The notes beneath the pieces were generated by a model. The model had not been told where the DNA came from. It worked only from the letters and a program-made list of their open reading frames with translations, and searched no databases. The position numbers and the translations under genes were made by a program. Source: Roseimaritima sediminicola (GTDB lineage: Bacteria; Planctomycetota; Planctomycetia; Pirellulales; Pirellulaceae). From it: a DNA stretch of 64,000 nucleotides. The stretch lies in NCBI RefSeq assembly GCF_009618275.1, contig NZ_WIAD01000001.1, forward strand, positions 310,001 to 374,000. Direction: 5' to 3'. This document shows, piece after piece, positions 1 through 64,000 of this stretch. Every line of letters starts with the position of its first letter. The first letter of the stretch is position 1.

Positions 1-1146
1 GCGAGCTTCGTTGACATGGTTCTCGCGGCCGCAAACAACCCAGCCCCGAAGCGCGGCTTCGTAGTCCTGAGCGTCTGGGCGAAGCGCCGGCCAGAGGTCT
101 TGGCCGTTCATGTCCGCCGGCACCGGTTTCTCGGCCGCAGACAAAAACGTCGGAGCCAGATCGATCAGACTGACCGGCGCGGCGATGCGGCGACCCGCCG
201 CCACCTTTTGCGGCCAGCGAATGGCCAGCGGCACCTGGGTCCCGAAGTCGTACAGGTTGCATTTGCCGCGAGGAAACCCCGGCGCACCGTGGTCGCCGCT
301 GACTACCAACAGCGTGTTGTCCAGCATTCCCCGCTGCTGCAGCTCGTCCCACAACACGCCCACAGCCGCGTCAAAGGCCATCGCCTCGCCCAGGTAATCC
401 GCGAAATCCTCGCGCACCTCCGGTACATCCGGAAGAAACGCCGGCAGGCGACCCTGCAGTTGATCGGGGTCGATTCCCCACAGTGCCTGCCCCGATCCCT
501 TGGCCCAGGCACGATGCGTATTGGTGGGATTGAACCAGTAGAAAAACGGTTGCTCGCCGTCGCGATCGTCCAGCATCGCCGAAAAGTTCTTTCGCACTTC
601 GTCCAACAACCGTTGTTTGGCAGCGTCGCGGTCGTCCGCCTCCATCACGACCTGGCTGAAACGATTGAATTTCGAACCGGCCGGCCGGTAGTTGCGCTGC
701 TTGCCGCCCATGCGGTCCTCGCTGATGTGCATCTTGTAGGACCACCCGATGTGGTAGCCGGCGTCCTGCAAGATCAACGGGAAACCTTTGACGTCGTCCC
801 AAGGGTCGCGATAGCCCTTCATCCAGGGATGATGCAGTTGCGCGTGACTGCCGTTGCGAAAGAAGTGACGACCGGCCACCAGCGCCGCCCGGGACGGGGT
901 GCAGGACGGAGCGCTGACCAGAGCACAATCGAACAGGGTTCCTTCGCGAGCCACACGGTCGAAGTGCGGTGTGTCGATGACGTCGTTGGGCGAAGGATGA
1001 TCCGGATCGGCGTACGCGCTGGCGTAGCGTCCGAGGTCGTCGGCAAAGGCCAAGACGATATTCGGCGGCTGGTCCGCGCGAACGACCGAATCGCTCCACA
1101 GCACAGCCCCCAAGACGGCCACGGCGACGGTCATTGCTTTCGACAT
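1..1146 (-). CDS. Sulfatase, N-sulfoglucosamine sulfohydrolase-like; C-terminus beyond window edge
   Basis: Exported sulfatase hydrolysing sulfate esters or N-sulfates of polysaccharides. The frame is open for 382 codons from the ATG at 1146 to the window edge, so the C-terminus is missing. Residues 1-24 look like a signal peptide (VAVAVLGAVLW). The metal-binding DD lies at about residues 36-37. The formylglycine motif CTPSR is at residues 82-86 and fits the CxPxR rule for maturation by a formylglycine-generating enzyme. A second metal motif, SGDHG, is seen near residue 310. The start is supported by AAGGAAA about 7 nt upstream. It lies 87 nt downstream of the aquaporin gene on the same strand, so co-transcription is possible. 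The heparan-N-sulfatase-like subfamily is assigned from overall resemblance; the true substrate is unknown. Confidence 0.9.
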   Translation of the reverse strand, partial: MSKAMTVAVAVLGAVLWSDSVVRADQPPNIVLAFADDLGRYASAYADPDHPSPNDVIDTPHFDRVAREGTLFDCALVSAPSCTPSRAALVAGRHFFRNGSHAQLHHPWMKGYRDPWDDVKGFPLILQDAGYHIGWSYKMHISEDRMGGKQRNYRPAGSKFNRFSQVVMEADDRDAAKQRLLDEVRKNFSAMLDDRDGEQPFFYWFNPTNTHRAWAKGSGQALWGIDPDQLQGRLPAFLPDVPEVREDFADYLGEAMAFDAAVGVLWDELQQRGMLDNTLLVVSGDHGAPGFPRGKCNLYDFGTQVPLAIRWPQKVAAGRRIAAPVSLIDLAPTFLSAAEKPVPADMNGQDLWPALRPDAQDYEAALRGWVVCGRENHVNEAR

Positions 1147-1233
1147 GCAGGTTTCCTTGTTGATCGTGAGGAGAGCGTTCGTGGCAAAGGGTGCGGCGTG
1201 GATCGGAGACGAAGCGGACGCGCCAGCAAGCCA

Positions 1234-2124
1234 TTACGGCGCAACCAAATCCCGCTGGGTGTCGTCCTGGGGAATCGGTTCGTAGGCGACCGAAGGTCCG
1301 AGCAGCCGCTGGTACAGGCCGACGCCTACAACCGCCCCGACGACCGGCGAAACCACATATACCACGACAAATCCCAACCCGTTGGGTCCCGGCAACGCGA
1401 CGTCGCCCCAGCCGGCGAAAAAGGCAAACAGACGAGGCCCGAAATCGCGAGCCGGATTAAAGCAGGCCTGCGTCAGCGGAGCGATCACACAGATCAACGC
1501 GGCCACGGTCAAACCGATGAATACCGCGGCAAAGTTGCGGGGCCCGTCCAGGTTCCGCGGATCGGTAACCGCGACGACCACCAACCCCAGCACAGCCGTT
1601 CCCAGGATCTCGGCAAGACTGGCCGCGGGCGTCGATACCAACGCATTGAGTTCGCGATGTACGTCGGCCCGGTACGGTTCATCCCCAGCGGCCAACCCGC
1701 CGGGGTTCGGGTAGTACTCGCCGTAGCACATCGCCGTCAATTCGCTGCCCGGCTGGCCGCGGACGATCCCCTTCTGCTGCTCTTTGGCTTTCAAGTAAGG
1801 CTGAAACAATACGAACAGCGTCGCCGCGGCAAGCATCGCGCCGGCGAGTTGGGCTGCGACATAGGCGGGCACCCGCCGCCAGGGAAACAAGCCCCAGGTG
1901 GCCAGCGCGATGCTGATGGCCGGATTGATGTGCGCACCGCTGATCGCGCCCACCACATAGATCGCCAGCATGATCGAAATGCCCCACACCACACCGACCT
2001 GCCACAGTCCCTCCAGGCCCCCCAACACCACCGCCACGTGGACCGCGCCGCAACCGAAGAAGACCAACAGAAACGTGCCGATGACTTCGGCGTAGAAACA
2101 GGTCGAAAGCGGACGGTTCGTCAT
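1234..2124 (-). CDS. MIP-family channel, glycerol facilitator type
   Basis: Inner-membrane aquaporin/aquaglyceroporin of 296 residues with the usual six membrane segments and two half-helices. The two NPA boxes are intact: GAHINPAIS at residues 64-72 and ACFNPARDFGP at 220-230. The Arg after the second NPA is the selectivity-filter arginine, and the Asp that follows (NPARD) is characteristic of glycerol facilitators rather than strict water channels. A long loop at about residues 112-160 between the third and fourth segments is larger than in E. coli GlpF. The next gene on the strand is a sulfatase, not a glycerol kinase, so context does not confirm glycerol as substrate. Confidence 0.92.
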   Translation of the reverse strand: MTNRPLSTCFYAEVIGTFLLVFFGCGAVHVAVVLGGLEGLWQVGVVWGISIMLAIYVVGAISGAHINPAISIALATWGLFPWRRVPAYVAAQLAGAMLAAATLFVLFQPYLKAKEQQKGIVRGQPGSELTAMCYGEYYPNPGGLAAGDEPYRADVHRELNALVSTPAASLAEILGTAVLGLVVVAVTDPRNLDGPRNFAAVFIGLTVAALICVIAPLTQACFNPARDFGPRLFAFFAGWGDVALPGPNGLGFVVVYVVSPVVGAVVGVGLYQRLLGPSVAYEPIPQDDTQRDLVAP

Positions 2125-2140
2125 GCTGCTTTAAGGATCT

Positions 2141-2193
2141 TCAGAAACTCGCTTAGGCTCGCCAGGCTTTCGGGGGAGAGGGGAGAAAACCTT
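2141..2193. repeat. Half copy of the CCCCTCTCCCC palindrome (family P)
   Basis: Contains CTCGCTTAGGCTCGCCAG followed by GGGGGAGAGGGGAGAAAAC. It matches the loop and right arm of the full palindrome at 17037-17100. The left arm is absent here. Confidence 0.7.
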
Positions 2194-2336
2194 TATGTTC
2201 TCCACATAGATTCCGTTAGCGTCAGGAGGTTTTTCGGGAAACCTCTAGAATACCCGAAATCGAGGCGTCCGGCGCGACGCGCCAGGAATGCCGTGCAAAA
2301 CAAGCGATCAGCCGTTTTGGCGTTCGCCCCGGCAGC

Positions 2337-4046
2337 CTAACGTGACGCTCGCCAGCCCGAATTGTCGTAGCCGCCGTTGCGGGAATCGTCCTGGTGCGAC
2401 GCATCGAACGCCGGCTGGGTTGCACGCGGCGGGTTGTTGCGGCGAGGTGCGAGCTGGGCGGGGGCGTTCAGCATCGCCGGTTGACGCCGCTCGATTTGTG
2501 CGGCACCGGCATTGGGCAACCGATTTTCTCTTCGCACCGGCTCGGCAACACGTCCCGGCTCGGCGACCGTGTCACGCTCCCCGATTCGCAGCGCGGATTC
2601 GGTTTGGTCGCCGTAGCGGCCGGGTTCCCCATATGCCGATTCCTGGTACGCCGCCGGCTGGACACCGCGGTCCTGCGAGGCGTTCCAAGCGATGGTTTTG
2701 AAACCCCAAGCGGGTCGCGATGCGGTACGGCCGCCCTCACCGAACCCATCACGCTGCGTCGAAGGCTGCGGCGAGGATGTGGACGGTTTTGCCGACTTGG
2801 TCGAAGGCTGGGCCCACGGCGTCGGCGGCGCGGGGATCGGACGTGCGTAGGTGGAGGGCGGGTCGGGCAATCCTCGAGCCGGTCCCGGCGCCGCGGCGCT
2901 GGACGTGGTGGCCGGCGGAGCCTGCCAGTATCGCGGCGTCTCCGGAGCTTCGGTCGAGGGCACCGGCACGCGCTGTAGCGCCGGCGGCGCGACCGGGGCT
3001 GCGTCGCCCTGGGGCACAGAGCTCGGCGTTTGTCCTGGCTGGCCCATCAACGGCTGGCCCGTCAGCGGCTGGCCCGGCAGCGACTGTGGCGGCAGCGACT
3101 GGCCCGAGCCGTAAGTGGATCCACCTTGCCAAGCCGGCGCGGGACTCGTCCCGACGGCGGGACTGGAGTAGGTGGCCGGCGGCAGCGTAGGTGCACAGGC
3201 GGCGGCCGGCGTCGCGGCGGCGGGCTGCAGCCCCATGTAGGGCGTGCGTTGGACTTGGTTTTGGTAAGCCGTGCAGGGTCGCTGGACCGTCACGGTTGAT
3301 CCGGACACCGGATCGACCGTGGTCAGCGGACGGTAGTACGTCACCGGAGCACGGTAGTAGCTGGTGCGATAATTGGTGCCAAATAGGTTTCCGAAAAAGC
3401 CGCGGATGCCACCCAACAAACCGCCGGTGCGAGCCGGTACGGCAGTGACCGCCGGCGCGGCGGCATAGGTTGGCGCCGCAGTGTAGGCCGGCGCCGTGCC
3501 CGCGGTGTAGCCGGGCGCGTAATTGGCCGTGTAACCGCTGGTCGGTTGAATCGGTGGGTACACGTTACCGGTTCCGTAGAACGATGTGATCGGCGCGGCC
3601 GTCACGGCCGGAGCGGCGACGGCGGAGCCGGCCACGGGCGTCGTCCCACCGTACAGGCTGCTGTACTGGCCGGCGTAGCCGCTGGACAGTGGCGCGGCCG
3701 TGCCATAGGCCGGCATCTGCGCCGTATAGGGACTCGTCGGCGCGGTGGTGATGGGCTGCAGCGCGGTTTGCGCCGGAACGGTTTGCGCCGGAACGGTTTG
3801 CGCCGGAACGGTTGCCAGAGGTGCGGTGGCCGAAACCGGCATCGCGGCCGAATAGGCCGGGGTGGGCGTGACCGGCATCGCTGCGGCGTAGGCCGGCGCA
3901 GGGGTGACCGGCATCGCGGCGGCGTAGGTCGTGGGTCGGCCGAACAACCAGTCACACAGGCATCCCGCGCTGACCGGCGGCGTGACCGCCAAGACGGCTA
4001 CGGCGAAAGCGGACAGGACAATAGCAAAGCGGCGTTTAAAGAACAT
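2337..4046 (-). CDS. Ala/Pro-rich secreted protein of a planctomycete-specific type
   Basis: Exported low-complexity protein of 569 residues with no recognised enzyme domain. The start is the ATG at 4046 (MFFKRRFAIVLSAF); an in-frame TTG three codons upstream is less likely. A clear signal peptide ends near VSAG and is followed by CLCDWLFGRP. Residues about 38-75 carry repeated AAAMPVTP/PAY units, and residues about 80-95 a triple VPAQT repeat, encoded by near-identical 15-nt DNA repeats. A conserved-looking core, YRAPVTYYRPLTTVDP, sits near residue 240 and resembles a motif common in planctomycete secreted proteins. The C-terminal half is Pro/Ser/Arg-rich and probably disordered. It may be a surface or cell-wall-associated protein; this is inference. 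Confidence 0.75.
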   Translation of the reverse strand: MFFKRRFAIVLSAFAVAVLAVTPPVSAGCLCDWLFGRPTTYAAAMPVTPAPAYAAAMPVTPTPAYSAAMPVSATAPLATVPAQTVPAQTVPAQTALQPITTAPTSPYTAQMPAYGTAAPLSSGYAGQYSSLYGGTTPVAGSAVAAPAVTAAPITSFYGTGNVYPPIQPTSGYTANYAPGYTAGTAPAYTAAPTYAAAPAVTAVPARTGGLLGGIRGFFGNLFGTNYRTSYYRAPVTYYRPLTTVDPVSGSTVTVQRPCTAYQNQVQRTPYMGLQPAAATPAAACAPTLPPATYSSPAVGTSPAPAWQGGSTYGSGQSLPPQSLPGQPLTGQPLMGQPGQTPSSVPQGDAAPVAPPALQRVPVPSTEAPETPRYWQAPPATTSSAAAPGPARGLPDPPSTYARPIPAPPTPWAQPSTKSAKPSTSSPQPSTQRDGFGEGGRTASRPAWGFKTIAWNASQDRGVQPAAYQESAYGEPGRYGDQTESALRIGERDTVAEPGRVAEPVRRENRLPNAGAAQIERRQPAMLNAPAQLAPRRNNPPRATQPAFDASHQDDSRNGGYDNSGWRASR

Positions 4047-4334
4047 CGTTAGCAACTTGGTTCAGGCGTAGTTCGCGACGCTGCGTGGCCGCAGGCCGTT
4101 CAAACGAACGAAACACGAACGCTTCGGTCGGCGCACGTCTTCGCTCGCGGAATTGGACGTCAGAGAGCGGTCTGCGTCAACGTTTTCAGCAGCAACTTGA
4201 GTGGGATGTCAAAAGATTCGGGCGGCTTGTTTCGCAGCGTAACGATTACGCAAGCTGTAGCGGCTGGCCCTAAGACACTTGGGCCGGCCGTGGCCCCTCA
4301 CCCCAAAAACCGGGGCTATCGCACTGGCGGCTCA

Positions 4335-4434
4335 CCTAAGCACGTCGGCATGAATCTTTCGGTGAAACCCCGCGACAACACCCTCCCGCGCAGCGGGAGG
4401 GTAAAGCCGAATCAAATGTTGCGACGTGCTTAGG
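4335..4434. repeat. 100-bp element with 13-bp perfect terminal inverted repeats
   Basis: CCTAAGCACGTCG at 4335-4347 is the exact reverse complement of 4422-4434. The interior contains a 46-bp block (4357-4402) that recurs identically at 37864-37909 and includes the hairpin CCCTCCCGC/GCGGGAGGG. It has no coding capacity. The structure resembles a very small non-autonomous element, but no target duplication is evident. Confidence 0.7.
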
Positions 4435-4689
4435 AGATGCGTTTTCGATTTCGTCGACAGCCCGTTAAACCGCAGGACCCTCACAAGCGGCACGCCGGGG
4501 CCGCCGGTAGCCTACGTTTTGCAGATTGCCTTCAGTTCTCGCCCGCTCGGGGCGGCAACGGGGGTTAGGGTTTGGACGTAGAGGCAAAGACGGGAGGCCA
4601 GATTCGCCCGACAGATAAAACAGCAGTACCCCCCGTGCGAGGCGGGGTCAGTCCTTCGGGACTGGCCTCGCCTTACTTTATGCGCGGTT

Positions 4690-4699
4690 GCGATATACT
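4690..4699 (+). promoter_or_regulatory. Possible extended -10 of the TPR gene
   Basis: The decamer GCGATATACT contains a TATACT hexamer 65 nt before the TPR start codon. The same decamer occurs at 8437-8446 before the HAD gene. No good -35 is seen, so this is tentative. Confidence 0.3.
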
Positions 4700-4764
4700 G
4701 GACGAGTCCGAACGGACCACGTGTCGGCGTTCCACTTGCTTGCCAGTCGGGGGCTACCAGTATC

Positions 4765-6669
4765 ATGACTTTCCGCTACGGCTTTTTCGCAGCCTTGCTC
4801 GGCATGCTGCTGTGTACGGGGTTGCCCCGCTCTGGTCCAGTACAAGCCGCCGAACCGAGCGATTGGGGGGCGTTTGAAGACGACGCCCAGCTGCAGGCGG
4901 AGATCCGACACTGGATCGAGACGCTCGGCCACGACAGTTACGCCCAACGCGTGCGGGCGAAGAGCGAACTGCAGCGGATGGGCCTGTTGGCCTTTGACCT
5001 GCTGTACGAGGCCAGCACCCACCCGGACAACGAAGTGGCGATCGCCGCGCGGCACCTGCTCAGCCGCCTGCAGATCAGCTGGACGCATCCGGATGATCCG
5101 CCTCAGGTCCAGGAAGTGTTCGAAGGCTACGGCGACAGTCCCAACGAGGCGGAACGGCGGACGCACATCCAGCGGTTGGCCGAATTACCGGATCGCATCG
5201 GCCTGAGGGGGCTGTGCCGCGTGGTCCGGTTTGAATCCAGCCTGCGACTCAGCCGTGACGCCGCCCTGCTGATCATGCGCCAGCCGCTGTTGTCCGAGCG
5301 AGCCCAGCAGCAGCGTTCGGCCGATACCATCAACGGCTTGATGGGCGCCAATCGCCGTCCAGCGGCTCGCTGGTTACGCGTCTATGCCGACGACCTTCGC
5401 CGCGGTGTGTATGACGCGGACCGTTGGCGCGAATTGATTGCGCGCGAGCGCAGCCAGGCCGAGGGTCGCCGCAGTTTGCAGGCCGATCCCGATGCGGTCC
5501 TGGAACTGGTGCGCGTCTGTGCCGTGCGGGCCAAGCAAGCCGACAACCACGACGAAGCTCTGAGGCTGGGGTTGGAAACCCTGGAAATGATCCCGCCGGG
5601 TCGCAAAGAATTGATCGAAGCCGCCACCTGGGCTCTGGACCACCAGTTGTATTCGGTGGTCATCCAGATGCAGCAGCGACAACCGATTCCCTTCCGCAAA
5701 GACCCCATGTTGCTGTACGCGGTGGCGGAAGCCTATCAGGCGCAAGGCGAACCGGCACGGGCCGAACGCTTGGCGACCACGGCTCTGGCGATCGATCCGT
5801 TGCCGGACCCCAGTTCCGAAGCGGCCGAAGCGATGTCGCGGGACGCCCTAGAGAATTTGGCGCTGCGGCACCGCGAGATCGGCGTCCAGTTGCAAAATCG
5901 TGGCCAGTTCCAGTGGGCGATCGGCGAGTACCAACACATCGTCGAACACTTGGAAGTTGACATGGTCGTGGCGGCGATCACCCGCTGGCAATTGGCTCGT
6001 TTACACGGCGGTCTGCTTCAGCACGAAGAAGTGCTGCAAACCCTGCAACCGCTGAGCGACCGGATGGAACGGGACAAGGACTATCGTCGCCGCCTGCAAA
6101 ACACCCTGATCAACCCCGACAGTATCGAAGTGCGGATGCTGCGGCACCGCGGATTGCTGGCCGCCGAACGGGGCAATTATGTCGAAGCCTACGACTGCCT
6201 GACTGCCGCTCGCGCCCGCTCGCCCGAGGACGCCGACATCCTGATTGCCCTGTACCGCCTGCCGAAGGACACCAGGCAAGAGGACCGGGTGCAAGACTGG
6301 ATCAACAAACTGGAAAGCCGCTTCGCCCAGCACGTCCAACAGACCCAGCGTGCTTATCGTCAACGCAACTCGTCCCACTACCGCTTGGCCCTGGCCGAAG
6401 CGCTCAACCAGCACGCCTGGCTGGTATCCAACACGTTTGGCGATTACGAACAAGCCCTCCGCAACAGCCTTCGTTCGCTGGAGCTGCAGCCCGATGACCC
6501 GATGCTGCTGGATACCTGCGCACGGTGTTTCTTTGCCGTGGAAGACTACGACCGGGCGGTGGCCTATCAGCAGCGCGCCGTCCGGCTGGGCGGAGCGGAC
6601 CCGGCGGTCCACCGCCAATTGGCGGAGTTCCTCGCGGCCAGAGCTGCGGCGAAAGCCGAAGCGTCATGA
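4765..6669 (+). CDS. Exported tetratricopeptide-repeat protein
   Basis: Protein of 634 residues with an N-terminal signal sequence (FFAALLGMLLCTGLP, residues 6-20). An alpha-helical region follows (residues 30-130) with HEAT-like character (ELQRMGLLAFDLLYEAS). From about residue 240 to the end there are TPR-type helix pairs, for example the segment around EALRLGLETLEMIPPG and the C-terminal motifs EQALRNSLRSLELQPDDPML and DYDRAVAYQQRAVRLG. TPRs mediate protein-protein contacts; no catalytic domain is seen. Its stop codon overlaps the next start (ATGA), so it is translationally coupled to the DUF2752 membrane protein. The partner and pathway are unknown. Confidence 0.85.
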   Translation: MTFRYGFFAALLGMLLCTGLPRSGPVQAAEPSDWGAFEDDAQLQAEIRHWIETLGHDSYAQRVRAKSELQRMGLLAFDLLYEASTHPDNEVAIAARHLLSRLQISWTHPDDPPQVQEVFEGYGDSPNEAERRTHIQRLAELPDRIGLRGLCRVVRFESSLRLSRDAALLIMRQPLLSERAQQQRSADTINGLMGANRRPAARWLRVYADDLRRGVYDADRWRELIARERSQAEGRRSLQADPDAVLELVRVCAVRAKQADNHDEALRLGLETLEMIPPGRKELIEAATWALDHQLYSVVIQMQQRQPIPFRKDPMLLYAVAEAYQAQGEPARAERLATTALAIDPLPDPSSEAAEAMSRDALENLALRHREIGVQLQNRGQFQWAIGEYQHIVEHLEVDMVVAAITRWQLARLHGGLLQHEEVLQTLQPLSDRMERDKDYRRRLQNTLINPDSIEVRMLRHRGLLAAERGNYVEAYDCLTAARARSPEDADILIALYRLPKDTRQEDRVQDWINKLESRFAQHVQQTQRAYRQRNSSHYRLALAEALNQHAWLVSNTFGDYEQALRNSLRSLELQPDDPMLLDTCARCFFAVEDYDRAVAYQQRAVRLGGADPAVHRQLAEFLAARAAAKAEAS

Positions 6670-7103
6670 ACGTGCGGGCTCCGATGGCCATGTCGACCGT
6701 GGTCGCCTGGTTGATCCTGTTGGTTGCCATGGTAACCGCGGCCCGGCTGCTGCAGTTCGAACCGCCGCGCACGGTCCGCCTGCCGTGGATCGATCAACCG
6801 CTGCCAGAATCCTGTAACGCCCGCCGCGTGCTGGGGATCGACTGTCCGGGCTGCGGTTTGACGCGCAGCTTTATCCTCAGCGCCCACGGCGAGGTCCGCC
6901 AAGCGCTGGCGATCCATCCGCCCGGCACCGTCGCCTTCTTTTTCTTGTGCGCGATGATCCCCTGGCGATTGTGGCAAGCCTACCGCATCGGCACCGGGCA
7001 CCGGTTCCCCAGCACCGTGACGACCGAAGTGATGATCCTGCTGGCCCTGCTGGGCGTCAGCATCTTCTGGTGGGCCGCCAAACAAGCCAGCGCGTACCTT
7101 TAA
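6666..7103 (+). CDS. DUF2752 membrane protein
   Basis: Small membrane protein of 145 residues. The ATG at 6666 overlaps the stop of the TPR gene by four bases; the longer in-frame extension upstream lies wholly within that gene and is rejected. The family hallmark GIDCPGCGLTRSF is near residue 58, after an earlier Cys (ESCNARR). Hydrophobic segments lie at about residues 8-25, 82-100 and 120-138. The CxxCG motif is typical of DUF2752; the function of the family is not established. Coupling to the TPR gene suggests that the two products act together at the membrane. Confidence 0.85.
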   Translation: MNVRAPMAMSTVVAWLILLVAMVTAARLLQFEPPRTVRLPWIDQPLPESCNARRVLGIDCPGCGLTRSFILSAHGEVRQALAIHPPGTVAFFFLCAMIPWRLWQAYRIGTGHRFPSTVTTEVMILLALLGVSIFWWAAKQASAYL

Positions 7104-7106
7104 CCC

Positions 7107-7151
7107 TTGTTAGTTGTTAGTTGTTAGTTGTTAGTTGTTAGTTGTTAGTTG
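7107..7151. repeat. Heptanucleotide tandem array TTGTTAG, about 6.4 copies
   Basis: Perfect direct repeats of TTGTTAG just after the DUF2752 stop codon. Three bases later a second heptamer array with a different unit begins. Confidence 0.95.
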
Positions 7152-7153
7152 CC

Positions 7154-7216
7154 CATCAACCATCAACCATCAACCATCAACCATCAACCATCAACCATCA
7201 ACCATCAACCATCAAC
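7154..7216. repeat. Heptanucleotide tandem array CATCAAC, 9 copies
   Basis: Nine perfect CATCAAC units (63 bp) end seven bases before the stop codon of the convergent DUF3754 gene. The reverse complement, GTTGATG, is related but not identical to the adjacent TTGTTAG unit. Confidence 0.95.
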
Positions 7217-7223
7217 GCGCGTT

Positions 7224-8498
7224 TCAATCGTCTTCCAGGGACTGGGCGTCCCACCAGGCGCGCAGGTGCTCGGTGGCTTGGGCTGGCCGGTGCGGGCGGT
7301 AACGCTCGTCGGGCCCTTGGGTACAGATTCCCAACAACATCATCAACTCCAGCGTCTTGCTGACGTCGAAGGCGACCTCGATGTCGATTGTCTCGCGCAG
7401 GATTCGCTCCACGCGGCGTTTCAGCCGCCGGCGGCTGATCGCTTCGTCGTTGGTCAACATCGCGTAGTAGGCCAACAAGATTTCGCTGTACCGCTGCTGT
7501 TGGGCTTCCTCGCGCAGCCGATAGATCACGCCGGCGTTGCTGTCCAGTTTCTGGTGGTACAGGCTGCGGGTCAGGTTCAGCATGTAGCGGTCGCGGGTTT
7601 GGAAATAGTTCATCACCGACCGCACGATGTAACCCAGCGCCGCCAGAATCAATCCGAACAGCACCGCGGCCGTGTACAGGCTGAGCGCGGCGACCAGCAG
7701 CGCGGTGCGGACGATTTTCCAGATCGTCATCCCGATCCCGCCCAGGCTGGGCACGACGATCTTGGTGCGGTCCAACCAGCTGATCTTGACCCGCGTACCG
7801 GGCAGCAACATGTCGACGTCCAACCGCGGGATGTTTTTGAACATCCGCAGATGCAGGTGGTGCGGATCGGCAGCCCAATCGCTCTTGGCGTCCTGCTGCA
7901 GTTGGTACACGACGACGACGCGCTGGTACACCGGCACCTCCACCGGCACCTCCAACCAAGGCCGGTGCCAGGGCCGCAGGGTCCGCACGCCGACGATGTC
8001 GCCGCGGGTGTAGACGGCCAACTGGGTGAAGACGTCGAAATCGACGTGCAGCGGCACGCCCCACTGACTGGCGATGCCCACGGTGGATTCAATCTGCTCG
8101 CGGCTCAGCGGCGTGTAGTTGGCGGCGCGCAGGACCCGGCGAATCCGCTCGGTGCAGTCCTTCGCGGCCGCGTTGATCTCCGCGTCGTCTTGTTCGACCT
8201 CGCAGTTCTTGGCCCGCACGCCCTCGTTGTCCGGATCGATGCCCACGTAGCGGCGATTCAGTTCCGCCTGCCCGCGCCGACCGTAGTGATGTAAAACGGC
8301 CGAGAGGGTCTGGCCAAAATGCCGCACGGCGGCTTGCTGATCGGCCGACAATTCATCACGATCCAGGAGACTCTGCTGCAGCTGGTCGCAAGCCAACGCG
8401 ATGTACGGCTCCAGGTCCCAGTGCGGCGCCCCGGCCGCGATATACTCCCCCGTCGTGCTGTGTTGAAGAAGTTTGCGGAGCGGATCAATGGATGGCAA
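7224..8498 (-). CDS. DUF3754 (TMEM143-like) membrane protein
   Basis: About 424 residues with a hydrophobic hairpin near residues 245-300 (IVRTALLVAALSLYTAAVLF and GLILAALGYIV), flanked by large soluble regions; this matches the architecture of DUF3754/TMEM143 proteins. The C-terminal part (YRLREEAQQQRYSEILLAYY through DIEVAFDVSKTLELM) is the most family-like portion. No ATG is available near the expected N-terminus. I place the start at the TTG at 8498, which would overlap the divergent HAD gene by 11 bp; an ATT at 8489 or an internal TTG is also possible. Function is unknown; mitochondrial TMEM143 gives only a fold-level link. Confidence 0.75.
   Translation of the reverse strand: MPSIDPLRKLLQHSTTGEYIAAGAPHWDLEPYIALACDQLQQSLLDRDELSADQQAAVRHFGQTLSAVLHHYGRRGQAELNRRYVGIDPDNEGVRAKNCEVEQDDAEINAAAKDCTERIRRVLRAANYTPLSREQIESTVGIASQWGVPLHVDFDVFTQLAVYTRGDIVGVRTLRPWHRPWLEVPVEVPVYQRVVVVYQLQQDAKSDWAADPHHLHLRMFKNIPRLDVDMLLPGTRVKISWLDRTKIVVPSLGGIGMTIWKIVRTALLVAALSLYTAAVLFGLILAALGYIVRSVMNYFQTRDRYMLNLTRSLYHQKLDSNAGVIYRLREEAQQQRYSEILLAYYAMLTNDEAISRRRLKRRVERILRETIDIEVAFDVSKTLELMMLLGICTQGPDERYRPHRPAQATEHLRAWWDAQSLEDD
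8437..8446 (+). promoter_or_regulatory. Possible extended -10 of the HAD gene
   Basis: GCGATATACT lies 41 nt before the HAD start and inside the beginning of the divergent DUF3754 gene. The same decamer precedes the TPR gene. No clear -35 is visible. Confidence 0.3.
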
Positions 8499-9147
8499 CG
8501 AAATACTCGGCGTCGCGTTGGACTTGGACGGACTGCTGTACGATACCGAACCATTGTACTGGCAGGTCGGCAGCGAACTACTCGCCCGCCGCAACCACCA
8601 GTTCAGCGATCACCTGCAGCGGCAGATGATGGGACGACCGGGTGTCCAGGCGATGCAGGTCTTGATCGACAATCTGGATTTGCCGGATGATCCGGCGGTG
8701 CTTTTGGAGGAGTCGGACGAGATCTACGCCGGCATCCTGGCCGACGGACTGCAACCCATGCCGGGACTGACCCGGTGGTTGACGGAACTGGAACGGTCGG
8801 AAATCCCCTACGGCGTGGCGACCAGCAGCCGTCGGCGGTTTGCGGAAACCATTCTGGGACGCGACGCGGTGCGGGAGCAATTGGCGTTTCTGTTGACCGG
8901 CGAAGACGTCACGCACGGCAAACCGCACCCGGAGATGTATCAGAAAGCCGCCGCGGAGCTGGACATCGATCCGGCGTCCATGTTGGTCCTGGAGGACAGC
9001 GAGAACGGCTGTGCCGCCGCGGTCGCCGCCGGAGCGATCACCGTGGCGATTCCCGGCGAACACACCGTCGGGCACCGCTACGACGGCGCCCACCTGATCG
9101 CCGAGCGTCTGGACGATCCGCGGTTGCTGAAATTGATTCAGACCTAA
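8488..9147 (+). CDS. HAD-superfamily (subfamily IA) phosphatase/phosphomutase
   Basis: Cytosolic hydrolase of 219 residues. Motif I is DLDGLLYDTE at residues 10-19, where the first Asp is the nucleophile. Motif II Thr/Ser is in GVATSSRRR, motif III Lys is in THGKPHPEMY, and motif IV is in LVLEDSENG. This order and the DTE after motif I fit the beta-phosphoglucomutase-like group, which acts on small sugar phosphates. The start is the ATG at 8488 with GCGGAG about 7 nt upstream; an in-frame TTG at 8473 is less likely. Expressed head-to-head with the DUF3754 gene. The substrate cannot be told from sequence. Confidence 0.88.
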   Translation: MDGNEILGVALDLDGLLYDTEPLYWQVGSELLARRNHQFSDHLQRQMMGRPGVQAMQVLIDNLDLPDDPAVLLEESDEIYAGILADGLQPMPGLTRWLTELERSEIPYGVATSSRRRFAETILGRDAVREQLAFLLTGEDVTHGKPHPEMYQKAAAELDIDPASMLVLEDSENGCAAAVAAGAITVAIPGEHTVGHRYDGAHLIAERLDDPRLLKLIQT

Positions 9148-9461
9148 CACCATCAGCCGCCGGGGCGCTAGCCCAATGCCACTTCCTTTGTAGCGGAACG
9201 GCGCGAGCCGTCCGGTTTTGCGGTGCGAATCTTCACACACCGGGCGGCTTGCGCCGCTCCGCTAACGCTTCAATCGCAAGCGATGGTGAAAGTAGATGGC
9301 ATTGGGCGCTAGCCCGCGGGTCCTACCGCACGCAGACCGCATGTCGCCACTCAAACCAACCGCTTGCATCTGCTGATAATCGATATTGTGGAAATTCTAA
9401 CATTGGGCTATTTCTAATCGGTTAGACCGCCACTTGCCTCGAACCCACTCAACGGATTCTG
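9148..9461. repeat. Nested inverted repeats (REP4 pair inside a wider palindrome)
   Basis: This 314-nt gap has no gene. Outer arms GCCCAATGCCA (near 9171) and TGGCATTGGGC (near 9298) are inverted 11-mers. Inside, 9190-9215 begins GTAGCGGAACGGC and forms its own hairpin (GCGA loop); 9237-9263 carries the near-complement, read as GTTAGCGGAGCGGC on the minus strand. The whole can fold as a 150-nt nested hairpin. This is a BIME-like pair of REP-type units. The last 120 nt show nothing notable. Confidence 0.7.
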
Positions 9462-10007
9462 ATGATGACACGGCTGATTCTAACTTGCTTGCTATTGCTT
9501 CCCGCTTACTCGGCGGTAGCCGATAATCCGCCGACGTCTGATCAACGCCAGAACGCCGGCGAACGATCTTTGAAGATTGCTCAACACTTCCACCAGTTGG
9601 CATTGGCCAAGGAATGGGATGCAGCCGAAGCCCTGGCCTTGGGGGCGCAGCAAATGTTTGAAGAGAACCATGGTTTCTTTCAATCCATGGTCGACGCAGC
9701 CCGGAGAGCAAAAGGACTACCGGTCGAATCGACCGTCGAAAAGAACGGCGTTGGAGAATCAACACCTAGCGATTCCGTAGTCAGATTGATCTACAGGATT
9801 GCGGACCTGCCTGTTTGGGATCCGGAATATTCTTCGATCGATGAGCAACAGCTTAGAAAGCTGGCGACCGAAAGCTTAAGTCCGCAAGACCTGGAGGATT
9901 TTATACTGGCACCTTATCCCTCCAAGAAGTCCGTGGTGATACAGGCAAAAAGGTCAGCCCACGCCAAAGTCCAGGAAAACTTTCGTCAGCATTCGAACGG
10001 GGATTGA
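9462..10007 (+). CDS. Small secreted protein of unknown function
   Basis: Protein of 181 residues with a signal peptide (LILTCLLLLPAYSAVA, residues 5-20), so it is probably periplasmic. The mature part is mostly helical and charged, with no recognised domain. Two adjacent ATG codons occur (9462 and 9465) and either could be used. GC content and codon use look lower than in neighbouring genes (for example TTA, AGA and ATA codons). That could mean more recent acquisition, but the evidence is weak. A convergent gene ends 115 nt downstream; the gap holds two GC-rich palindromes (CGCCCCGAAGGGGC and CCAGGGCGTTGCCCCGGG) that could terminate both transcripts. Confidence 0.65.
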   Translation: MMTRLILTCLLLLPAYSAVADNPPTSDQRQNAGERSLKIAQHFHQLALAKEWDAAEALALGAQQMFEENHGFFQSMVDAARRAKGLPVESTVEKNGVGESTPSDSVVRLIYRIADLPVWDPEYSSIDEQQLRKLATESLSPQDLEDFILAPYPSKKSVVIQAKRSAHAKVQENFRQHSNGD

Positions 10008-10121
10008 GGTTTCCAGAGAGAATTCGCCCCGAAGGGGCAACCTTATGTCAGCCCAGGGCGTTGCCCCGGGCCGACCTAGGACCGGCCCGTTGGGCCTCCT
10101 TACAGCCTCGTATCGCCGGGC

Positions 10122-11288
10122 TTAGGTGATCGCCCATGCTTCTTCGGTGACCGCACGATCGCGTACCACAGCGGCCTGACCGTATAGGTTCACGGTGGGA
10201 CAGATGTGACGGGGCAGCGCGACCAACGTCTCGCCGACGGCGATCCCTTCGGCCTGTTCCGATTCGATCACCAGGTGTTCTTCGCTGTGGCCCACCAGAC
10301 GAGCGTCGGGCAGGGCCGGAAACGCCGCCCGCAGCTCCAGCGGCATCTCGCTGGCCAGCGACTTGTGTCCCAGATCCAGGCACAGCCTTCCCGATGCCGG
10401 TTTGCTGATCACGCTGGTCAACACCGTCGCCGCGATCTCGTACGGCATCTCGGCAAACGAGTGGTCATAGCCCCAGTCCCAGAACACCATCGTGCCGGGG
10501 CTGCACTGCCAGAACGGTTGCGGTCGGTCGGGCAAGCGCTCGGCCCAGAGCGCGAACGTGGGCGATCCGCCCACGACGACTTCGGGAGCCGGGTCGCTGC
10601 GCAGGTCGGCTTCGATCGTTCGCGCGATGGCTTCGACCGCGACCTTGCGCTGCTCGAGCGACGGCTGGTGGAGGTGCCCGTCGTAGACATGCAAGCCTCG
10701 ATAGCGCAGGCCCGTGGCTTGCCGAATCCGCTCCCGCAGAGCCTGCAGTTCCGCTCCAAAAGCGATCCCCGTGCGATGCATGCCACAATCGACGTCGATC
10801 CACAGATCCAGCGTGTCGCCGCAGCTTTCGGCCAGCCCGCCCAATTGATCGACGACCGCCAGGTCATCGACGATCGTGGAAAACCGGGTGGACCGGTGCG
10901 TCTGAATTAATTTGCTCCAGCGGCCCTGTTTCTCGCCGACCGGTTGATGGGCCAACAAGACGTCTGCCGCGCCGGCCGCGGCGGCCATCGCGGCTTCTTC
11001 CAGCGTGGCCGCTTTGAAGCTGCGGATACCGGCCTTCAGGTACTGCTGTACGACGGCCGACATTTTGTGCGTTTTCACGTGGGGCCGAAGCCGGTCGGGT
11101 CGATCGCCGACGGTCTGCAGCATCAGGCGGATGTTCTGGTCCACCCGATCGGCGTCGATCAACAACGCGGGCGTTGCCACTCGCTCGGCTCCGGCGGGCG
11201 GTTGCCAAGATGCGGGTTGCCAAGATGCGGGTTGCCTGGATGCGGGTTGCCTGGAGTTTGGGGCCAGCGCGGCCGGGCGTTCGGTCAT
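10122..11288 (-). CDS. D-threonine aldolase / D-serine dehydratase family PLP enzyme
   Basis: Fold-type III PLP enzyme of 388 residues (alanine-racemase-like N-terminal barrel plus C-terminal domain). The PLP lysine is expected in RPHVKTHKM (about residues 67-75); GMHRTG and GGSPTF are family motifs. Near the C-terminus HICPTVNL gives an HxC pair like the zinc ligands described for D-serine dehydratases, preceded by HSEEHLVIE. The likely reaction is retro-aldol cleavage or dehydration of a D-beta-hydroxy amino acid. The N-terminus carries five-residue repeats (RQPAS, WQPAS) from 15-nt DNA repeats at about 11205-11262. Its ATG overlaps the stop of the ABC permease gene (ATGA), making it the last gene of the transporter operon. 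Confidence 0.85.
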   Translation of the reverse strand: MTERPAALAPNSRQPASRQPASWQPASWQPPAGAERVATPALLIDADRVDQNIRLMLQTVGDRPDRLRPHVKTHKMSAVVQQYLKAGIRSFKAATLEEAAMAAAAGAADVLLAHQPVGEKQGRWSKLIQTHRSTRFSTIVDDLAVVDQLGGLAESCGDTLDLWIDVDCGMHRTGIAFGAELQALRERIRQATGLRYRGLHVYDGHLHQPSLEQRKVAVEAIARTIEADLRSDPAPEVVVGGSPTFALWAERLPDRPQPFWQCSPGTMVFWDWGYDHSFAEMPYEIAATVLTSVISKPASGRLCLDLGHKSLASEMPLELRAAFPALPDARLVGHSEEHLVIESEQAEGIAVGETLVALPRHICPTVNLYGQAAVVRDRAVTEEAWAIT

Positions 11289-12352
11289 CGGGAATTGTCA
11301 GTGCGTTGGGGAAGGAGGCGGAAAAACCATTCCGGCGAACCATGTCGCAGTTGGTCGACGATCACGGCCACGATAATGATCACGCCGATGATGATATGCG
11401 TGTAGGTATTGGGAATCGACAACTGCATGCATCCGCTGCGGATGACCGTAATGATCAAGGCCCCCACCATGGTTCCCATGATCGAGCCGCGTCCGCCGCT
11501 CAGGCTGCCACCGCCCAGCACCACGGCGGCGATGATCTCCAGTTCCTTGCCGGTGCCGTCGGTTGGATTGCCGTTCTTGACGTCGGCAAAGTACAGCAGG
11601 CCTCCGATGGCGACGAAGAATCCGGCCAACGTATACACCGACAAGATCATCATCGGCACGTTGATGCCGCACAGCCGCGCCGTCGATTCGCTGGACCCCA
11701 GGGCAAACACGTTGCGGCCGAAGACCGTGTAACGCATCAACAGCCCCACGCCGATGGCCAATACCGCGGCGATCAACACGCTGGTCGGGATTTTCAGGCC
11801 GTCGATCAAGTACTTGCTGCCGTCCGAACCGGTGTAACACAGGTACTTGAGCCACCGGGGGATGTTTTCCGTGGGAGCGTACACGGTGGATTCACCGGCG
11901 AGGATCTGTCCAACGCCCAGGAAGATCGTCATCGTGCCCAGCGTGACGATGAACGGTACCACGCGCGTGGCACTGATCAGAGTCCCATTGAATAATCCGC
12001 ACAGACATCCGGCCAGGATCGTCAGCAACAGGGCCCCGATCATGGCAGCGGCAAACCCGGGTTCCCCTGCCGCGACCTCCGCGTTCTTCAACTGCACCGC
12101 CAGGACGGTGCCACACAGGGTCAGCGCGGTGCCGGCCGATAGGTCGATTCCGGCCGCGATAATAATGATCGTCATGCCGAAAGCCGGTACGGCGATCAAG
12201 GCAGCACTGCTGAGCATCACGCGGAGGTTGTACAAGGACAGAAAATAACCTTCGCTGAAGACATTGTCGGCAATGGCAAACAGGACAAAGATCACCACCA
12301 GGGCGATCAGCGGCCCGAGCTGCATTGCGAAGTGTTTAAGCTTTTCAAACAT
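11285..12352 (-). CDS. Sugar ABC transporter permease (RbsC type)
   Basis: Inner-membrane permease of 355 residues with 8-10 hydrophobic segments. It belongs to the BPD_transp_2 family that serves ribose/galactose/xylose-type importers. The family signature AFGMTIIIIAAGIDLSAG lies at about residues 57-74, and the EAA-like loop region GGGSLSGGRGSIMGT near residues 277-291. It forms one unit with the ATPase gene 5 nt upstream and the aldolase-family gene that overlaps its end. The substrate is probably a monosaccharide or a polyol-like compound, but the class also transports autoinducer-2 and other small molecules. Confidence 0.92.
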   Translation of the reverse strand: MFEKLKHFAMQLGPLIALVVIFVLFAIADNVFSEGYFLSLYNLRVMLSSAALIAVPAFGMTIIIIAAGIDLSAGTALTLCGTVLAVQLKNAEVAAGEPGFAAAMIGALLLTILAGCLCGLFNGTLISATRVVPFIVTLGTMTIFLGVGQILAGESTVYAPTENIPRWLKYLCYTGSDGSKYLIDGLKIPTSVLIAAVLAIGVGLLMRYTVFGRNVFALGSSESTARLCGINVPMMILSVYTLAGFFVAIGGLLYFADVKNGNPTDGTGKELEIIAAVVLGGGSLSGGRGSIMGTMVGALIITVIRSGCMQLSIPNTYTHIIIGVIIIVAVIVDQLRHGSPEWFFRLLPQRTDNSR

Positions 12353-12357
12353 GGCGA

Positions 12358-13908
12358 CTAGGCTTCGAGGACTGGTTCATTCGTGCCAGCGACGGGATCA
12401 TCGCTGGCGATCGCCACGCTCATGATTTCGTCGGCGGTCCAATCTTTTGTCTGGCGTATCTCACGGAGACTGCCGCGCGACATCACGCCGATCGAATCGC
12501 AAACGGCCATCAATTCCGGCAGGTACGAGCTGACGAAGAGGATCGTTTTGCCTTCGGCAGCCAACTGGCCCATCATCCGATAGATTTCGGCTTTGGTGCC
12601 CACGTCGATGCCTTTGGTGGGTTCGTCCATCAACAAGATGTCGGCTTGTTGATGCAGGATTCGCGCGATCGCAACTTTCTGTTGATTTCCGCCGGACAGC
12701 TCGGCGACCGACTGTTCGGGCGAGGCGGCTTTGACCTGCACCCTATCCATCAAGTCGGCCGCGGCACGACGGCGTCGACGCAGGTTGATCCAGCCAAAAC
12801 GGGTGTAGGGTTTTAGGGTGCCGAGGGTGATGTTTTCCAGGATGGAAAGGTCTTGGGCCAGGCCTTCGCTTTTGCGGTCTTCGGACAACAACCCCAGCCC
12901 GGCCCGCATCCGAGCCGGCACGCTGCGACCGACCGGGCGTCCTTCGATCAGGACCCTGCCCGTACAACCGGAGTCCAAATGGAAGATCGCGCGCAGCAAT
13001 TCCGTACGGCCGGCTCCGACCAATCCGGCCACGCCGAAGATCTCGCCTTGGCGGATGCACAGATCGACGCTGCGCGGATAGGGCACACCCTGCAACCGCT
13101 CCACCTTGACTCGCGGCGGTCCGACTTCGTGCGGCACGGTGGGATACAGATCGTCCACGTCGCGGCCCACCATCAGCGAGACGATTCTGTCGTCGTCGAC
13201 GTCGGCGATCCGGCCGTGTCCCACGTTCTCGCCATCGCGGAGCACCGAGTACAGGTCGCAAACCTCTCGCACCTCTTCCAGGAAGTGGCTGATATAGACG
13301 ATGCCCAGGCCGGAGGCTTTTAACCGGCGAATGATTTCGAACAACCGCAGCACGTCGCGCTGCGGCAGCGAGCTGGTGGGTTCGTCGAACAGAATGATCC
13401 GAGCGTTGCTGACCAGAGCCCGAGCGATTTCCAGCAATTGTTGGGTGGCCACCGATTGGGCGCCGGCGGTGGCTCGGGGGTCCAGGTCCGTCAGGCCGAC
13501 CGTGTCCAGAGCTTCGCGCACGCGCTCCCGCTGCCGGCCTCGCAGCAGCAGCCCGCCACCGGTTCCCGGTTGGCCCAGCAACAGGTTGTCTTCGACGCTC
13601 AGATCCGGCGCCAGGTTCAGTTCCTGGTAGATCATGGCCACGCCGGCGGCGCGGGCATCGCTGGGGCCGTAAGGCTGGTAGGGCTGGCCGCCCATGGTCA
13701 TCCGGCCGCTGTCCGCGCGGTGCGCACCGCTGAGCACCTTCAGCAGGGTGCTCTTGCCGGCACCGTTCTCGCCGATCAGTGCCAGGGTGTGTCCGGCCGG
13801 GACTTCCAGAGAGACATCGCGCAGGGCATGCGTGGGACCGAATCGTTTACTGATCCCAGCCACGCGCAGCAGCGGCTCCCCGGCCGACGAGGAAGGGCTA
13901 TTTGACAA
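12358..13908 (-). CDS. Sugar ABC transporter ATP-binding protein (RbsA type)
   Basis: Duplicated ABC ATPase of 516 residues. The first domain has Walker A GENGAGKST (about residues 47-55), a QSVATQQLLEIARAL signature region and Walker B RIILFDEPTS. The second has the diverged Walker A expected for this family (GLVGAGRTELLRAIF), signature LSGGNQQKVAIARIL and Walker B DILLMDEPTKG. This asymmetric layout is diagnostic of RbsA/MglA/XylG. I use the TTG at 13908, which overlaps the end of the binding-protein gene and follows CCGGAAA; a GTG 16 codons later (VAGISKRFG) is the alternative. It powers import through the downstream permease. Confidence 0.92.
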   Translation of the reverse strand: MSNSPSSSAGEPLLRVAGISKRFGPTHALRDVSLEVPAGHTLALIGENGAGKSTLLKVLSGAHRADSGRMTMGGQPYQPYGPSDARAAGVAMIYQELNLAPDLSVEDNLLLGQPGTGGGLLLRGRQRERVREALDTVGLTDLDPRATAGAQSVATQQLLEIARALVSNARIILFDEPTSSLPQRDVLRLFEIIRRLKASGLGIVYISHFLEEVREVCDLYSVLRDGENVGHGRIADVDDDRIVSLMVGRDVDDLYPTVPHEVGPPRVKVERLQGVPYPRSVDLCIRQGEIFGVAGLVGAGRTELLRAIFHLDSGCTGRVLIEGRPVGRSVPARMRAGLGLLSEDRKSEGLAQDLSILENITLGTLKPYTRFGWINLRRRRRAAADLMDRVQVKAASPEQSVAELSGGNQQKVAIARILHQQADILLMDEPTKGIDVGTKAEIYRMMGQLAAEGKTILFVSSYLPELMAVCDSIGVMSRGSLREIRQTKDWTADEIMSVAIASDDPVAGTNEPVLEA

Positions 13909-14923
13909 TTTCCGGCTTCAGCAGTTTCTGGATTTCGGGGTCGTCCATATTCTCGGGGGTGGCGACGTATTCGCCGGTGGAGATAAAGTCTTCGACCTCT
14001 TCACCCTGGATCGCCGCGACGAGAGCTTTAACCGCTTGATACCCCATTTCGACCGGATCCTGCAGCACGATCCCGCTGCAGGAGCCGTCCTTCAGCCCTT
14101 CGATCAGGGCGTCGCTGGAATCGAAGGCGATCAGTTTCACGTCCCCCGTCACCCCCGCGTTCCGGAGGGCTTCCAGCGTCCCGTTGGCATTGGGTTCACA
14201 GACGGCAAAGATGCCGGCCAAATCCTTGCCGTGCAATTGCAGCAATTGATCGACGGTTTCCTTGGCTTCGGTCGCACTGTCGCCACCGAACTGGTCGGAG
14301 GACACGACGTTGATGTCGGGATATTTTTGCAGGCCTTCCAGAAAGCCTTCTTCACGCTGTTCGGTACTCTCACTGCCGGCCAGGTAACGCAGGAGGATGA
14401 CGTTCCCCTTTTCACCGATCGCTTCGGCCATTTGATCGGCCGCCATCTGGCCACCTTTGAAATTATCGGTGGCCACGTAGCTGACGATCTCCGGACCTTC
14501 GGCCAGTCCGCTGTCGAAGATCACGACCGGAATGTCTTCGGCGATGGCTTCTTCGACGGCTTCGACCAGGCCGCCTTTCTGATTCGGCGCCAGCACGATG
14601 CCGTCGACGTGCCGGGTGATCATGTTCTTGACCACTTCGATCTGGCTGCCCGTATCGCTTTCGACGACCGGTCCGCGCCAGATGATTTCCACGCCTCCGA
14701 CTTCTTCGGCGGCCTGGCGAGCCCCGAAGTGCACGGATTTCCAGAATTCGTGGCTGGTGCCTTTGGGAATCACTGCGATCTGCAGCGCTTCCCCGCCAAC
14801 GGCTCCGCCCACGCCGGCCTGGTCGGCGGATTTAGTGCAGCCGGCCGACACGGCTAGCATCAACGACAAAACGGCCGACGAGGCGAACAGCAACGCGGGT
14901 AGCGGACGTGTCAGAAAACGCAC
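13898..14923 (-). CDS. Sugar-binding lipoprotein of the ABC importer (RbsB type)
   Basis: Periplasmic binding protein of 341 residues with two alpha/beta lobes (Peripla_BP_4). A GTG start at 14923 is preceded by CCGGAG at 8 nt; longer in-frame forms would extend into the divergent decarboxylase upstream region. The signal peptide ends in the lipobox VSAGC, so it should be membrane-anchored. Family features include IAVIPKGTSHEFWKSVHFGA (mature N-terminus), DGIVLAPN, PVVIFDSGL, FAVCEPNANGTLEAL and LIAFDSSDAL. First gene of the operon leading to the ATPase, permease and D-threonine-aldolase-like enzyme. The ligand is unknown. Confidence 0.93.
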   Translation of the reverse strand: MRFLTRPLPALLFASSAVLSLMLAVSAGCTKSADQAGVGGAVGGEALQIAVIPKGTSHEFWKSVHFGARQAAEEVGGVEIIWRGPVVESDTGSQIEVVKNMITRHVDGIVLAPNQKGGLVEAVEEAIAEDIPVVIFDSGLAEGPEIVSYVATDNFKGGQMAADQMAEAIGEKGNVILLRYLAGSESTEQREEGFLEGLQKYPDINVVSSDQFGGDSATEAKETVDQLLQLHGKDLAGIFAVCEPNANGTLEALRNAGVTGDVKLIAFDSSDALIEGLKDGSCSGIVLQDPVEMGYQAVKALVAAIQGEEVEDFISTGEYVATPENMDDPEIQKLLKPEIVK

Positions 14924-15075
14924 GTGGAAAGCTCCGGAACGAACGGGTGACAAGCGGACGAAAAGGGCGGGACCGCGAACCGTGGCGGCACTCGAATTGT
15001 AACGCGAATCCGCCTGCGGGTGTGTCTCGACCTGCCATAATAGTAACGGAGCATACGCGTTCAAAGGAGCTCGCC

Positions 15076-16746
15076 ATGACCGCTTCACGACGTCCCACCG
15101 CCGACCGATCGATCGGACAATACCTGATCCAGCGGCTACAGGATTACGGCATCGAAGACCTGTTCGGGATTCCCGGCGACTACGTCCTGTCGTTCTACGG
15201 TGAACTGGAAAACAGCCCGATCAACGTGGTGGGTTGTACCCGCGAAGACTGTGCGGGATTCGCCGCCGACGCCTACGCCCGGCTGAACGGTATGGGCGCC
15301 GTGTGCGTGACCTACTGCGTGGGCGGGTTCAGCGTCGCCAACAGTATCGCCGGCGCGTTCGCCGAGAAGTCGCCCGTGGTGGTGATCAGCGGTTCGCCGG
15401 GGATGAGCGAACGCAAACAAGGGGCCCTGCTGCACCACAAAGTCCGCGACTTTCGCACCCAGCTGGAAGTGTTTGAAAAATTCACGATCTGCGCCGTCGA
15501 GTTGTCGGACCCGCTGGAAGCCTTCGCCGAGATCGATCGAGCACTCGATGCCGCCGACCGCTACAAACGACCGGTATATATCGAACTGCCCCGCGACATG
15601 GTCAACGTCGTTCCGCCGATGAACCACGTCTACCACGGCCCCGCACGCTCGCCCAACGCCGAAGCCACCGCCGAGGCGGCGGCCGAGGTCGTCCAGCGGC
15701 TGAGCCGAGCGGAGCGGCCGTTGATCCTGGCCGGCGTGGAAATCCACCGCTTTGGACTGCAGGACACGCTGCTGGAATTGGCCGAGTCGATGTCGATTCC
15801 GATCGCCGCCACGATCCTCGGCAAGAGCGTCATCAGCGAACAACATCCCTTGTTCGTGGGCCTGTACGAAGGAGCGATGGGACACCCGGAAGTCACCGAG
15901 TTCGTCGAACAAAGCGACCTGATTCTGATGCTGGGCACGTTTTTGACGGACATTAATTTGGGCGTATTCACCGCCAACCTGGATCCCAATCGCTGTGTCC
16001 TGGCCACCAGCGAAGCGCTGCGGATCTCGCATCACCACTACCACGACGTGCCGCTGGACCATTTTCTCGAGGCCCTGAAAGCCGCAGAACCCTCGGCCCG
16101 CGGCCGCGCTGTCCCGGACTCGCTGCGCGGCGTCGGCACCGCGCCGGAATCACCGCTGCAGCCGGACAGCCCGCTGCGAACGACGCGGATGATGGCCCGG
16201 ATCAACCGGCGTCTGGATCCGGATACGATCGTGATCGCCGACGTCGGTGACTGTCTGTTCGCGGCGACCGAACTGATCACCCACGACCGCGGCGAATTCC
16301 TCAGCCCGGCCTACTACACATCGATGGGGTTCGGCGTACCGGCCGGCTTGGGCGCGGCGATCGCCAGAAAGGATCATCGCATCATCGTGTTGGTCGGCGA
16401 CGGGGCCTTTCAGATGACCGGGCAAGAGCTGTCGACCTTGGTCCGCACGAGCGCGTCGGCCATCGTGATCGTGCTGGACAACCACGGTTATGGCACCGAA
16501 CGGTTCCTGCACCCGGGCGAGTGGAAGTACAACGAGATCCAGCCTTGGGCGTATCACCGTTTGGTCGACGTCTACGGCGGCGGCAAAGGATACTACTGCG
16601 AGACCGAAGGCGAGTTCGAAGCCGCCCTGCAAACCGCCTGGGAGGACCACGCCGGACCGCACCTGATTCAGTGCAAGCTGGAGGAGAACGATGCCAGCGA
16701 AACACTGCGAGTGCTGGCCGAACGAATGGGCCAAAAGGTAGGTTAA
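15076..16746 (+). CDS. ThDP-dependent 2-keto acid decarboxylase (pyruvate/indolepyruvate decarboxylase type)
   Basis: Enzyme of 556 residues, the usual length for PDC/IPDC. Start ATG at 15076 with AAAGGAG 8 nt upstream. Residues matching the Zymomonas PDC active site are visible: Asp in GIPGDYVLSF (residue 35), Glu in TREDC (57), the His-His pair in LLHHKVRDF (120-121), and Glu in DNHGYGTERF. The ThDP/Mg motif runs from GDGAF to LDNHGYGTE. It decarboxylates a 2-keto acid to an aldehyde in the cytosol. Divergent from the ABC importer across about 150 nt; whether the substrate derives from the imported compound is speculation. Three bases after the stop codon a REP1 unit begins. Confidence 0.9.
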   Translation: MTASRRPTADRSIGQYLIQRLQDYGIEDLFGIPGDYVLSFYGELENSPINVVGCTREDCAGFAADAYARLNGMGAVCVTYCVGGFSVANSIAGAFAEKSPVVVISGSPGMSERKQGALLHHKVRDFRTQLEVFEKFTICAVELSDPLEAFAEIDRALDAADRYKRPVYIELPRDMVNVVPPMNHVYHGPARSPNAEATAEAAAEVVQRLSRAERPLILAGVEIHRFGLQDTLLELAESMSIPIAATILGKSVISEQHPLFVGLYEGAMGHPEVTEFVEQSDLILMLGTFLTDINLGVFTANLDPNRCVLATSEALRISHHHYHDVPLDHFLEALKAAEPSARGRAVPDSLRGVGTAPESPLQPDSPLRTTRMMARINRRLDPDTIVIADVGDCLFAATELITHDRGEFLSPAYYTSMGFGVPAGLGAAIARKDHRIIVLVGDGAFQMTGQELSTLVRTSASAIVIVLDNHGYGTERFLHPGEWKYNEIQPWAYHRLVDVYGGGKGYYCETEGEFEAALQTAWEDHAGPHLIQCKLEENDASETLRVLAERMGQKVG

Positions 16747-16748
16747 CC

Positions 16749-16774
16749 AGTGGCATAGGCTTCCAGCCTGTGAA
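16749..16774 (+). repeat. REP1 unit
   Basis: GTGG at 16750, then arm CATAGGCT, loop TCC, arm AGCCTGTG. The arms pair over 8 bp with one T-G wobble. It starts 3 nt after the decarboxylase stop, in the gene's orientation. Confidence 0.92.
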
Positions 16775-16776
16775 AA

Positions 16777-16799
16777 GTAGCACGGCTGTCCCAGCCGTG
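16777..16799 (+). repeat. REP3 unit
   Basis: GTAG, then CACGGCTG, loop TCC, CAGCCGTG: a perfect 8-bp hairpin with the same layout as REP1, placed directly after it. A variant copy lies at 25005-25027. Confidence 0.85.
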
Positions 16800-16856
16800 A
16801 ACAGCGCACAGTCTCTTTAGTTTTTTCCGACGCAAACGGAATCGAACCGAACGTTT

Positions 16857-16917
16857 ACTCCCCTCTCCCCGCCGGTTTGGGCAAGTAGTGCTTGCCCAGG
16901 CCGGCGGGGAGAGGGGT
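16857..16917. repeat. Palindrome of family P
   Basis: CTCCCCTCTCCCCGCCGG and its complement CCGGCGGGGAGAGGGG enclose an inner hairpin, TGGGCAAGTAGTGCTTGCCCA. It lies in the convergent gap between the decarboxylase and WD40 genes. Confidence 0.75.
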
Positions 16918-17036
16918 TGGGGGTGAGGGGCTCCGGTGCAACTGCCTGCAACTCGTTCATCCTGTAGATTTGACGCCTCCCGTATCACTTCGGAAAACAG
17001 AAACGAAGGCGCCGCGCGGCAATCCCCCTCACCCCC

Positions 17037-17100
17037 GGCCCCTCTCCCCCGAATCCTGACTCGCTTAGGCTCGCCAGGATTCGGGGGAGAGGGGAGAAAA
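17037..17100. repeat. Palindrome of family P
   Basis: Left arm GGCCCCTCTCCCCCGAATCC, loop with TGACTCGCTTAGGCTCGCC, right arm GGATTCGGGGGAGAGGGG. It lies about 28 nt beyond the stop of the WD40 gene and may act as a terminator. Confidence 0.75.
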
Positions 17101-17127
17101 CGATTTCGATTGATGCAGAGCCGTGCG

Positions 17128-18522
17128 TTACGGCTTGGCTAGCCAGTGGCTGATGGGTTGGCCGTCGGCCTGATTCCACAGCCACAGCTGGCCATCGTAG
17201 CCGCCGGCGGCCACGCGGCCGCTGGCCGGATGCAGCGCAGCGGCCAAAACCCAGTCCTGATGCCCTTGGTAGCGGCGGACAACTTTGTTGCTGGCCACGT
17301 CCACCTGCAACACGCTGCCGGCGTTGTTCGCCACCAGGATCAGACCTTCACCCGGCACGGCCGCAAAAGCGTCTCCACCGGCCGCCACGGTGGCCACACG
17401 TTTGGTATCGGCCAGGTTCCAGCGATGCAGCTTGGAATCGCCGCCCACCGAAAAGACCTGCTTGCCACCCGGACTGATGACCAGACCACGAACCGCCGCG
17501 GCGTGGCCTTGATAGTTGCCCTGCAACTGGCCCGTCTGTGCGGCGAACACCTTGGCCGATTTGTCGCGACTGCCGGAAACGAATTGCCGGCCGTCGTCGC
17601 TGTAGGCGACCGCGAAGACCCAGTCGGCGTGTCCGGCCAACTGACGCACCGGCTGCTGCGTTTTGTAATCGACGATCCGTACCAAACTGTCGGCGCCACC
17701 GACGGCCAGTTCGTCGGTGCCCGGACGAAACGCCAGGCACAACGCCACATCCGTCGAACGGGCCACCACGCCGCGGATCTCGCCGCTGGCGTAATCGATC
17801 AAGCGGACCTCGCCACTGCGACCGGGTTCGCCGCAAGCCACCGCCAACGTCCCGCCGTCGGGGCTGAAGGCCAGGGCAAACGTCCGTTGGCCGACATTCG
17901 CGATTCGTCGCTGAAGGGTGCCTTCGGTATTCCAGACCAACACTTCGTGGTAGCCGCCGCTCAGCACCTCGCTGCCGTCGGGGCTGAAAGCGACGGCGGT
18001 CACGGGCACCGCTGCGGGGTACGTCTCGGGTGGATCGGGATGCCGCGGCGGCGGAACCACCAAATCCAAGGTCTGTTCGGGATCGTCGCCATCGAACGCC
18101 GCACCGGCCGCAAGCCAGTCGCGGAACCGTTGGACTTCCGCTGCGCCCAGTGGTTCGGCGTCCGCCGGCATCCGCTCGCCGTGGTCGTCGGTGGTCAGCC
18201 GGCGCAACAGCTCACTGGGTTGCTCAGGATCGGTCGACACCGGTACGGCTTCGCTATCGCCGGCGACCAACAGTTCTTTGTAGGTGTCGACGCGGTACCC
18301 GCCCTCGGCCGTGTTCGCGTTGTGACACGCCACACAGTGCTGCTTTAGCAGCGGTGCGATCTGGCTGCGAAAGCTGACCGCTGCGGCCGGCGTTTCGGTC
18401 GCCGGTGCTGGTGCGTCTTCGGCAACCGCACGTTGTGCACTCGGCGAGCCCACCGCGTTCAGGATGACCAACAGAGTAGCGCAGGCGAGTCTGCCAGTTC
18501 GGTAAAGGGAAATCGATGTCAT
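17128..18522 (-). CDS. Cytochrome-type and WD40-repeat secreted protein
   Basis: Protein of 464 residues. The ATG at 18522 follows an in-frame TTG five codons earlier, which I reject. A signal peptide (LACATLLVILNAVG) precedes a planctomycete cytochrome C-type domain (PSCyt1) with the haem-type motif CVACH at about residue 68. From about residue 175 to the end there are WD40 blades, such as VTAVAFSPDGSEVLSGG, HADWVFAVAYSDDGRQFVSG and HQDWVLAAALHPASGRVAAGG. It probably forms a beta-propeller in the periplasm. It follows the giant DUF1549/DUF1553 gene by 61 nt on the same strand, a pairing common in planctomycetes. The function of the pair is not established. Confidence 0.88.
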   Translation of the reverse strand: MTSISLYRTGRLACATLLVILNAVGSPSAQRAVAEDAPAPATETPAAAVSFRSQIAPLLKQHCVACHNANTAEGGYRVDTYKELLVAGDSEAVPVSTDPEQPSELLRRLTTDDHGERMPADAEPLGAAEVQRFRDWLAAGAAFDGDDPEQTLDLVVPPPRHPDPPETYPAAVPVTAVAFSPDGSEVLSGGYHEVLVWNTEGTLQRRIANVGQRTFALAFSPDGGTLAVACGEPGRSGEVRLIDYASGEIRGVVARSTDVALCLAFRPGTDELAVGGADSLVRIVDYKTQQPVRQLAGHADWVFAVAYSDDGRQFVSGSRDKSAKVFAAQTGQLQGNYQGHAAAVRGLVISPGGKQVFSVGGDSKLHRWNLADTKRVATVAAGGDAFAAVPGEGLILVANNAGSVLQVDVASNKVVRRYQGHQDWVLAAALHPASGRVAAGGYDGQLWLWNQADGQPISHWLAKP

Positions 18523-18583
18523 CGGCGGAGCGTTCAAGATTCGGAGCGCGGGATCAATTCTATTCTGTCTAACGTTTACTCCC

Positions 18584-21500
18584 CTAATGCTGGAACAGGA
18601 ACTCGTCGGTATTCAGCAGCGCCCAACACACGTCTTCCAAGCCGGTTGCCGGGTCGCCGGCGGCGCGGCAGTGGGCAAGCGCGGCATCGCGTTCGGCGTC
18701 GCTGGGCGGTCGACAAAAGGCGGCGTAATACAATTCGTCCAGCACCTGCTCGAGACTCTTTCCAGCATCCAGAGCACGGCGAAAGCGATTGTTGGGATCG
18801 CTCAGCCGAGCGTGCACCGTGGCTCCGTTGAACAACTCGATCACCATCCCCAGGTTCGACTGGTCGGTGCGTTCGCAGGCGCACACCGTGCTTCGTTCGG
18901 GCTGGCCAAACGCTTTCAGAAAGTCGACCTTCACCACGTCCGGGGCGGGTAACTGGGTGGCCCGCATCTCAGCGGGCAACTTGCCCAGTTTTTGCGTGGT
19001 GCCTGTGAAATGATTCAGCGCATCGAGCAACTGCTCGGCGGTCAACAGTCGCGGCGTCTGATGCGAAAAGTAGATCGTATCCTGGCGGTTGAATTCGTTG
19101 GCCTGGGAACTGGCCTGGTACGTCTGGCTGTTGAGGATCGTGCGGATCAGGTGTTTGCGATCGAAACCATGGCTGGCAAAATCCGCGGCCAGGGCTTCGA
19201 GCAGGGGCGCATTGGACGGCGGATTGGAGTCGCGGAAGTCGTCGATCGGATCCACGATGCCGCGGGCAAAAAGTTGGCTCCAGATCCGGTTGGCTTCCAT
19301 GCGGGCAAAGTACGGATTCTCGGGATCAACCAGCCAATCGACGAACACATCCCTTCGATCGGCATCGCCCGGTACGTCCACGCTGCCGCGCTGAGGCAAC
19401 CAGGGCCGCATCTGTTGGCCGGTACGCGGCTGGGTGACTTCGCCGCTGGAGGAGGTATAGACGAACATTTCGCCGGGCCGCTGGGTGCGGCGCCGCTGCA
19501 CTCGATTGAAGAAGGCCCCCAGACCGTAGTAATTGTCCTGCGTCCAACGTTCGAAGGGATGATTGTGGCACTTGGCACACTGCAGCCGGGCCCCCAAAAA
19601 GACCTGCGAGATCGATTCGACGCTCTCGTTCATGTCGCTGGCGGCGCGATAGAAATTCGCCGGCGGATTCGCCAGCGTGCTGCCGCTGGCGGTCAGCAGA
19701 TCCGCGGCGAACTGGTCGTAGGGTTGGTTCTCGCGCAGCGACCGCTCGACCCAGCGGTGGTATTTGTAAACGCCTTGCTCGCCGATTTGTTTGCTGGTCA
19801 TCCGCAGCAGGTCGCCCCACTTCAGCGCCCAGAACTTGGCGTACTCGTCGCGTTCGAGCAATCGATCGATCAACGCCGCACGCTTGCCCTCGGCGGGATC
19901 ACTCAGGAACGCTCGACTCTCCTCCACCGTGGGCAACAATCCGGTCACATCCAGGTACACGCGCCGCAGGAATTCGGCATCGCTGCACCGCTGCGAGGGC
20001 AGGTACTGCAATTGTCGCAGTTTGGCGTACACCTGTTCGTCGATGTAGTTGGCCGGCTGCGGCGCGGCCCACTGAAAACCGGGAATCTGCTCCACAAACA
20101 TCAACGGCACCGATTCGATGTGTTCCAGAAACCGCACCAAAATCGCCGCGTCACCGCGAGCGTGCGAGTCGACGCGTCCGTCGGCGGTTACCGTGGCCAC
20201 GGTGGTATCCGAAGACTCATACGCGGCCAGGTGCGTCACGTCCCGCGACGAACCATCGGCGAAGTGAGCGGTGACCGACAACTGCTGGCGGTCGCCCAGA
20301 GCGAGCACGCGTTTCTCACCCGGCAACACCTCCAAGCGCACACAGCGAGGCGTTTCGGGCGGATCGGCCTCGGCCCCTTCGGCAATCCACGTTTTAAGGA
20401 TCTCATAGGCGGGATCGTCGGCTCGCAATTGTTTGCCGCCGCCGTGCGCGACTTTCATCGTCGGCTTTAACAACAACAGACTCTGTTCCGGTTCGATGCG
20501 GTTGATCCGGCGGCCGAACTCTTCGCGGATCAACGTCAACCGATCCAGCTCCACATCGAAGGCGCGCAGCGACAAGCGAAACATTCCTTTGCCGCTGGGC
20601 GAACCATGGCAGGCGCCGCTATTGCACCCTTGCTTGGAAAGCGCCACCAGCACTTCGGATTCGAAATCCACACGGCGGCGTGAGGCCAAGTCGGCGACCC
20701 TGACCGGAATGACGCGGCGATGCGGTCCCAGCGTGACAACGATTTCGGTTTCGCCATCCGCTCCGGGACGCACCACCGCACCGAGGGCTTCGGCAACGTC
20801 AGGATTCGCGCTTTGAATCGTCACCTGGTGGGTCCAGTCTCGCACCGCACCGTCGGCGTCTACCCCGGTAACGAGGATCTGCTGGCGATCGCGCGCATCA
20901 CCAAACGCAATTTCGGCAGGATGCACTTGGATCTGCTGGGGCAGGGCCGCCAAATTAACTTTGCTGGACTGTCCATCGACACGAATGTCGACGCCATCAA
21001 ACTTGCTGGACGCCTCGGCTCGCAGCACCAACGCCGCGTTCGAATCCGCCTCGGGGGCCACCGTCACATCGACCGTGACCCGATCCTGGTCCGCGGCAAC
21101 GGTCACCGATTCCGGAGCGGTCAGTCCGGCGGGCAGATCGGTCCAAGCGATGGTGACCGGTTGCGGCGAACCGCCCTCGCGGATGACGCGCAACGTCACC
21201 GGATACGTCCGGCCTGCGATCCAATCATCCGGAGCGTCGATTTCCAGTGCCAGCGGGTCGAACCACTGCACCGGCACGCTGACTCGGTCGATCCGCCCGC
21301 GATTTTGAAACTGCGAGAACACCAACAACGGCAATTCGGCAACATCCTGCCGCTGGGCGGCATCGCGGGTGAAGACGGCATCGTATTTGTCGGCCTCCGC
21401 TTTCAGTTCCAGCTGCCAGCCGGCCGGTAGATCGTCGGCGAGGATGGTCACCGGAGCTTTGAATGCGGGTTTCAGCCGCTTCAGCGAGAATGATGCGGTG

Positions 21501-23209
21501 AAGCGATCCACAGGCCGAGCCAACTTCAGCGGTTCGGCTTCGAGCGTGACATAGGGTTCGCGGCCCGCGACGCCCGCCAACTGGATCACTCCATCGTGAT
21601 ACGCCGCCGGGAAGGGTACGTGAGGCGTTTTCACTCGGGCGAGGGCCGTGCTGGTGATCTGTGTGGCCCGGGCCGGGTCATCCGGGCGATGAGCCCACAG
21701 GGAAACCAACGTCAAACGGTCCGGGGTGTAGGTTTCGTCGGCGGCGATGAACAGTTTGGCTTCGGTCGCCTTCGCGGCAATCCGCGGATTCACCAGCCGC
21801 AGTCCCGGGGGCGGGTCGGGCCAGCGCACCTCGATCGGGCCATCGTATCCAAAACGCGAGATCTGCAGATCGATCGCACAGCCACCGTTGGTCGGTTCGA
21901 GCCAAAATTTCTCAGCCGTCTTGGCGTCGGCTTTCAGAGCGATCTCGAAGGATCCGGCGGGCAACACGTCGATCCAGTAACCGACGCTCGGCCCCCCCCG
22001 CTGCAACAGGTCCGATACCTCCAACTCATAGACGGCGTCCTCGGCGAACGTGTAATCAAACCGCCACTCATCGCTGTTATCGACAGCCGTTTCGGCGACC
22101 ACCTCGCCGGCAGCACTGCGAAGTCGCATCTGCAAGGCCGCGGAAGATCGCAGGCTGCGCGTGCGAGATTGGAAACGCACGGCCCTTCCCTTTTGTCCTT
22201 GGATCGCAAACCGATCGCTCTGTCCCGCTTCGCTCAAGCGACCGCTGATTCCCACCGGCACGCTCAGCGGCGTGGCGGTATCGGCCGACGCAGCCCCCTC
22301 AGCCGGCTCGACAAACTGGCTGCGGGGGCTGACTCGCAGCGGAACCCAGGCCGAGGATGCGCCGTCGGCGCGCCGCGTGGCAACATTCACGGTCGTGGCC
22401 ACGGGCCCGGTATCGTACCGCACGCTGGCGTCCACCGCGGACACGCCATCGCGAGTCGCAAACCGAACGGTGGTGGGCTTTCCGGACTGGACGGCCAGCG
22501 GATAAGCGTGCTCGAGCACCGGGAAATCACCGACGCGCAGGTGATAACGTCCGCCGGGTGCGTACCGGCTGTCCCGCACCTCCAGGATGTATTGGCCGGC
22601 CTCGGCCGTGGTAAAGCTGAACCGGCAGTCCGGACCGACCGGGTCGTCATCGGCGCGGTGCACGACCGTACCGTCGGCGGCCAGCACCCGCACCAGCGGA
22701 TCCATGGGCGAGGACAAGGGTTGGCAGAGCACTTCCACGGCCACGCGCTGGCCGGCCGCAAGAGTTAATTTGTAGTGATCGCTACGATCGCCCTCGCCGA
22801 CGCCCGAGACGGCGGCCAGGTGTTCCAGCGGCTGTGCCGATTCGAGCGTGTGGTTGACGCCGCTGTCGGATTCCGCAGGCAGATCATCCACCATCACCAC
22901 CAGCGGCGCGGGCATCCCATCGGCCGTGGCGGTCCACAGACCTAGCGGTCCCAGCGGCGCGTCGTCGGACAAGGTCAGCACCACGGTGGCTCTCTCCGCC
23001 TCGGCGGATTCGATCTCCAAGCTTGCGCCCGGGTGATTGGTAGCCACGCGGAGGCCGGCGTTCAGCCCCTTGCCGGAGAGCGTCAAGCGCGTTGTCTGCC
23101 CCGGCTGGCACGCTCGCGGCTGGACGTCGTTGACCGCCGCGTGGACGGCCGTCGTCATCAGGCACACCAGCGCAAGGTTCAGGTACCGCAGCGGCAACGA
23201 GGGTCGCAT
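18584..23209 (-). CDS. Giant DUF1549/DUF1553 protein with pre-peptidase, Ig-like and haem-type domains
   Basis: Protein of 1541 residues. The ATG at 23209 has AAGGAT about 8 nt upstream and begins a signal peptide (LPLRYLNLALVCLMTTAVHA). In order: an N-terminal region with a pre-peptidase C-terminal (PPC-like) beta-sandwich near residues 140-230, more beta-rich segments, a cytochrome-type motif GCNSGACHG near residue 850, a BIG2-like domain (VTAHFADGSSRDVTHLAAYE), then DUF1549 with CAKCHNHPFERWTQ, and DUF1553 with NPYFARMEANRIWSQLFARG. Such proteins are hugely expanded in planctomycetes and are thought to be periplasmic; no reaction has been demonstrated to my knowledge. First gene of a unit with the WD40/cytochrome gene. 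Confidence 0.9.
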   Translation of the reverse strand: MRPSLPLRYLNLALVCLMTTAVHAAVNDVQPRACQPGQTTRLTLSGKGLNAGLRVATNHPGASLEIESAEAERATVVLTLSDDAPLGPLGLWTATADGMPAPLVVMVDDLPAESDSGVNHTLESAQPLEHLAAVSGVGEGDRSDHYKLTLAAGQRVAVEVLCQPLSSPMDPLVRVLAADGTVVHRADDDPVGPDCRFSFTTAEAGQYILEVRDSRYAPGGRYHLRVGDFPVLEHAYPLAVQSGKPTTVRFATRDGVSAVDASVRYDTGPVATTVNVATRRADGASSAWVPLRVSPRSQFVEPAEGAASADTATPLSVPVGISGRLSEAGQSDRFAIQGQKGRAVRFQSRTRSLRSSAALQMRLRSAAGEVVAETAVDNSDEWRFDYTFAEDAVYELEVSDLLQRGGPSVGYWIDVLPAGSFEIALKADAKTAEKFWLEPTNGGCAIDLQISRFGYDGPIEVRWPDPPPGLRLVNPRIAAKATEAKLFIAADETYTPDRLTLVSLWAHRPDDPARATQITSTALARVKTPHVPFPAAYHDGVIQLAGVAGREPYVTLEAEPLKLARPVDRFTASFSLKRLKPAFKAPVTILADDLPAGWQLELKAEADKYDAVFTRDAAQRQDVAELPLLVFSQFQNRGRIDRVSVPVQWFDPLALEIDAPDDWIAGRTYPVTLRVIREGGSPQPVTIAWTDLPAGLTAPESVTVAADQDRVTVDVTVAPEADSNAALVLRAEASSKFDGVDIRVDGQSSKVNLAALPQQIQVHPAEIAFGDARDRQQILVTGVDADGAVRDWTHQVTIQSANPDVAEALGAVVRPGADGETEIVVTLGPHRRVIPVRVADLASRRRVDFESEVLVALSKQGCNSGACHGSPSGKGMFRLSLRAFDVELDRLTLIREEFGRRINRIEPEQSLLLLKPTMKVAHGGGKQLRADDPAYEILKTWIAEGAEADPPETPRCVRLEVLPGEKRVLALGDRQQLSVTAHFADGSSRDVTHLAAYESSDTTVATVTADGRVDSHARGDAAILVRFLEHIESVPLMFVEQIPGFQWAAPQPANYIDEQVYAKLRQLQYLPSQRCSDAEFLRRVYLDVTGLLPTVEESRAFLSDPAEGKRAALIDRLLERDEYAKFWALKWGDLLRMTSKQIGEQGVYKYHRWVERSLRENQPYDQFAADLLTASGSTLANPPANFYRAASDMNESVESISQVFLGARLQCAKCHNHPFERWTQDNYYGLGAFFNRVQRRRTQRPGEMFVYTSSSGEVTQPRTGQQMRPWLPQRGSVDVPGDADRRDVFVDWLVDPENPYFARMEANRIWSQLFARGIVDPIDDFRDSNPPSNAPLLEALAADFASHGFDRKHLIRTILNSQTYQASSQANEFNRQDTIYFSHQTPRLLTAEQLLDALNHFTGTTQKLGKLPAEMRATQLPAPDVVKVDFLKAFGQPERSTVCACERTDQSNLGMVIELFNGATVHARLSDPNNRFRRALDAGKSLEQVLDELYYAAFCRPPSDAERDAALAHCRAAGDPATGLEDVCWALLNTDEFLFQH

Positions 23210-23382
23210 GAAAAGATCCTTCTTGACGTGAACCTGCGTCGCGCAGGTCTTATCAGGCGGGAGGCGAGGGAGCACCTACGGTGCGGAAGGACGCGCATTA
23301 TAGCCCAAACAAGGGCCGCCGTCTCAACCATCCGTCCGGCCGACAGTGGCGACCCCATCGAGCCCGGTGCGGCTGCCTGCCC

Positions 23383-24864
23383 CTAATCCTGGCCGACGAT
23401 CTCGGCCAGTTTCGCTTCGAGCCGAGCGACGATCTCGGGATGTTGGTCGTACAGATTGTTTTGCTCGCCGCGGTCCTCGCCCAAATGATACAGCTGGCCG
23501 GCCGGATCGCCCGGCCCGGGCTTGATGAAACCGGGCCGCGTAAAACCTCCCGAACCGAGACCGGTGATCAGTTTCCAATCGCCGTCGCGGATGGTCATCA
23601 GCCGGCCGTTGCCGCTGCGCATCACGACCGGGGGCCGCGTCGAATCCGGCGGATCGGTCTGCAACAGAGCCGGCAGAAAGCTGTAGCTGTCCGGTCCGGC
23701 TTGCGGTGGCAATTCCACGTTCATCAGTTCGGCGAACGTGGCCAACAGGTCGGTGAAATTGATCACCCGATCACAGCTCGTCCCGGCGGGCACCCGTGCC
23801 GGCCAGCGGACGATGAAGGGCATGCGGTGACCGGCTTCCCAAGCGTCCGCCTTCATCCCGCGCAGGCCCGCCGCACTGTCGTGTCCGAAACGCTGGACAT
23901 CCTTCGGATACCAAGTGGGACCGTTATCGGAAGTGAAGATGACCAACGTATCCTTTTGCATTTCGTGCTCCCGCAGCGATGCGAGCACGCGTCCGATCTG
24001 GGCGTCGACCATCATCATGAAATCACCGTACATGCCTGCACCGCTCTTGCCCACGAAGGCTTCGTCGGGCAACCACGGGGTGTGCGGCGCGGGGTAAGCC
24101 AGGTACAGCATCAGCGGCTTCTCCGCAGCCGACGCGGCCGCATGCTGGTCGATCACCCGGATCGCCTCGTCGGTGAAACGCGGCAAGACGTCTTCCAGTT
24201 GCAAGTTCGGCGCGATCCCTCCGGCTCGCCAAAAGGCTCCCTGAATCGGCGACCAACCTTCGCTGTTGTTGGCCGCGATCTGTTCGCTCGGCGGCATCAC
24301 CGCACGGTCCCCGCGAATATAAAAATAGGGCGGGATATCGGTCGACGCGCGGATCCCAAAGAATTGGTCAAAGCCACGGTCCACCGGACCGCCGGCCAGC
24401 GGCCGATCGTATCCCTGTTCCTCAAAACCCACGTGCCACTTACCCACCATCGCCGTGGCATAGCCTTGCTGCTGTGCCAACGAGGCAATCGTCATCTGAT
24501 CCGGTTCGATCAATGCATGCTCGCGCCAGCGGCCGACCTGTGTGCGAAAGGGGTAACGTCCGGTCAGCAGACCATAGCGCGACATGTGACACAGCGGACC
24601 GGGGGCGTGAGCGTCGGTGAAGCGCATGCCTTGGTGCGCTAGCGCGTCGATGTGCGGCGTGGGGATCTTCGATTCTGGATTGAAGCAACCGGGATCGCCG
24701 TAACCCATGTCGTCGACCAGGATCACGAGAATATGAGGACGGTGCGCATCGCCCGCCGGCTGGGCGGCGTCGGCTGGCTGGGCGGCGTCGGCCGTAGCGG
24801 TCAACGTCGCTGCGACGGCGAACAGGATACTCAAGACAAGCGGCGGAGAGGGGCCAAAACGCAT
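23383..24864 (-). CDS. Sulfatase with a non-canonical active-site motif (CHMSR)
   Basis: Exported arylsulfatase-like protein of 493 residues. A signal peptide spans about residues 8-28. Metal-site DD at 51-52 (LVDDMGYGDPG), LTGRYPFRT after the active site, KWHVG, and FTSDNGPT are family features. The active-site segment reads PLCHMSRYGLL, so the modification motif is C-H-M-S-R rather than CxPxR or CxAxR: the Cys (92), Ser and Arg remain but the Pro/Ala position is Met. This was confirmed from the nucleotides near 24590. Either the local maturation enzyme tolerates Met or the protein is inactive or matured differently. The REP1 array lies upstream of its start. Confidence 0.9.
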   Translation of the reverse strand: MRFGPSPPLVLSILFAVAATLTATADAAQPADAAQPAGDAHRPHILVILVDDMGYGDPGCFNPESKIPTPHIDALAHQGMRFTDAHAPGPLCHMSRYGLLTGRYPFRTQVGRWREHALIEPDQMTIASLAQQQGYATAMVGKWHVGFEEQGYDRPLAGGPVDRGFDQFFGIRASTDIPPYFYIRGDRAVMPPSEQIAANNSEGWSPIQGAFWRAGGIAPNLQLEDVLPRFTDEAIRVIDQHAAASAAEKPLMLYLAYPAPHTPWLPDEAFVGKSGAGMYGDFMMMVDAQIGRVLASLREHEMQKDTLVIFTSDNGPTWYPKDVQRFGHDSAAGLRGMKADAWEAGHRMPFIVRWPARVPAGTSCDRVINFTDLLATFAELMNVELPPQAGPDSYSFLPALLQTDPPDSTRPPVVMRSGNGRLMTIRDGDWKLITGLGSGGFTRPGFIKPGPGDPAGQLYHLGEDRGEQNNLYDQHPEIVARLEAKLAEIVGQD

Positions 24865-25004
24865 CGCTTTGCAACGCTCCTGGATTCAAATGGAGGGACA
24901 GTCCCTCCGAAGCAGTCGTTGCGTCCGAGGGCGGAGGGGTCCCATCCTATTAGGCCGTTTGCTGCGGTGCCAGTCGCGACAAGGTCGCGTGGCGGTTTCA
25001 GAAA

Positions 25005-25027
25005 GTAGCTCGGCTGTCCCAGCCGAG
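25005..25027 (+). repeat. REP3 unit (variant)
   Basis: GTAG, CTCGGCTG, TCC, CAGCCGAG. Compared with the copy at 16777 the outer arm pair changed from A-T to T-A, keeping the stem perfect. It faces the REP1 array in inverted orientation. Confidence 0.82.
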
Positions 25028-25037
25028 AGGTTGGTTA

Positions 25038-25253
25038 TTCACAGGCTGGAAGCCTATGCTACTGTTCACAGGCTGGAAGCCTATGCTACTGTTCACAGGC
25101 TGGAAGCCTATGCCACTGTTCACAGGCTGGAAGCCTATGCCACTGTTCACAGGCTGGAAGCCTATGCTACTGTTCACAGGCTGGAAGCCTATGCCACTGT
25201 TCACAGGCTGGAAGCCTATGCCACTGTTCACAGGCTGGAAGCCTATGCCACTG
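25038..25253 (-). repeat. REP1 tandem array, 8 units of 27 bp
   Basis: Eight head-to-tail units on the minus strand at an exact 27-bp period. Some units have GTAG instead of GTGG at the 5' end. A ninth, partial unit follows (25251-25267) and contains the stop codon of the adjacent minus-strand gene. There are no unique spacers, so it is not a CRISPR array. The reading frames through it are repeat-derived and not genes. Confidence 0.95.
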
Positions 25254-25258
25254 GAAGC

Positions 25259-25939
25259 CTAGGCCACGACTCGGTTGACGAACTTCAGGACGCTGGTCAG
25301 CCCCATCAGCAGGACCACACCGCCGGCGCCCAACAACCCCAAGCCGGCCAATCGCTCGGCGACTTCGTGCTCGCGCCATTGCCGGTCGACTTCGTCGCGA
25401 AAATCGGCATCGAATACCAACTCGGTCGCGTCCTCGTACATCTCGCCGTTGCTGGTCGTCACCACGCCGCTGTAATGACGCGATGGGTTGACCAGATGGG
25501 CATCGATATAGGCCTCGTCGAACCGGATCGCCTCACCGGCCTGCTCGGAGCCGGCCCATTGATTCACGTAAGCTTCGACGGCCAGCTGTATTCGCATCTG
25601 CAAACTCTCCCGGCTGGCCTCCGGGGTCAGCGAGGGCACAGAAACCACCGGCCAGCGATGACGCTGGCCATCGAGCTGCGGATCCTCGCCGATCCAGCTG
25701 GGGCGGTCGTCGGGATAGATCTTGTGGTCCAGCGGCGGGACCGAAAGCTCGCTGGGCTGGTCCTGGTTGTCCGTTTCGGCGCCCGCCTGCGTTTCGGTCG
25801 ACGTCACCACGGCCTCTTCGCGAATGGTCGCCAACGAACTGCCTTCGGCAAAACAGGCTCCCACGGCCAGGGCCACACACAGACCGGTTCCCAGAATCCG
25901 ACTGCAGAAGGAAATTTCCAAGGGATTTGCAGAAGTCAT
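25259..25939 (-). CDS. Secreted/membrane-tethered protein of unknown function
   Basis: Protein of 226 residues starting at the ATG at 25939; longer in-frame starts upstream lack support. The N-terminal hydrophobic stretch (ILGTGLCVALAVGACFA) is a likely signal sequence. A C-terminal membrane segment, LAGLGLLGAGGVVLLMGL, is followed by a short basic tail. The soluble part includes DDRPSWIGEDPQLDGQRHRW and a repeated VDRQWREHEVAERLAG region. I recognise no family. The last codons and stop (GTG GCC TAG) coincide with a partial REP1 unit, so the C-terminal end appears to be repeat-derived. Confidence 0.7.
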   Translation of the reverse strand: MTSANPLEISFCSRILGTGLCVALAVGACFAEGSSLATIREEAVVTSTETQAGAETDNQDQPSELSVPPLDHKIYPDDRPSWIGEDPQLDGQRHRWPVVSVPSLTPEASRESLQMRIQLAVEAYVNQWAGSEQAGEAIRFDEAYIDAHLVNPSRHYSGVVTTSNGEMYEDATELVFDADFRDEVDRQWREHEVAERLAGLGLLGAGGVVLLMGLTSVLKFVNRVVA

Positions 25940-26051
25940 TTGCTCAGGCCTCGATGCGTGTTGCGTGGTAAAGTTTTCTGGCTCTAAGAGAATCAATGTA
26001 TTTAGACGTTTACCCATATAGAAAACTGTTTGAGTCACCTGGTTTTGAGTG

Positions 26052-28304
26052 TTAAACCAGACTTGTCGTTGGCGAAGTGGTTGTAGGGACTCGCACGCGT
26101 GGGTTCTCCCAGGGGGCGGTCAACTGCAGCACCAAGGCGGTGCCGCCGGCGGCCAACATGCCCCAGGGCTGCGGGATGGGCAACAACTGGCTGATCCCCC
26201 ATTCGACCACCACGGCCACGGCGATCGCCCACAGGCTGACCCGCCGAGTCCGCAGAGGATCCGTGTTCTTCCACCATCCGACGGCTCCCATCAGGATGGC
26301 AAAGTGCGCCATCATCGCGACCAAGCGCGGGGCTCCATCGAAATAAAAATTCTGGGGCAGGTCTTCGATCACATGCTCGGCCAGCGGACCTCCGCCGACG
26401 GGCAGCATCAGAAATTCCGACGCGGCGAACGCAAACGCACCGATCATCGCACCCACACCCGACAGGACCAGGCGCCGCGTGACGCCCTCGCCTTCATCGC
26501 GTTCCCACAGTTTGCCCATGCCCAGCATCACCAACGAAGCCACGGCGACGGTGGCGGCGGTCAGGGCGTAGGGAGCGATATTCAGCGGCGTGATGACCGT
26601 GTCGCGCAGGCCCACCAACGCGGCGACCAACCCCAACACCGCGGTCGTGACGACCGCGGCAGTGCTCGATCCGCTTAATTCTGTCAGCCGCGTGAGGCTG
26701 CGTTTGGCGCCCAGTTCGTTGCGTTTGTACTGCCGCCACTGCTTTATCGAGAGCGGACGCGGTCGCCGCGCGGCGGCGACGGACATCTGATGAGCTTCGG
26801 CGTAGGAAGGTTGCCGCCGCACACCCAGCACCATTTGGCGAACGATGTAATAAGGAACGTAGACGATTGCCATCACCGACAGCACGGGCAGCAACCATCC
26901 GGTGTTTACCATCACCAGGCCAATCGCCATGATCATCAGCGCCAGCCGCGTGCCGGGGTACGACTCGAGGCTCTTCCACCACCGCGCGAGGTCACCCAGC
27001 GAACCGCGGAGGGCTCGGGCGAGCGGCTCTTCGCCGGTCGAGGCGGCGCCGGCAGGCACGCCGCCGACGACCGTTCCCAGCGGCGCGGGCCGACCGGCGG
27101 TGGGCCGGACCACGCGAGCTCGAACCGGCGTTTCCTCATCCGGCACAGGACTGGTGCCCGTAGGCGCGGAGCCGACCGCATCCTCCGTCTCTACCGGCGG
27201 CGGGACGATCGCCGTTGGCGGCCCCGGGGTCTTGGCGACGAAACCGTAAGCGTCCAATTCGATTCCCAGCGGACGCACCATTTCGGCGACCGACTGCGGA
27301 CGCCGCTGAGGGTCCTTTTCCAACGCCCACTGGATCACTTCGCGGAACGGCGACTCGATGCCGCTCAGATCCGGGGTGGCCGTCAGGTGTTTCATCACGA
27401 TCTCGTGACTGCTCTCGCCGTCGAAGGGTACGCGACCGGTCAGCAGTTCACACAGGATGACGCCCATCGCGTAGATATCGATCTCGCGACCGTACTCGCC
27501 GCGGCCGATTTCGGGGGCCATGTAGTGAAACGTACCGATGCTTTCGGTGTGCCCGCCGCGGCGAGAACAGGAGATGAATTTGCTCAGCCCATAGTCGCCG
27601 ATTTTGATCGTGCCGGCGTCGTCGAAGATATTGCCGGGTTTCAAATCGCGGTGAACCAAACCGCTGGCGTGCAGGTGAGCCACTCCGGCGGCCAGTCCGG
27701 CGAAGCAGCGCAGCGTTTCTTCGTGGGACAACCCTTCGGGCGCGTCATCCAAGACTTCGCGCAAGTTTGGTCCCGCGATGTATTCCATCACGACCCAGGC
27801 CTGCTCGTCATCGTCGCGGCAAACGTCGTACAGTGAAACGAGGTTGGGGTGTTTCAGGTTCAGGCAGTGCGAGACGCCCCGCAGCTCGACCTCCAGGTTT
27901 CGCTGGATTCGCTTCAGGGCCACCTCTTTGCCGGCCTGGCTGACCGCAAAATACACCTCGCCAAAACCGCCCATGCCCACGCCACGACGGATCGTGTAGC
28001 GGTCCAAGGGCGACGTTCCGCTGGCATAGGTAAAGTGCATTTTGGGCGTCTGGGCGGAAAGGGGTTCGTCCGGACGGGCAATATGGTCCGAGGTCGGGGT
28101 ATCGGCCGCCGAGGGGTGCCCCATCAGGCGTCGTCCCTTTTCTAGTGTACCGGCAAGGGCGGCCATGACAGGATTTTCTCGCTTATGAGGAGCTTGCGAA
28201 GGGGAAGTGCTATCTTCCAAGGCCCGAGATTCGGGCCGAGAGGGCGCGCCGGGATCGCCCGAGTCTGCTGGGGGTGCCGCGGTGGCCGGTTGAAAGCGGT
28301 TCAT
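26052..28304 (-). CDS. Membrane-bound Ser/Thr protein kinase
   Basis: Hanks-type kinase of 750 residues. Start ATG at 28304 overlaps the preceding gene's stop (ATGA). The kinase domain is at about residues 100-370: glycine loop GVGMGGFGEVY (108-118), ATP-binding Lys in VALKRI (131), catalytic HRDLKPGN (218-225), DYG instead of DFG (237-239), and APE (263-265). All catalytic residues are present, so it should be active. A Pro-rich linker (about 395-460) leads to a C-terminal half with multiple membrane segments, for example LALMIMAIGLVMVNTGWLLP and AILMGAVGWW. The kinase domain comes before the membrane domain, so it probably faces the cytoplasm. It is encoded with an FHA-like protein, a natural reader of phosphothreonine. 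Confidence 0.93.
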   Translation of the reverse strand: MNRFQPATAAPPADSGDPGAPSRPESRALEDSTSPSQAPHKRENPVMAALAGTLEKGRRLMGHPSAADTPTSDHIARPDEPLSAQTPKMHFTYASGTSPLDRYTIRRGVGMGGFGEVYFAVSQAGKEVALKRIQRNLEVELRGVSHCLNLKHPNLVSLYDVCRDDDEQAWVVMEYIAGPNLREVLDDAPEGLSHEETLRCFAGLAAGVAHLHASGLVHRDLKPGNIFDDAGTIKIGDYGLSKFISCSRRGGHTESIGTFHYMAPEIGRGEYGREIDIYAMGVILCELLTGRVPFDGESSHEIVMKHLTATPDLSGIESPFREVIQWALEKDPQRRPQSVAEMVRPLGIELDAYGFVAKTPGPPTAIVPPPVETEDAVGSAPTGTSPVPDEETPVRARVVRPTAGRPAPLGTVVGGVPAGAASTGEEPLARALRGSLGDLARWWKSLESYPGTRLALMIMAIGLVMVNTGWLLPVLSVMAIVYVPYYIVRQMVLGVRRQPSYAEAHQMSVAAARRPRPLSIKQWRQYKRNELGAKRSLTRLTELSGSSTAAVVTTAVLGLVAALVGLRDTVITPLNIAPYALTAATVAVASLVMLGMGKLWERDEGEGVTRRLVLSGVGAMIGAFAFAASEFLMLPVGGGPLAEHVIEDLPQNFYFDGAPRLVAMMAHFAILMGAVGWWKNTDPLRTRRVSLWAIAVAVVVEWGISQLLPIPQPWGMLAAGGTALVLQLTAPWENPRVRVPTTTSPTTSLV

Positions 28305-28942
28305 AGCGACTCCAGTAGAAACGAAATGCCCAGTCCCTCCAGCCGGCGGCCGGGCGTCAACGCTCGCCAGGATTCGCCAGCGGCGACCGGTTTGACCTGC
28401 CACGCATCCTGCCGCCGCATCATCACCAGCGGTCCTTCGGCGTGGGAAACGCGCACGTGACAATCGTCCGTAGGCCCCAGCACCAGGGTGTCGTCCAGCC
28501 ACAACACGGCATCGACGTGCGGGCGAAAACGAGTCCGCCGATCCACTCGCAAGCGGGCCGACCCCGACAGGGGGTGCGGAACGTCAAAGTGAAAGGCGAC
28601 CCCGGAACCTAACTGAAAGCGATCGTCGGACCGCAGGAAGGCCGATTCGTGAATCCGCTGCGGACCCATCTGCACTCGGCCGTCTCGCGGGGCGAGCACA
28701 TAGCGACCGCTGTGCCGCGACAGTTCCGCTTCGCGGCGACGCAGGTCCGCCTGCACCGCGACGACCGTCTGGCCGTCGTCGTCCACCGCGACGCCGTTTG
28801 AACCGCCGCTTGCCGGTCCGCCGAGCAAAAACCGCGGCTGGTCGAGCAACAAAAAACCGCCGCCGCCATCAACCCACAGCAGCCACGAGCGCGGCGAGGC
28901 GGTCGGGCCGGGAGAGTCGTTGGCGGTTGGCAGCGTCATCAT
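28301..28942 (-). CDS. FHA-like protein coupled to the kinase
   Basis: About 213 residues from the double ATG at 28942/28939; a GTG at 29035 is a longer alternative. The sequence is beta-rich with two similar-looking halves: WVDGGGGFLLLDQPRFLLGG and VLWLDDTLVLGPTDDCHVRV each resemble the first strands of a forkhead-associated fold, and ELSRHSGRYVL resembles an S-R-H element. The classical FHA motif is weak, so this is a tentative fold assignment. The stop overlaps the kinase start, which implies equimolar synthesis. A likely role is scaffolding or sensing of phosphorylated targets of the kinase. Confidence 0.6.
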   Translation of the reverse strand: MMTLPTANDSPGPTASPRSWLLWVDGGGGFLLLDQPRFLLGGPASGGSNGVAVDDDGQTVVAVQADLRRREAELSRHSGRYVLAPRDGRVQMGPQRIHESAFLRSDDRFQLGSGVAFHFDVPHPLSGSARLRVDRRTRFRPHVDAVLWLDDTLVLGPTDDCHVRVSHAEGPLVMMRRQDAWQVKPVAAGESWRALTPGRRLEGLGISFLLESL

Positions 28943-29049
28943 CGAACCGTTGGCTTGGTTTGAAGGAATCGAACCGCCGCGGTGCACGGGCCCGCGGCGG
29001 TCAAAAACAAAGAACGCGGTGGCGGTTTCTCTCACCCATTCGCCGGGAT

Positions 29050-29859
29050 TTACTGCACCATTTCGATGGTCACCAATTGTTCACCGTCTTCGGCAGGGCC
29101 CTCGAAGTAAGCCGAGATTTCGTCCAGCAATTCCGACTGATCCGGCTCGTCCAAATCGATCCCGCCGAAGTACTGCGTGTCGACCGCCATAACCTCTTCC
29201 TCGACGTCGATTCGCGTGGCGATATCATCGAGCAGTTCGCGGGTTCGCGACAGCTGGCTATCGTCCAGGTTCAGGCTCGACGTGGTCTGTGCGACTCGCA
29301 GGGCCGACAATCGAGCCTGCAGGTTTTCGACTTCCACTTCCAACTGACGCTTGGCGCTCAGCATCGCGTCCATCCGTTCGTTGGCAGCGTCCAGAGAAGC
29401 TTGCCGGGCGACCAACTGCTGCTGCAGTTTGTCCACCGTTTGGCGCTGAGTCTTGAACCGCTTCCAGCGGGCGCTCAGGTCGTCGCGGACCTGGGCCGAG
29501 GTGTAGGTTTTGCCGGCGTAGGTGAAGCGATCGTCACCTTGCTTCAAATCGGCGCTCAGGCGTTCGATGTTCCGCTGGGCGTCGCCCAGGCGGTCGCTGG
29601 CCTGGTCGACTTGGCGTTCCAAGCGAGCGGTCGCGATTTTCTCGCGGGCGATTCGTTTGGCGTTCTCGGCGATCTCCGGCTCCAGGTCCGTAATCATCTG
29701 CCGCGCCCGATCGATTTCCCATTCCATGGGGATCAAGTCCTTGGTCGACTGGCTGACCTTATCGGCCGCCAATTGACCGTAGCTCCAAAGCCCGGTGCCC
29801 ATAACCACCCCCGAAAGCAGGGTTACGGCCGAACCGACAAGCAATATTTTCTTAAGCAT
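29050..29859 (-). CDS. Membrane-anchored coiled-coil protein
   Basis: Protein of 269 residues with start ATG at 29859 and GAGGA 8 nt upstream. A single N-terminal membrane segment (ILLVGSAVTLLSGVVMGTGL) is followed by a long alpha-helical coiled coil (about residues 45-215), broken by a short non-helical piece (FTYAGKTYTSAQV). The C-terminal about 40 residues are acidic. No enzymatic motif. It precedes the FHA-like and kinase genes on the same strand with a gap of about 107 nt, so it probably belongs to the same regulatory unit and could be a substrate or a sensor. I do not recognise the family with certainty. Confidence 0.75.
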   Translation of the reverse strand: MLKKILLVGSAVTLLSGVVMGTGLWSYGQLAADKVSQSTKDLIPMEWEIDRARQMITDLEPEIAENAKRIAREKIATARLERQVDQASDRLGDAQRNIERLSADLKQGDDRFTYAGKTYTSAQVRDDLSARWKRFKTQRQTVDKLQQQLVARQASLDAANERMDAMLSAKRQLEVEVENLQARLSALRVAQTTSSLNLDDSQLSRTRELLDDIATRIDVEEEVMAVDTQYFGGIDLDEPDQSELLDEISAYFEGPAEDGEQLVTIEMVQ

Positions 29860-30061
29860 CTGTGTGTCCTCGATTGCGAAGAAAGCAAGGTTTTGAACCA
29901 TTCACAGGGCTATTCGCCGCCGAGCGGGCGATCTTTGCAATTTTTGCAAAAAAAGCTCGCGAATCGGTTTCGCTGGACTTTCCCGGCGGAGTGTGAGAAA
30001 CTGAAACGACTTGTCGCGGGACCTTGCCGTCTACTCTCTTAATCTCTCTTCCCGGAGCGGA

Positions 30062-31180
30062 ATGATGCAGAAGCGTCTGCAAGCCGGCTTTACGCTGGTC
30101 GAACTGTTGGTGGTGATCACCATCATAGGCATCCTGATGGGGCTGGCCCTGCCGGCGATCAACATGGCGCTCGAAGCGGCGCGCCGAGCCACCTGCAACG
30201 CCAACCTCAAGGGCATGAGCCAGGGCGTGATCGGTTACCACGGCTCCAAGGATTCGATGCCCAAGTACGTTAAAAGTTTCGGACAGTACACGGCCACCTC
30301 GCCCGATCCGGCCGACCCCGGCAGCACGCCTTCGGCACACCACAAGTTGGGCGGATGGCAGGTTTCGATTCTGGGCCACATCGATCAACAACCCACCTAC
30401 GAGCGTTGGAACGAGGACCGCTATCCGCTGCTCACCGCCAATGCCGGCAACGCCGGCCCGAACGGCTACAGCAAAGCCACTGCGCCGACGCTGGAAGTCT
30501 TTCAGTGTCCCAGCAACCCGTTGTTCTCCGACGCCATCGGTCCCAACAGCTACGTCGCCAATACCGGCATGGCGGCCGACCCGGGCAACCGGTACTTTGC
30601 GCCACAGCCGCCGGCATCTACGACGGCCTTCGCTATCAGCCAATCCAAAGCCAACACCATTTTTAACAATGGGCATAGCGCTTATGGCGTTCCAGCCGGA
30701 CCCAAGGTGCGTATGGACGACATCGACGATGGGCTGACCAACACAATGCTGTTGTCGGAGAATGTTCAAGCCCAATCGTGGCATCTGGTGGGTTTCGGTT
30801 CCGGCCTTAACCACCTGGACCCGGACAACAACCTCAGCACGCCGGCACCCTACCCGGTGGCTTCGCGTTACCTGCAGGGCATGGTCTGGCACTACTTCGA
30901 CAAGCAGGGTGCAGGCGGTGCCGGTGCCGTCGCCGCCCCTGAATACCAGATCAACGGTGGCGATACGTTGTTCACGCCGATGAACAACGGCAACATGGCC
31001 GTGCTCGCCCGGCCCTCTTCCGAACACGCCGATGGCGTGAACGTGGCGATGGCCGATGGTTCGACGCGGTTCATCACCGAATCGATCGACTACCGCGTGT
31101 ACCAAGCGCTGCTGACGCCCAAAGGCAAATCCAGCAACGTTCCGTTCCCGGAATACGTGCCCACCGACGACGACATGTAA
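30062..31180 (+). CDS. DUF1559 protein with type IV pilin-like N-terminus
   Basis: Protein of 372 residues. The ATG at 30062 (followed by a second ATG) has CGGAG about 6 nt upstream. The N-terminus FTLVELLVVITIIGILMG (from residue 10) is a prepilin cleavage/methylation segment: cleavage is expected before the Phe and the hydrophobic helix anchors the protein. The C-terminal SBP_bac_10/DUF1559 region includes FQCPSNP, SYVANTG, RMDDIDDGLTNTMLLSE and the closing HADGVNVAMADGSTRFI. These proteins are very numerous in planctomycetes and probably use a type II secretion-like apparatus; their role is unknown. A strong terminator follows. Confidence 0.93.
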   Translation: MMQKRLQAGFTLVELLVVITIIGILMGLALPAINMALEAARRATCNANLKGMSQGVIGYHGSKDSMPKYVKSFGQYTATSPDPADPGSTPSAHHKLGGWQVSILGHIDQQPTYERWNEDRYPLLTANAGNAGPNGYSKATAPTLEVFQCPSNPLFSDAIGPNSYVANTGMAADPGNRYFAPQPPASTTAFAISQSKANTIFNNGHSAYGVPAGPKVRMDDIDDGLTNTMLLSENVQAQSWHLVGFGSGLNHLDPDNNLSTPAPYPVASRYLQGMVWHYFDKQGAGGAGAVAAPEYQINGGDTLFTPMNNGNMAVLARPSSEHADGVNVAMADGSTRFITESIDYRVYQALLTPKGKSSNVPFPEYVPTDDDM

Positions 31181-31228
31181 GACTTGGGCCGCAAACCAGA
31201 CAACGCACCCGAGACCGATTGCTTACCC

Positions 31229-31262
31229 AACGCCGGCGTTTTCGAACGCCGGCGTTTTTTTA
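31229..31262 (+). terminator. Rho-independent terminator of the DUF1559 gene
   Basis: Stem AACGCCGGCG with loop region TTTTCGAA and matching arm CGCCGGCGTT, followed by a run of Ts. It lies 48 nt after the stop codon. Confidence 0.92.
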
Positions 31263-31375
31263 TGGGTCGGACCAGCGGACGGCACAGCGCAGACGGTGTG
31301 GGAGCGTGGCTTGATAATGGAGCGGTTTGCGAGAGGAGGCGGGCACGCTTCATCGCGCACCAGCAACCCACCTCG

Positions 31376-31440
31376 TTTCCTCCCCTCTCCCCCAAAGCGC
31401 CGCGAGCGTCAGCGAGTGAAGTTTTGGGGGAGAGGGGCCG
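31376..31440. repeat. Palindrome of family P
   Basis: CCCCTCTCCCCCAAA and its complement, around a loop with GCGCCGCGAGCGTCAGCGAG. The rest of the 654-nt gap between the DUF1559 and ceramidase-like genes holds only the terminator and the two tandem arrays. Confidence 0.75.
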
Positions 31441-31494
31441 AGGGTGAGGGGGAGCGTCAACGCAACCACCTGTCACGCTCCATCATTTAAAACC

Positions 31495-31616
<122 letters not shown>

Positions 31617-31620
31617 ATCC

Positions 31621-31725
31621 AACCAACAACCAACAACCAACAACCAACAACCAACAACCAACAACCAACAACCAACAACCAACAACCAACAACCAACAAC
31701 CAACAACCAACAACCAACAACCAAC
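31621..31725. repeat. Heptanucleotide tandem array AACCAAC, 15 copies
   Basis: Fifteen perfect 7-bp units, placed six bases after the hexamer array and about 110 bp before the ceramidase-like gene. Confidence 0.95.
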
Positions 31726-31834
31726 TCTCCCCACGCCCCACACCCTCGTCGCGATCGATTAAACTGGTCGGCGTTTCCCACCGGCCCTTGTTGTGGCTTG
31801 CCCCCACCTCGCTCCTCCTACTGGCTGAACCGCT

Positions 31835-33388
31835 ATGCGCCCCCCTCGTTGGCTGACGTTCTGTGCCCTTCGCCCGCCTGCTGTGTTTCTCCTGTGGACG
31901 CTGCTCTGCGCCGCCTCTGCCGTGGCGCAGGATTCTGCGTCCGGAGATCCGGCGTCCGCGCCGGACTCGCCTGCTTCCGAACCGCTTCGTTTGGCTCGTT
32001 TCGATCTGGATGCCACGCCGCCGGTCGGTTCGATGATGGCTTACGACCGAGTGGTTCGCCACGACGAACTGGGGCTGCGCTGCCGCGGCATCGTCCTGTT
32101 GGGCGCCGAACAGCCGATCGTGCTGTGCGCGATCGACTGGATTGGCGTCGGCAACGAATCCCAGGACGTGTTCAAGCGAGTTCTGGCCGAAGCGGCCGGG
32201 ACGACGCCCGAACGAGTGGCCGTCCACGCCCTGCATCAGCATGATGCCCCACGCTGTGACTTCGGGGCCGAGCAGGTGCTGCACGAAGCTGGCATCAGCG
32301 ATCTCGGTCCGCATGACGCATCGTTTGCCCGCAGCTGGCTGAAGAAATTAAAACCGGCCGTCGCCGCCTCGCTGGAGCAGACGGTACCGATCACGCACGC
32401 CGGCTTCGGTGTTGCAAACGTCGAACAGGTCGCCTCCAACCGCCGGATCCTGAATGATCAGGGCGTGGTGCGGGCGGTGCGTTACACCACCTGTACCGAC
32501 CCGGACCTGCGTGCCGAACCCGAAGGCGTCGTCGATCCGGAGCTGAGCGCGCTGTCGTTCTGGAACGACGACCAAAGCGTCGCCGTGCTGACCTATTACG
32601 CAACGCACCCGCAGAGTTACTACCGCACGGGGGTCCCGAGCAGCGACTTTCCCGGCATCGCCAGGTTTCTGCGCGGCCAGGAGTTGCCGACCGCCCTGCA
32701 TGTGCATTTCACCGGCGCGGGCGGCAACATCGGAGCCGGCAAGTACAATGACGGCAGCAAAGAGAATCGCGTGCTGTTGGCCGGTCGCGTCGCCGCGGCG
32801 ATGAAACAGGCGTTTGACAACACGGAGCGATTTCCCTTGTCGGCCCAGGACATCGGCTGGACCACTCAGGGCGTCGCCCTGCCGCCTGCCGAACATCTCG
32901 ACGCCGACGCACTGCGGCAACAGCTCAGCGGGCCGACGCCGACCAACACCATCCAAGCCTCCACCCGGCTGGCCTACCTGCGGCGCTACGAACGAGGTGA
33001 AAAGATCTTGCTGCAGTGCTTGCGGGTGGGCGACGTGCGCATCCTGCACCTGCCGGGCGAGTTGTTCGTCGAATACCAATTGGCCGCCAAAGCGATGCGC
33101 AGCGATCTGCACGTGGCCATGGCTGCCTATGGTGATTACGGCACCGCTTACATCGGCACGGCCGAAGCGTATTCGCAGGGCGGTTACGAAACCAGTCCGC
33201 GAGCCACCTGCGTCGACCAGCGGGCCGAACCGATCCTGATGGACGCCATGGCCAAGCTGCTCGAGGCCGCTCCGCCGGCACAGGCCGCAGCGGCCCGCGC
33301 TCCCCAAACGAAAACCAATACCGAAACCAACACCAACATCAACACCAAAACCACCAACGCAGCGAACCACACGGAGACCGCCGAATGA
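31835..33388 (+). CDS. Neutral/alkaline ceramidase-like secreted protein
   Basis: Exported protein of 517 residues with signal peptide FLLWTLLCAASAVAQ. It resembles the N-terminal domain of neutral ceramidases as found in planctomycetes: RGIVLLGAEQPIVLCAIDW, a HALHQHDAP metal-type motif near residue 130, YYATHPQSYY near residue 252, and HVHFTGAGGNIGAGKYNDG near 290, which parallels the ceramidase nucleophile region. Whether it cleaves ceramide or another amide/lipid is unknown. The C-terminus ends in a Thr/Asn-rich tail (TNTETNTNINTKTTNA). The stop codon overlaps the start of the PVC dehydrogenase (ATGA), indicating joint expression. Confidence 0.78.
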   Translation: MRPPRWLTFCALRPPAVFLLWTLLCAASAVAQDSASGDPASAPDSPASEPLRLARFDLDATPPVGSMMAYDRVVRHDELGLRCRGIVLLGAEQPIVLCAIDWIGVGNESQDVFKRVLAEAAGTTPERVAVHALHQHDAPRCDFGAEQVLHEAGISDLGPHDASFARSWLKKLKPAVAASLEQTVPITHAGFGVANVEQVASNRRILNDQGVVRAVRYTTCTDPDLRAEPEGVVDPELSALSFWNDDQSVAVLTYYATHPQSYYRTGVPSSDFPGIARFLRGQELPTALHVHFTGAGGNIGAGKYNDGSKENRVLLAGRVAAAMKQAFDNTERFPLSAQDIGWTTQGVALPPAEHLDADALRQQLSGPTPTNTIQASTRLAYLRRYERGEKILLQCLRVGDVRILHLPGELFVEYQLAAKAMRSDLHVAMAAYGDYGTAYIGTAEAYSQGGYETSPRATCVDQRAEPILMDAMAKLLEAAPPAQAAAARAPQTKTNTETNTNINTKTTNAANHTETAE

Positions 33389-36294
33389 ACGGGATTTACA
33401 AACGGGGACCATGGAAACGGGGACGACGGCAACAGAACCGATGGTCTCTCGGGGCCGTGTGGATGATGGCGATCGCGGCCGGTATCTGCGGCCTGTCAAA
33501 CCTTCAACGCCCTAACACGCTGCGGGCCGAGGACGATTTTGCGGATCAGCTGCCGCGAATTCCCTTTACGCCCGCCGACGAGACGCTGAAGCATTTCACG
33601 GTGGCCGAAGGCTTCGAGATCGAACTGGCCGCGTCGGAACCGCTGGTCAACAGCCCGGTGGCGGTCGAGTGGGATGCGTTGGGACGGATGTTCGTCTGCG
33701 AGATGCGTGGCTACAGCGAGGACCGCGATGACGGGATCTCGCGGGTCAGCCGCTTGGAAGACCGCGATGGCGACGGTGTCTACGAACACCATGTGACGTT
33801 CGCCGACGGACTGCTGTGGCCGACAGCAATCTTTCCATTCAAAAATGGACTGTTCGTGGCCGACGCCCCGCACATTTATTTCTTTCGCGACACCGACGAT
33901 GACGGTGTCGCCGACGAAAAACAAATCGTCCTGACCGGCTTCAATACCTCCAACGTCCAGGGCTTGTTGAACTCGTTCCGCTGGGGCCTGGACAATCGCA
34001 TCCACGTCGCCTGTGGCACCGTGGGCGGCAAAGTCCGACGCTGGCAGGACCCTGAATCGACCGCCGTGGAAGTGCGCGGTCGCGACATCGCTTTCGATCC
34101 GGACACCTACCAGTTCGAACGGACCAGTGGCGGCGCCCAGCACGGCATGTGTTTTGACGACTGGGGCCACAAGTTCGCCAGTTCCAACAGCGACCACATC
34201 CAACAGATCGTCTATGAGGATCGTTACGTCGCCCGCAATCCCGATTTGAAAGCGCCGCCTGCGCGGCAATCGATCGCGGTCGACGGACCGCAGGCCGAAG
34301 TCTTTCGCACCAGTCCCGTCGAACCGTGGCGGATCCTGCGGACACGGCTGCGGGTCAGCGGCGAGGTTCGCGGCGTTGTCGAAGGCGGTGGACGTCCGGC
34401 CGGTTACTTTACCGGTGCGACCGGGATCACGATCTATCGCGGTGACGCCTGGCCGGAGCGCTGGTTGCAAACGGCCATTGTCGGCGACGTGGGCAGCAAT
34501 CTGATCCATCGCAAACGCTTGGTCACCGACGGCATCGTGTTCGATGCCCAGCGGATTGATCCGGACAGCGAATTCGTCACCTCGCGTGATATCTGGTTTC
34601 GTCCCGCACAGTTCGCCAACGCTCCCGACGGCTGCCTGCACGTCGTCGATGTGTGTCGCGAAGTGATCGAACATCCGGCCAGCCTGCCGCCGCAAATCAA
34701 AAAGCACCTGGACCTGACCGCCGGTCGCAACGCGGGACGTATCTACCGGATCAAGGCCGAGGGTCATCAGCGGCGAGCCGACCCGAACCTTCGCGACGCG
34801 TCGACCGCACAGCTGGTCACGACGCTTTCGCACCCCAATGCCTGGCATCGCGAAACCGCGGCGCGACTGCTGTACGAACGCCGGGATTCCTCCGCCGTGC
34901 CAGGGCTGCGAGAAACCGTCACGCAAGGTGATTCGGCACGCGGCCGGATGCACGCCTTGTATGCGCTCTCCGGCCTGGGCGCCCTGGACGAAACCGTGCT
35001 GGTCACCGCCCTCGGCGACACGCACCCGCAGGTTCGCCGGCACGCCGCCCGCCTATCCGAGCCCATGCTGGCGGAAAGCCCCGAAGCCTTGGTAGCGGCT
35101 CTGTTGGACCTGGTGGAAGACCCGTCGCTGGAAGTCCGTTTCCAAGTGGCGTTCACGCTGGGCTACCTGCCGCCCGAACAGCGGCTCGCCCCGCTGGGAC
35201 GCCTGCTGCAGAACGATCACCAGAATCGCTGGATGCAAATGGCGGTGCTCAGCTCGCTGGGCGAATACACCGACCGATTGTTCATCGAACAGAGCCAACA
35301 GATGGGTGCCGAAGCCGGATTCCTGCTGGACGTGCTGGGCCAACGCATTGCCCAGCGAGCGCAGGACGATCCGCGGCTGAACCGGGCCCTCGAGGACCTG
35401 CTGGCCCAGCTCCGCGAAGTGGCTACCGATTCGGACGCGCCGCTACCGCGTCGCCGGGCGGCCGTGGAACAGCTGCGGCTGGACGACTTCGCGTCGCTCG
35501 AGCCTCTGTTTGCCGAACTGCTGCACAGCAGCCAACCGGCCGACCTGCAGCAGCAAACCCTGCAGACGATGGGCACGTTTCGAAAGGACGCCGTCGCATC
35601 GATGATGCTGGACGTCTGGGATCAGTTGAGCCCGCGGCTGCGGGAGACGGCCTTCGAGGTGTTGTTCTCGCGTCCGCAGTTTGCGCTCGCCTTGCTCGAT
35701 CGTGTCGAAGCGGGTGAGCTGTCGGTCATGGAGATTCCGGTAGCGCGTCTGCAGTGGGCGAAGAAGTCGCCGGAAAAATCGCTGGCCAAGCGAGCGGCAA
35801 GTCTGCTGGAAAAACGCCAAAGCGGCGGCGCCGTCGACAGCGATCGTTCGGCCGTGCTGGCGCGGTACCGCCCGGTGCTGGAGCAGGCGGGCGATGTGAG
35901 CCGCGGCCGGATGGTGTTTCGCAAACACTGTGCGGCTTGCCATGCGGCCGAAGGCGTCGGCCACGAAACGGGCCCCAAACTGGCGACCCTGCAGGCACGC
36001 GGCCGCGAAGCGATCCTGGTCAATCTGCTGGACCCCAACCGCGAGGTCAATCCGCAGTACGTCAACTACATCGTGCTGACCGCCGATGGGCGTACGCTGA
36101 CCGGAATGATCGTCTCGGAAAGCGCCAACAGTATCACGCTGCTCCGCGGCGATGGGGCCAGCGATACGGTGCTGCGACAGGACATCGAAGAACTGCAAAG
36201 CACCGGCGTGTCGTTGATGCCCGAAGGGCTGGAAGAGAACCTCGACCAGCAAGACGTTGCGGACTTGCTGGAGTACCTGATGCAACTGAAATGA
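33385..36294 (+). CDS. PVC-type membrane-bound dehydrogenase with HEAT repeats and haem-binding C-terminus
   Basis: Protein of 969 residues. After a signal/anchor region (WMMAIAAGICGL) comes a beta-propeller domain of the PVC membrane-bound dehydrogenase type (about 45-460; AEGFEIELAASEPLVNSPVA, GRMFVCEMRGYSED, FANAPDGCLHVVDVCREVIEHP). A HEAT-repeat region (about 480-800) follows. The C-terminal PVC haem domain has CAACH at about residue 850 and family segments GHETGPKLATLQARG and LLDPNREVNPQYVNY. It likely oxidises a sugar-like substrate and passes electrons to its own haem. Translationally coupled to the ceramidase-like gene. Confidence 0.93.
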   Translation: MNGIYKRGPWKRGRRQQNRWSLGAVWMMAIAAGICGLSNLQRPNTLRAEDDFADQLPRIPFTPADETLKHFTVAEGFEIELAASEPLVNSPVAVEWDALGRMFVCEMRGYSEDRDDGISRVSRLEDRDGDGVYEHHVTFADGLLWPTAIFPFKNGLFVADAPHIYFFRDTDDDGVADEKQIVLTGFNTSNVQGLLNSFRWGLDNRIHVACGTVGGKVRRWQDPESTAVEVRGRDIAFDPDTYQFERTSGGAQHGMCFDDWGHKFASSNSDHIQQIVYEDRYVARNPDLKAPPARQSIAVDGPQAEVFRTSPVEPWRILRTRLRVSGEVRGVVEGGGRPAGYFTGATGITIYRGDAWPERWLQTAIVGDVGSNLIHRKRLVTDGIVFDAQRIDPDSEFVTSRDIWFRPAQFANAPDGCLHVVDVCREVIEHPASLPPQIKKHLDLTAGRNAGRIYRIKAEGHQRRADPNLRDASTAQLVTTLSHPNAWHRETAARLLYERRDSSAVPGLRETVTQGDSARGRMHALYALSGLGALDETVLVTALGDTHPQVRRHAARLSEPMLAESPEALVAALLDLVEDPSLEVRFQVAFTLGYLPPEQRLAPLGRLLQNDHQNRWMQMAVLSSLGEYTDRLFIEQSQQMGAEAGFLLDVLGQRIAQRAQDDPRLNRALEDLLAQLREVATDSDAPLPRRRAAVEQLRLDDFASLEPLFAELLHSSQPADLQQQTLQTMGTFRKDAVASMMLDVWDQLSPRLRETAFEVLFSRPQFALALLDRVEAGELSVMEIPVARLQWAKKSPEKSLAKRAASLLEKRQSGGAVDSDRSAVLARYRPVLEQAGDVSRGRMVFRKHCAACHAAEGVGHETGPKLATLQARGREAILVNLLDPNREVNPQYVNYIVLTADGRTLTGMIVSESANSITLLRGDGASDTVLRQDIEELQSTGVSLMPEGLEENLDQQDVADLLEYLMQLK

Positions 36295-36381
36295 CCCGGG
36301 CGGTCGAGGCGATCCGGTGCCGCTACACTGTGCCGGATCTGCTTCGTCCGACACAGGAATCGACCGACACAGGAAGTGCCA

Positions 36382-37788
36382 ATGTCTCCAGCGAACGATT
36401 CGTCTTCAGCGAACGATTCGTCTGCCGCGAACGATGCTACCGATCCGCGGCCGCCGAACCCTCACAGCAACACCCTGACCTACTGGATCGCCGGCAGCAT
36501 CGTGGCGGCGATCTTGGTGGCCCTGTTGTTTCCACCGCTGGCGATGATGACCGACGTGGGCGGGGAATTGTTTCTGCGCGCCCTGCGGATGATCGTCGTT
36601 CCGCTGGTGTTTACGTCGGTCCTCTGTGGCGTACTGGGGCTGGGTGACATCCGCAAACTGGGAAAACCCGGCGGCACCGCGATCCTGTATTACTTGTCGA
36701 CGACGATCCTGGCCGTCACCTTGGGGCTGTTGGTGGTCAACGTGCTCCAGCCCGGTGTGGGCACGGTCGATGAGGACAGGGTCCAGCAGCATGCCGGCGC
36801 GACCGTGGGTTCGCCCAAGTCGCGGATCATCAAGAGCCTGGCCGCGAATTCGGGGTTGTCGAGCACCGAGGTGGCCAGCGTCCTGGAGGAGTTGCCCGAG
36901 GGCGAAGCCCAGCGGCCGGGGATGGGCACGATCCTCGAAAACATGGCGCTGATGTTGGTCACCGACAATCTATTCGTGTCGGCCGCCGAGACCCAGCTGT
37001 TGCCGATCATCGTCTTTGCGATCGTGTTCGGAGCGATGTTGACCACGATGGGCCAGCGGGTGTCTTTGGTCACCCAGTTCATCGAACAGTCCAACGCCGC
37101 CCTGATGCAGTTCGTCATGTGGTTGATGAAGCTGGCGCCGATCGGGATTTTCTGCCTGGTGGCTTCGCGGTTTGGCGAAGCCCAGGCCGAGGGCCGATTC
37201 TACGAGGAACTCAGCCAGATCGGCTGGTACTTCGGCACGGTGCTGATCGGATTGGCCCTGCATTCGGTCGTCACGCTGCCCCTGATCTACTGGATCGTCA
37301 CTCGCAAGAATCCCTACCGCTACGCGTGGCAATTGTCCAAAGCCATGCTGACCGCCTTTTCCACAGCCAGCTCGTCGGCGACGTTGCCGATCACGATGGA
37401 GTGCACGCAGGAGGCGGGCGTATCGCGAGAATCAACCGAGTTTGTCGTGCCGCTCGGAGCGACGATCAACATGGACGGCACGGCGCTCTACGAAGCCGCC
37501 GCGGTGCTGTTCATCGCCCAGGTCCTGGGCATGCAAATGGATCTCACCCAGCAGTTGTTGATCGCCCTGACCGCAACGCTGGCCGCCATCGGTGCGGCGG
37601 GAATCCCCGAAGCCGGATTGGTGACGATGCTGATCGTACTGAACGCCGTGGGCCTGCCGATCGAATACATCGGACTGATCCTCTCGGTCGACTGGTTGCT
37701 CGACCGCTTCCGCACCGCCGTCAACTGCTTCGGCGACGCCGTCGGGGCCGCGGTGGTCGACCGCACCATGCCCCCCGCGGCGGACTAG
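36382..37788 (+). CDS. Dicarboxylate/amino acid:cation symporter (DAACS family)
   Basis: Inner-membrane secondary transporter of 468 residues. The ATG at 36382 is placed 8 nt after AGGA; a GTG two codons earlier is possible. The N-terminal 25 residues contain repeated SSAND units from 15-nt DNA repeats. Family signatures are intact: the serine-rich hairpin FSTASSSATLP (about residue 325) and the substrate/cation site GATINMDGTAL (about 355), plus IPEAGLVTMLIVLNAVGLP near 410. Likely substrates are glutamate, aspartate or C4-dicarboxylates with Na+ or H+. The last base of its TAG stop is also the first base of a REP2 unit. Confidence 0.93.
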   Translation: MSPANDSSSANDSSAANDATDPRPPNPHSNTLTYWIAGSIVAAILVALLFPPLAMMTDVGGELFLRALRMIVVPLVFTSVLCGVLGLGDIRKLGKPGGTAILYYLSTTILAVTLGLLVVNVLQPGVGTVDEDRVQQHAGATVGSPKSRIIKSLAANSGLSSTEVASVLEELPEGEAQRPGMGTILENMALMLVTDNLFVSAAETQLLPIIVFAIVFGAMLTTMGQRVSLVTQFIEQSNAALMQFVMWLMKLAPIGIFCLVASRFGEAQAEGRFYEELSQIGWYFGTVLIGLALHSVVTLPLIYWIVTRKNPYRYAWQLSKAMLTAFSTASSSATLPITMECTQEAGVSRESTEFVVPLGATINMDGTALYEAAAVLFIAQVLGMQMDLTQQLLIALTATLAAIGAAGIPEAGLVTMLIVLNAVGLPIEYIGLILSVDWLLDRFRTAVNCFGDAVGAAVVDRTMPPAAD

Positions 37789-37841
37789 AGTCGCCTTTCG
37801 CTCCGCCGAAAGTAACAGAGTCGCCTTTCGCTCCGCGAAAG
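37788..37841 (+). repeat. REP2, two units
   Basis: Each unit reads GAGTCGC, CTTTCGC, TCC, then GCGAAAG (first copy GCCGAAAG). Units at 37788-37813 and 37818-37841, in the orientation of the symporter gene whose stop they touch. Confidence 0.88.
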
Positions 37842-37863
37842 CAGCTGCAGATTCCTCCCCAAT

Positions 37864-37995
37864 TTTCGGTGAAACCCCGCGACAACACCCTCCCGCGCAG
37901 CGGGAGGGTCGGGCTCTTAGGCCCGGGGAGGGCCCTACGAAAACCCTCTCCGGGCCCAAGAGCCCGACTCTCCCAGTGGGAGAGTAAAGCCGCGC
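37864..37995. repeat. Composite repeat: 46-bp block plus long hairpin
   Basis: 37864-37909 is identical to 4357-4402. Next, 37910-37969 forms a long imperfect hairpin with arms containing GGGCTCTTAGGCCCGGGGAGG and CCTCTCCGGGCCCAAGAGCCC around an ACGAAAA loop. It lies between the symporter and the HtrA-like gene. Confidence 0.75.
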
Positions 37996-38030
37996 TACTA
38001 TGTTCTGGGCGCGACGATTACAATGCGACT

Positions 38031-40007
38031 ATGAACACACTGCAAACCCTATCGGCCGGTGCCGCGATGCTGGCGGCGGCCTGGACCATCGCGGTGCCGC
38101 CCGCCCGCGGACAGGACAGCTTTCTCCAGCAGGAACAGCAAGCGATCGACGCGGCCGTGGCCGGCGTGGCCGAGGCGGTGGTCCGGATTGAACTGGTGGG
38201 GGTGGCCGAAACCACCGGCGAAGTCCGCGCGGACGCGCCTTCGGTGGGAACGGTGGTCGATCCAGATGGCTGGATCATCGCCTCGTCGCTGGTCACCGAG
38301 CAACCGGCCGCTTCGATCCTGGTCGTGCGGGCCGACGGAACGCGTCAAACCGCTCGCGTCGTCGCTCGCGATACCAGTCGCGAACTGGTGCTGCTGAAGA
38401 CCGAAGCCGACGCGCCGATGGCTGCCGTATCGTTGCCGGAAAACGTTTCGCCGGTCGTGGGGCACTATGCGATCGCCGTGGGCCGCGTTGCCGGCTCGGA
38501 GCATCCGGCCGTCTCGGTCGGCATCCTTAGCGCGACGGGACGATTAAATGGTCGGGCGTTGCAGACCGACGCCCGGGTCTCGCCGATTCATTACGGAGGG
38601 CCGCTGGTGGATATCCGCGGCCGGATCCTCGGCATCCTCGTGCCGGCCATGCCCGAGGCCGCTGGCGCAGAGGAGAAGGCCGGTTGGTACGACGCGGGAA
38701 TCGCTTTCGCCATTCCGGCCGACCGTATCGCCGCACAACTGCCGCGGATGCAATCCGGCCAGGACATCTATCGCGGACTGCTCGGCACGGTCGCTCGCGC
38801 CGCCGACTCCTTCGCCGCAGGCACCAAGATCGATGCGGTGCGGCCGCGTTCGCCGGCAGAGAAAGCGGGCCTGCAGCCGGGGGACGAAATCCTGCAGGTG
38901 GGCGACCGCGATGTTCGCTACCACTATCAAGTCCGCCAGGCACTGGGAAGTTACAACGCCGGAGACGAAGTCGCGCTCACCGTGGGCCGTGGCGAAGAAA
39001 CGTTGCAACTGAAGGCGACACTGGCCCAGGAGATCCCGCCGCTGGAACCGCAGGTCGTTGGTCTGTACGCCAGCGGGGCCGACGCGGAAGTCCGGGTGAG
39101 GGCGGTCGAACCGGAGTCCCCGGCCGCCCAAGCCGAATTGGCTGCCGGCGATATCCTGTTGGCCGTAAACGATCACGCGATCGCTTCGCTGGATTCACTG
39201 CGGCGACGGATCCTGACCAGCGACCCCGAAGCAGCGCTGCAACTGCGGATTCGCCGCGACGACCAGGAACGCACCCTCCGCGTCGACAACCGTCCGATCG
39301 ATGGCCCGCTGGCGCCGCTGCCGGCCGCACTGGATCGCGCCGGCACCGCTGAGAAAGCCGACGATGACGAAGCGGGTGAAGCTGGCGACGACGATGGTCC
39401 CAACGCGGCCCGGTCGACCTGGCAACAGAAACCGTTGACGCTGCCCGACGTGCCCAACCAGGCGCTCTACTACGCGCCGCAAGACCCGCAGGCATCGGCC
39501 GCGCGGGCGTTGTTGTTGGTGTTGTTGGATCCGGGCACTCCGAAACCCGAGAACGTGCTGGCCGAGTTCGAAGCGTTGGCACAGCCGATGGGCATCGCCG
39601 TGGCGGTCGTCGCCGCGGCGGACGAGCGACGCTGGACGCCGGCCGAAGCCAATCTGGTCGGCCGCGTCGCCTCGCAGCTGGGCCAGCGGCTGGGCATCGA
39701 CCGTTGGTCGATCGGCGTGACCGGCTGGAAGCAGGGGCCGAGTCATGCGATGGCGTTGGTCGTGGGCCTGACCGAGAACGAAGCGGTGGGCGGGGCGGCG
39801 GTCCGCACCGACATTCGCCCGCCCGCGATTCGCCTTCGTGAAAACGACCCCGAGCAACCGCTGCAGCTGGCCATGCCACTAGCCGCCGACGGCGAGCTGC
39901 CCAGTTGGGCCGGGGTGCTGCCCAAGTTGGGCTTTCCGGTCGTTCGCACCGGCGACCTGCAGATCCCGACGCTGCTGCGATGGACCGGGACCTTGCCGCG
40001 GTTATGA
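38031..40007 (+). CDS. Catalytically dead HtrA-like protein with two PDZ domains
   Basis: Exported protein of 658 residues. A signal peptide (LSAGAAMLAAAWTIAVPPARG) precedes a trypsin-like HtrA domain (about 30-235): VGTVVDPDGWIIASSLVTE, SRELVLLKTE and HYGGPLVDIRGRILGI align with the segments that carry His, Asp and Ser in DegP, but all three catalytic residues are replaced (Ser, Glu, Tyr). PDZ domains follow at about 265-345 (VRPRSPAEKAGLQPGDEILQ) and 355-430 (VEPESPAAQAELAAGDILLA). The last about 190 residues are unrecognised. It probably binds peptides or acts as a chaperone without proteolysis. Its stop overlaps a small membrane protein gene. Confidence 0.85.
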   Translation: MNTLQTLSAGAAMLAAAWTIAVPPARGQDSFLQQEQQAIDAAVAGVAEAVVRIELVGVAETTGEVRADAPSVGTVVDPDGWIIASSLVTEQPAASILVVRADGTRQTARVVARDTSRELVLLKTEADAPMAAVSLPENVSPVVGHYAIAVGRVAGSEHPAVSVGILSATGRLNGRALQTDARVSPIHYGGPLVDIRGRILGILVPAMPEAAGAEEKAGWYDAGIAFAIPADRIAAQLPRMQSGQDIYRGLLGTVARAADSFAAGTKIDAVRPRSPAEKAGLQPGDEILQVGDRDVRYHYQVRQALGSYNAGDEVALTVGRGEETLQLKATLAQEIPPLEPQVVGLYASGADAEVRVRAVEPESPAAQAELAAGDILLAVNDHAIASLDSLRRRILTSDPEAALQLRIRRDDQERTLRVDNRPIDGPLAPLPAALDRAGTAEKADDDEAGEAGDDDGPNAARSTWQQKPLTLPDVPNQALYYAPQDPQASAARALLLVLLDPGTPKPENVLAEFEALAQPMGIAVAVVAAADERRWTPAEANLVGRVASQLGQRLGIDRWSIGVTGWKQGPSHAMALVVGLTENEAVGGAAVRTDIRPPAIRLRENDPEQPLQLAMPLAADGELPSWAGVLPKLGFPVVRTGDLQIPTLLRWTGTLPRL

Positions 40008-40366
40008 AGCAGCGCGCGACGATCGAATCCGTTCCCGCCCGCTGGCGCCGCTGGGTCATCCTGGCGCTGGCCATCGTGCTGTTGCTGGCCGGCGTCGGCC
40101 TGCGTCTGGCCAGCGATGAAGCTTCGGGTCATGGCCAGTTTGGTTCCGGCAGCATGATTCGTTTGGGCATCGTGTTCGGCGCGATCTGGCTGGCCTGGCC
40201 CTCGCTGCGGCGGCCGGCCACTTGGTTGCCGCCGGGCATGGCCATCGCCCTGTTGGCACTGGTGGGCGTGGTGGCGGTCCAGCCGCGGTTGCTGCCTGCC
40301 CTCCTGCCCGCCGCCGGCCTGTTGTTGACCCTCTCGGCGGCCGTCCGCATGTTCCGCCGTTCGTAG
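40004..40366 (+). CDS. Small membrane protein coupled to the HtrA-like gene
   Basis: Protein of 120 residues with start ATG at 40004 inside the ATGA overlap. Three hydrophobic segments are visible: WVILALAIVLLLAGVGLRL, SMIRLGIVFGAIWLAW and MAIALLALVGVVAV/LLPALLPAAGLLL. The N-terminus is basic (KQRATIESVPARWRR). No family is recognised. Coupling suggests that it anchors or partners the pseudoprotease. REP1 units begin 9 nt after its stop. Confidence 0.7.
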   Translation: MKQRATIESVPARWRRWVILALAIVLLLAGVGLRLASDEASGHGQFGSGSMIRLGIVFGAIWLAWPSLRRPATWLPPGMAIALLALVGVVAVQPRLLPALLPAAGLLLTLSAAVRMFRRS

Positions 40367-40374
40367 CCACCCCC

Positions 40375-40438
40375 GGTGGCATAGGCTTCCAGCCTGTGAA
40401 AGAACCAGCCCCCGTGGCATAGGCTTCCAGCCTGTGAA
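40375..40438 (+). repeat. REP1, two units 38 bp apart
   Basis: Units at 40375-40400 and 40413-40438 are separated by a repeated GAAAGAACCAGCCCC linker, with a third linker copy after them. Same orientation as the upstream gene. The remaining 312 nt to the BON gene show no gene. Confidence 0.92.
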
Positions 40439-40750
40439 AGAACCAGCCCCGTGCCTTGTTAAGCTGGGAAAGGTGCCGGCGAGCTTAACGGCAGCGTCGG
40501 CCCCGGGACGCGTTCGGCACAATGATTATTACGCTGCTGACCAACAAAATCGGAAAAAACCTACCACTGCGCGGCGGATTCGGCCGACACATACTCTCGG
40601 ACACTAGTCTCTCGAAGCGGTCCCTGTGGGCCGTGGAATCGGTTGCAATGGAAGTGACTGAGCGAGCGAGAGCTGGAATATTGTAGCGGTACGGCCATCG
40701 ACCCAGCGATCGTGGCGTCGGCCAATGCAGAGGACCTAAGGAGGGATTCG

Positions 40751-41884
40751 ATGCGACGTTTCTTTTGCGCAGCGGCGGTGCTCGCACTGGCTGCTACCTG
40801 TCCCGTACCGGGATGGGCTGGTGATCGCGAGATCGCCGAACAGATTATCAATCGGCTGAAAGTCCAGCGGGACGCCGGAGCACTCAAAGGCTTCAAGCTG
40901 GACCTGAAAGTCGAAGACGGCGTGGTGTTGCTCAAGGGCAAAGTCAGCAACCCCGCCCAGAAGTCGACCGTCTTGGCGGCCGCCGAGGACCTCGAGGGCA
41001 TCGCCGAAGTGGTCGACCAGATTTCGGTCGCCGCCACCCCGGCCGAGAAGCCCGTCGAGCGGCCGGAAGGCTTCTCCTTCCGCCAGGCCTTGCAGCAGGA
41101 AGCCGCTCAGATGCAGCCTGCCGAAGCGGGCCAGTTCGAAGGCGTTTACACCGCCGCGAAAGCCGCTCCGGCCCCCGCGGCTCCGGCTTCGGCCAACGAA
41201 GTCGGCGGGGCCGATGACGCCGTCACCGATGCGGTGATCGGTGCCCTCGGTCGAGCTCAACAAGAAGGGCACCTGCGTGGCTTTGGCGTCGACGTCACGA
41301 CCACCGGCGGCAAAGTGCTGCTCAAGGGCCGCACCTCGACTCCGGCGCACAAGCAGTTGATCCTGGACCTGGCCCGCAACACCCAGGGTGTCCGCGGCGT
41401 GATCGACAACATCACGGTCCACTCGCCCGAGCGACTGCAGGCCGCCGGCGCCCAGCCGATCCGCGACCCGCGTCCGGTCGCCCAGGGTGTCCAGCCCGTC
41501 GCGCACCCGGCTCCAGGACTCGGCCACGGTGGTGTGGTCCACGGTGGCGCCGCGGTCCACGGCGGAGCGGCCGTGCACGGCGGAGCGGTCGTGCATGGCG
41601 GAGCGGTCGCCGGCCAGCCGGTTCCGATGGCTCCCTACGCCGCCGGTGCTGCCGCACCGCGGTACGACCAACCCTACCTGCCCAACTACGCTTGGCCCGG
41701 TTACGCCGCCTACCCGAACTACGCTGCTCTGAGCTATCCGCAGCAGTACAGCCCTTCGGCTTGGCCCTATATCGGACCGTTCTACCCCTATCCGCAAGTG
41801 CCCCTGGGATGGCGTAAAGTCAGCCTGGAATGGGACGACGGCTGGTGGTTCCTGGACTTCACCGACCGCAACGGTCGTCACTAG
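40751..41884 (+). CDS. Secreted protein with two BON domains
   Basis: Protein of 377 residues. The ATG at 40751 has AAGGAGG upstream. The signal peptide is FFCAAAVLALAATCPVPGWA. Two BON domains are seen: residues about 25-95 (IAEQIINRLK ... VEDGVVLLKGKVSNPAQ) and about 155-230 (AVTDAVIGALGRAQQ ... GGKVLLKGRTSTPAH). BON domains bind phospholipid or outer-membrane components. A His/Gly repeat region (HGGAAVHGGA, about 255-290) and a Tyr/Pro-rich tail follow, with DDGWWFLDF near the end. It is likely an envelope protein. Followed by a strong terminator. Confidence 0.88.
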   Translation: MRRFFCAAAVLALAATCPVPGWAGDREIAEQIINRLKVQRDAGALKGFKLDLKVEDGVVLLKGKVSNPAQKSTVLAAAEDLEGIAEVVDQISVAATPAEKPVERPEGFSFRQALQQEAAQMQPAEAGQFEGVYTAAKAAPAPAAPASANEVGGADDAVTDAVIGALGRAQQEGHLRGFGVDVTTTGGKVLLKGRTSTPAHKQLILDLARNTQGVRGVIDNITVHSPERLQAAGAQPIRDPRPVAQGVQPVAHPAPGLGHGGVVHGGAAVHGGAAVHGGAVVHGGAVAGQPVPMAPYAAGAAAPRYDQPYLPNYAWPGYAAYPNYAALSYPQQYSPSAWPYIGPFYPYPQVPLGWRKVSLEWDDGWWFLDFTDRNGRH

Positions 41885-41915
41885 TCATTCAGACGGTCCT
41901 CTGAAGAAAACCGCG

Positions 41916-41956
41916 ACCCTCCGCGCCGAAACGTATCGGTGCGGAGGGTTTTTTCG
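41916..41956 (+). terminator. Rho-independent terminator of the BON gene
   Basis: Arms ACCCTCCGC...CCGA and TCGG...GCGGAGGGT around an AACGTA loop, followed by TTTTTT, 32 nt after the stop. Confidence 0.92.
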
Positions 41957-41993
41957 TGCGTTCCTCGCTAGCCACTCCAGCCGCGTTTGGCGG

Positions 41994-42071
41994 CTGTCGA
42001 TTTATTGAGCCGTTTGAGCGCTAGCCTCGACTCCGTCACCCGAGAACCGGGGCTATCGCCCCAACGGCTCA
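41994..42071 (+). repeat. 78-bp hairpin repeat (family F)
   Basis: Begins CTGTCGATTTATTGAGCC and ends AACGGCTCA. Outer arms GAGCCGTT/AACGGCTC pair, and an inner CGCTAGCC/GGGGC...CGCC stem is possible. The same 78-bp element lies inverted at 49410-49487; a fragment occurs near 4312. Confidence 0.75.
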
Positions 42072-42145
42072 CCAGAGCAATGCGTTTTCGCATCCATCGA
42101 CGGGCTGCGGTTTCCGCGAGTGGGGAAGCCTCCTTTGGCGCCCCC

Positions 42146-42174
42146 TTGGGAAGCGTTTTAACGATTTCTATACT
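42146..42174 (+). promoter_or_regulatory. Probable promoter of guaA
   Basis: TTGGGA at 42146-42151, a 17-nt spacer, then TATACT at 42169-42174, 33 nt before the guaA start. Good match to a housekeeping sigma-70-type promoter. Confidence 0.6.
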
Positions 42175-42207
42175 CCGAGATTCTGAACCCCTGGGAGCCC
42201 GAGCTAG

Positions 42208-43800
42208 ATGAGCCAATCACCCTCGACCGAAACCGACCAGGAATCGGCAGCAGACGCGTTCACCGACGAGTGCGTGCTGGTGCTGGATTTCGGCTCGCAA
42301 TACGCCCAGTTGATCGCTCGCCGCGTGCGTGAGCAAAACGTGTACTGCCGGATTGTCCGCCACGACTTGCCGGCCGAGCGGATTGCGGCCCTGCGGCCCA
42401 AAGGCATTATCCTCTCGGGCGGCCCGGCCAGCGTCTACCAGGACGGGGCCCCGCGCTGCGATCCCGAACTGTTCCAGCTGGGCATCCCCGTGCTGGGCAT
42501 CTGCTACGGTATGCAGCTGATGTGCAAAGCCCTCGGCGGCGACGTCGCTCACACGACCAGTCGCGAATACGGCCGGGCCAGTTTGAAGGTCGCCCAGCAC
42601 CGCAGCCTGTTCGATGGCTTGCCCGATTCGATGGACGTCTGGATGAGCCACGGCGACCAGATCTCGGGCGTGGGCGAAGCGTTCGAGACCCTGGCCTATA
42701 CGGCAACCTGCCCCTTTGCGGCGATCGTCCACAAACAGCTGCCCGTGTTCGGGATGCAGTTTCACCCCGAAGTCACGCACACCCCGCTGGGCAGCCAGGT
42801 GCTGCATAACTTCGTGATCGGCGTGTGCGGCTGCGAGGGCACCTGGCACCTGGCGGATTTCGCCGACTCGCTGATCGAACAGGTGCGCGAACAGGTCGGC
42901 TCGCGGCGCGTCATCTGTGGGCTCTCCGGCGGCGTCGATTCCTCGGTCGTCGCGGCCTTGCTGTACAAAGCCATCGGGCCACAGCTGTCCTGCATCCTGA
43001 TCGACAACGGCCTGCTGCGCAAGGACGAACAAGCCGCCGTGATCTCCGAATTCACCAACCACTTCAAAGCGGACCTGCGAGTGGTGCATGCCGAAGCGCA
43101 GTTCCTCGAGGCCCTGCGAGGCATCAGCGAACCCCAGGAAAAACGCCGCCGCATCGGCTATGCCTTCATCGATTGCTTTCAAAAAGAGGCCGAATCGATC
43201 GAGGATGCCCACTTCCTGGCCCAGGGCACGCTGTACCCCGATGTGATCGAAAGCGGGGCCGCTCCGGACGGTCCGGCCGCCACGATCAAGCTGCACCACA
43301 ATGTGGGCGGGTTGCCGGAACAACTAGGATTTGAGTTAATCGAGCCTTTGCGGGATCTGTTCAAGGATGAAGTCCGCCGACTGGGTGAAGAATTGGGCCT
43401 ACCCGAGGTGCTGGTCTGGCGCCACCCCTTCCCCGGTCCCGGGCTGGCCGTTCGCTGCTTGGGCGAAGTGACCCGCGAAAAACTGGAAGTGCTCCGCGAA
43501 GCCGACGAGATCGTCGTCAACGAAATCAAAGCCGCCGGGCTGTACCGCCAAACCAGCCAGTCCTTTGCGGTGCTGCTGCCGGTGCAAAGCGTCGGGGTGA
43601 TGGGCGATGCCCGCACCTACGACAACGCCGTGGCCATCCGCAGCGTCAATACGGACGATTTTATGACGGCCGATTGGAGCCGCTTGCCGTACGACCTGCT
43701 GGCCAAAATCAGCACCCGAATTATTAACGAAGTCAAAGGGGTGAATCGCGTTTGCTACGACATCAGCAGCAAACCACCCGCAACCATCGAATGGGAATAA
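42208..43800 (+). CDS. guaA: GMP synthase (glutamine-hydrolysing)
   Basis: Cytosolic enzyme of 530 residues converting XMP, glutamine and ATP to GMP. The class I amidotransferase domain (about 15-210) has [11 protein letters not shown] with the nucleophile Cys, and the catalytic His/Glu pair in [11 protein letters not shown]. The ATP-PPase domain begins near 230 with the P-loop [10 protein letters not shown]. The dimerisation domain at the end has [18 protein letters not shown] and the terminal PPATIEWE typical of GuaA. Length and domain order are standard. The next gene (ettA) starts at the base after the stop. Confidence 0.98.
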
Positions 43801-45474
43801 ATGAGTCAGCACTACATCTACCAGATCTCGAATCTGGTCAAAAAACACGGTCCGAAAGTCGTCCTGAATGACGTTTCGTTGGCCTTCTATCCCGGAGCCA
43901 AAATCGGCGTGCTGGGCCCCAACGGTGCCGGCAAGTCGACGCTCCTGCGAATCATGGCTGGCGAGGACCAGGAGTACGAGGGCGAAGGCCGCCTGACCAA
44001 GGGCTACACGGTCGGATACCTGAAACAGGAACCCGACCTGGATCCCACCAAGAACGTCCGCGAAAACATCGAAGACGCGGTCCAGGAACGCCGCAAGGTG
44101 CTGGACCGCTACAACGAGATCAGCGCCCAACTGGGCGAGATCGACGATCCGGACCAGATGGAAAAGCTGTGCGATGAAATGTCCCAGCTGCAGGACGTGA
44201 TCGACGCCAGCAACCTCTGGGAACTGGATCGACAGGTCGAAATCGCGATGGACGTGATGAACCTGCCGCCGCACGACGCCGACGTGACCAAACTGTCCGG
44301 CGGCGAACGTCGCCGCGTGGCCCTCTGCCAGATGCTGATCCGCCAGCCCGATCTGCTGCTGCTGGACGAACCGACCAACCACCTCGACGCGGAATCGGTC
44401 GCCTGGCTCGAACAACACCTGCACAAGTACCCCGGGACCGTGGTGGCCGTGACCCACGACCGCTACTTCCTGGATAACGTCGCCCAGTGGATCCTGGAAA
44501 TCGACCGCTCCCGCGCCTTCCCCTTCGAAGGCAACTACACCGCCTGGTTGGAAGCCAAGGAGAAACGCCAAGCGGTCGAGAAGCGACAGGAGAAGGCTCG
44601 CGAACGGATGCTGACGCGCGAACTGGAATGGATTCGCATGAGTCCCAAGGCGCGGCAGGCCAAGAACAAGGCGCGGATCAAAGCCTACGAAGAAATGTCC
44701 CAGCAATCCTTCGACGAGCGACCGGAAGATCTGGAAATCCAGATTCCGCCCGGGCCGCACCTGGGCAGTGTGGTGATCGAAGCCGAGGGCCTGAACAAAG
44801 CCTTCGGCGAGAAAGTCCTGATCGAAGACCTGGACTTCCGCTTGCCGGCCGGCGGCATCGTCGGCGTGATCGGCCCCAACGGAGCCGGTAAGACCACGCT
44901 GTTTCGAATGATGACCGGCCAGGACGAACCCGATTCGGGCATCCTCCGCGTCGGCGAAACCGTGCTGATGGGCTACGTCGACCAAAGCCGCGATACACTC
45001 GAGGCAGATAAGACGGTTTACGAAGAGATCAGCGGCGGACACGAGACGTTGGACATGGGCGGCCGAGTCATGCACGCCCGCAGCTACGTCAGCAAGTTCA
45101 ACTTCAAGGGCCCCGACCAGGAGAAGAAGGTTGGCAATCTGTCCGGTGGAGAACGCAACCGCGTGCACCTGGCTAAATTGCTTCGCCGCGGCTGCAACGT
45201 GCTGCTGCTGGACGAACCGACCAACGACCTGGACGTCGATACGCTGCGGGCTTTGGAAGAAGCCATCATGAACTTCGCCGGCTGCGTCGTCGTCACCAGC
45301 CACGACCGTTGGTTCCTCGACCGACTGGCCACCCACATCCTGGCTTTCGAAGGCGAAGGCTACGTGCACTGGTGCGAAGGCAACTTCGACAACTACGAAC
45401 GCCAGCGCCGCGAGCGAATGGGCGATAACGGAGAAGAACCCAAGAAGTTCCGTTACAAGAGCATCCACGCCTAG
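43801..45474 (+). CDS. ettA: Energy-dependent translational throttle protein EttA (ABC-F)
   Basis: Ribosome-associated ABC-F ATPase of 557 residues without membrane segments. It gates entry into elongation according to the ATP/ADP ratio in the E. coli paradigm. Domain 1: Walker [10 protein letters not shown] (about 41-49), signature [13 protein letters not shown], Walker [13 protein letters not shown]. The linker/P-site tether includes [18 protein letters not shown] (about 278-296), characteristic of EttA. Domain 2: Walker [10 protein letters not shown], signature [13 protein letters not shown], Walker [12 protein letters not shown]. The C-terminus [10 protein letters not shown] is typical. 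It is directly adjacent to guaA and probably co-transcribed from its promoter. Confidence 0.97.
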
Positions 45475-46019
45475 CACGCGCTCCGTAGGTCCCCCCTCCC
45501 CAGCTCGGCTGCGACCGAGAAATACTCGTACTCAGCGAAGCGGTACTCGTACTCGATCGCAGCCAAGGACTTCAGGACCGAAGATCGCAATCGCCAAAAG
45601 GATGTTGCGTCTGGCCTGGCGCCTCGACGTTGAGCGGCGAGTACGAGCGCCGAGCACGAGCACGAGCGCCGAGCACGAGCGCCGAGCACGAGCACGAGCG
45701 CCGAGCACGAGCACGAGTCACTCGCCTTGGGTCCGGCGGTGAACCCTTTGCTTGCAAAAACTTTTTACTGCCGGCGGAGGTGTTCGGAAAACGACCAGAG
45801 TGCTCCGAAAACAATTCGGCGGTCGGCTCTCCGGCGGGGTGAGCGTGGCGGGAGCTCGGCCGCGCTGGAGCAAAACCCACATATTCTGCGCGTCTCCCCT
45901 TTCTTGCGCGATCCTCGTAACCGTTAGGCACAGCAGTTGCCACATGTCACGGGCAGCTCCGAGGTGGAGCGGCATTTTTGCCAACCTGTTACACCCTCGA
46001 TGGAAAGGACCTATCACAG
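45475..46019. other. 545-nt intergenic region with hexamer arrays
   Basis: No gene supported. Contains ACTCGTACTC-type hexamers near 45527-45556 and a degenerate CGAGCA/GAGCGC array at 45639-45720. The 300 nt before the Gly/Tyr-rich gene show nothing clear. Confidence 0.55.
45639..45720. repeat. Hexanucleotide-type degenerate array (GAGCAC/GAGCGC)
   Basis: Alternating GAGCAC and GAGCGC units over 82 bp. The GAGTAC/GAGCAC units are shared with the array at 31495-31614. Confidence 0.85.
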
Positions 46020-46592
46020 ATGATGCTTCGAACGACTGCTATTGCTGTTGCCCTTGCCTTTACTGCTTCGTACATGGCGGTGGAAGCAGACGCAGGCCAC
46101 CGACATCACCGCAAGCATCGCGGCCACAATAACTGCTGCTGCGGCGGAGGCTACAGCGCACCGCAAGTCTCCTATGCCAGCTCCGGCTACAGCAGCTACC
46201 ACGGCGGCAGCAGCTATGGCCACGGCAGCACCGGTTACAGCGGCTACAGCGGCTACAGCGGCTACACCGGGGGCGGCTACGGTTACACCAGCGGCAACTA
46301 CGGCCATCATCGCGGTTACAACAACCGCGGCTATGGCCACAGCAACCGCGGCTACGGGTACGGATACAACAACGGCGGCTACGGGTACGGCCAGAACTAT
46401 GGCTATGGTCAGAACTACGGTTACGGCCAGAACTACGGCAACACCGGCTACGGTGCGGGCGTTGGCGTGGGCGTCGGTAACCAAGGTGTTGGCGCCGGCG
46501 TGAACGTCGGTGGCGGAGGTTCCGGCGTCGGTGTCGGCGTGGGAGCCGGCGGAGCTGGAGTCAACGTGGGTGCTGGCGCAGACGCCCTGTAG
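46020..46592 (+). CDS. Gly/Tyr-rich secreted protein
   Basis: Protein of 190 residues starting at a double ATG (46020/46023), with AAAGGA about 11 nt upstream. A signal peptide (TTAIAVALAFTASYMAVEADA) precedes a His-rich piece (GHRHHRKHRGHNNCCCGGG). Next come many GYSGY, GYGYGQNYGYG and GGYG repeats, and a final Gly/Val-rich stretch. Such composition suggests a structural or adhesive envelope protein, or metal binding through the His/Cys cluster. No domain family is assigned. A strong terminator follows. Confidence 0.75.
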   Translation: MMLRTTAIAVALAFTASYMAVEADAGHRHHRKHRGHNNCCCGGGYSAPQVSYASSGYSSYHGGSSYGHGSTGYSGYSGYSGYTGGGYGYTSGNYGHHRGYNNRGYGHSNRGYGYGYNNGGYGYGQNYGYGQNYGYGQNYGNTGYGAGVGVGVGNQGVGAGVNVGGGGSGVGVGVGAGGAGVNVGAGADAL

Positions 46593-46626
46593 GAGCCGCC
46601 TACAGACGTCGCTTCCCCCTGATGCA

Positions 46627-46666
46627 ATGGGCCGACCGACCTGCGGGTCGTCGGCCCATTTTTTTA
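46627..46666 (+). terminator. Rho-independent terminator of the Gly/Tyr-rich gene
   Basis: Arms ATGGGCCGACCGACC and GGTCGTCGGCCCAT with a TGCG loop, followed by seven Ts. Confidence 0.93.
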
Positions 46667-46852
46667 TGCGCGGTGGGCTGCTTGATGCCCGGCAGGGCAA
46701 ACCCACATGACGGTCCGGCGGATTTCTTGGCGGAAATGCCTCCGCCGGACTCGTTCTGCGCCGGAGCGGAATTAGTCTGGAGCGTGCGAGCGTCGCGCCA
46801 TCGACGACCGAGCTTGCTCGCGCCGCCATGTTCCGCAACTTCGATCGACACC

Positions 46853-47983
46853 GTGCAGCCCATCTACCTCGATTTCAATACCACCACTCCGCTTGCGCCC
46901 TCGGTGCAGGAGAGCATGCAACCGTACTGGGCCGAGCACTTCCTGCTGCCCGACCAGGAGCACCATGGCAGCCGGGCGATCGCCGAGGGTTTGGAGCGGG
47001 CGCGGGAGGGCGTGGCCGAGATGATCGGCTGCGACGCCTTTGAAATTGTCTTCACCGACGGCGGCACCGAAGCCAACAATCTGGCCGTACTGGGCTTGGC
47101 CACCGACTGCCCGCCGGGCCACATGCTGATCAGCGAACTGGAACACGACTCGGTTTGGAACGCCGCCCGCTCCCTGCAGCGCGCCGGCTGGGATATCGAA
47201 GCGGTGCCCTGTGGCAGCGACGGCGTGGTGGTCGCCGAAGAGTTTACCGTGCGGCTGCGGACCAATACCCGGCTGGCCTGCCTGCAGGCTGCCAACCCGG
47301 TTCTCGGCACGTTGCAGCCGGTCCGCGAAGTCGCCGAAGCGTGCCACGCCGAAGGCGTGCTGGTCCACTGCGACGCTTCGCAGATGTTCGGCAAGTTACC
47401 GGTCGACATCAGCCGCCTGAGGGCCGACACGCTGTCGATCAGCGGGCACAAATTCTATGGCCCCAAAGGCACCGGTGCCCTGTATGTCCGCCGCGGCTTG
47501 GTCGTCCGGCCGATTCGGTTCGGCGAGTCCCGTGAGATGGGCGTTCGGCCCGGCACCGAGAACGTGCCCGGACTGGTCGGGCTGGGCACCGCCGCCCAGC
47601 TGGCCGCCCGCTGCGCGGTCGAGGCCGCCGACCGCCTGTCCGAGCTGACCGACCGCTTCGTGTTCCGCCTTCGCGACACGATCGACCCGGCGGTCGAGGT
47701 GGCCTGCGAGACCTCGCCGCGACTGCCCAATACCGTCACCCTGATCCTGCCCACAGCCGCTCACCACCTGCAGCGCGTCGCCAGCCCCTTGATCGTCGCG
47801 ACGGCCCAAAGCGCCGCCCCGGCCGACGAGATGACCCGCTGCCTGGCTGCCATCGGGATGGCCCCGCCGCAGATCCGCGGAGCGCTGCGAGTCAGCATCG
47901 GCTGGACGACCAGCCAGGAGCAGATCGATCGAGCGGCCGACCTGATCGCCGAAGCCTGGGACCAGGCAATGCATCACCGCTGA
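46853..47983 (+). CDS. Class V aminotransferase, cysteine-desulfurase-like but lacking the catalytic cysteine
   Basis: PLP enzyme fold of 376 residues. The GTG at 46853 (VQPIYLDFN) fits the family N-terminus, although no strong ribosome site is seen. IscS/SufS features are clear: FTDGGTEANNLAVLG (68-82), the His in ELEHDSV, VHCDASQMFGKLPVDI, and the PLP lysine in SISGHKFYGPKG (K200). The mobile loop that normally reads GSACSS is ATAQSAAPADE (about 316-326), so the persulfide-forming Cys is absent. It therefore probably does not donate sulfur in the classical way; it might be a lyase or aminotransferase of related fold. No isc/suf genes lie nearby. Confidence 0.85.
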   Translation: MQPIYLDFNTTTPLAPSVQESMQPYWAEHFLLPDQEHHGSRAIAEGLERAREGVAEMIGCDAFEIVFTDGGTEANNLAVLGLATDCPPGHMLISELEHDSVWNAARSLQRAGWDIEAVPCGSDGVVVAEEFTVRLRTNTRLACLQAANPVLGTLQPVREVAEACHAEGVLVHCDASQMFGKLPVDISRLRADTLSISGHKFYGPKGTGALYVRRGLVVRPIRFGESREMGVRPGTENVPGLVGLGTAAQLAARCAVEAADRLSELTDRFVFRLRDTIDPAVEVACETSPRLPNTVTLILPTAAHHLQRVASPLIVATAQSAAPADEMTRCLAAIGMAPPQIRGALRVSIGWTTSQEQIDRAADLIAEAWDQAMHHR

Positions 47984-48527
47984 TCGGCGACCCGGCAAAA
48001 CCGCAGCCCGACTCGTAGCCCAACCGTAGCTGAAGTCGCCAGACTTTGGCGAGCCGGCGCGGAGGGTATCGCGGAGGGTATCGCGGAGGGTATCGCGAAG
48101 TGCCGGCGCCAGGTGGCGGCGCGGAACGCGGTGCGGAGAGACGGCGCAGGTCCAAACTCTGGCGAGTTCAGCTCCGGGAAAGCGGTGCCCGAAAATTTCT
48201 TTTTAATGCTAGCTTTTTCTTGACTGCTAGCATGGACACCTGGTTTTCGCGCCAGACCGACCTGCCTAAAAACTAGGCACATCCGCCCTGCCCCCGAATT
48301 GAGCAGGGCTGCGCAGGCTGTGCACACCGCTTGCGCATCGACCCTAAGTCCTTTTGCTTGCATGAGTTGGGGAATTGCTTTTGCCAGCATCGAAGAATGC
48401 GGGCGAGAACTCAGCAACCCGTCCCGGCGGCGGAGCGGCTCGAGGCGGCACGTCGCTCTCGAGGCCCACGCCGGCAACAGGTTGCTTTTGACCCGCGTTT
48501 ACAAGCACTTGTTCTGAAAGGACTCCG
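47984..48527. other. 544-nt intergenic region
   Basis: No convincing gene. It contains a triple 12-nt direct repeat (GGAGGGTATCGC) at 48061-48096 and AT-richer sequence around 48190-48260. The promoter of the RHH gene should lie in its second half. Confidence 0.5.
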
Positions 48528-49133
48528 ATGAACGAATCGCATTCTTCCTACCCTCATCCCTCCGCCACTTCCTCTCCTTCGGCCACGACCGACCAAGCGG
48601 CCCGAAGCGCCCAGGGCGGCGCGGCGGCCGAGCCGACCACCGAGCCGGTCCAGCGCCTCGAACTGCCCGCCGTGGATTACCACGTGCGGCCCGAGCAACG
48701 CGCCGACGAAGTGCTGCGAGTCGCTCGCGAAGCTTTCCCGACGACCGATAAGTGGATCCTGTTCTACCGCGGCATCCTGGGCGCCGACGGGGTAGCCCGC
48801 AAGATGTTTCCCTCGGCCGAAGCGATGCGGCAGTTCGAACAATCGCCTCAGTTCGACGAGCTGCTCGAGATGACCGCCGCGATGCGCAGCCAGGACCCGG
48901 GCAAGGGCGATGAGCTGGAGCCGCAGAAGATGATCACCGTTCGCCTGCCCAAGAGCCAACACGAAGCCCTGAAGCTGGAAGCGGGCGAGCACCGCACGAG
49001 CATCAACAAGCTGTGCATCAGCAAGCTGCTGTTGCCGATCAAGGAGAAGCACGTGCCGAAGGAGAAGGGCAAAGTACGAGGCCGCAAACCCGGCCCCCAA
49101 GGCCCCCACAATCGCCTCACCGACGTCTCCTAA
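48528..49133 (+). CDS. RHH/HicB-like DNA-binding protein
   Basis: Cytosolic protein of 201 residues with AAAGGA 9 nt before the ATG. The N-terminal about 40 residues are Ser/Thr/Ala-rich and probably disordered. A middle conserved-looking region (VDYHVRPEQRADEVLRVARE through TDKWILFYRGILGADGVARKMF) is followed at about 135-170 by a ribbon-helix-helix segment, MITVRLPKSQHEALKLEAGE/HRTSINKLCISKLL, of the HicB/Arc type. The tail is basic (KEKGKVRGRKPGPQG). No HicA-like toxin is adjacent, so a role as a stand-alone regulator is more likely than toxin-antitoxin. A REP1 cluster begins 10 nt after the stop. Confidence 0.75.
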   Translation: MNESHSSYPHPSATSSPSATTDQAARSAQGGAAAEPTTEPVQRLELPAVDYHVRPEQRADEVLRVAREAFPTTDKWILFYRGILGADGVARKMFPSAEAMRQFEQSPQFDELLEMTAAMRSQDPGKGDELEPQKMITVRLPKSQHEALKLEAGEHRTSINKLCISKLLLPIKEKHVPKEKGKVRGRKPGPQGPHNRLTDVS

Positions 49134-49143
49134 CCGCCGGAAC

Positions 49144-49339
49144 AGTGGCACAGGCTTCCAGCCTGTAAAACCAGTGGCATAGGCTTCCAGCCTGTGAAAC
49201 CAGTGGCATAGGCTTCCAGCCTGTGAACAGTGGCATAGGCTTCCAGCCTGTGAAACCAGTGGCACAGGCTTCCAGCCTGTGAACAGTGGCACAGGCTTCC
49301 AGCCTGTGAAATCAGTGGCATAGGCTTCCAGCCCGTAAA
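49144..49339 (+). repeat. REP1 cluster, 7 units
   Basis: Starts at 49144, 49173, 49202, 49229, 49258, 49285 and 49314, with 27- or 29-bp spacing. Several units have CACAGGCT instead of CATAGGCT, which turns the T-G wobble into a C-G pair. Orientation matches the upstream gene. Confidence 0.95.
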
Positions 49340-49409
49340 TACGCCGCCCCGAGCGCCGCCCCGGCGGCGCCCTAACCTATCGGTCGATTCGAAAATCGCA
49401 CGGCTTGCC

Positions 49410-49487
49410 TGAGCCGTTTGGGCGAACGCCCCGGTTCTGCGATACTGAAACCGAGGCCAGCGTCTAAACGGCTCGATAAATCGACAG
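49410..49487 (-). repeat. 78-bp hairpin repeat (family F)
   Basis: Inverted copy of 41994-42071, sharing the ends CTGTCGATTTAT and AACGGCTCA with substitutions in the middle. It lies upstream of the PHP-type gene; nothing else is seen in this gap. Confidence 0.75.
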
Positions 49488-49581
49488 GCCGGCCAGCGGG
49501 GGGAATGCTGTTACGCAGCGCGCGGACGTGTATAAAAAGAGCCTCACCTGTCCGCGTCCCTCCCACTTCCCGGTACTCCTC

Positions 49582-52500
49582 ATGCCCAACCGTTCGCTGC
49601 CGTCAGCTCTGCAGCGGTGGATCCTGCCGCTGCTCGCAGCCCTGCCCATCACCTTTGCCCTCGCTTCGCCGGCCACCTCCGCGCTGGCCGCAGAAGTTTT
49701 TCCGATCGACGAGTCGACCGACATGAGCGGCATGTCCGGTAAGGAAGTCGACTGGATCTACGGTGACTACCTACTGCGAAACGAACACGTCGTGGCCGTG
49801 ATCGCGCGGCCGGTTGAAGGCCGCAATGCCAACATGACGGTCCGCAACGTCGGGGCGTCGATCATCGACCTGACGCTCCGCGACTTGCCCAACGACCAGC
49901 TGAGCGCCTACTACCCGGCCGCGGGTCGATACTCTTTCCACGACCCCGACCTGGTCGAGATCAGCGAATCGGCCGAGGGCGAAGTGTCCTGGCGCTGTCG
50001 CAGTTCCGCTCCGGCCGCCGACGGCACGTCCTGCACGGTGACCTATCGCTTGGGCCCCGGCGACGCTTTTGTCTCGGCGGAAGTCGAAATCACCGCTCCG
50101 TCCGGCGACGGCCAGCCACCCGCCTCGTTCGACGGCGTCCGCGCGGACCGCACCTTTCGCTTTGCCGGTTTCCCCGAAGGCGGCCCGCCGGCCGTGTTCT
50201 GCGAAGACCGCTACTTTCGTCAGACCTACGGTTTCGTTCACAGTGCGGGCGCGCCCCGCTGGGGCAAGCAGCGAATGCGAACACTGACCTACCCGGCCGC
50301 CGCCACCGAACAAACCGCTGACCAAACGTCTCCGGCGGGTCCTTCCTGGCGAGTGCGTTTGTATCCGGCGACCAGCCCGCTCGATCTGGCTTCGGCACTG
50401 GCCGCCACGGACGATCGTCCGGCGACGCTGCAGCGGATCACTTTGCACAGCGACATCGCCCCGGCGGACCACGCCGTGGTGCAAATCGTCCCGGCCGGGA
50501 TCGCTCCCTCGGATGCCTGGAACACACTGCAGGCCGACGCACAGGGCCGGGTCGCGACGCGGCTGGCCAGCGGCCGCTACGACGTCCACGTCCGCGCTCC
50601 GGGCTACGCGGACACCAAGCTTTCGCTGGACGTCGATGATTCGGCGGCCGAACATCGCTTGACGCTCCCTACGCCATCGGCAATCCGAGCACGCGTCCAG
50701 GATGGCGACGGCGACGCCTCCCCGTTCAAGATGACGATCTACGGCCGCGAGGGGACGCCCGATCCCGACTTCGGGCCCGACAGCGCGGCCGGATCGATCG
50801 TTAACTGTGTGTACTGCGTCTCGGGTTCGACAACCCGCACGCTTCCCCCCGGCCAGTACGAAGTCATCCTCAGCCGGGGACCGGAATTCGACGCGGTGTT
50901 TCGCCAGATCGAAGTCAAACCCGGCGAGATCGTGGAGCTGGACGAGCAATTGATTCGTTCGGTCGACACCGAGGGCTGGGTCAGCGCGGAACTGCACAGC
51001 CACAGCAGCCCCTCGGGCGACAACACCTCTTCCCAGCGCGGCCGCGTTCAGAACCTGTTGTGCGAACACCTGGAGTTCGCACCCTGCACCGAGCACAACC
51101 GCGTCGATTCCTACCAGCCCCACCTCGAAGCACTGGGCGCCGAAGCGCTGCTCAGCAGTTGCACCGGGATCGAAGTAACCGGTTCCCCGCTGCCGGTGAA
51201 TCACCAGAACGCGTTCCCCCTGCATCATCATCCCCACACGCAGGACGGCGGCGGGCCGCACACCGACACCAATCCGATCGCTCAGATCGAACGCCTGGCG
51301 ATGTGGGACGACGGGTCGGAAAAGGTCGTCCAAGGCAACCACCCCAACATCCGCCAGATCTATGGCGACCGCGACACCGACGGCCAGCCCGACGACGGCT
51401 TTCGGGCCATGCTGGGTTTCATGGATGTGATCGAGGTCCATCCTCCGCAGGCCATCTTTAACGTTCCGGACAAAGCGGCCCCGCCGCGCGAAGCGGGCAA
51501 TCGCATGTTCCGCTGGATGCAGCTGTTGAACGCCGGCTACCGCATCCCCGGCGTGGTCAATACCGACGCTCACTACAATCACCACGGCAGCGGTTGGCTG
51601 CGGAACTGGTTTGAAAGCTCGACCGACGACCCGGCGAAAATCAAGATCGCCGATATGATTCACGCCGCCCAGCACGGGCACGTGGTCATGTCCACCGGAC
51701 CGTTCCTGGAAGTCCAGCTGTCCTCGGAATCGACCGAGAACGGCGGCGGCCAACGCACCGCCGGCATCGGTGACGAGCTGCGGTTGGAGCAGGATCCGTG
51801 CCGGTTGCACGTTCGCATCCAGTGCCCCAACTGGCTGGACATCAATCGCGTACAGGTGTTCGCCAACGGCCGAATGTTGCCCGAACACAACTATCGTCGC
51901 CGCACGCACGCCGCGATGTTTGCCGACGGGGTCGTGAAGTTCGACCAGACGCTACCGCTGGAGCTGGCCGAGGATGCCCACATCATCGTCGCGGCGATCG
52001 GTGAAGGACTGACCTTGGGCCGGGTCATGGGACCGACCCGCGGCACGCTGCCCCCGGTCGTGGTCAGCAACCCGATCTTCGTCGACCGCAACGGCGACGG
52101 CTTCCGCCCCAACGGCGACGACCTGGGCATCCCGCTGCCCGAAGTTACGGCCCCGTTCCGTCCCGATCAAAGCCGTCTGCCCGCGCCGGTTCCCGAGGAT
52201 GCCGTGGTCCTGCTAGGCGAGGGCGTCAACCGCTTCGTCAACAAGCACGGCGAACCGGCGGACTGGAAACAACAGGACGGCGTCCTGGTGGTCACGCCCG
52301 GTGAAGGCCGCAGCAACCACTTGTGCAGCACCGAGCTGTTTCGCGATGCCGAGATCCACGCGGAGTTTCGGTTGCCCGAGCGCGGCCCCGGCAACAGCGG
52401 CCTGTACATCCACGGCAACTACGAGATGCAAATCTACAACTCCGCGGGCCGGCGGCCGGACAAGCAGACCGCCGGCGCCCTGTACGGTTTTTATCCACCG

Positions 52501-52830
52501 CTGGTCAACGCCGTCAAACCGCCGGGTGAGTGGCAGGTCTACGACATCCGCTACCACGCCCCGCGCCGCGACGCCGAGGGCAAGATCACCACACCGGGCC
52601 GCCTGACCGCCTGGCTGAACGGTTATCTCGTCCAGAACGACGTCACCTTTGACGAGCCGCGCTCGGTCTACCATCCGTTCCGCTACCGCACCAGCGACTA
52701 CCTGCGGGAGCTGGCCGAGCAGCAGAAGCAGACGTCCCGGGGTCCGCTGTTCCTGCAGGACCACAACAATCCGGTCGCCTTCCGCAACGTCTGGATCCGG
52801 CGGCTGGACGAGACCGAGCACGCGTATTAA
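49582..52830 (+). CDS. PHP-type (CehA/McbA-like) metallohydrolase fused to a DUF1080 domain
   Basis: Exported protein of 1082 residues. The ATG at 49582 begins a signal peptide (WILPLLAALPITFALASPATSALA). The N-terminal about 430 residues are beta-rich with a carboxypeptidase-regulatory-like segment (RVATRLASGRYDVHVRAPGY). The PHP metal-binding region follows: ELHSHSSPSGDN near residue 472, CTEHNRVDSY near 505, and NTDAHYNHHGSG near 655. The C-terminal about 200 residues are a DUF1080/3-keto-disaccharide hydrolase-like domain (AEFRLPERGPGNSGLYIHG, YEMQIYNSAG). Metal ligands look intact, so hydrolase activity is plausible. The fusion suggests action on a glycan-type substrate. Confidence 0.85.
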   Translation: MPNRSLPSALQRWILPLLAALPITFALASPATSALAAEVFPIDESTDMSGMSGKEVDWIYGDYLLRNEHVVAVIARPVEGRNANMTVRNVGASIIDLTLRDLPNDQLSAYYPAAGRYSFHDPDLVEISESAEGEVSWRCRSSAPAADGTSCTVTYRLGPGDAFVSAEVEITAPSGDGQPPASFDGVRADRTFRFAGFPEGGPPAVFCEDRYFRQTYGFVHSAGAPRWGKQRMRTLTYPAAATEQTADQTSPAGPSWRVRLYPATSPLDLASALAATDDRPATLQRITLHSDIAPADHAVVQIVPAGIAPSDAWNTLQADAQGRVATRLASGRYDVHVRAPGYADTKLSLDVDDSAAEHRLTLPTPSAIRARVQDGDGDASPFKMTIYGREGTPDPDFGPDSAAGSIVNCVYCVSGSTTRTLPPGQYEVILSRGPEFDAVFRQIEVKPGEIVELDEQLIRSVDTEGWVSAELHSHSSPSGDNTSSQRGRVQNLLCEHLEFAPCTEHNRVDSYQPHLEALGAEALLSSCTGIEVTGSPLPVNHQNAFPLHHHPHTQDGGGPHTDTNPIAQIERLAMWDDGSEKVVQGNHPNIRQIYGDRDTDGQPDDGFRAMLGFMDVIEVHPPQAIFNVPDKAAPPREAGNRMFRWMQLLNAGYRIPGVVNTDAHYNHHGSGWLRNWFESSTDDPAKIKIADMIHAAQHGHVVMSTGPFLEVQLSSESTENGGGQRTAGIGDELRLEQDPCRLHVRIQCPNWLDINRVQVFANGRMLPEHNYRRRTHAAMFADGVVKFDQTLPLELAEDAHIIVAAIGEGLTLGRVMGPTRGTLPPVVVSNPIFVDRNGDGFRPNGDDLGIPLPEVTAPFRPDQSRLPAPVPEDAVVLLGEGVNRFVNKHGEPADWKQQDGVLVVTPGEGRSNHLCSTELFRDAEIHAEFRLPERGPGNSGLYIHGNYEMQIYNSAGRRPDKQTAGALYGFYPPLVNAVKPPGEWQVYDIRYHAPRRDAEGKITTPGRLTAWLNGYLVQNDVTFDEPRSVYHPFRYRTSDYLRELAEQQKQTSRGPLFLQDHNNPVAFRNVWIRRLDETEHAY

Positions 52831-52849
52831 GTGGATCGAACAGAACGTT

Positions 52850-52915
52850 TTCTCCCCTCTCCCCCACGGCGCCGCGAGCGTCAGCGAGTGAAGCCGTGGG
52901 GGAGAGGGGAGAAAG
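52850..52915. repeat. Palindrome of family P
   Basis: TTTCTCCCCTCTCCCCCACGGC and its complement around a loop with GCCGCGAGCGTCAGCGAG. It lies about 20 nt after the PHP-type gene, facing the convergent rnpA; a likely terminator or processing hairpin. Confidence 0.78.
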
Positions 52916-53006
52916 GCTACCCCGGGTTGCACCGGGGCTACCACATGTCGTCGCTCCGCGACTGGATTTTTGGGATCCGCCACCTGGACGCCACCGCCGG
53001 GAACGC

Positions 53007-53390
53007 TCAGGACGATTTACCCGACGAGGAACCACGGTAGCGTCGGGTGGCTCGCTTGAGCAGCTTGGGTAGGCCTCGGCGGATTTGGGCTCCGTCGAGG
53101 GTGGCTCCCTTCTTGGGGCGGATCACGAAATCGAATCCGCTGGCGGCCTCGAGGCGGCAGTGCCGGATGGCTTCGCGGATGTGACGCTTCCAGCGATTGC
53201 GCACCACGGCATTGCCGGTGCGGCGTGGGATCGTCACGCCAAAACGGCTGAGGGCCGCTGCGTTTTCCTGGGGCAGGGCATGCACGACCAGCGTTTGATC
53301 GGCGGCGAATCCGCCGCGACGAATGACTGGCCCGAACGCATCGTGGCCGCACAACCGGACGGCCTTGGGAAACCGATGCTCGCCTACCAT
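53007..53390 (-). CDS. rnpA: Ribonuclease P protein component
   Basis: Basic protein of 127 residues that assists the RNase P RNA in tRNA 5' maturation. The RNR motif is intact: [17 protein letters not shown] at about residues 59-75. [17 protein letters not shown] and [11 protein letters not shown] are further family segments. The ATG at 53390 lies inside the last codons of the J-domain gene (a 7-nt overlap), so the two are translationally coupled. The usual neighbour rpmH is not present. The C-terminal GSSSGKSS tail is unremarkable. Confidence 0.93.
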
Positions 53391-54385
53391 GCCAGTTGCT
53401 GACGCGGATTCAACCGATTTCGTTCTTCCAGTTCGCGCAGGACCTCCTGATCCGCTTCGCTCCACTCGTTGGGCAGTTGTACCTGCAGACGCACCAAGAG
53501 GTCGCCGGCCGCCCCGTCCTTGCTGGGAACGCCTTGACCTTTCAGCCGCAGCTTCTTGCCGCCACTGCTGCCGGGCGGCACGGTCAACGTGATCGTACCG
53601 GCCGGTGTGGGCAGATCCACTTTGGTTCCCAGCGCGGCTTCGCCCAGCGTGATCGGCAGGTCCAGTTCCAGGTTCTTGCCGCTGCGACGATAGAGCGGAT
53701 GCGGCGACACGCTCAGCACCAAAATCAGATCGCCCGGTTCACCACCGCTCGGCGAGGGACTTCCTTTGCCGCGCAGCCGGATCTTGCTGCCGTCGCTGAC
53801 GCCCGGCGGAATCGTCACGCTTAGCTTCTGCGGCTGTCCACCTCGGGTCAAATAGAACTCGGTCTTGCCGCCTTTGACCGCAGTCTGAAACGGGATGGTC
53901 AATTCGTGCCGAATGTTCGAGCCTCGCTGTGGCGGAGGCGCCGGGCCTCGGCCGCCGGCAAACGGGTTGCCGCCGGCGAACGGGTTGCCGCCGCCGCGAG
54001 GACCACGACCACCGCCACCCATCAGTTGTTCGAAAAAGTCACTGAAGCCACCTTCGAAGCCACCGCCACCGCCGCGGCCGGCCGCCCCGCCGAAAATCTG
54101 CTCCAGATCCAAGCCATCAAAGGAAGCACCGCCCGCGCCGCCGGGATAGCCGCCGCTGCGCATGCGTTCGAAGTCCGCACCGTAGCGGTTGTAGGCCTCG
54201 CGCTTCTGTTCGTCGCTGAGAACGTCGTACGCCTCCTGCACCCGCTTGAACTTCTCCCGCGCCGCGTCGTCGTCCGGATTCATGTCCGGATGATGCTTGC
54301 GGGCGAGATTGCGATACGCCTTTTGAATTTCCGCTTTGGATGCGTCGCGTCCGACTCCCAATACTTGATACAGATCTTCCGCCAT
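53384..54385 (-). CDS. DnaJ-family co-chaperone without zinc finger (CbpA type)
   Basis: Cytosolic protein of 333 residues. The J domain at about 4-68 has the HPD motif in [11 protein letters not shown] long Gly-rich region (about 75-155, with GGNPFAGG repeats) follows. Two C-terminal substrate-binding domains are present ([52 protein letters not shown]). No CxxCxGxG zinc repeats are present, so this is the class II/CbpA type. It would stimulate DnaK and bind unfolded proteins. Its stop overlaps the rnpA start, an uncommon pairing. Confidence 0.92.
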
Positions 54386-54532
54386 GGATGCTCTTTGCTA
54401 GTGACCAACCTGCCAATTTGACAGCGTTCCGTTTCGATCCTTTGATTTTCGCAAATGCCGAGCCAGTCGCTCGAGTGAGCTACTGTAGAGGGCGAGGTTT
54501 ATTTCTTCAACGCAAGGTATTTTCAGGTTCCC

Positions 54533-56122
54533 ATGGGCTGGACTACTTTTTCCGCTCGCTGGCCGGCCGCCGTCGGTTTGGTGACGAGCCTCCTGCTGGG
54601 CGGCTCGGCGGCGCTGGCCGGCGGCAGTTTCTTGCTGCAGATCATCGACGAGGACACCGACCAACCGGTCCCGGCTCGCGTCACGGTCACCCGCGCCGAC
54701 GGCCGGCCGCAGATCGTGCGACGGGTGATCCCCAGCGGCGTCGGCTTTGTCGTCGAGGGCGAACAACGGCTCAGCCTGCCCAACGGCGCCTTCCAGTTTC
54801 AAATCTTGCGGGGCCCCGAATACCGAAAGATCACGGGCAACTTTTCCATCGACCGCGACGCTTCGGATTCGCACAGCGTCACCTTGCCTCGGATGGTCGA
54901 CATGGCCGAAGAGGGTTGGTGGTCGGGCGATCCGGCCGTCACGGCGCCGCGCCGGCTGCTGCCGCTGATGATGCAGAGCGAAGACCTGCACTTCGTAGGC
55001 CGCGTCGGCGAAGATCCCCAAACGCAGATTCGTCTGGACCGGCCGCTGCCGCAAATCCGCAGCGACACGGGCGACGGAGACACGGGCGACGGGGACACGG
55101 GCGAGGAAGCACCTGCTTGGGGACCGCTGGACATCCGCACCGATCTGGTCGCCGATACCAATGGTTTGCTGTTGGTCGGAACGCCCGAGCACTTTGCCCT
55201 GCCCGCTTCGCCGGTCAGCAGTGATACGATCCGCGCGGGCGCGAACGCAGAGGTCGAGGCGATCGTGATCGAAAACCCGTTTGCCTGGGACCTGCCGATC
55301 TGGCTGGCCAGCGAACGCATCGACGCGATGTTCCTGCAGGGACCATGGCTGCGACTGGACCGACGCGTGGTCGCGGTTCCCGACGGACGCCCGCCCAGCA
55401 AAGTCGGCTATCGCGACGAACTCGGTCCGGGACGCTGGGCCGAGTACGTGTACTGGCAAGTGCTGGACAGTGGACTGAGGATCGCACCGCTGGGCGGCAG
55501 CGGCTCCACATCGAAGCACCATCCGGTGGGTTATTGCCGCACGTATGTGCATCCGCCTCGCGGGACGAGTCCCGGTGCCGCGCGGTCGTTCTCGCCGCAG
55601 GCCTGGTGGCGGGCAGCTCTGGCGGGACAGTCGGTCGTGACCAACGGTCCGCTGCTGCGGCCCACGCTGGGCGGCGAGTACCCGGGGCACACGTTCCATG
55701 CCACCGCGGGCGAGGCGCTGGAGATGAGCGTCGAGTTGAATCTATCGACGCGCGATCCGGTGGAGTACTTGGAGGTGATCCACAACGGCAACGTGTTCTA
55801 CAGCGCTCGGCTGGACGAATTTGCCGAGGCCGGTGGCGTGATCCCGCCACTGCGCTTTGAAAACAGCGGCTGGGTGATGGTGCGAGTGGTGACCCTGCAC
55901 GAGGAACACTGGCGAGCGGCGGTGTCGGCGCCGTGGCATGTCGTCTTCGACCAACAACCGCGAGTTTCCAAAGCGGCCGTCGAGTTCTTTCGAGATTGGT
56001 TGCAAGATCGCGAGCAAGCGTTGGCCAAGCTGCCGCCGGCGGAACTCAGCCAACATGTACCGTACGTTCGCGCGGCCCGCACGTTCTGGCAGGACCGCCT
56101 GGATGCCGCCACGGATCCCTAA
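54533..56122 (+). CDS. Secreted CehA/McbA-like protein with degenerate metal site
   Basis: Protein of 529 residues with signal peptide WPAAVGLVTSLLLGGSAALA. The N-terminal domain is Ig/carboxypeptidase-regulatory-like (DTDQPVPARVTVTRADG). The segment EEGWWSGDPAVTAPRRLLPL aligns by eye with the GWxSGDLHVHRP segment of CehA-like PHP proteins, but the HxH metal ligands are missing. A TGDGDTGDGDTG insertion (about residues 178-189) derives from 12-nt DNA repeats. Later, SVVTNGPLLRPTLGG and ALEMSVELNLSTRDPVEYLEVIHNG are typical of the C-terminal part of that family. It probably has a binding or structural role rather than catalysis. Confidence 0.68.
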   Translation: MGWTTFSARWPAAVGLVTSLLLGGSAALAGGSFLLQIIDEDTDQPVPARVTVTRADGRPQIVRRVIPSGVGFVVEGEQRLSLPNGAFQFQILRGPEYRKITGNFSIDRDASDSHSVTLPRMVDMAEEGWWSGDPAVTAPRRLLPLMMQSEDLHFVGRVGEDPQTQIRLDRPLPQIRSDTGDGDTGDGDTGEEAPAWGPLDIRTDLVADTNGLLLVGTPEHFALPASPVSSDTIRAGANAEVEAIVIENPFAWDLPIWLASERIDAMFLQGPWLRLDRRVVAVPDGRPPSKVGYRDELGPGRWAEYVYWQVLDSGLRIAPLGGSGSTSKHHPVGYCRTYVHPPRGTSPGAARSFSPQAWWRAALAGQSVVTNGPLLRPTLGGEYPGHTFHATAGEALEMSVELNLSTRDPVEYLEVIHNGNVFYSARLDEFAEAGGVIPPLRFENSGWVMVRVVTLHEEHWRAAVSAPWHVVFDQQPRVSKAAVEFFRDWLQDREQALAKLPPAELSQHVPYVRAARTFWQDRLDAATDP

Positions 56123-56382
56123 TCCACGCTGGCGGGCCCAGGGAACAAACGGCTCGACTTACAACCAGTGCGGCACCTTGGCTTGAGCGGCCAACGTCTG
56201 AATGGACTGGAACATCGCATGCCTCGGTCCTCGATCCTGCGCCGGGAAGATTAGGTCAGTAAAACGGATTGGGTGGGTTCTGGTCGCTACGGCCCGCTCA
56301 GTTTACGGATTTTCACCGACCGCGGAGCCTGCGGCCGGGCACATTAACATAGCTACATCCGCATTTTCTCACGCAAATTCCT

Positions 56383-56955
56383 ATGTCCACAGGCAAGCCA
56401 ACCACCGGTACCGCTCGCCGTCTGACGCGCGTTCTCGTGCTCGTCCTGGCGGCGGCCTGGACTCTCGACGCGCTGCCACAGGACGTGCCTGGCAAAGCGT
56501 CCCTGCGGCCGATCGCCGCCGCGATCCTGCGTCCCTTGGGACTAGAGACCGGACCGTGGTCGATGTTTGCGCCCGATCCGACGGTGGACAACGCTTGGCT
56601 GACAGCCACCCGTGCCGACACCGCTTCGCCGAACAACCTGTCCTTTGCGGCGGCGATCCCGGAGCCGATTTGGTCCTCGCCGCAGTGGGCGGACGTTCCG
56701 GCTTGGGAAAAATTCTATCGCTTCCGCCACCTAAATTATTCCAACCGTATCCGCTTGCCAGCCAATCGCGCGGCCGCGCGCGACCTTGCCCGGTACCTGG
56801 ACAGGCAGTATCCGGCGGAAGATCCCGAGGCGGTCTTGCAGTTGACCGCCGATGGGCTGCGTCTGGTCCCGCCCTATGACGGAGGCATTCCCAAGCCCGA
56901 AGAAGCGACCTGGATGCTGTACAGCGAACCGCTGGCCACCGGAGTTCGGCCATGA
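56383..56955 (+). CDS. Protein of unknown function paired with an HTTM gene
   Basis: Protein of 190 residues. The N-terminus has one hydrophobic segment (RVLVLVLAAAWTLDALPQ), probably an uncleaved anchor or a signal sequence. The rest contains GPWSMFAPDPTVDNAWLTA and EKFYRFRHLNYSNRI, which resemble segments of partner proteins that often sit next to HTTM genes. No catalytic motif is recognised. The stop overlaps the HTTM start (ATGA), so the two are made together and probably form a membrane complex. Confidence 0.75.
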   Translation: MSTGKPTTGTARRLTRVLVLVLAAAWTLDALPQDVPGKASLRPIAAAILRPLGLETGPWSMFAPDPTVDNAWLTATRADTASPNNLSFAAAIPEPIWSSPQWADVPAWEKFYRFRHLNYSNRIRLPANRAAARDLARYLDRQYPAEDPEAVLQLTADGLRLVPPYDGGIPKPEEATWMLYSEPLATGVRP

Positions 56956-57965
56956 GTCACATCCGGCATTCGATCACCCGCCGGCTGGACCACTTTCTGT
57001 TCGAATCGGCCTCGCCTCACACCTGCGTCGTTTTGCGAATTGCGTTCGCGACCTTGCTGTTGGTTTATCTGGGCGTGTGGTCGGCGGACGCGGCGTACTG
57101 GTTCAGCGACGAGGGCGTTTTGACGACGGCCACCGCGGGGCAACTCGTGCCCGCCCCCTTGTGGTCGCTGTTTAACTGGGTTCCCGCCACACCGGCGGTG
57201 GTCACCATCGCCCTGGCAATCCTGATCCTTCAAAGCGTGTGTTTGTTGGCGGGCCTCGCTTCGCGTTTTCAAGCCGCATGTTTGTTCGTGGGTCTGGTGT
57301 CCTTTCAGAACCGCAATCCGGTAATCGGCGATGCGGAGGACACGATGCTGCGGATCGCGATCTTTTGTCTGATCTTTATGCCGCTGGACTACCGGTGGTC
57401 GCTGGGCCGGTGGATGGCCGGTCGCCCGGCGTACGACGCGTCGCTTGCCCGTTCGCGAGCGTGGGGGCTGCGGTTGCTGCAGTTTCACCTCAGCCTGCTG
57501 TACCTCTCGGCGGCCGCCTGCAAATGGTTCGGCAGCACATGGCGGGACGGTTCGGCGCTGTACTACGTCTACCAGATGGAAGACCTGTTTGGTCGCGGGC
57601 CGCTGCCGATGTGGCTGATGCAGGAGGAGCTAGCGATCCGGCTTTCGACGTGGGCGGTGCTGGCCGTGGAGTCCCTATTGCCCGTAGCGCTTTGGTTCCG
57701 CCCCACGCGCACCCTCGCCGTGGCTGCGGGCATCGCGTTGCACCTGAGCTTGGAATACGCGATGCACCTGCATCTATTTCAGTGGATCATGATGGCCAGT
57801 TTGTTGGCGTTTTTACCCAGTGGCATAGGCTTCCAGCCTGTGAAAAAAACCACCTCGACCCACAACCTACATCAAGGATTTCGGAATAGGCATACCGCGT
57901 TGGATCCCGAACTCCTTTCGCAAACGCGCCGAAGACCAGCGGTATTGGTCCACGTGCTCGACTAG
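56952..57965 (+). CDS. HTTM (vitamin K-dependent carboxylase-like) membrane protein, C-terminus overwritten by REP1/RAYT DNA
   Basis: Membrane protein with several hydrophobic segments (IAFATLLLVYLGVWSADAAYW, VVTIALAILILQSVCLLAGLA, IAIFCLIFMPLDYRW). Family features include QNRNPVIGDAEDTMLRI and LLYLSAAACKWFGSTWRDGSA. The native sequence runs for about 289 codons to LLAFLP. There the frame enters a REP1 unit (57819) without a stop and continues for 48 codons through the repeat and antisense to the RAYT gene, ending at 57965. Members of this family usually continue past this point, so the original C-terminus seems lost or replaced. Whether it is functional is unknown. Confidence 0.8.
   Translation: MSHIRHSITRRLDHFLFESASPHTCVVLRIAFATLLLVYLGVWSADAAYWFSDEGVLTTATAGQLVPAPLWSLFNWVPATPAVVTIALAILILQSVCLLAGLASRFQAACLFVGLVSFQNRNPVIGDAEDTMLRIAIFCLIFMPLDYRWSLGRWMAGRPAYDASLARSRAWGLRLLQFHLSLLYLSAAACKWFGSTWRDGSALYYVYQMEDLFGRGPLPMWLMQEELAIRLSTWAVLAVESLLPVALWFRPTRTLAVAAGIALHLSLEYAMHLHLFQWIMMASLLAFLPSGIGFQPVKKTTSTHNLHQGFRNRHTALDPELLSQTRRRPAVLVHVLD
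57819..57844 (+). repeat. REP1 unit, left flank of the RAYT gene
   Basis: A single unit in plus orientation fused in frame to the HTTM coding sequence. It ends 22 nt before the RAYT stop codon. Confidence 0.93.
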
Positions 57966-58571
57966 CCCGGCGACAACGGGATTGTTCTCGATGTATTCAA
58001 TTATTCGATGCAGTTCCGCTTCGTCGCGTACACAATGGTCAAATGTTTCCACTTGCCAAAACGATCCCGTTTTTCCCAACAACCGATTACACTGCGTACC
58101 GGTATAGCTCTGGACACTATGCGAAATGACTTCTCGAGGCGTTCGTTTGTTGGATTTGTGTCGCTGACCCGTCGCAAGCTCGTCCACCCAGTCATCTATA
58201 GGAAGAAAAACCCAATGATGGTGACTCGGCATGACTACGAACGCAAATAAGTGGTAGCGTTCGCCAGCAAAATGCAAGAACGCATCTTGCACGATCTCGG
58301 CGAGCCGTTCATCGGCAAGATGCTTGACTGGAGGCTGCTGATCAAGAAGCGAGTCGACGAGTTTGAAAACCAGTTTGTGCTTTTGCAATTCCCAGTCGGC
58401 GTCGCTTCGGTCGTGCGGCTTGCTGCGAGCGTCTAGCTCCTGGCGATAGTCGCGGATTTGTTTCAATCCGGCGGCCGGCAAACTCCCTTGTAAACAAGCC
58501 GTCACGAATGACGGCTTGCCCTCGATATCGATGTGCGGGAGATTTCGCCGTCGAAAGATACCATCGAACAT
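57867..58571 (-). CDS. REP-associated tyrosine transposase (RAYT, IS200/TnpA-like)
   Basis: HUH endonuclease/transposase of 234 residues, the usual RAYT size. I use the ATG at 58571; in-frame codons upstream run through REP1 units. The HUH metal site is VVMPSHHHWVF (His 117-119). The C-terminal signatures NRLLGKTGSFWQVETFDHCVRDEAEL (in two parts) and IIEYIENNPVVAGLV carry the catalytic Tyr, probably residue 193; YRWSSARLR follows as in known RAYTs. In the characterised family the enzyme binds and cuts REP hairpins at a 5' GT(A/G)G tetranucleotide, which is exactly what REP1 has. It is thus the likely author of the REP1 family in this genome. Confidence 0.93.
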   Translation of the reverse strand: MFDGIFRRRNLPHIDIEGKPSFVTACLQGSLPAAGLKQIRDYRQELDARSKPHDRSDADWELQKHKLVFKLVDSLLDQQPPVKHLADERLAEIVQDAFLHFAGERYHLFAFVVMPSHHHWVFLPIDDWVDELATGQRHKSNKRTPREVISHSVQSYTGTQCNRLLGKTGSFWQVETFDHCVRDEAELHRIIEYIENNPVVAGLVEHVDQYRWSSARLRKEFGIQRGMPIPKSLM

Positions 58572-58595
58572 GAACTGCCCCTTTTGTGGTGGGTT

Positions 58596-58702
58596 TTCAC
58601 AGGCTGGAAGCCTATGCCACTGCTCACAGGCTGGAAGCCTATGCCACTGTTCACAGGCTGGAAGCCTATGCCACTGCTCACAGGCTGGAAGCCTATGCCA
58701 CT
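58596..58702 (-). repeat. REP1, four units of 27 bp
   Basis: Units start at 58596, 58623, 58650 and 58677 on the minus strand. The array ends 7 nt from the nadA stop codon and has nadA's orientation. It also forms the right flank of the RAYT gene. Confidence 0.94.
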
Positions 58703-58709
58703 GGTACAC

Positions 58710-59849
58710 CTACTTCACAGCAAGCATTCGCTCTAGCGCGACGAGGCTCCACTTGCTGGTGTCGTCGTCGACGGAGATGACGTTTACGGGATGGCCGTCC
58801 CGCAGGTTCTCCAGGCTCCAGCACAGATGCGCCAGGTCGATGCGGTACATCGTCGCGCACATGCAGAGGACCGGCGAGAGGAAATGGATCTCCTGCTCGG
58901 GGTGCTCCTGCTTCAAGCGGTTCACCAGGTGCAGCTCGGTGCCGATGGCCCATTTAGTGCCCGGCGGGCTGTTCTTGACGGTCTGGATGATCGTACCGGT
59001 GCTGCCCGAGACGTCGGCCAGATCGTTGACTTCGCGGGGGCATTCGGGATGCACCAGGATCTTGATCCCCGGGTGCTGTTTGCGAAACTGCTCGACGTGT
59101 TCGGGGCGGAACATCTGGTGCACGCTGCAGTGGCCCTTCCAGAGGATCACCCGGCTGTTCTCCAACACCGACTCTTCGATCCCGCCCAGCTCCATCGCGT
59201 ACGGATCCCAGACCGGCATCGCTTCGGTATCGATCCCCATCTTCAGGGCGGTATTGCGGCCGAGGTGTTGGTCGGGGAAGAAGAACACGCGTTGCCCGCG
59301 TTCGAAAGCCCACTCCAACACGGCTTTGGCATTGCTGCTGGTGCAGACGATGCCGCCGTGGCGACCACAGAAGGCTTTCAGGCTGGCCGCACTGTTGATG
59401 TAGGTGACGGGGATGACCTGGTCGGTATCGATGATTTCGGACATGTCTTCCCAAGCCGCTTCGACTTGGTTGATCGCCGCCATGTCCGCCATGGAGCATC
59501 CCGCGGCCAAATCCGGCAACACCACGGGAATGCGGCGGCCATCGCGTTTTTCCAGGCGATCGGGACGGTTGGCCAAAATATCGGCCGTTTCCGCCATGAA
59601 GTGCACGCCGCAGAACACAATGTTTTCGCACTTTGTGCTCGCGGCCGCCATCTGGCTCAGCTGGTAACTATCGCCGCGCAGGTCCGCATGAGCGATGACT
59701 TCATCTTGCTGATAATGGTGCCCCAGAATCAGCAAGCGTTCGCCCAGGTGGGCGCGTACGGCCTCGATCCGCTGTTGCAAAACATCGTTTTCCAACGATT
59801 TGTAAGGGGCTAACGGATGCTGGACTTCCGATTCAGTGATCGTACTCAC
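58710..59849 (-). CDS. nadA: Quinolinate synthase A
   Basis: [4Fe-4S] enzyme of 379 residues that condenses iminoaspartate with dihydroxyacetone phosphate in NAD synthesis. I choose the GTG at 59849 (VSTITESEV), with CGGAG about 6 nt upstream; a TTG at 59885 is the alternative. Iron-sulfur ligands are expected in FCGVHFMAE, KGHCSVHQMF and SPVLCMCATM. HHYQQDEV near residue 45 and HPECPREV near 270 are family motifs. No nadB or nadC lies nearby. An 11-nt direct repeat (CTCTTTCAAAT, about three copies) lies just upstream at 59877-59909. Confidence 0.96.
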   Translation of the reverse strand: MSTITESEVQHPLAPYKSLENDVLQQRIEAVRAHLGERLLILGHHYQQDEVIAHADLRGDSYQLSQMAAASTKCENIVFCGVHFMAETADILANRPDRLEKRDGRRIPVVLPDLAAGCSMADMAAINQVEAAWEDMSEIIDTDQVIPVTYINSAASLKAFCGRHGGIVCTSSNAKAVLEWAFERGQRVFFFPDQHLGRNTALKMGIDTEAMPVWDPYAMELGGIEESVLENSRVILWKGHCSVHQMFRPEHVEQFRKQHPGIKILVHPECPREVNDLADVSGSTGTIIQTVKNSPPGTKWAIGTELHLVNRLKQEHPEQEIHFLSPVLCMCATMYRIDLAHLCWSLENLRDGHPVNVISVDDDTSKWSLVALERMLAVK

Positions 59850-59926
59850 AAAGAACTCCGGGACGACTGAGCGAATCTCTTTCAAATCTCTTTCAAATCT
59901 CTTTCAAAACCCTTCACGGGCATTAT

Positions 59927-61174
59927 CTATTGTACCCCTTTGGGCCGTTTGAGGAACGTGTCGACCAGCACGACCGGCCAGCGGCTGAGGGCGGCCGTCG
60001 GAGCGACCTCCCCGGCCGCGCCCACGAAAATCAGAGCCTCCTCGGGCTCCAGTGCGCTCAGCTCCAGGCTGCCCCGACATCGCCACTCCTTTTCTTCCCG
60101 CCAATCGACTCGTCCACACGCCTGAAAACGCCAGCGTTGTGCTGCCGGCACCCGCTCGCGCCGCGACGCTTCGCCGTAGATCACCGGCTGGAACCCCAGT
60201 TGGATTGCCCGCGATCGCAGTACCGCGATGCCGTAGGGTTCGCCGTCCCAGCGGCCCAGGTGCGAGCGGAAGGTACGGCGGGCGAGCCACTGCGGCAGGG
60301 GGACTTCGGTCCAGCAGACCACCGGAAGATCGTGACGCGTCACCCGAGCGTTGCCGCGGAGCCAGCCATCGGAGAGGATCTTACGCAGCGTCTCGGCGGC
60401 CGTGGCCGGCAGGCCTCCGTCGCCCCCCAGCAACACCTCGTCGCGGTACTGCGCCCAGCTCTGCCCGGCCAGCGGGCCACTGCGACCTCGCGTACAGTGC
60501 ACCAGGTATCGAGACCAATCGATGTGAGTGGCCGCGACCACTTGGCCGGTCGCCGCCGGGAGGCTTTCGACCGGCCCCGCAGGTCGTTCGATCGACGGCG
60601 AGCCGCAGGTCGGCCGAAACCACCCGATCGCGCCCTCTTTTATCAGCGCGGTTGCCGCACAGTCGGCCTCCTGCTCGTTGACCGCCACCCAAGTCGATTC
60701 ATCGCGACACAGGCGACAGCGCTGCTTCAACAGCTCGGCCACTTTGCCCCGCCGGCGAACCCAAATCCCGAACACTCGCTCCGGCGTGGCAACCAACAAC
60801 CGGTCACGGTCCACTCCGGCCGGGGCCGCGATGAACAGCACCGGCACGCCGAACAATTCCCCGGCCCGCCGCACCCAGGGTTCGGGAGCGGTTCCGGCCA
60901 CGACCAGTAACGCGGCTCCGGCGCGTTTGGCCGCCAGCGTCGCTTGCTGGAGATAATCAAAGACTCGTCGTCGTCGCTGCAAACTTCGCCCCAGCCGTGA
61001 ACAGACGATTCCATACACTTGCCGGTTCCAGGGCCGCCCCGTCGCGTCGTACAGTTCTACCGCAGCGGGCGCTTCCATCGGCGAGCCGGGCCCATCCCGC
61101 GACTCGGGCCCATCCCGCGACTCGGGCTGATCGGTCCGCACGCCAAGCCGAGAGATGCGTTCGCTGCGCAGCAT
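59927..61174 (-). CDS. Conserved-looking protein of unknown function
   Basis: Protein of 415 residues from the ATG at 61174; no signal peptide or membrane segment, so it is probably cytosolic. Early repeats PESRDGP come from 15-nt DNA repeats (about 61086-61122). An N-terminal half (about 45-210) has alternating strand/helix pattern with ALLVVAGTAPEPWVRRAGEL and VPVLFIA, and a CRLCRD pair. The C-terminal half contains LVHCTRGRSGPL, LRKILSDGWLRGN, LPVVCWTEVPLPQW and EPYGIAVLRS, which faintly recall the 'frontal' motif of ADP-ribosyl-transferase-like or abortive-infection proteins. I do not assign a function. Confidence 0.7.
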   Translation of the reverse strand: MLRSERISRLGVRTDQPESRDGPESRDGPGSPMEAPAAVELYDATGRPWNRQVYGIVCSRLGRSLQRRRRVFDYLQQATLAAKRAGAALLVVAGTAPEPWVRRAGELFGVPVLFIAAPAGVDRDRLLVATPERVFGIWVRRRGKVAELLKQRCRLCRDESTWVAVNEQEADCAATALIKEGAIGWFRPTCGSPSIERPAGPVESLPAATGQVVAATHIDWSRYLVHCTRGRSGPLAGQSWAQYRDEVLLGGDGGLPATAAETLRKILSDGWLRGNARVTRHDLPVVCWTEVPLPQWLARRTFRSHLGRWDGEPYGIAVLRSRAIQLGFQPVIYGEASRRERVPAAQRWRFQACGRVDWREEKEWRCRGSLELSALEPEEALIFVGAAGEVAPTAALSRWPVVLVDTFLKRPKGVQ

Positions 61175-61297
61175 CGGTTGCCCCTTTTTGCACGCTGTAG
61201 CACGGTGTTTCGGACGTCGCCGTTAGTTATTCTAGAGCTTCGGTTGCCGCGGCGCAGCCCTCACGACTCGCAGCACGCAAACGCAGGGATCTTGTCG

Positions 61298-62218
61298 GTG
61301 CCTCTTTCACGTCAACGTCTGCCGCAGCGACCACCGGAACCCGGATTGCGGCAAAAGCTGTACGATATCATTTTCGAAGCGGAAGACCGCTGGGGGCGAG
61401 CGTTCGATATCGCGTTGTTGATCGCGATTCTCGGCAGCATCGCGATCGTGGCGATGGAAACCCTGCCGTCGGTTCGCACCGACGCCGAGCAGGTCCGGTG
61501 GCTGGTCCGTATGGAGCTGGCGCTGGCGATTCTGTTTGGTATCGAGTACGGCCTGCGAGTGTACTGCTGTCGCTACCCCCTGCGATACATCTTCAGTTTC
61601 TGGGGCGTGATCGATCTGATCAGCTTTCTGCCCTCATTGCTCGTCGGCCTCGGAAGTTCCAAGCAGAACGCCTTTGTGATCGTTCGCTCGCTGCGGTTGC
61701 TGCGCGTGTTCCGCATCCTGAAGCTGTGGCGATTGATGAGCGAAGCGGATGTGCTGGGCCGCACGATCTGGCGTTCGCGGGGCAAGATCGTGGTGTTCTT
61801 GTCGGTGGTCATGGTCGCGATCACGATCAGTGGCACGCTGATGTACCACGTGGAGAATCGCCCCAACCCCGACGGCTCGCCCTCGACATCCGGCTTTACC
61901 TCCATCCCTCAATCGATGTACTGGGCGATCATCACGATGACGACCGTGGGCTACGGCGACGTGGTCCCCACCACGGTCGCAGGCAAACTGATCAGCGCCG
62001 TCTTGATCCTGTTGGGGTACAGTCTGATCATCGTACCCACGGGCTTCGTCAGTGCTGAATTCTCCGAAGCCAGACGAGAGCAGAGAATTTTCGAGGACTC
62101 GCTGCCGGAGGCCCCGCCGCGCTTCGCCAAAGTTTCCTGCCCGGGATGCCAGGCCGGGAAACACCTCGTGCCGGCGATCTACTGCCACCGCTGTGGAACC
62201 CGGATCCTGGCCCCATAG
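61298..62218 (+). CDS. Voltage-gated potassium-type channel with C-terminal zinc ribbon
   Basis: Inner-membrane channel of 306 residues from a GTG at 61298; a TTG five bases upstream is out of frame preference and less likely. Six membrane segments are seen. S4 is VRSLRLLRVFRILKLWR with Arg/Lys at every third position. The selectivity filter is TTVGYGD in a normal pore loop (TSIPQSMYWAIITM). After S6 (LISAVLILLGYSLIIVPTGF) the cytosolic tail carries two CxxC pairs, CPGC and CHRC, separated by about 13 residues, which should form a small zinc ribbon. The voltage sensor and filter look functional. The tail may serve gating or partner binding. Confidence 0.88.
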   Translation: MPLSRQRLPQRPPEPGLRQKLYDIIFEAEDRWGRAFDIALLIAILGSIAIVAMETLPSVRTDAEQVRWLVRMELALAILFGIEYGLRVYCCRYPLRYIFSFWGVIDLISFLPSLLVGLGSSKQNAFVIVRSLRLLRVFRILKLWRLMSEADVLGRTIWRSRGKIVVFLSVVMVAITISGTLMYHVENRPNPDGSPSTSGFTSIPQSMYWAIITMTTVGYGDVVPTTVAGKLISAVLILLGYSLIIVPTGFVSAEFSEARREQRIFEDSLPEAPPRFAKVSCPGCQAGKHLVPAIYCHRCGTRILAP

Positions 62219-62220
62219 TC

Positions 62221-62387
62221 GAGTCGCCTTTCGCTCCGCGAAAGTTGCGGGGAAAGTTGGTCGCCTTTCGCTCCGCGAAAGTTGCTGAAGACACTGGGCT
62301 ACTTTCGCGGAGCGAAAGGCGACTCTGGGCTACTTTCGCGGAGCGAAAGGCGACTCTGGGCTACTTTCGCGGAGCGAAAGGCGACAC
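62221..62387. repeat. REP2 cluster: two plus units, three minus units
   Basis: Plus units at 62221-62245 and 62260-62282; minus units at 62301-62325, 62332-62356 and 62363-62387 (31-bp period). Plus units follow the stop of the plus-strand channel gene by 2 nt, and minus units end 5 nt from the stop of the minus-strand gene. Confidence 0.92.
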
Positions 62388-62392
62388 TATGC

Positions 62393-64000
62393 TTACCGAC
62401 TGTTGCGGATGACCCACCACAGCTGCTTGAGGGCTGCGTCGTCGTCGCCGGTACTCTCGCGCAGCTCCGCAGCGGCTTTCAGCTGTCGGCCGCTGGGTTT
62501 CCAGTATCCGGCGGCGTAGTACAGATGCCGTGCCTGTTGCTCGAAGTCCTCGATCGCTCCGAGCCACTGGGCGGGCAGCGGTGCCGCGGCATTGCCGCGT
62601 TCGGGGAAGGACGTCCGCAGCCAATTCTCGGTCAACTCCGCTTCGCTGGGGGCCTGCAGCGGAACGAAACTACCGCTGCTGGCCGCCGGCTGGGCCAAAG
62701 CGGGAACGCTTTCGATGGTTCCACGGCCATTCCACCGCGAGACCAAATCCAGCAGCGATCCGAACCGCAGCTTCACCGGTTGGGGCTGGTATCCTGCAAA
62801 GGTTCGATGCAGAAAATCGGCTCGGGCCAGTTGCTGGTCCGAAGCAAACGCGGCCTCGTCGCTGAGCGGTTCCAGGACGGCCGCGCGATGCATTGGCGGC
62901 GCCGTCAGAACCCAAGCGGTCAGTCGGGCCAAGTCGAAATCGTGAGCCCGCGTTTGCGCCGCCAGGTAATCTCGCAACTGAACCAGATGCTCTTCGTGCG
63001 GCGGCGCTTCCGGATCGGCTGTCGAACCGGTCAGGGGCCGGCCGTAGACCGCGTTCCAAACCCGATTGACCAGGGCCTTGGCCAAGCGCGGATTGTCTCG
63101 CCACTGGGCGACCAGCGTCTGCAGATCCTTCAACACGCGGCCCGCCGGTTCTTCGCCGGTCGGGGCCGAGACCTGCAGGTCCAGCCACTGAGGCGGCACG
63201 CCCGGCAATGCGACTCGCTGGCGACCGTCGGGCAGTTCGAAGAATTGGCCCTTTTGCCGTTCACTCTCCGAGACAGCTTGCACCAGCGGTTCGCCCGATT
63301 GGCTGCGGGAGTATCGCAGGCCGTTCTGGAACACGGCAGCCAAGCCCCAAAAATCCTGTTGGCGAATCTGGCTGTCCAAGGGATCATCGTGACAGCGGGC
63401 GCAGGCCAGGTCCAAATCCAACACGGCGTGCCCGATTTGCTGGGTGACCGGCACGCTGCGCTCTCCGGCCAAACTGGTCAGCCAGATCGCCGAAGCGCGC
63501 TGGACCCGCTGGTCGGTCCCGCCGACGACCAATTGCTGGGCCGCAACGTCAAAGCGCTGCTGACCGGAATACGTCTGCGCAATGAAACCGCTGAGCACCT
63601 GTTGTCGTTCGGCCGGCAGGCGTCGCCAAGCCGAACCGAGCAGCTGGGCCAACAGGCGTTCCGCGGCCGACTCACTGGCCGCGCGGCCTCGCAACACCTC
63701 TGCCAGAGCCGCCGGATCGCTGGCCGATGAAGGCGAAACGTCGGTCCCTACCCAGCGGCTAATACGCTGGGCGACCTCGTCCTGCGAGACCTCTGCGGTG
63801 GGTTCGACGCCCAGCTGTTTCCAAGCCTGTTCGAAGCGGCGGTTCAGCTCCGCGGCGATTTGCTGCGCATCGTGGGGCGGCACCCGCGGCGCCCGTTCGA
63901 AATCGACGACCGCTTGCTCGGAAGCCACGCGAGCGGCCGGCGCAAACGGCGTTTCCTGCATGGGCAGTTGCCGTGAACGCGGCGCGGGCTGCGCCGCAGC
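62393..64000 (-). CDS. DUF1549/DUF1553-type protein, N-terminus beyond window edge
   Basis: The frame is open from the stop at 62393 to the window edge, at least 535 codons. An ATG at 63961 might be a start, but the 13 codons before it stay open, so the gene probably begins outside. DACARCHDDPLDS (in LDLACARCHDDPLD) matches the CxxCH haem-type motif of DUF1549. NPRLAKALVNRVWNAVYGRPL matches the DUF1553 segment usually reading NPxFARxxVNRxW. It resembles the giant 18.6-23.2 kb protein in part but is shorter and more divergent. Periplasmic location is likely, function unknown. Confidence 0.82.
   Translation of the reverse strand, partial: AAAQPAPRSRQLPMQETPFAPAARVASEQAVVDFERAPRVPPHDAQQIAAELNRRFEQAWKQLGVEPTAEVSQDEVAQRISRWVGTDVSPSSASDPAALAEVLRGRAASESAAERLLAQLLGSAWRRLPAERQQVLSGFIAQTYSGQQRFDVAAQQLVVGGTDQRVQRASAIWLTSLAGERSVPVTQQIGHAVLDLDLACARCHDDPLDSQIRQQDFWGLAAVFQNGLRYSRSQSGEPLVQAVSESERQKGQFFELPDGRQRVALPGVPPQWLDLQVSAPTGEEPAGRVLKDLQTLVAQWRDNPRLAKALVNRVWNAVYGRPLTGSTADPEAPPHEEHLVQLRDYLAAQTRAHDFDLARLTAWVLTAPPMHRAAVLEPLSDEAAFASDQQLARADFLHRTFAGYQPQPVKLRFGSLLDLVSRWNGRGTIESVPALAQPAASSGSFVPLQAPSEAELTENWLRTSFPERGNAAAPLPAQWLGAIEDFEQQARHLYYAAGYWKPSGRQLKAAAELRESTGDDDAALKQLWWVIRNSR

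What the first reader, a model, noticed from the sequence alone, without database searches (positions are those of the whole stretch)
57819..58702. A RAYT transposase sits beside its likely REP family in a planctomycete
The gene at 57867-58571 has the HUH site (SHHHW), the YIENNP tyrosine region and the size of a REP-associated tyrosine transposase. It is flanked by inverted copies of a repeat (REP1) that occurs 23 times in this 64-kb window. REP1 starts with GTGG (GTAG in some copies), followed by an 8-bp hairpin with a TCC loop; RAYTs are known to recognise a 5' GT(A/G)G foot plus a REP hairpin. So gene and substrate are both visible. REP/RAYT systems are well described in gamma-proteobacteria; I am not aware of a described case with such dense tandem arrays in planctomycetes.
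Basis: partly seen in the sequence, partly recalled or inferred. Interest (0 to 1): 0.88.

Follow-up and report, generated by a model that had tools for sequence, protein, structure and literature searches.

The report
Planctomycete REP transposase with its repeats
A single-copy gene for a DNA-cutting enzyme sits between copies of a short hairpin repeat that occurs about 700 times in this genome; relatives carry the same gene family with a matching but different repeat, so gene and repeat evolve together, a known kind of system with an unusual arrangement of the repeats.

Summary
The ORF at 57867-58571 (-) is a REP-associated tyrosine transposase (RAYT/TnpA_REP): its predicted fold matches the E. 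coli RAYT 4er8 (Z 15.6) and the HUH, Tyr and guide-contacting residues are present. It is flanked by inverted copies of REP1 (GTGG + 8-bp hairpin, TCC loop), with 23 copies in the window and 725 in the genome. Its closest relatives (64-65%) are flanked by REP1 variants whose changes keep the stem paired. RAYT and REP distances correlate over 51 loci, and one genome holds two RAYTs with different REPs. A congener has the same two convergent neighbours with nothing between them. So it is a REPtron, a known kind, already reported for Planctomycetes including R. baltica. Less usual: REP1 forms head-to-tail arrays (89 of 95 neighbour pairs, 60 at 27 bp), and arrays often start foot-first within 15 nt of stop codons (22 of 49 groups; tail-first 1 of 49; random positions 1.8%); another REP in a second genus gives 16 of 36 against 0 of 36. 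Against a tight link: in 6 of 10 genomes with REP1-like repeats no cognate RAYT was found. Transposition is inferred.

The parts
57867..58571 (-). RAYT / TnpA_REP gene, 234 aa
   Evidence: NF047646 E 2e-18, 66.7 bits, below its cut-off of 80; profile of relatives matches 4er8 at 1.1e-11; model pLDDT 89.4; 4er8 Z 15.6, rmsd 2.5, 145 residues
58212..58226 (-). HUH site, residues 116-120 SHHHW; H117 and H119 invariant in 10 aligned sequences
57978..57995 (-). catalytic tyrosine motif YIENNP, residues 193-198; Y193, N197, P198 invariant in 10
58026..58058 (-). W172 Q173 ... D178 H179 ... R182, aligned with E. coli W94 Q95 E100 H101 R104, residues tied to the GTAG guide
   Evidence: alignment to 4er8; conservation; residue roles from PMC6006769 passages
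57820..57843 (+). REP1 copy 3' of the RAYT gene, foot outward, at the 3' end of the HTTM gene
58597..58701 (-). four head-to-tail REP1 copies (58597-58620, 58624-58647, 58651-58674, 58678-58701), 27-bp period; first foot 8 nt after the nadA stop
16750..16773 (+). single REP1 copy
25039..25251 (-). array of 8 REP1 copies, 27-bp period, 3 with GTAG foot
40376..40437 (+). two REP1 copies, 38 bp apart
49145..49338 (+). array of 7 REP1 copies, 27/29-bp spacing
56952..57965 (+). neighbour HTTM gene; its ORF runs through a REP1 copy (GIGFQPV) into the RAYT 3' end
   Evidence: PF05090 E 9e-12
58710..59885 (-). neighbour nadA, convergent to HTTM and codirectional with the RAYT gene
   Evidence: PF02445 E 3e-97

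Best explanation
A REPtron. The single-copy RAYT at 57867-58571 most likely recognises single-stranded REP1 by its GTGG foot plus the 8-bp, TCC-loop hairpin, cuts beside it through Tyr193 with His117/His119 holding the metal, and so copies or moves REP1 around the genome. Shown here: protein family and predicted fold; feet-outward flanking REPs; the genome-wide REP1 family; RAYT-REP co-variation across genomes and within one genome; an occupied site whose congener counterpart is empty. Inferred: that the protein cleaves REP1, that REP1 copies arise by its action, and that the replicating unit here is a single REP laid down foot-first behind genes and then amplified head to tail.
For: RAYT. Only match in its genome at E <= 1e-3. 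REP1: 23 in window, 725 in genome, control 0. Co-variation: L009 (64%) with GTGGCACAGGCTTCCAGCCTGTG, L010 (65%) with GTGGGATAGGCTTCCAGCCTGTC, L011 (47%) with GTAGGATAGGCTTCCAGCCTGTC. The same GTRG hairpin lies in both flanks of 48 of 110 RAYT loci, 0 in five shuffles, 1-2 when flanks of different loci are paired. Mantel r 0.41, 0 of 9999 permutations as high, n=51. G016 has two RAYTs, 36% alike over the 206 kept columns, with different REPs; the second one's REP is identical to that of its 68% relative in G011. Variants found by sequence alone show paired stem changes: pair 5-23 in G016 and G027, 6-22 in G001, 8-20 in G044. Empty site: G001 has HTTM (58%) and nadA (90%) convergent, 100 bp apart, no RAYT or REP1 between.
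Against: 62 of 110 RAYT loci gave no matching hairpin in both flanks by my scan; some contigs end near the gene and some loci bear other repeats. In 6 of the 10 genomes with at least 5 REP1-like copies (G001, G019, G027, G044, G061, G064) no RAYT that I read bears that repeat; not every RAYT of G001, G019, G027 and G044 was fetched. Having some RAYT relative is not discriminating: 71 of 117 genomes have one. The protein is below the NCBIfam cut-off and has no Pfam match on its own. The Mantel test does not by itself separate co-evolution from shared descent. Mobility is not observed. The genome is a 185-contig assembly.
Confidence: 0.85

Rival explanations
1. REP1 is an RNA-level 3'-end element (ribosome-stalling, mRNA-stabilising or terminating hairpin) kept by selection; the RAYT sits among REPs because 3' ends of genes are where both are tolerated, and it no longer moves them.
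For: Foot within 15 nt after the stop of a coding-like ORF: 22 of 49 groups in G000, 16 of 36 in G016, 2 of 16 in G039; tail side 1, 0 and 1. The sense RNA hairpin is far stronger than antisense, -10.8 against -5.7 kcal/mol. In E. coli REPs within 15 nt of a stop are reported to stall ribosomes (PMC12306157, passages).
Against: Does not explain why the repeat sequence tracks the RAYT within one host, nor why the gene itself is bounded by the repeat and absent from the congener's site. The orientation bias is also expected if only the sense strand is a substrate. Not exclusive with the REPtron reading.
Confidence: 0.25
2. REP1 was spread by a RAYT that has since been lost or by another Y1 enzyme; the present RAYT is a bystander that inserted into an existing REP1 site.
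For: REP1-like families exist without a cognate RAYT found in G061 and G064; other REP-like families in G000 have no RAYT bounded by them among the loci read.
Against: The three closest RAYTs, in three genera, are each bounded by a REP of the same family in the host's own variant, and the match is RAYT-specific within G016.
Confidence: 0.08
3. Ordinary IS200/IS605 insertion sequence whose subterminal hairpins happen to look like REPs.
For: Same HUH-Y1 fold; best IS608 chain Z 10.8.
Against: One match in the genome against hundreds of solo hairpins; YxxxNP is the class 2 (TnpA_REP) signature and WQ..DH..R the guide region in PMC6006769 (passages); the best structure is the RAYT 4er8 at Z 15.6.
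Confidence: 0.03

Closest known systems
REPtron: RAYT (TnpA_REP) with flanking REPs (Nunvar 2010, PMC2817692, passages; Ton-Hoang 2012, recalled)
   Same: HUH-Y1 gene between inverted REPs with GT(A/G)G head plus hairpin; REP and RAYT co-evolve; many solo REPs in the genome.
   Different: GTGG foot in 45 of 48 copies on 454 kb of C97; head-to-tail arrays rather than inverted doublets or alternating BIMEs; His in the middle of the HUH motif (SHHHW).
Planctomycete GTAG REPs and tyrosine transposases, R. baltica (Di Nocera 2013, PMC3733652, passages and section 5)
   Same: Same phylum (R. baltica as a planctomycete is recalled), REP families with tyrosine transposase genes and corresponding flanking repeats.
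   Different: The text I read gives no REP1-like sequence or array description for R. baltica; figures and supplements were not available. GTGG feet are named there for O. terrae.
TnpA_Y1 subclass 2.4 / Bertels group 4 (Quentin 2018, PMC6006769, Table 1, section 17 read)
   Same: WQ and YIxNNP motifs; extra residues between HUH and the next helix; various phyla.
   Different: HUH is SHHH, not NH[IFV]H; REP1 is a short 8-bp hairpin, not long or double-foot. Their HMMs were not available to test.
S. maltophilia REPtron Sm (PMC8266576, passages)
   Same: REP of 23 nt: 4-nt foot, 8-bp stem, 3-nt loop; cleavage shown in vitro there.
   Different: Foot GTAG; perfect stem; cut at CT; RAYT group 3.
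REPINs of Pseudomonas (Bertels and Rainey 2011, PMC3116915, passages)
   Same: RAYT-linked, hundreds of copies, extragenic, some tandem clusters.
   Different: There the unit is an inverted doublet (93% of 430 doublets) and singlets are held to be defunct; here 89 of 95 neighbours are head to tail and 7 of 13 lone copies are exact.

Membership tests
RAYT / TnpA_REP | HUH-Y1 fold of the RAYT type | tested here: met
   4er8_A Foldseek E 1.1e-7; Z 15.6, rmsd 2.5 over 145 residues, best IS608 chain Z 10.8; on a predicted model
RAYT / TnpA_REP | HuH and YxxxNP motifs | tested here: met
   H117, H119, Y193, N197, P198 invariant in 10 sequences; the middle residue is His, outside the list L,V,I,F,Y,M in PMC6006769
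RAYT / TnpA_REP | Residues tied to the GTAG guide (W94, Q95, E/D100, H101, R104 in E. coli) | tested here: met
   W172, Q173, D178, H179, R182 align
RAYT / TnpA_REP | NCBIfam NF047646 curated cut-off of 80 bits | tested here: not met
   66.7 bits, E 2e-18. This is one annotation model's threshold, not a feature of the family: REP-flanked RAYTs such as L151 (37.9 bits) and L157 (70.1 bits) also fall below it
[quoted passage not shown]
RAYT / TnpA_REP | Low intragenomic copy number | tested here: met
   one match in own genome
REP | GT(A/G)G foot next to a short hairpin, over 100 copies per genome | tested here: met
   725 copies; hairpin
REP | Mostly extragenic | tested here: inconclusive
   22 of 49 groups lie directly behind a stop; the extragenic share was not measured
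REP | Co-evolution with its RAYT | tested here: met
REPtron | Single-strand cleavage of the REP by the RAYT | not testable with these tools
   needs purified protein
REPIN / BIME | Inverted doublets or alternating orientation as main arrangement | tested here: not met
   89 of 95 neighbour pairs in the same orientation in G000
TnpA_Y1 subclass 2.4 | NH[IFV]H, WQ, YIxNNP, insertion beta3:alphaC, long or double-foot REP | tested here: inconclusive
   WQ, YIxNNP and extra residues present; HUH wording and REP type differ

The most novel reading that the evidence does not exclude
In this lineage the replicating unit is a single REP hairpin of about 27 nt, not an inverted doublet: the RAYT lays it down in one orientation, foot facing the stop codon of the upstream gene, and it then grows into head-to-tail arrays. 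A transcription-linked single-strand target behind stop codons would explain the orientation, making this a RAYT system with an oriented, gene-end insertion preference.
Probability: 0.3. Interest if true: 0.65.

Novelty: new member of a known kind. Interest (0 to 1): 0.42.

Why it matters
It is a clean planctomycete REPtron with a set of matched RAYT/REP pairs of graded divergence, including two pairs in one genome. That makes REP recognition specificity directly testable by swapping proteins and hairpins, outside the gammaproteobacteria whose RAYT biochemistry I saw (PMC8266576). If the oriented behind-the-stop placement reflects insertion rather than selection, it would say where RAYTs find single-stranded targets.

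Tried and rejected
Guide-dinucleotide idea. TnpA_Mb substrates with a GTGG foot were cut at CA or CC (PMC8266576, passages), and CA lies directly before the foot of the first copy in 29 of 49 G000 groups (background 6%). The same test failed in two other GTGG-footed families: G016 (AT 15 and GT 8 of 36; the printed probability of 0.91 corresponds to 1 CA) and G039 (1 CA of 16). I do not claim that rule; the bases before the foot are family-specific.

Head-to-tail arrangement as a clade feature: rejected. G016 19 of 23 neighbour pairs in the same orientation, G039 15 of 36.

Singlet decay (singlets defunct, as in Pseudomonas): in G000 lone copies were exact in 7 of 13, other copies in 100 of 131 (up to 6 mismatches). 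Lone copies are more decayed, so the single-REP unit is not proven.

Presence or absence of a RAYT as a test: too weak. Eight of 10 genomes with at least 5 REP1-like copies match the window RAYT, against 71 of 117 overall; the other two, G061 and G064, still have distant NF047646 matches.

Other RAYT copies in the own genome: none at E <= 1e-3 with the window protein; the seven PF01797 matches are other Y1 types by sequence. PHROGs gave one weak unnamed match, E 0.0015. Pfam gave nothing for the window protein, though 8 of 10 aligned sequences hit Y1_Tnp.

Literature searches: 13, 16, 17, 20, 62, 67, 77, 78, 79. In their listings I saw no paper on a Pirellulaceae REPtron beyond the planctomycete and R. 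baltica remarks in PMC3733652 and the class 3 remark in PMC6006769; most subscription papers are not in the library.

Full report
WHAT IS THERE. The ORF at 57867-58571 on the minus strand encodes 234 residues. It lies between nadA (58710-59885, -) and an HTTM-domain gene (56952-57965, +). One REP1 copy lies 3' of the gene and four lie 5' of it, feet outward. REP1 is GTGG CATAGGCT TCC AGCCTGTG A. The GTGG strand forms the full 8-bp hairpin with one G-T pair; the other strand has a C-A mismatch there and folds less well: -5.0 against -3.7 kcal/mol as DNA, -10.8 against -5.7 as RNA. The window holds 23 copies at 0-2 mismatches. The genome holds 725 at up to 3 mismatches, with 0 for the reversed control.

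THE PROTEIN. NCBIfam NF047646 (REP-associated tyrosine transposase) matches at E 2e-18 but 66.7 bits, below its cut-off of 80. A profile of the ten aligned sequences finds the E. coli RAYT 4er8 at 1.1e-11. The predicted structure has mean pLDDT 89.4 and matches 4er8 at Z 15.6, rmsd 2.5, 145 residues; the best IS608 chain has Z 10.8. H117, H119, Y193, N197, P198, W172, Q173, D178 and R182 are invariant in the ten. W172, Q173, D178, H179 and R182 align with the E. coli residues tied to the GTAG guide (roles from PMC6006769 passages). The middle HUH residue is His in this protein and in L009, L010, L038 and L039, outside the list given in PMC6006769. The gene is the only match to itself in its genome at E <= 1e-3.

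THE LINK BETWEEN GENE AND REPEAT. Relatives were taken from 117 genomes around the window's own (71 with a match; the 30 loci that were returned) and from one capped scan of public genome contigs (best 80 of 469 relatives among the rows returned). The nearest are flanked by near variants of REP1: L009 (64%), L010 (65%), L038 and L039 (55-56%; uncultured Pirellulaceae), L011 (47%). Over these 110 loci, 48 have the same GTRG hairpin within 300 bp on both sides. Shuffled flanks give 0 in each of five rounds, and pairing flanks of different loci gives 1-2. For these 48 plus 3 of 5 added loci, RAYT distance and REP distance correlate, r 0.41, with 0 of 9999 permutations as high. Host relatedness alone does not explain it. 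G016 has four matches to the RAYT. Two of them, 36% alike over kept columns, are bounded by different REPs, and the second one's REP is identical to that of its 68% relative in G011, another genus; for the other two (L185, L186) my scan found no hairpin. REP variants fetched by sequence alone show paired changes: stem pair 5-23 in G016 and G027, 6-22 in G001, 8-20 in G044.

EMPTY SITE. In congener G001 the orthologous HTTM (58%) and nadA (90%) genes are convergent with 100 bp between the stops and no RAYT or REP1. In the window the REPtron fills that gap, and the HTTM reading frame has lost its own stop and runs through REP1 into the RAYT 3' end. Gain here fits better than loss, because no RAYT match in G001 or G002 exceeds 41% identity and G003 (82% complete) has none, but one locus cannot settle direction. 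In the other genomes read at nadA no HTTM or RAYT homologue lay within the 1.5-kb flanks, so they do not inform.

AGAINST A TIGHT ONE-TO-ONE LINK. Ten of 117 genomes have at least 5 REP1-like copies at up to 2 mismatches: G000 707, G039 214, G011 192, G064 89, G044 85, G016 35, G061 35, G027 27, G001 24, G019 7. A RAYT bounded by the host's matching variant was found in four (G000, G039, G011, G016). In G061 and G064 the five NF047646 matches at E <= 0.01 were read and none is bounded by the repeat, though one of them (L141) lies near a contig end. G061 is 99% complete and only 5 of its 35 copies are exact to the pattern; G064 is 81% complete with 21 exact among 102 at up to 3 mismatches. In G001, G019, G027 and G044 not every RAYT was fetched. 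So REP families seem to outlive or outrun their RAYTs.

ARRANGEMENT AND PLACEMENT. I read 454 kb of contig C97 and 20 further stretches chosen because they hold exact REP1 copies: 138 copies at up to 4 mismatches in 43 clusters. Of 95 neighbour pairs, 89 have the same orientation and 60 are exactly 27 bp apart. [quoted passage not shown] The arrangement is not general in the clade: same orientation in 19 of 23 pairs in G016 and 15 of 36 in G039 (30 loci each, exact copies first, the G039 set dominated by one array). Of 49 oriented groups in G000, 22 have the foot within 15 nt after the stop of an ORF of at least 100 codons with coding-like GC3; the tail side gives 1 of 49 and random positions 1.8%. 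G016, with its own REP, gives 16 of 36 against 0 of 36; G039 gives 2 of 16 against 1 of 16. REPs close behind stop codons are known (PMC3733652 passages; PMC12306157 passages). In the passages I read I saw no statement that the foot faces the gene. ORFs were called by length and GC3 only, and groups may share ancestry by segmental duplication, so these counts are not all independent.

MECHANISM. Most likely the RAYT binds REP1 on the strand that folds, cuts next to it, and passes copies to new single-stranded targets; cleavage and strand transfer are shown in vitro for other RAYTs (PMC8266576 passages). The orientation bias can come from insertion into single strands exposed behind terminating transcription, or from selection on the mRNA 3' end; the present data do not separate the two. 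A rule linking the GTGG guide to a CA cut fitted G000 (29 of 49) but failed in G016 and G039.

VERDICT. A well-supported REPtron in a genome whose nearest named RAYT relatives are Pirellulaceae: a new member of a known kind, with an oriented, head-to-tail REP arrangement worth a follow-up.

Noticed in passing
own genome C97 (454 kb read), e.g. C97:428986-429288: Other REP-like families lie beside REP1: GTAGC(A/G)CGGCTGTCCCAGCCG and a CTTTCGCTCCGCGAAAG hairpin. Four 93-bp units combine REP1 with the first of these in both orientations. No RAYT bounded by them was seen among the loci read in G000.
   Followed up: partly
window 56952-57965: The HTTM gene has lost its stop to the REP insertion; its C-terminus is REP-encoded (GIGFQPV) and the frame overlaps the RAYT 3' end antisense.
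   Followed up: partly
G039:C9:94613-95602 (within L231-L247): A 22-copy head-to-tail array of the G039 REP with 46-bp period.
   Followed up: no
L008, L009, L010, L038, L039: RAYTs with His as the middle residue of the HUH motif (PSHHH), all with GTGG-footed REPs.
   Followed up: no
G000 C110 and C97 end (L005-L007): Three short Y1 transposase relatives of another type, one with an internal stop.
   Followed up: no
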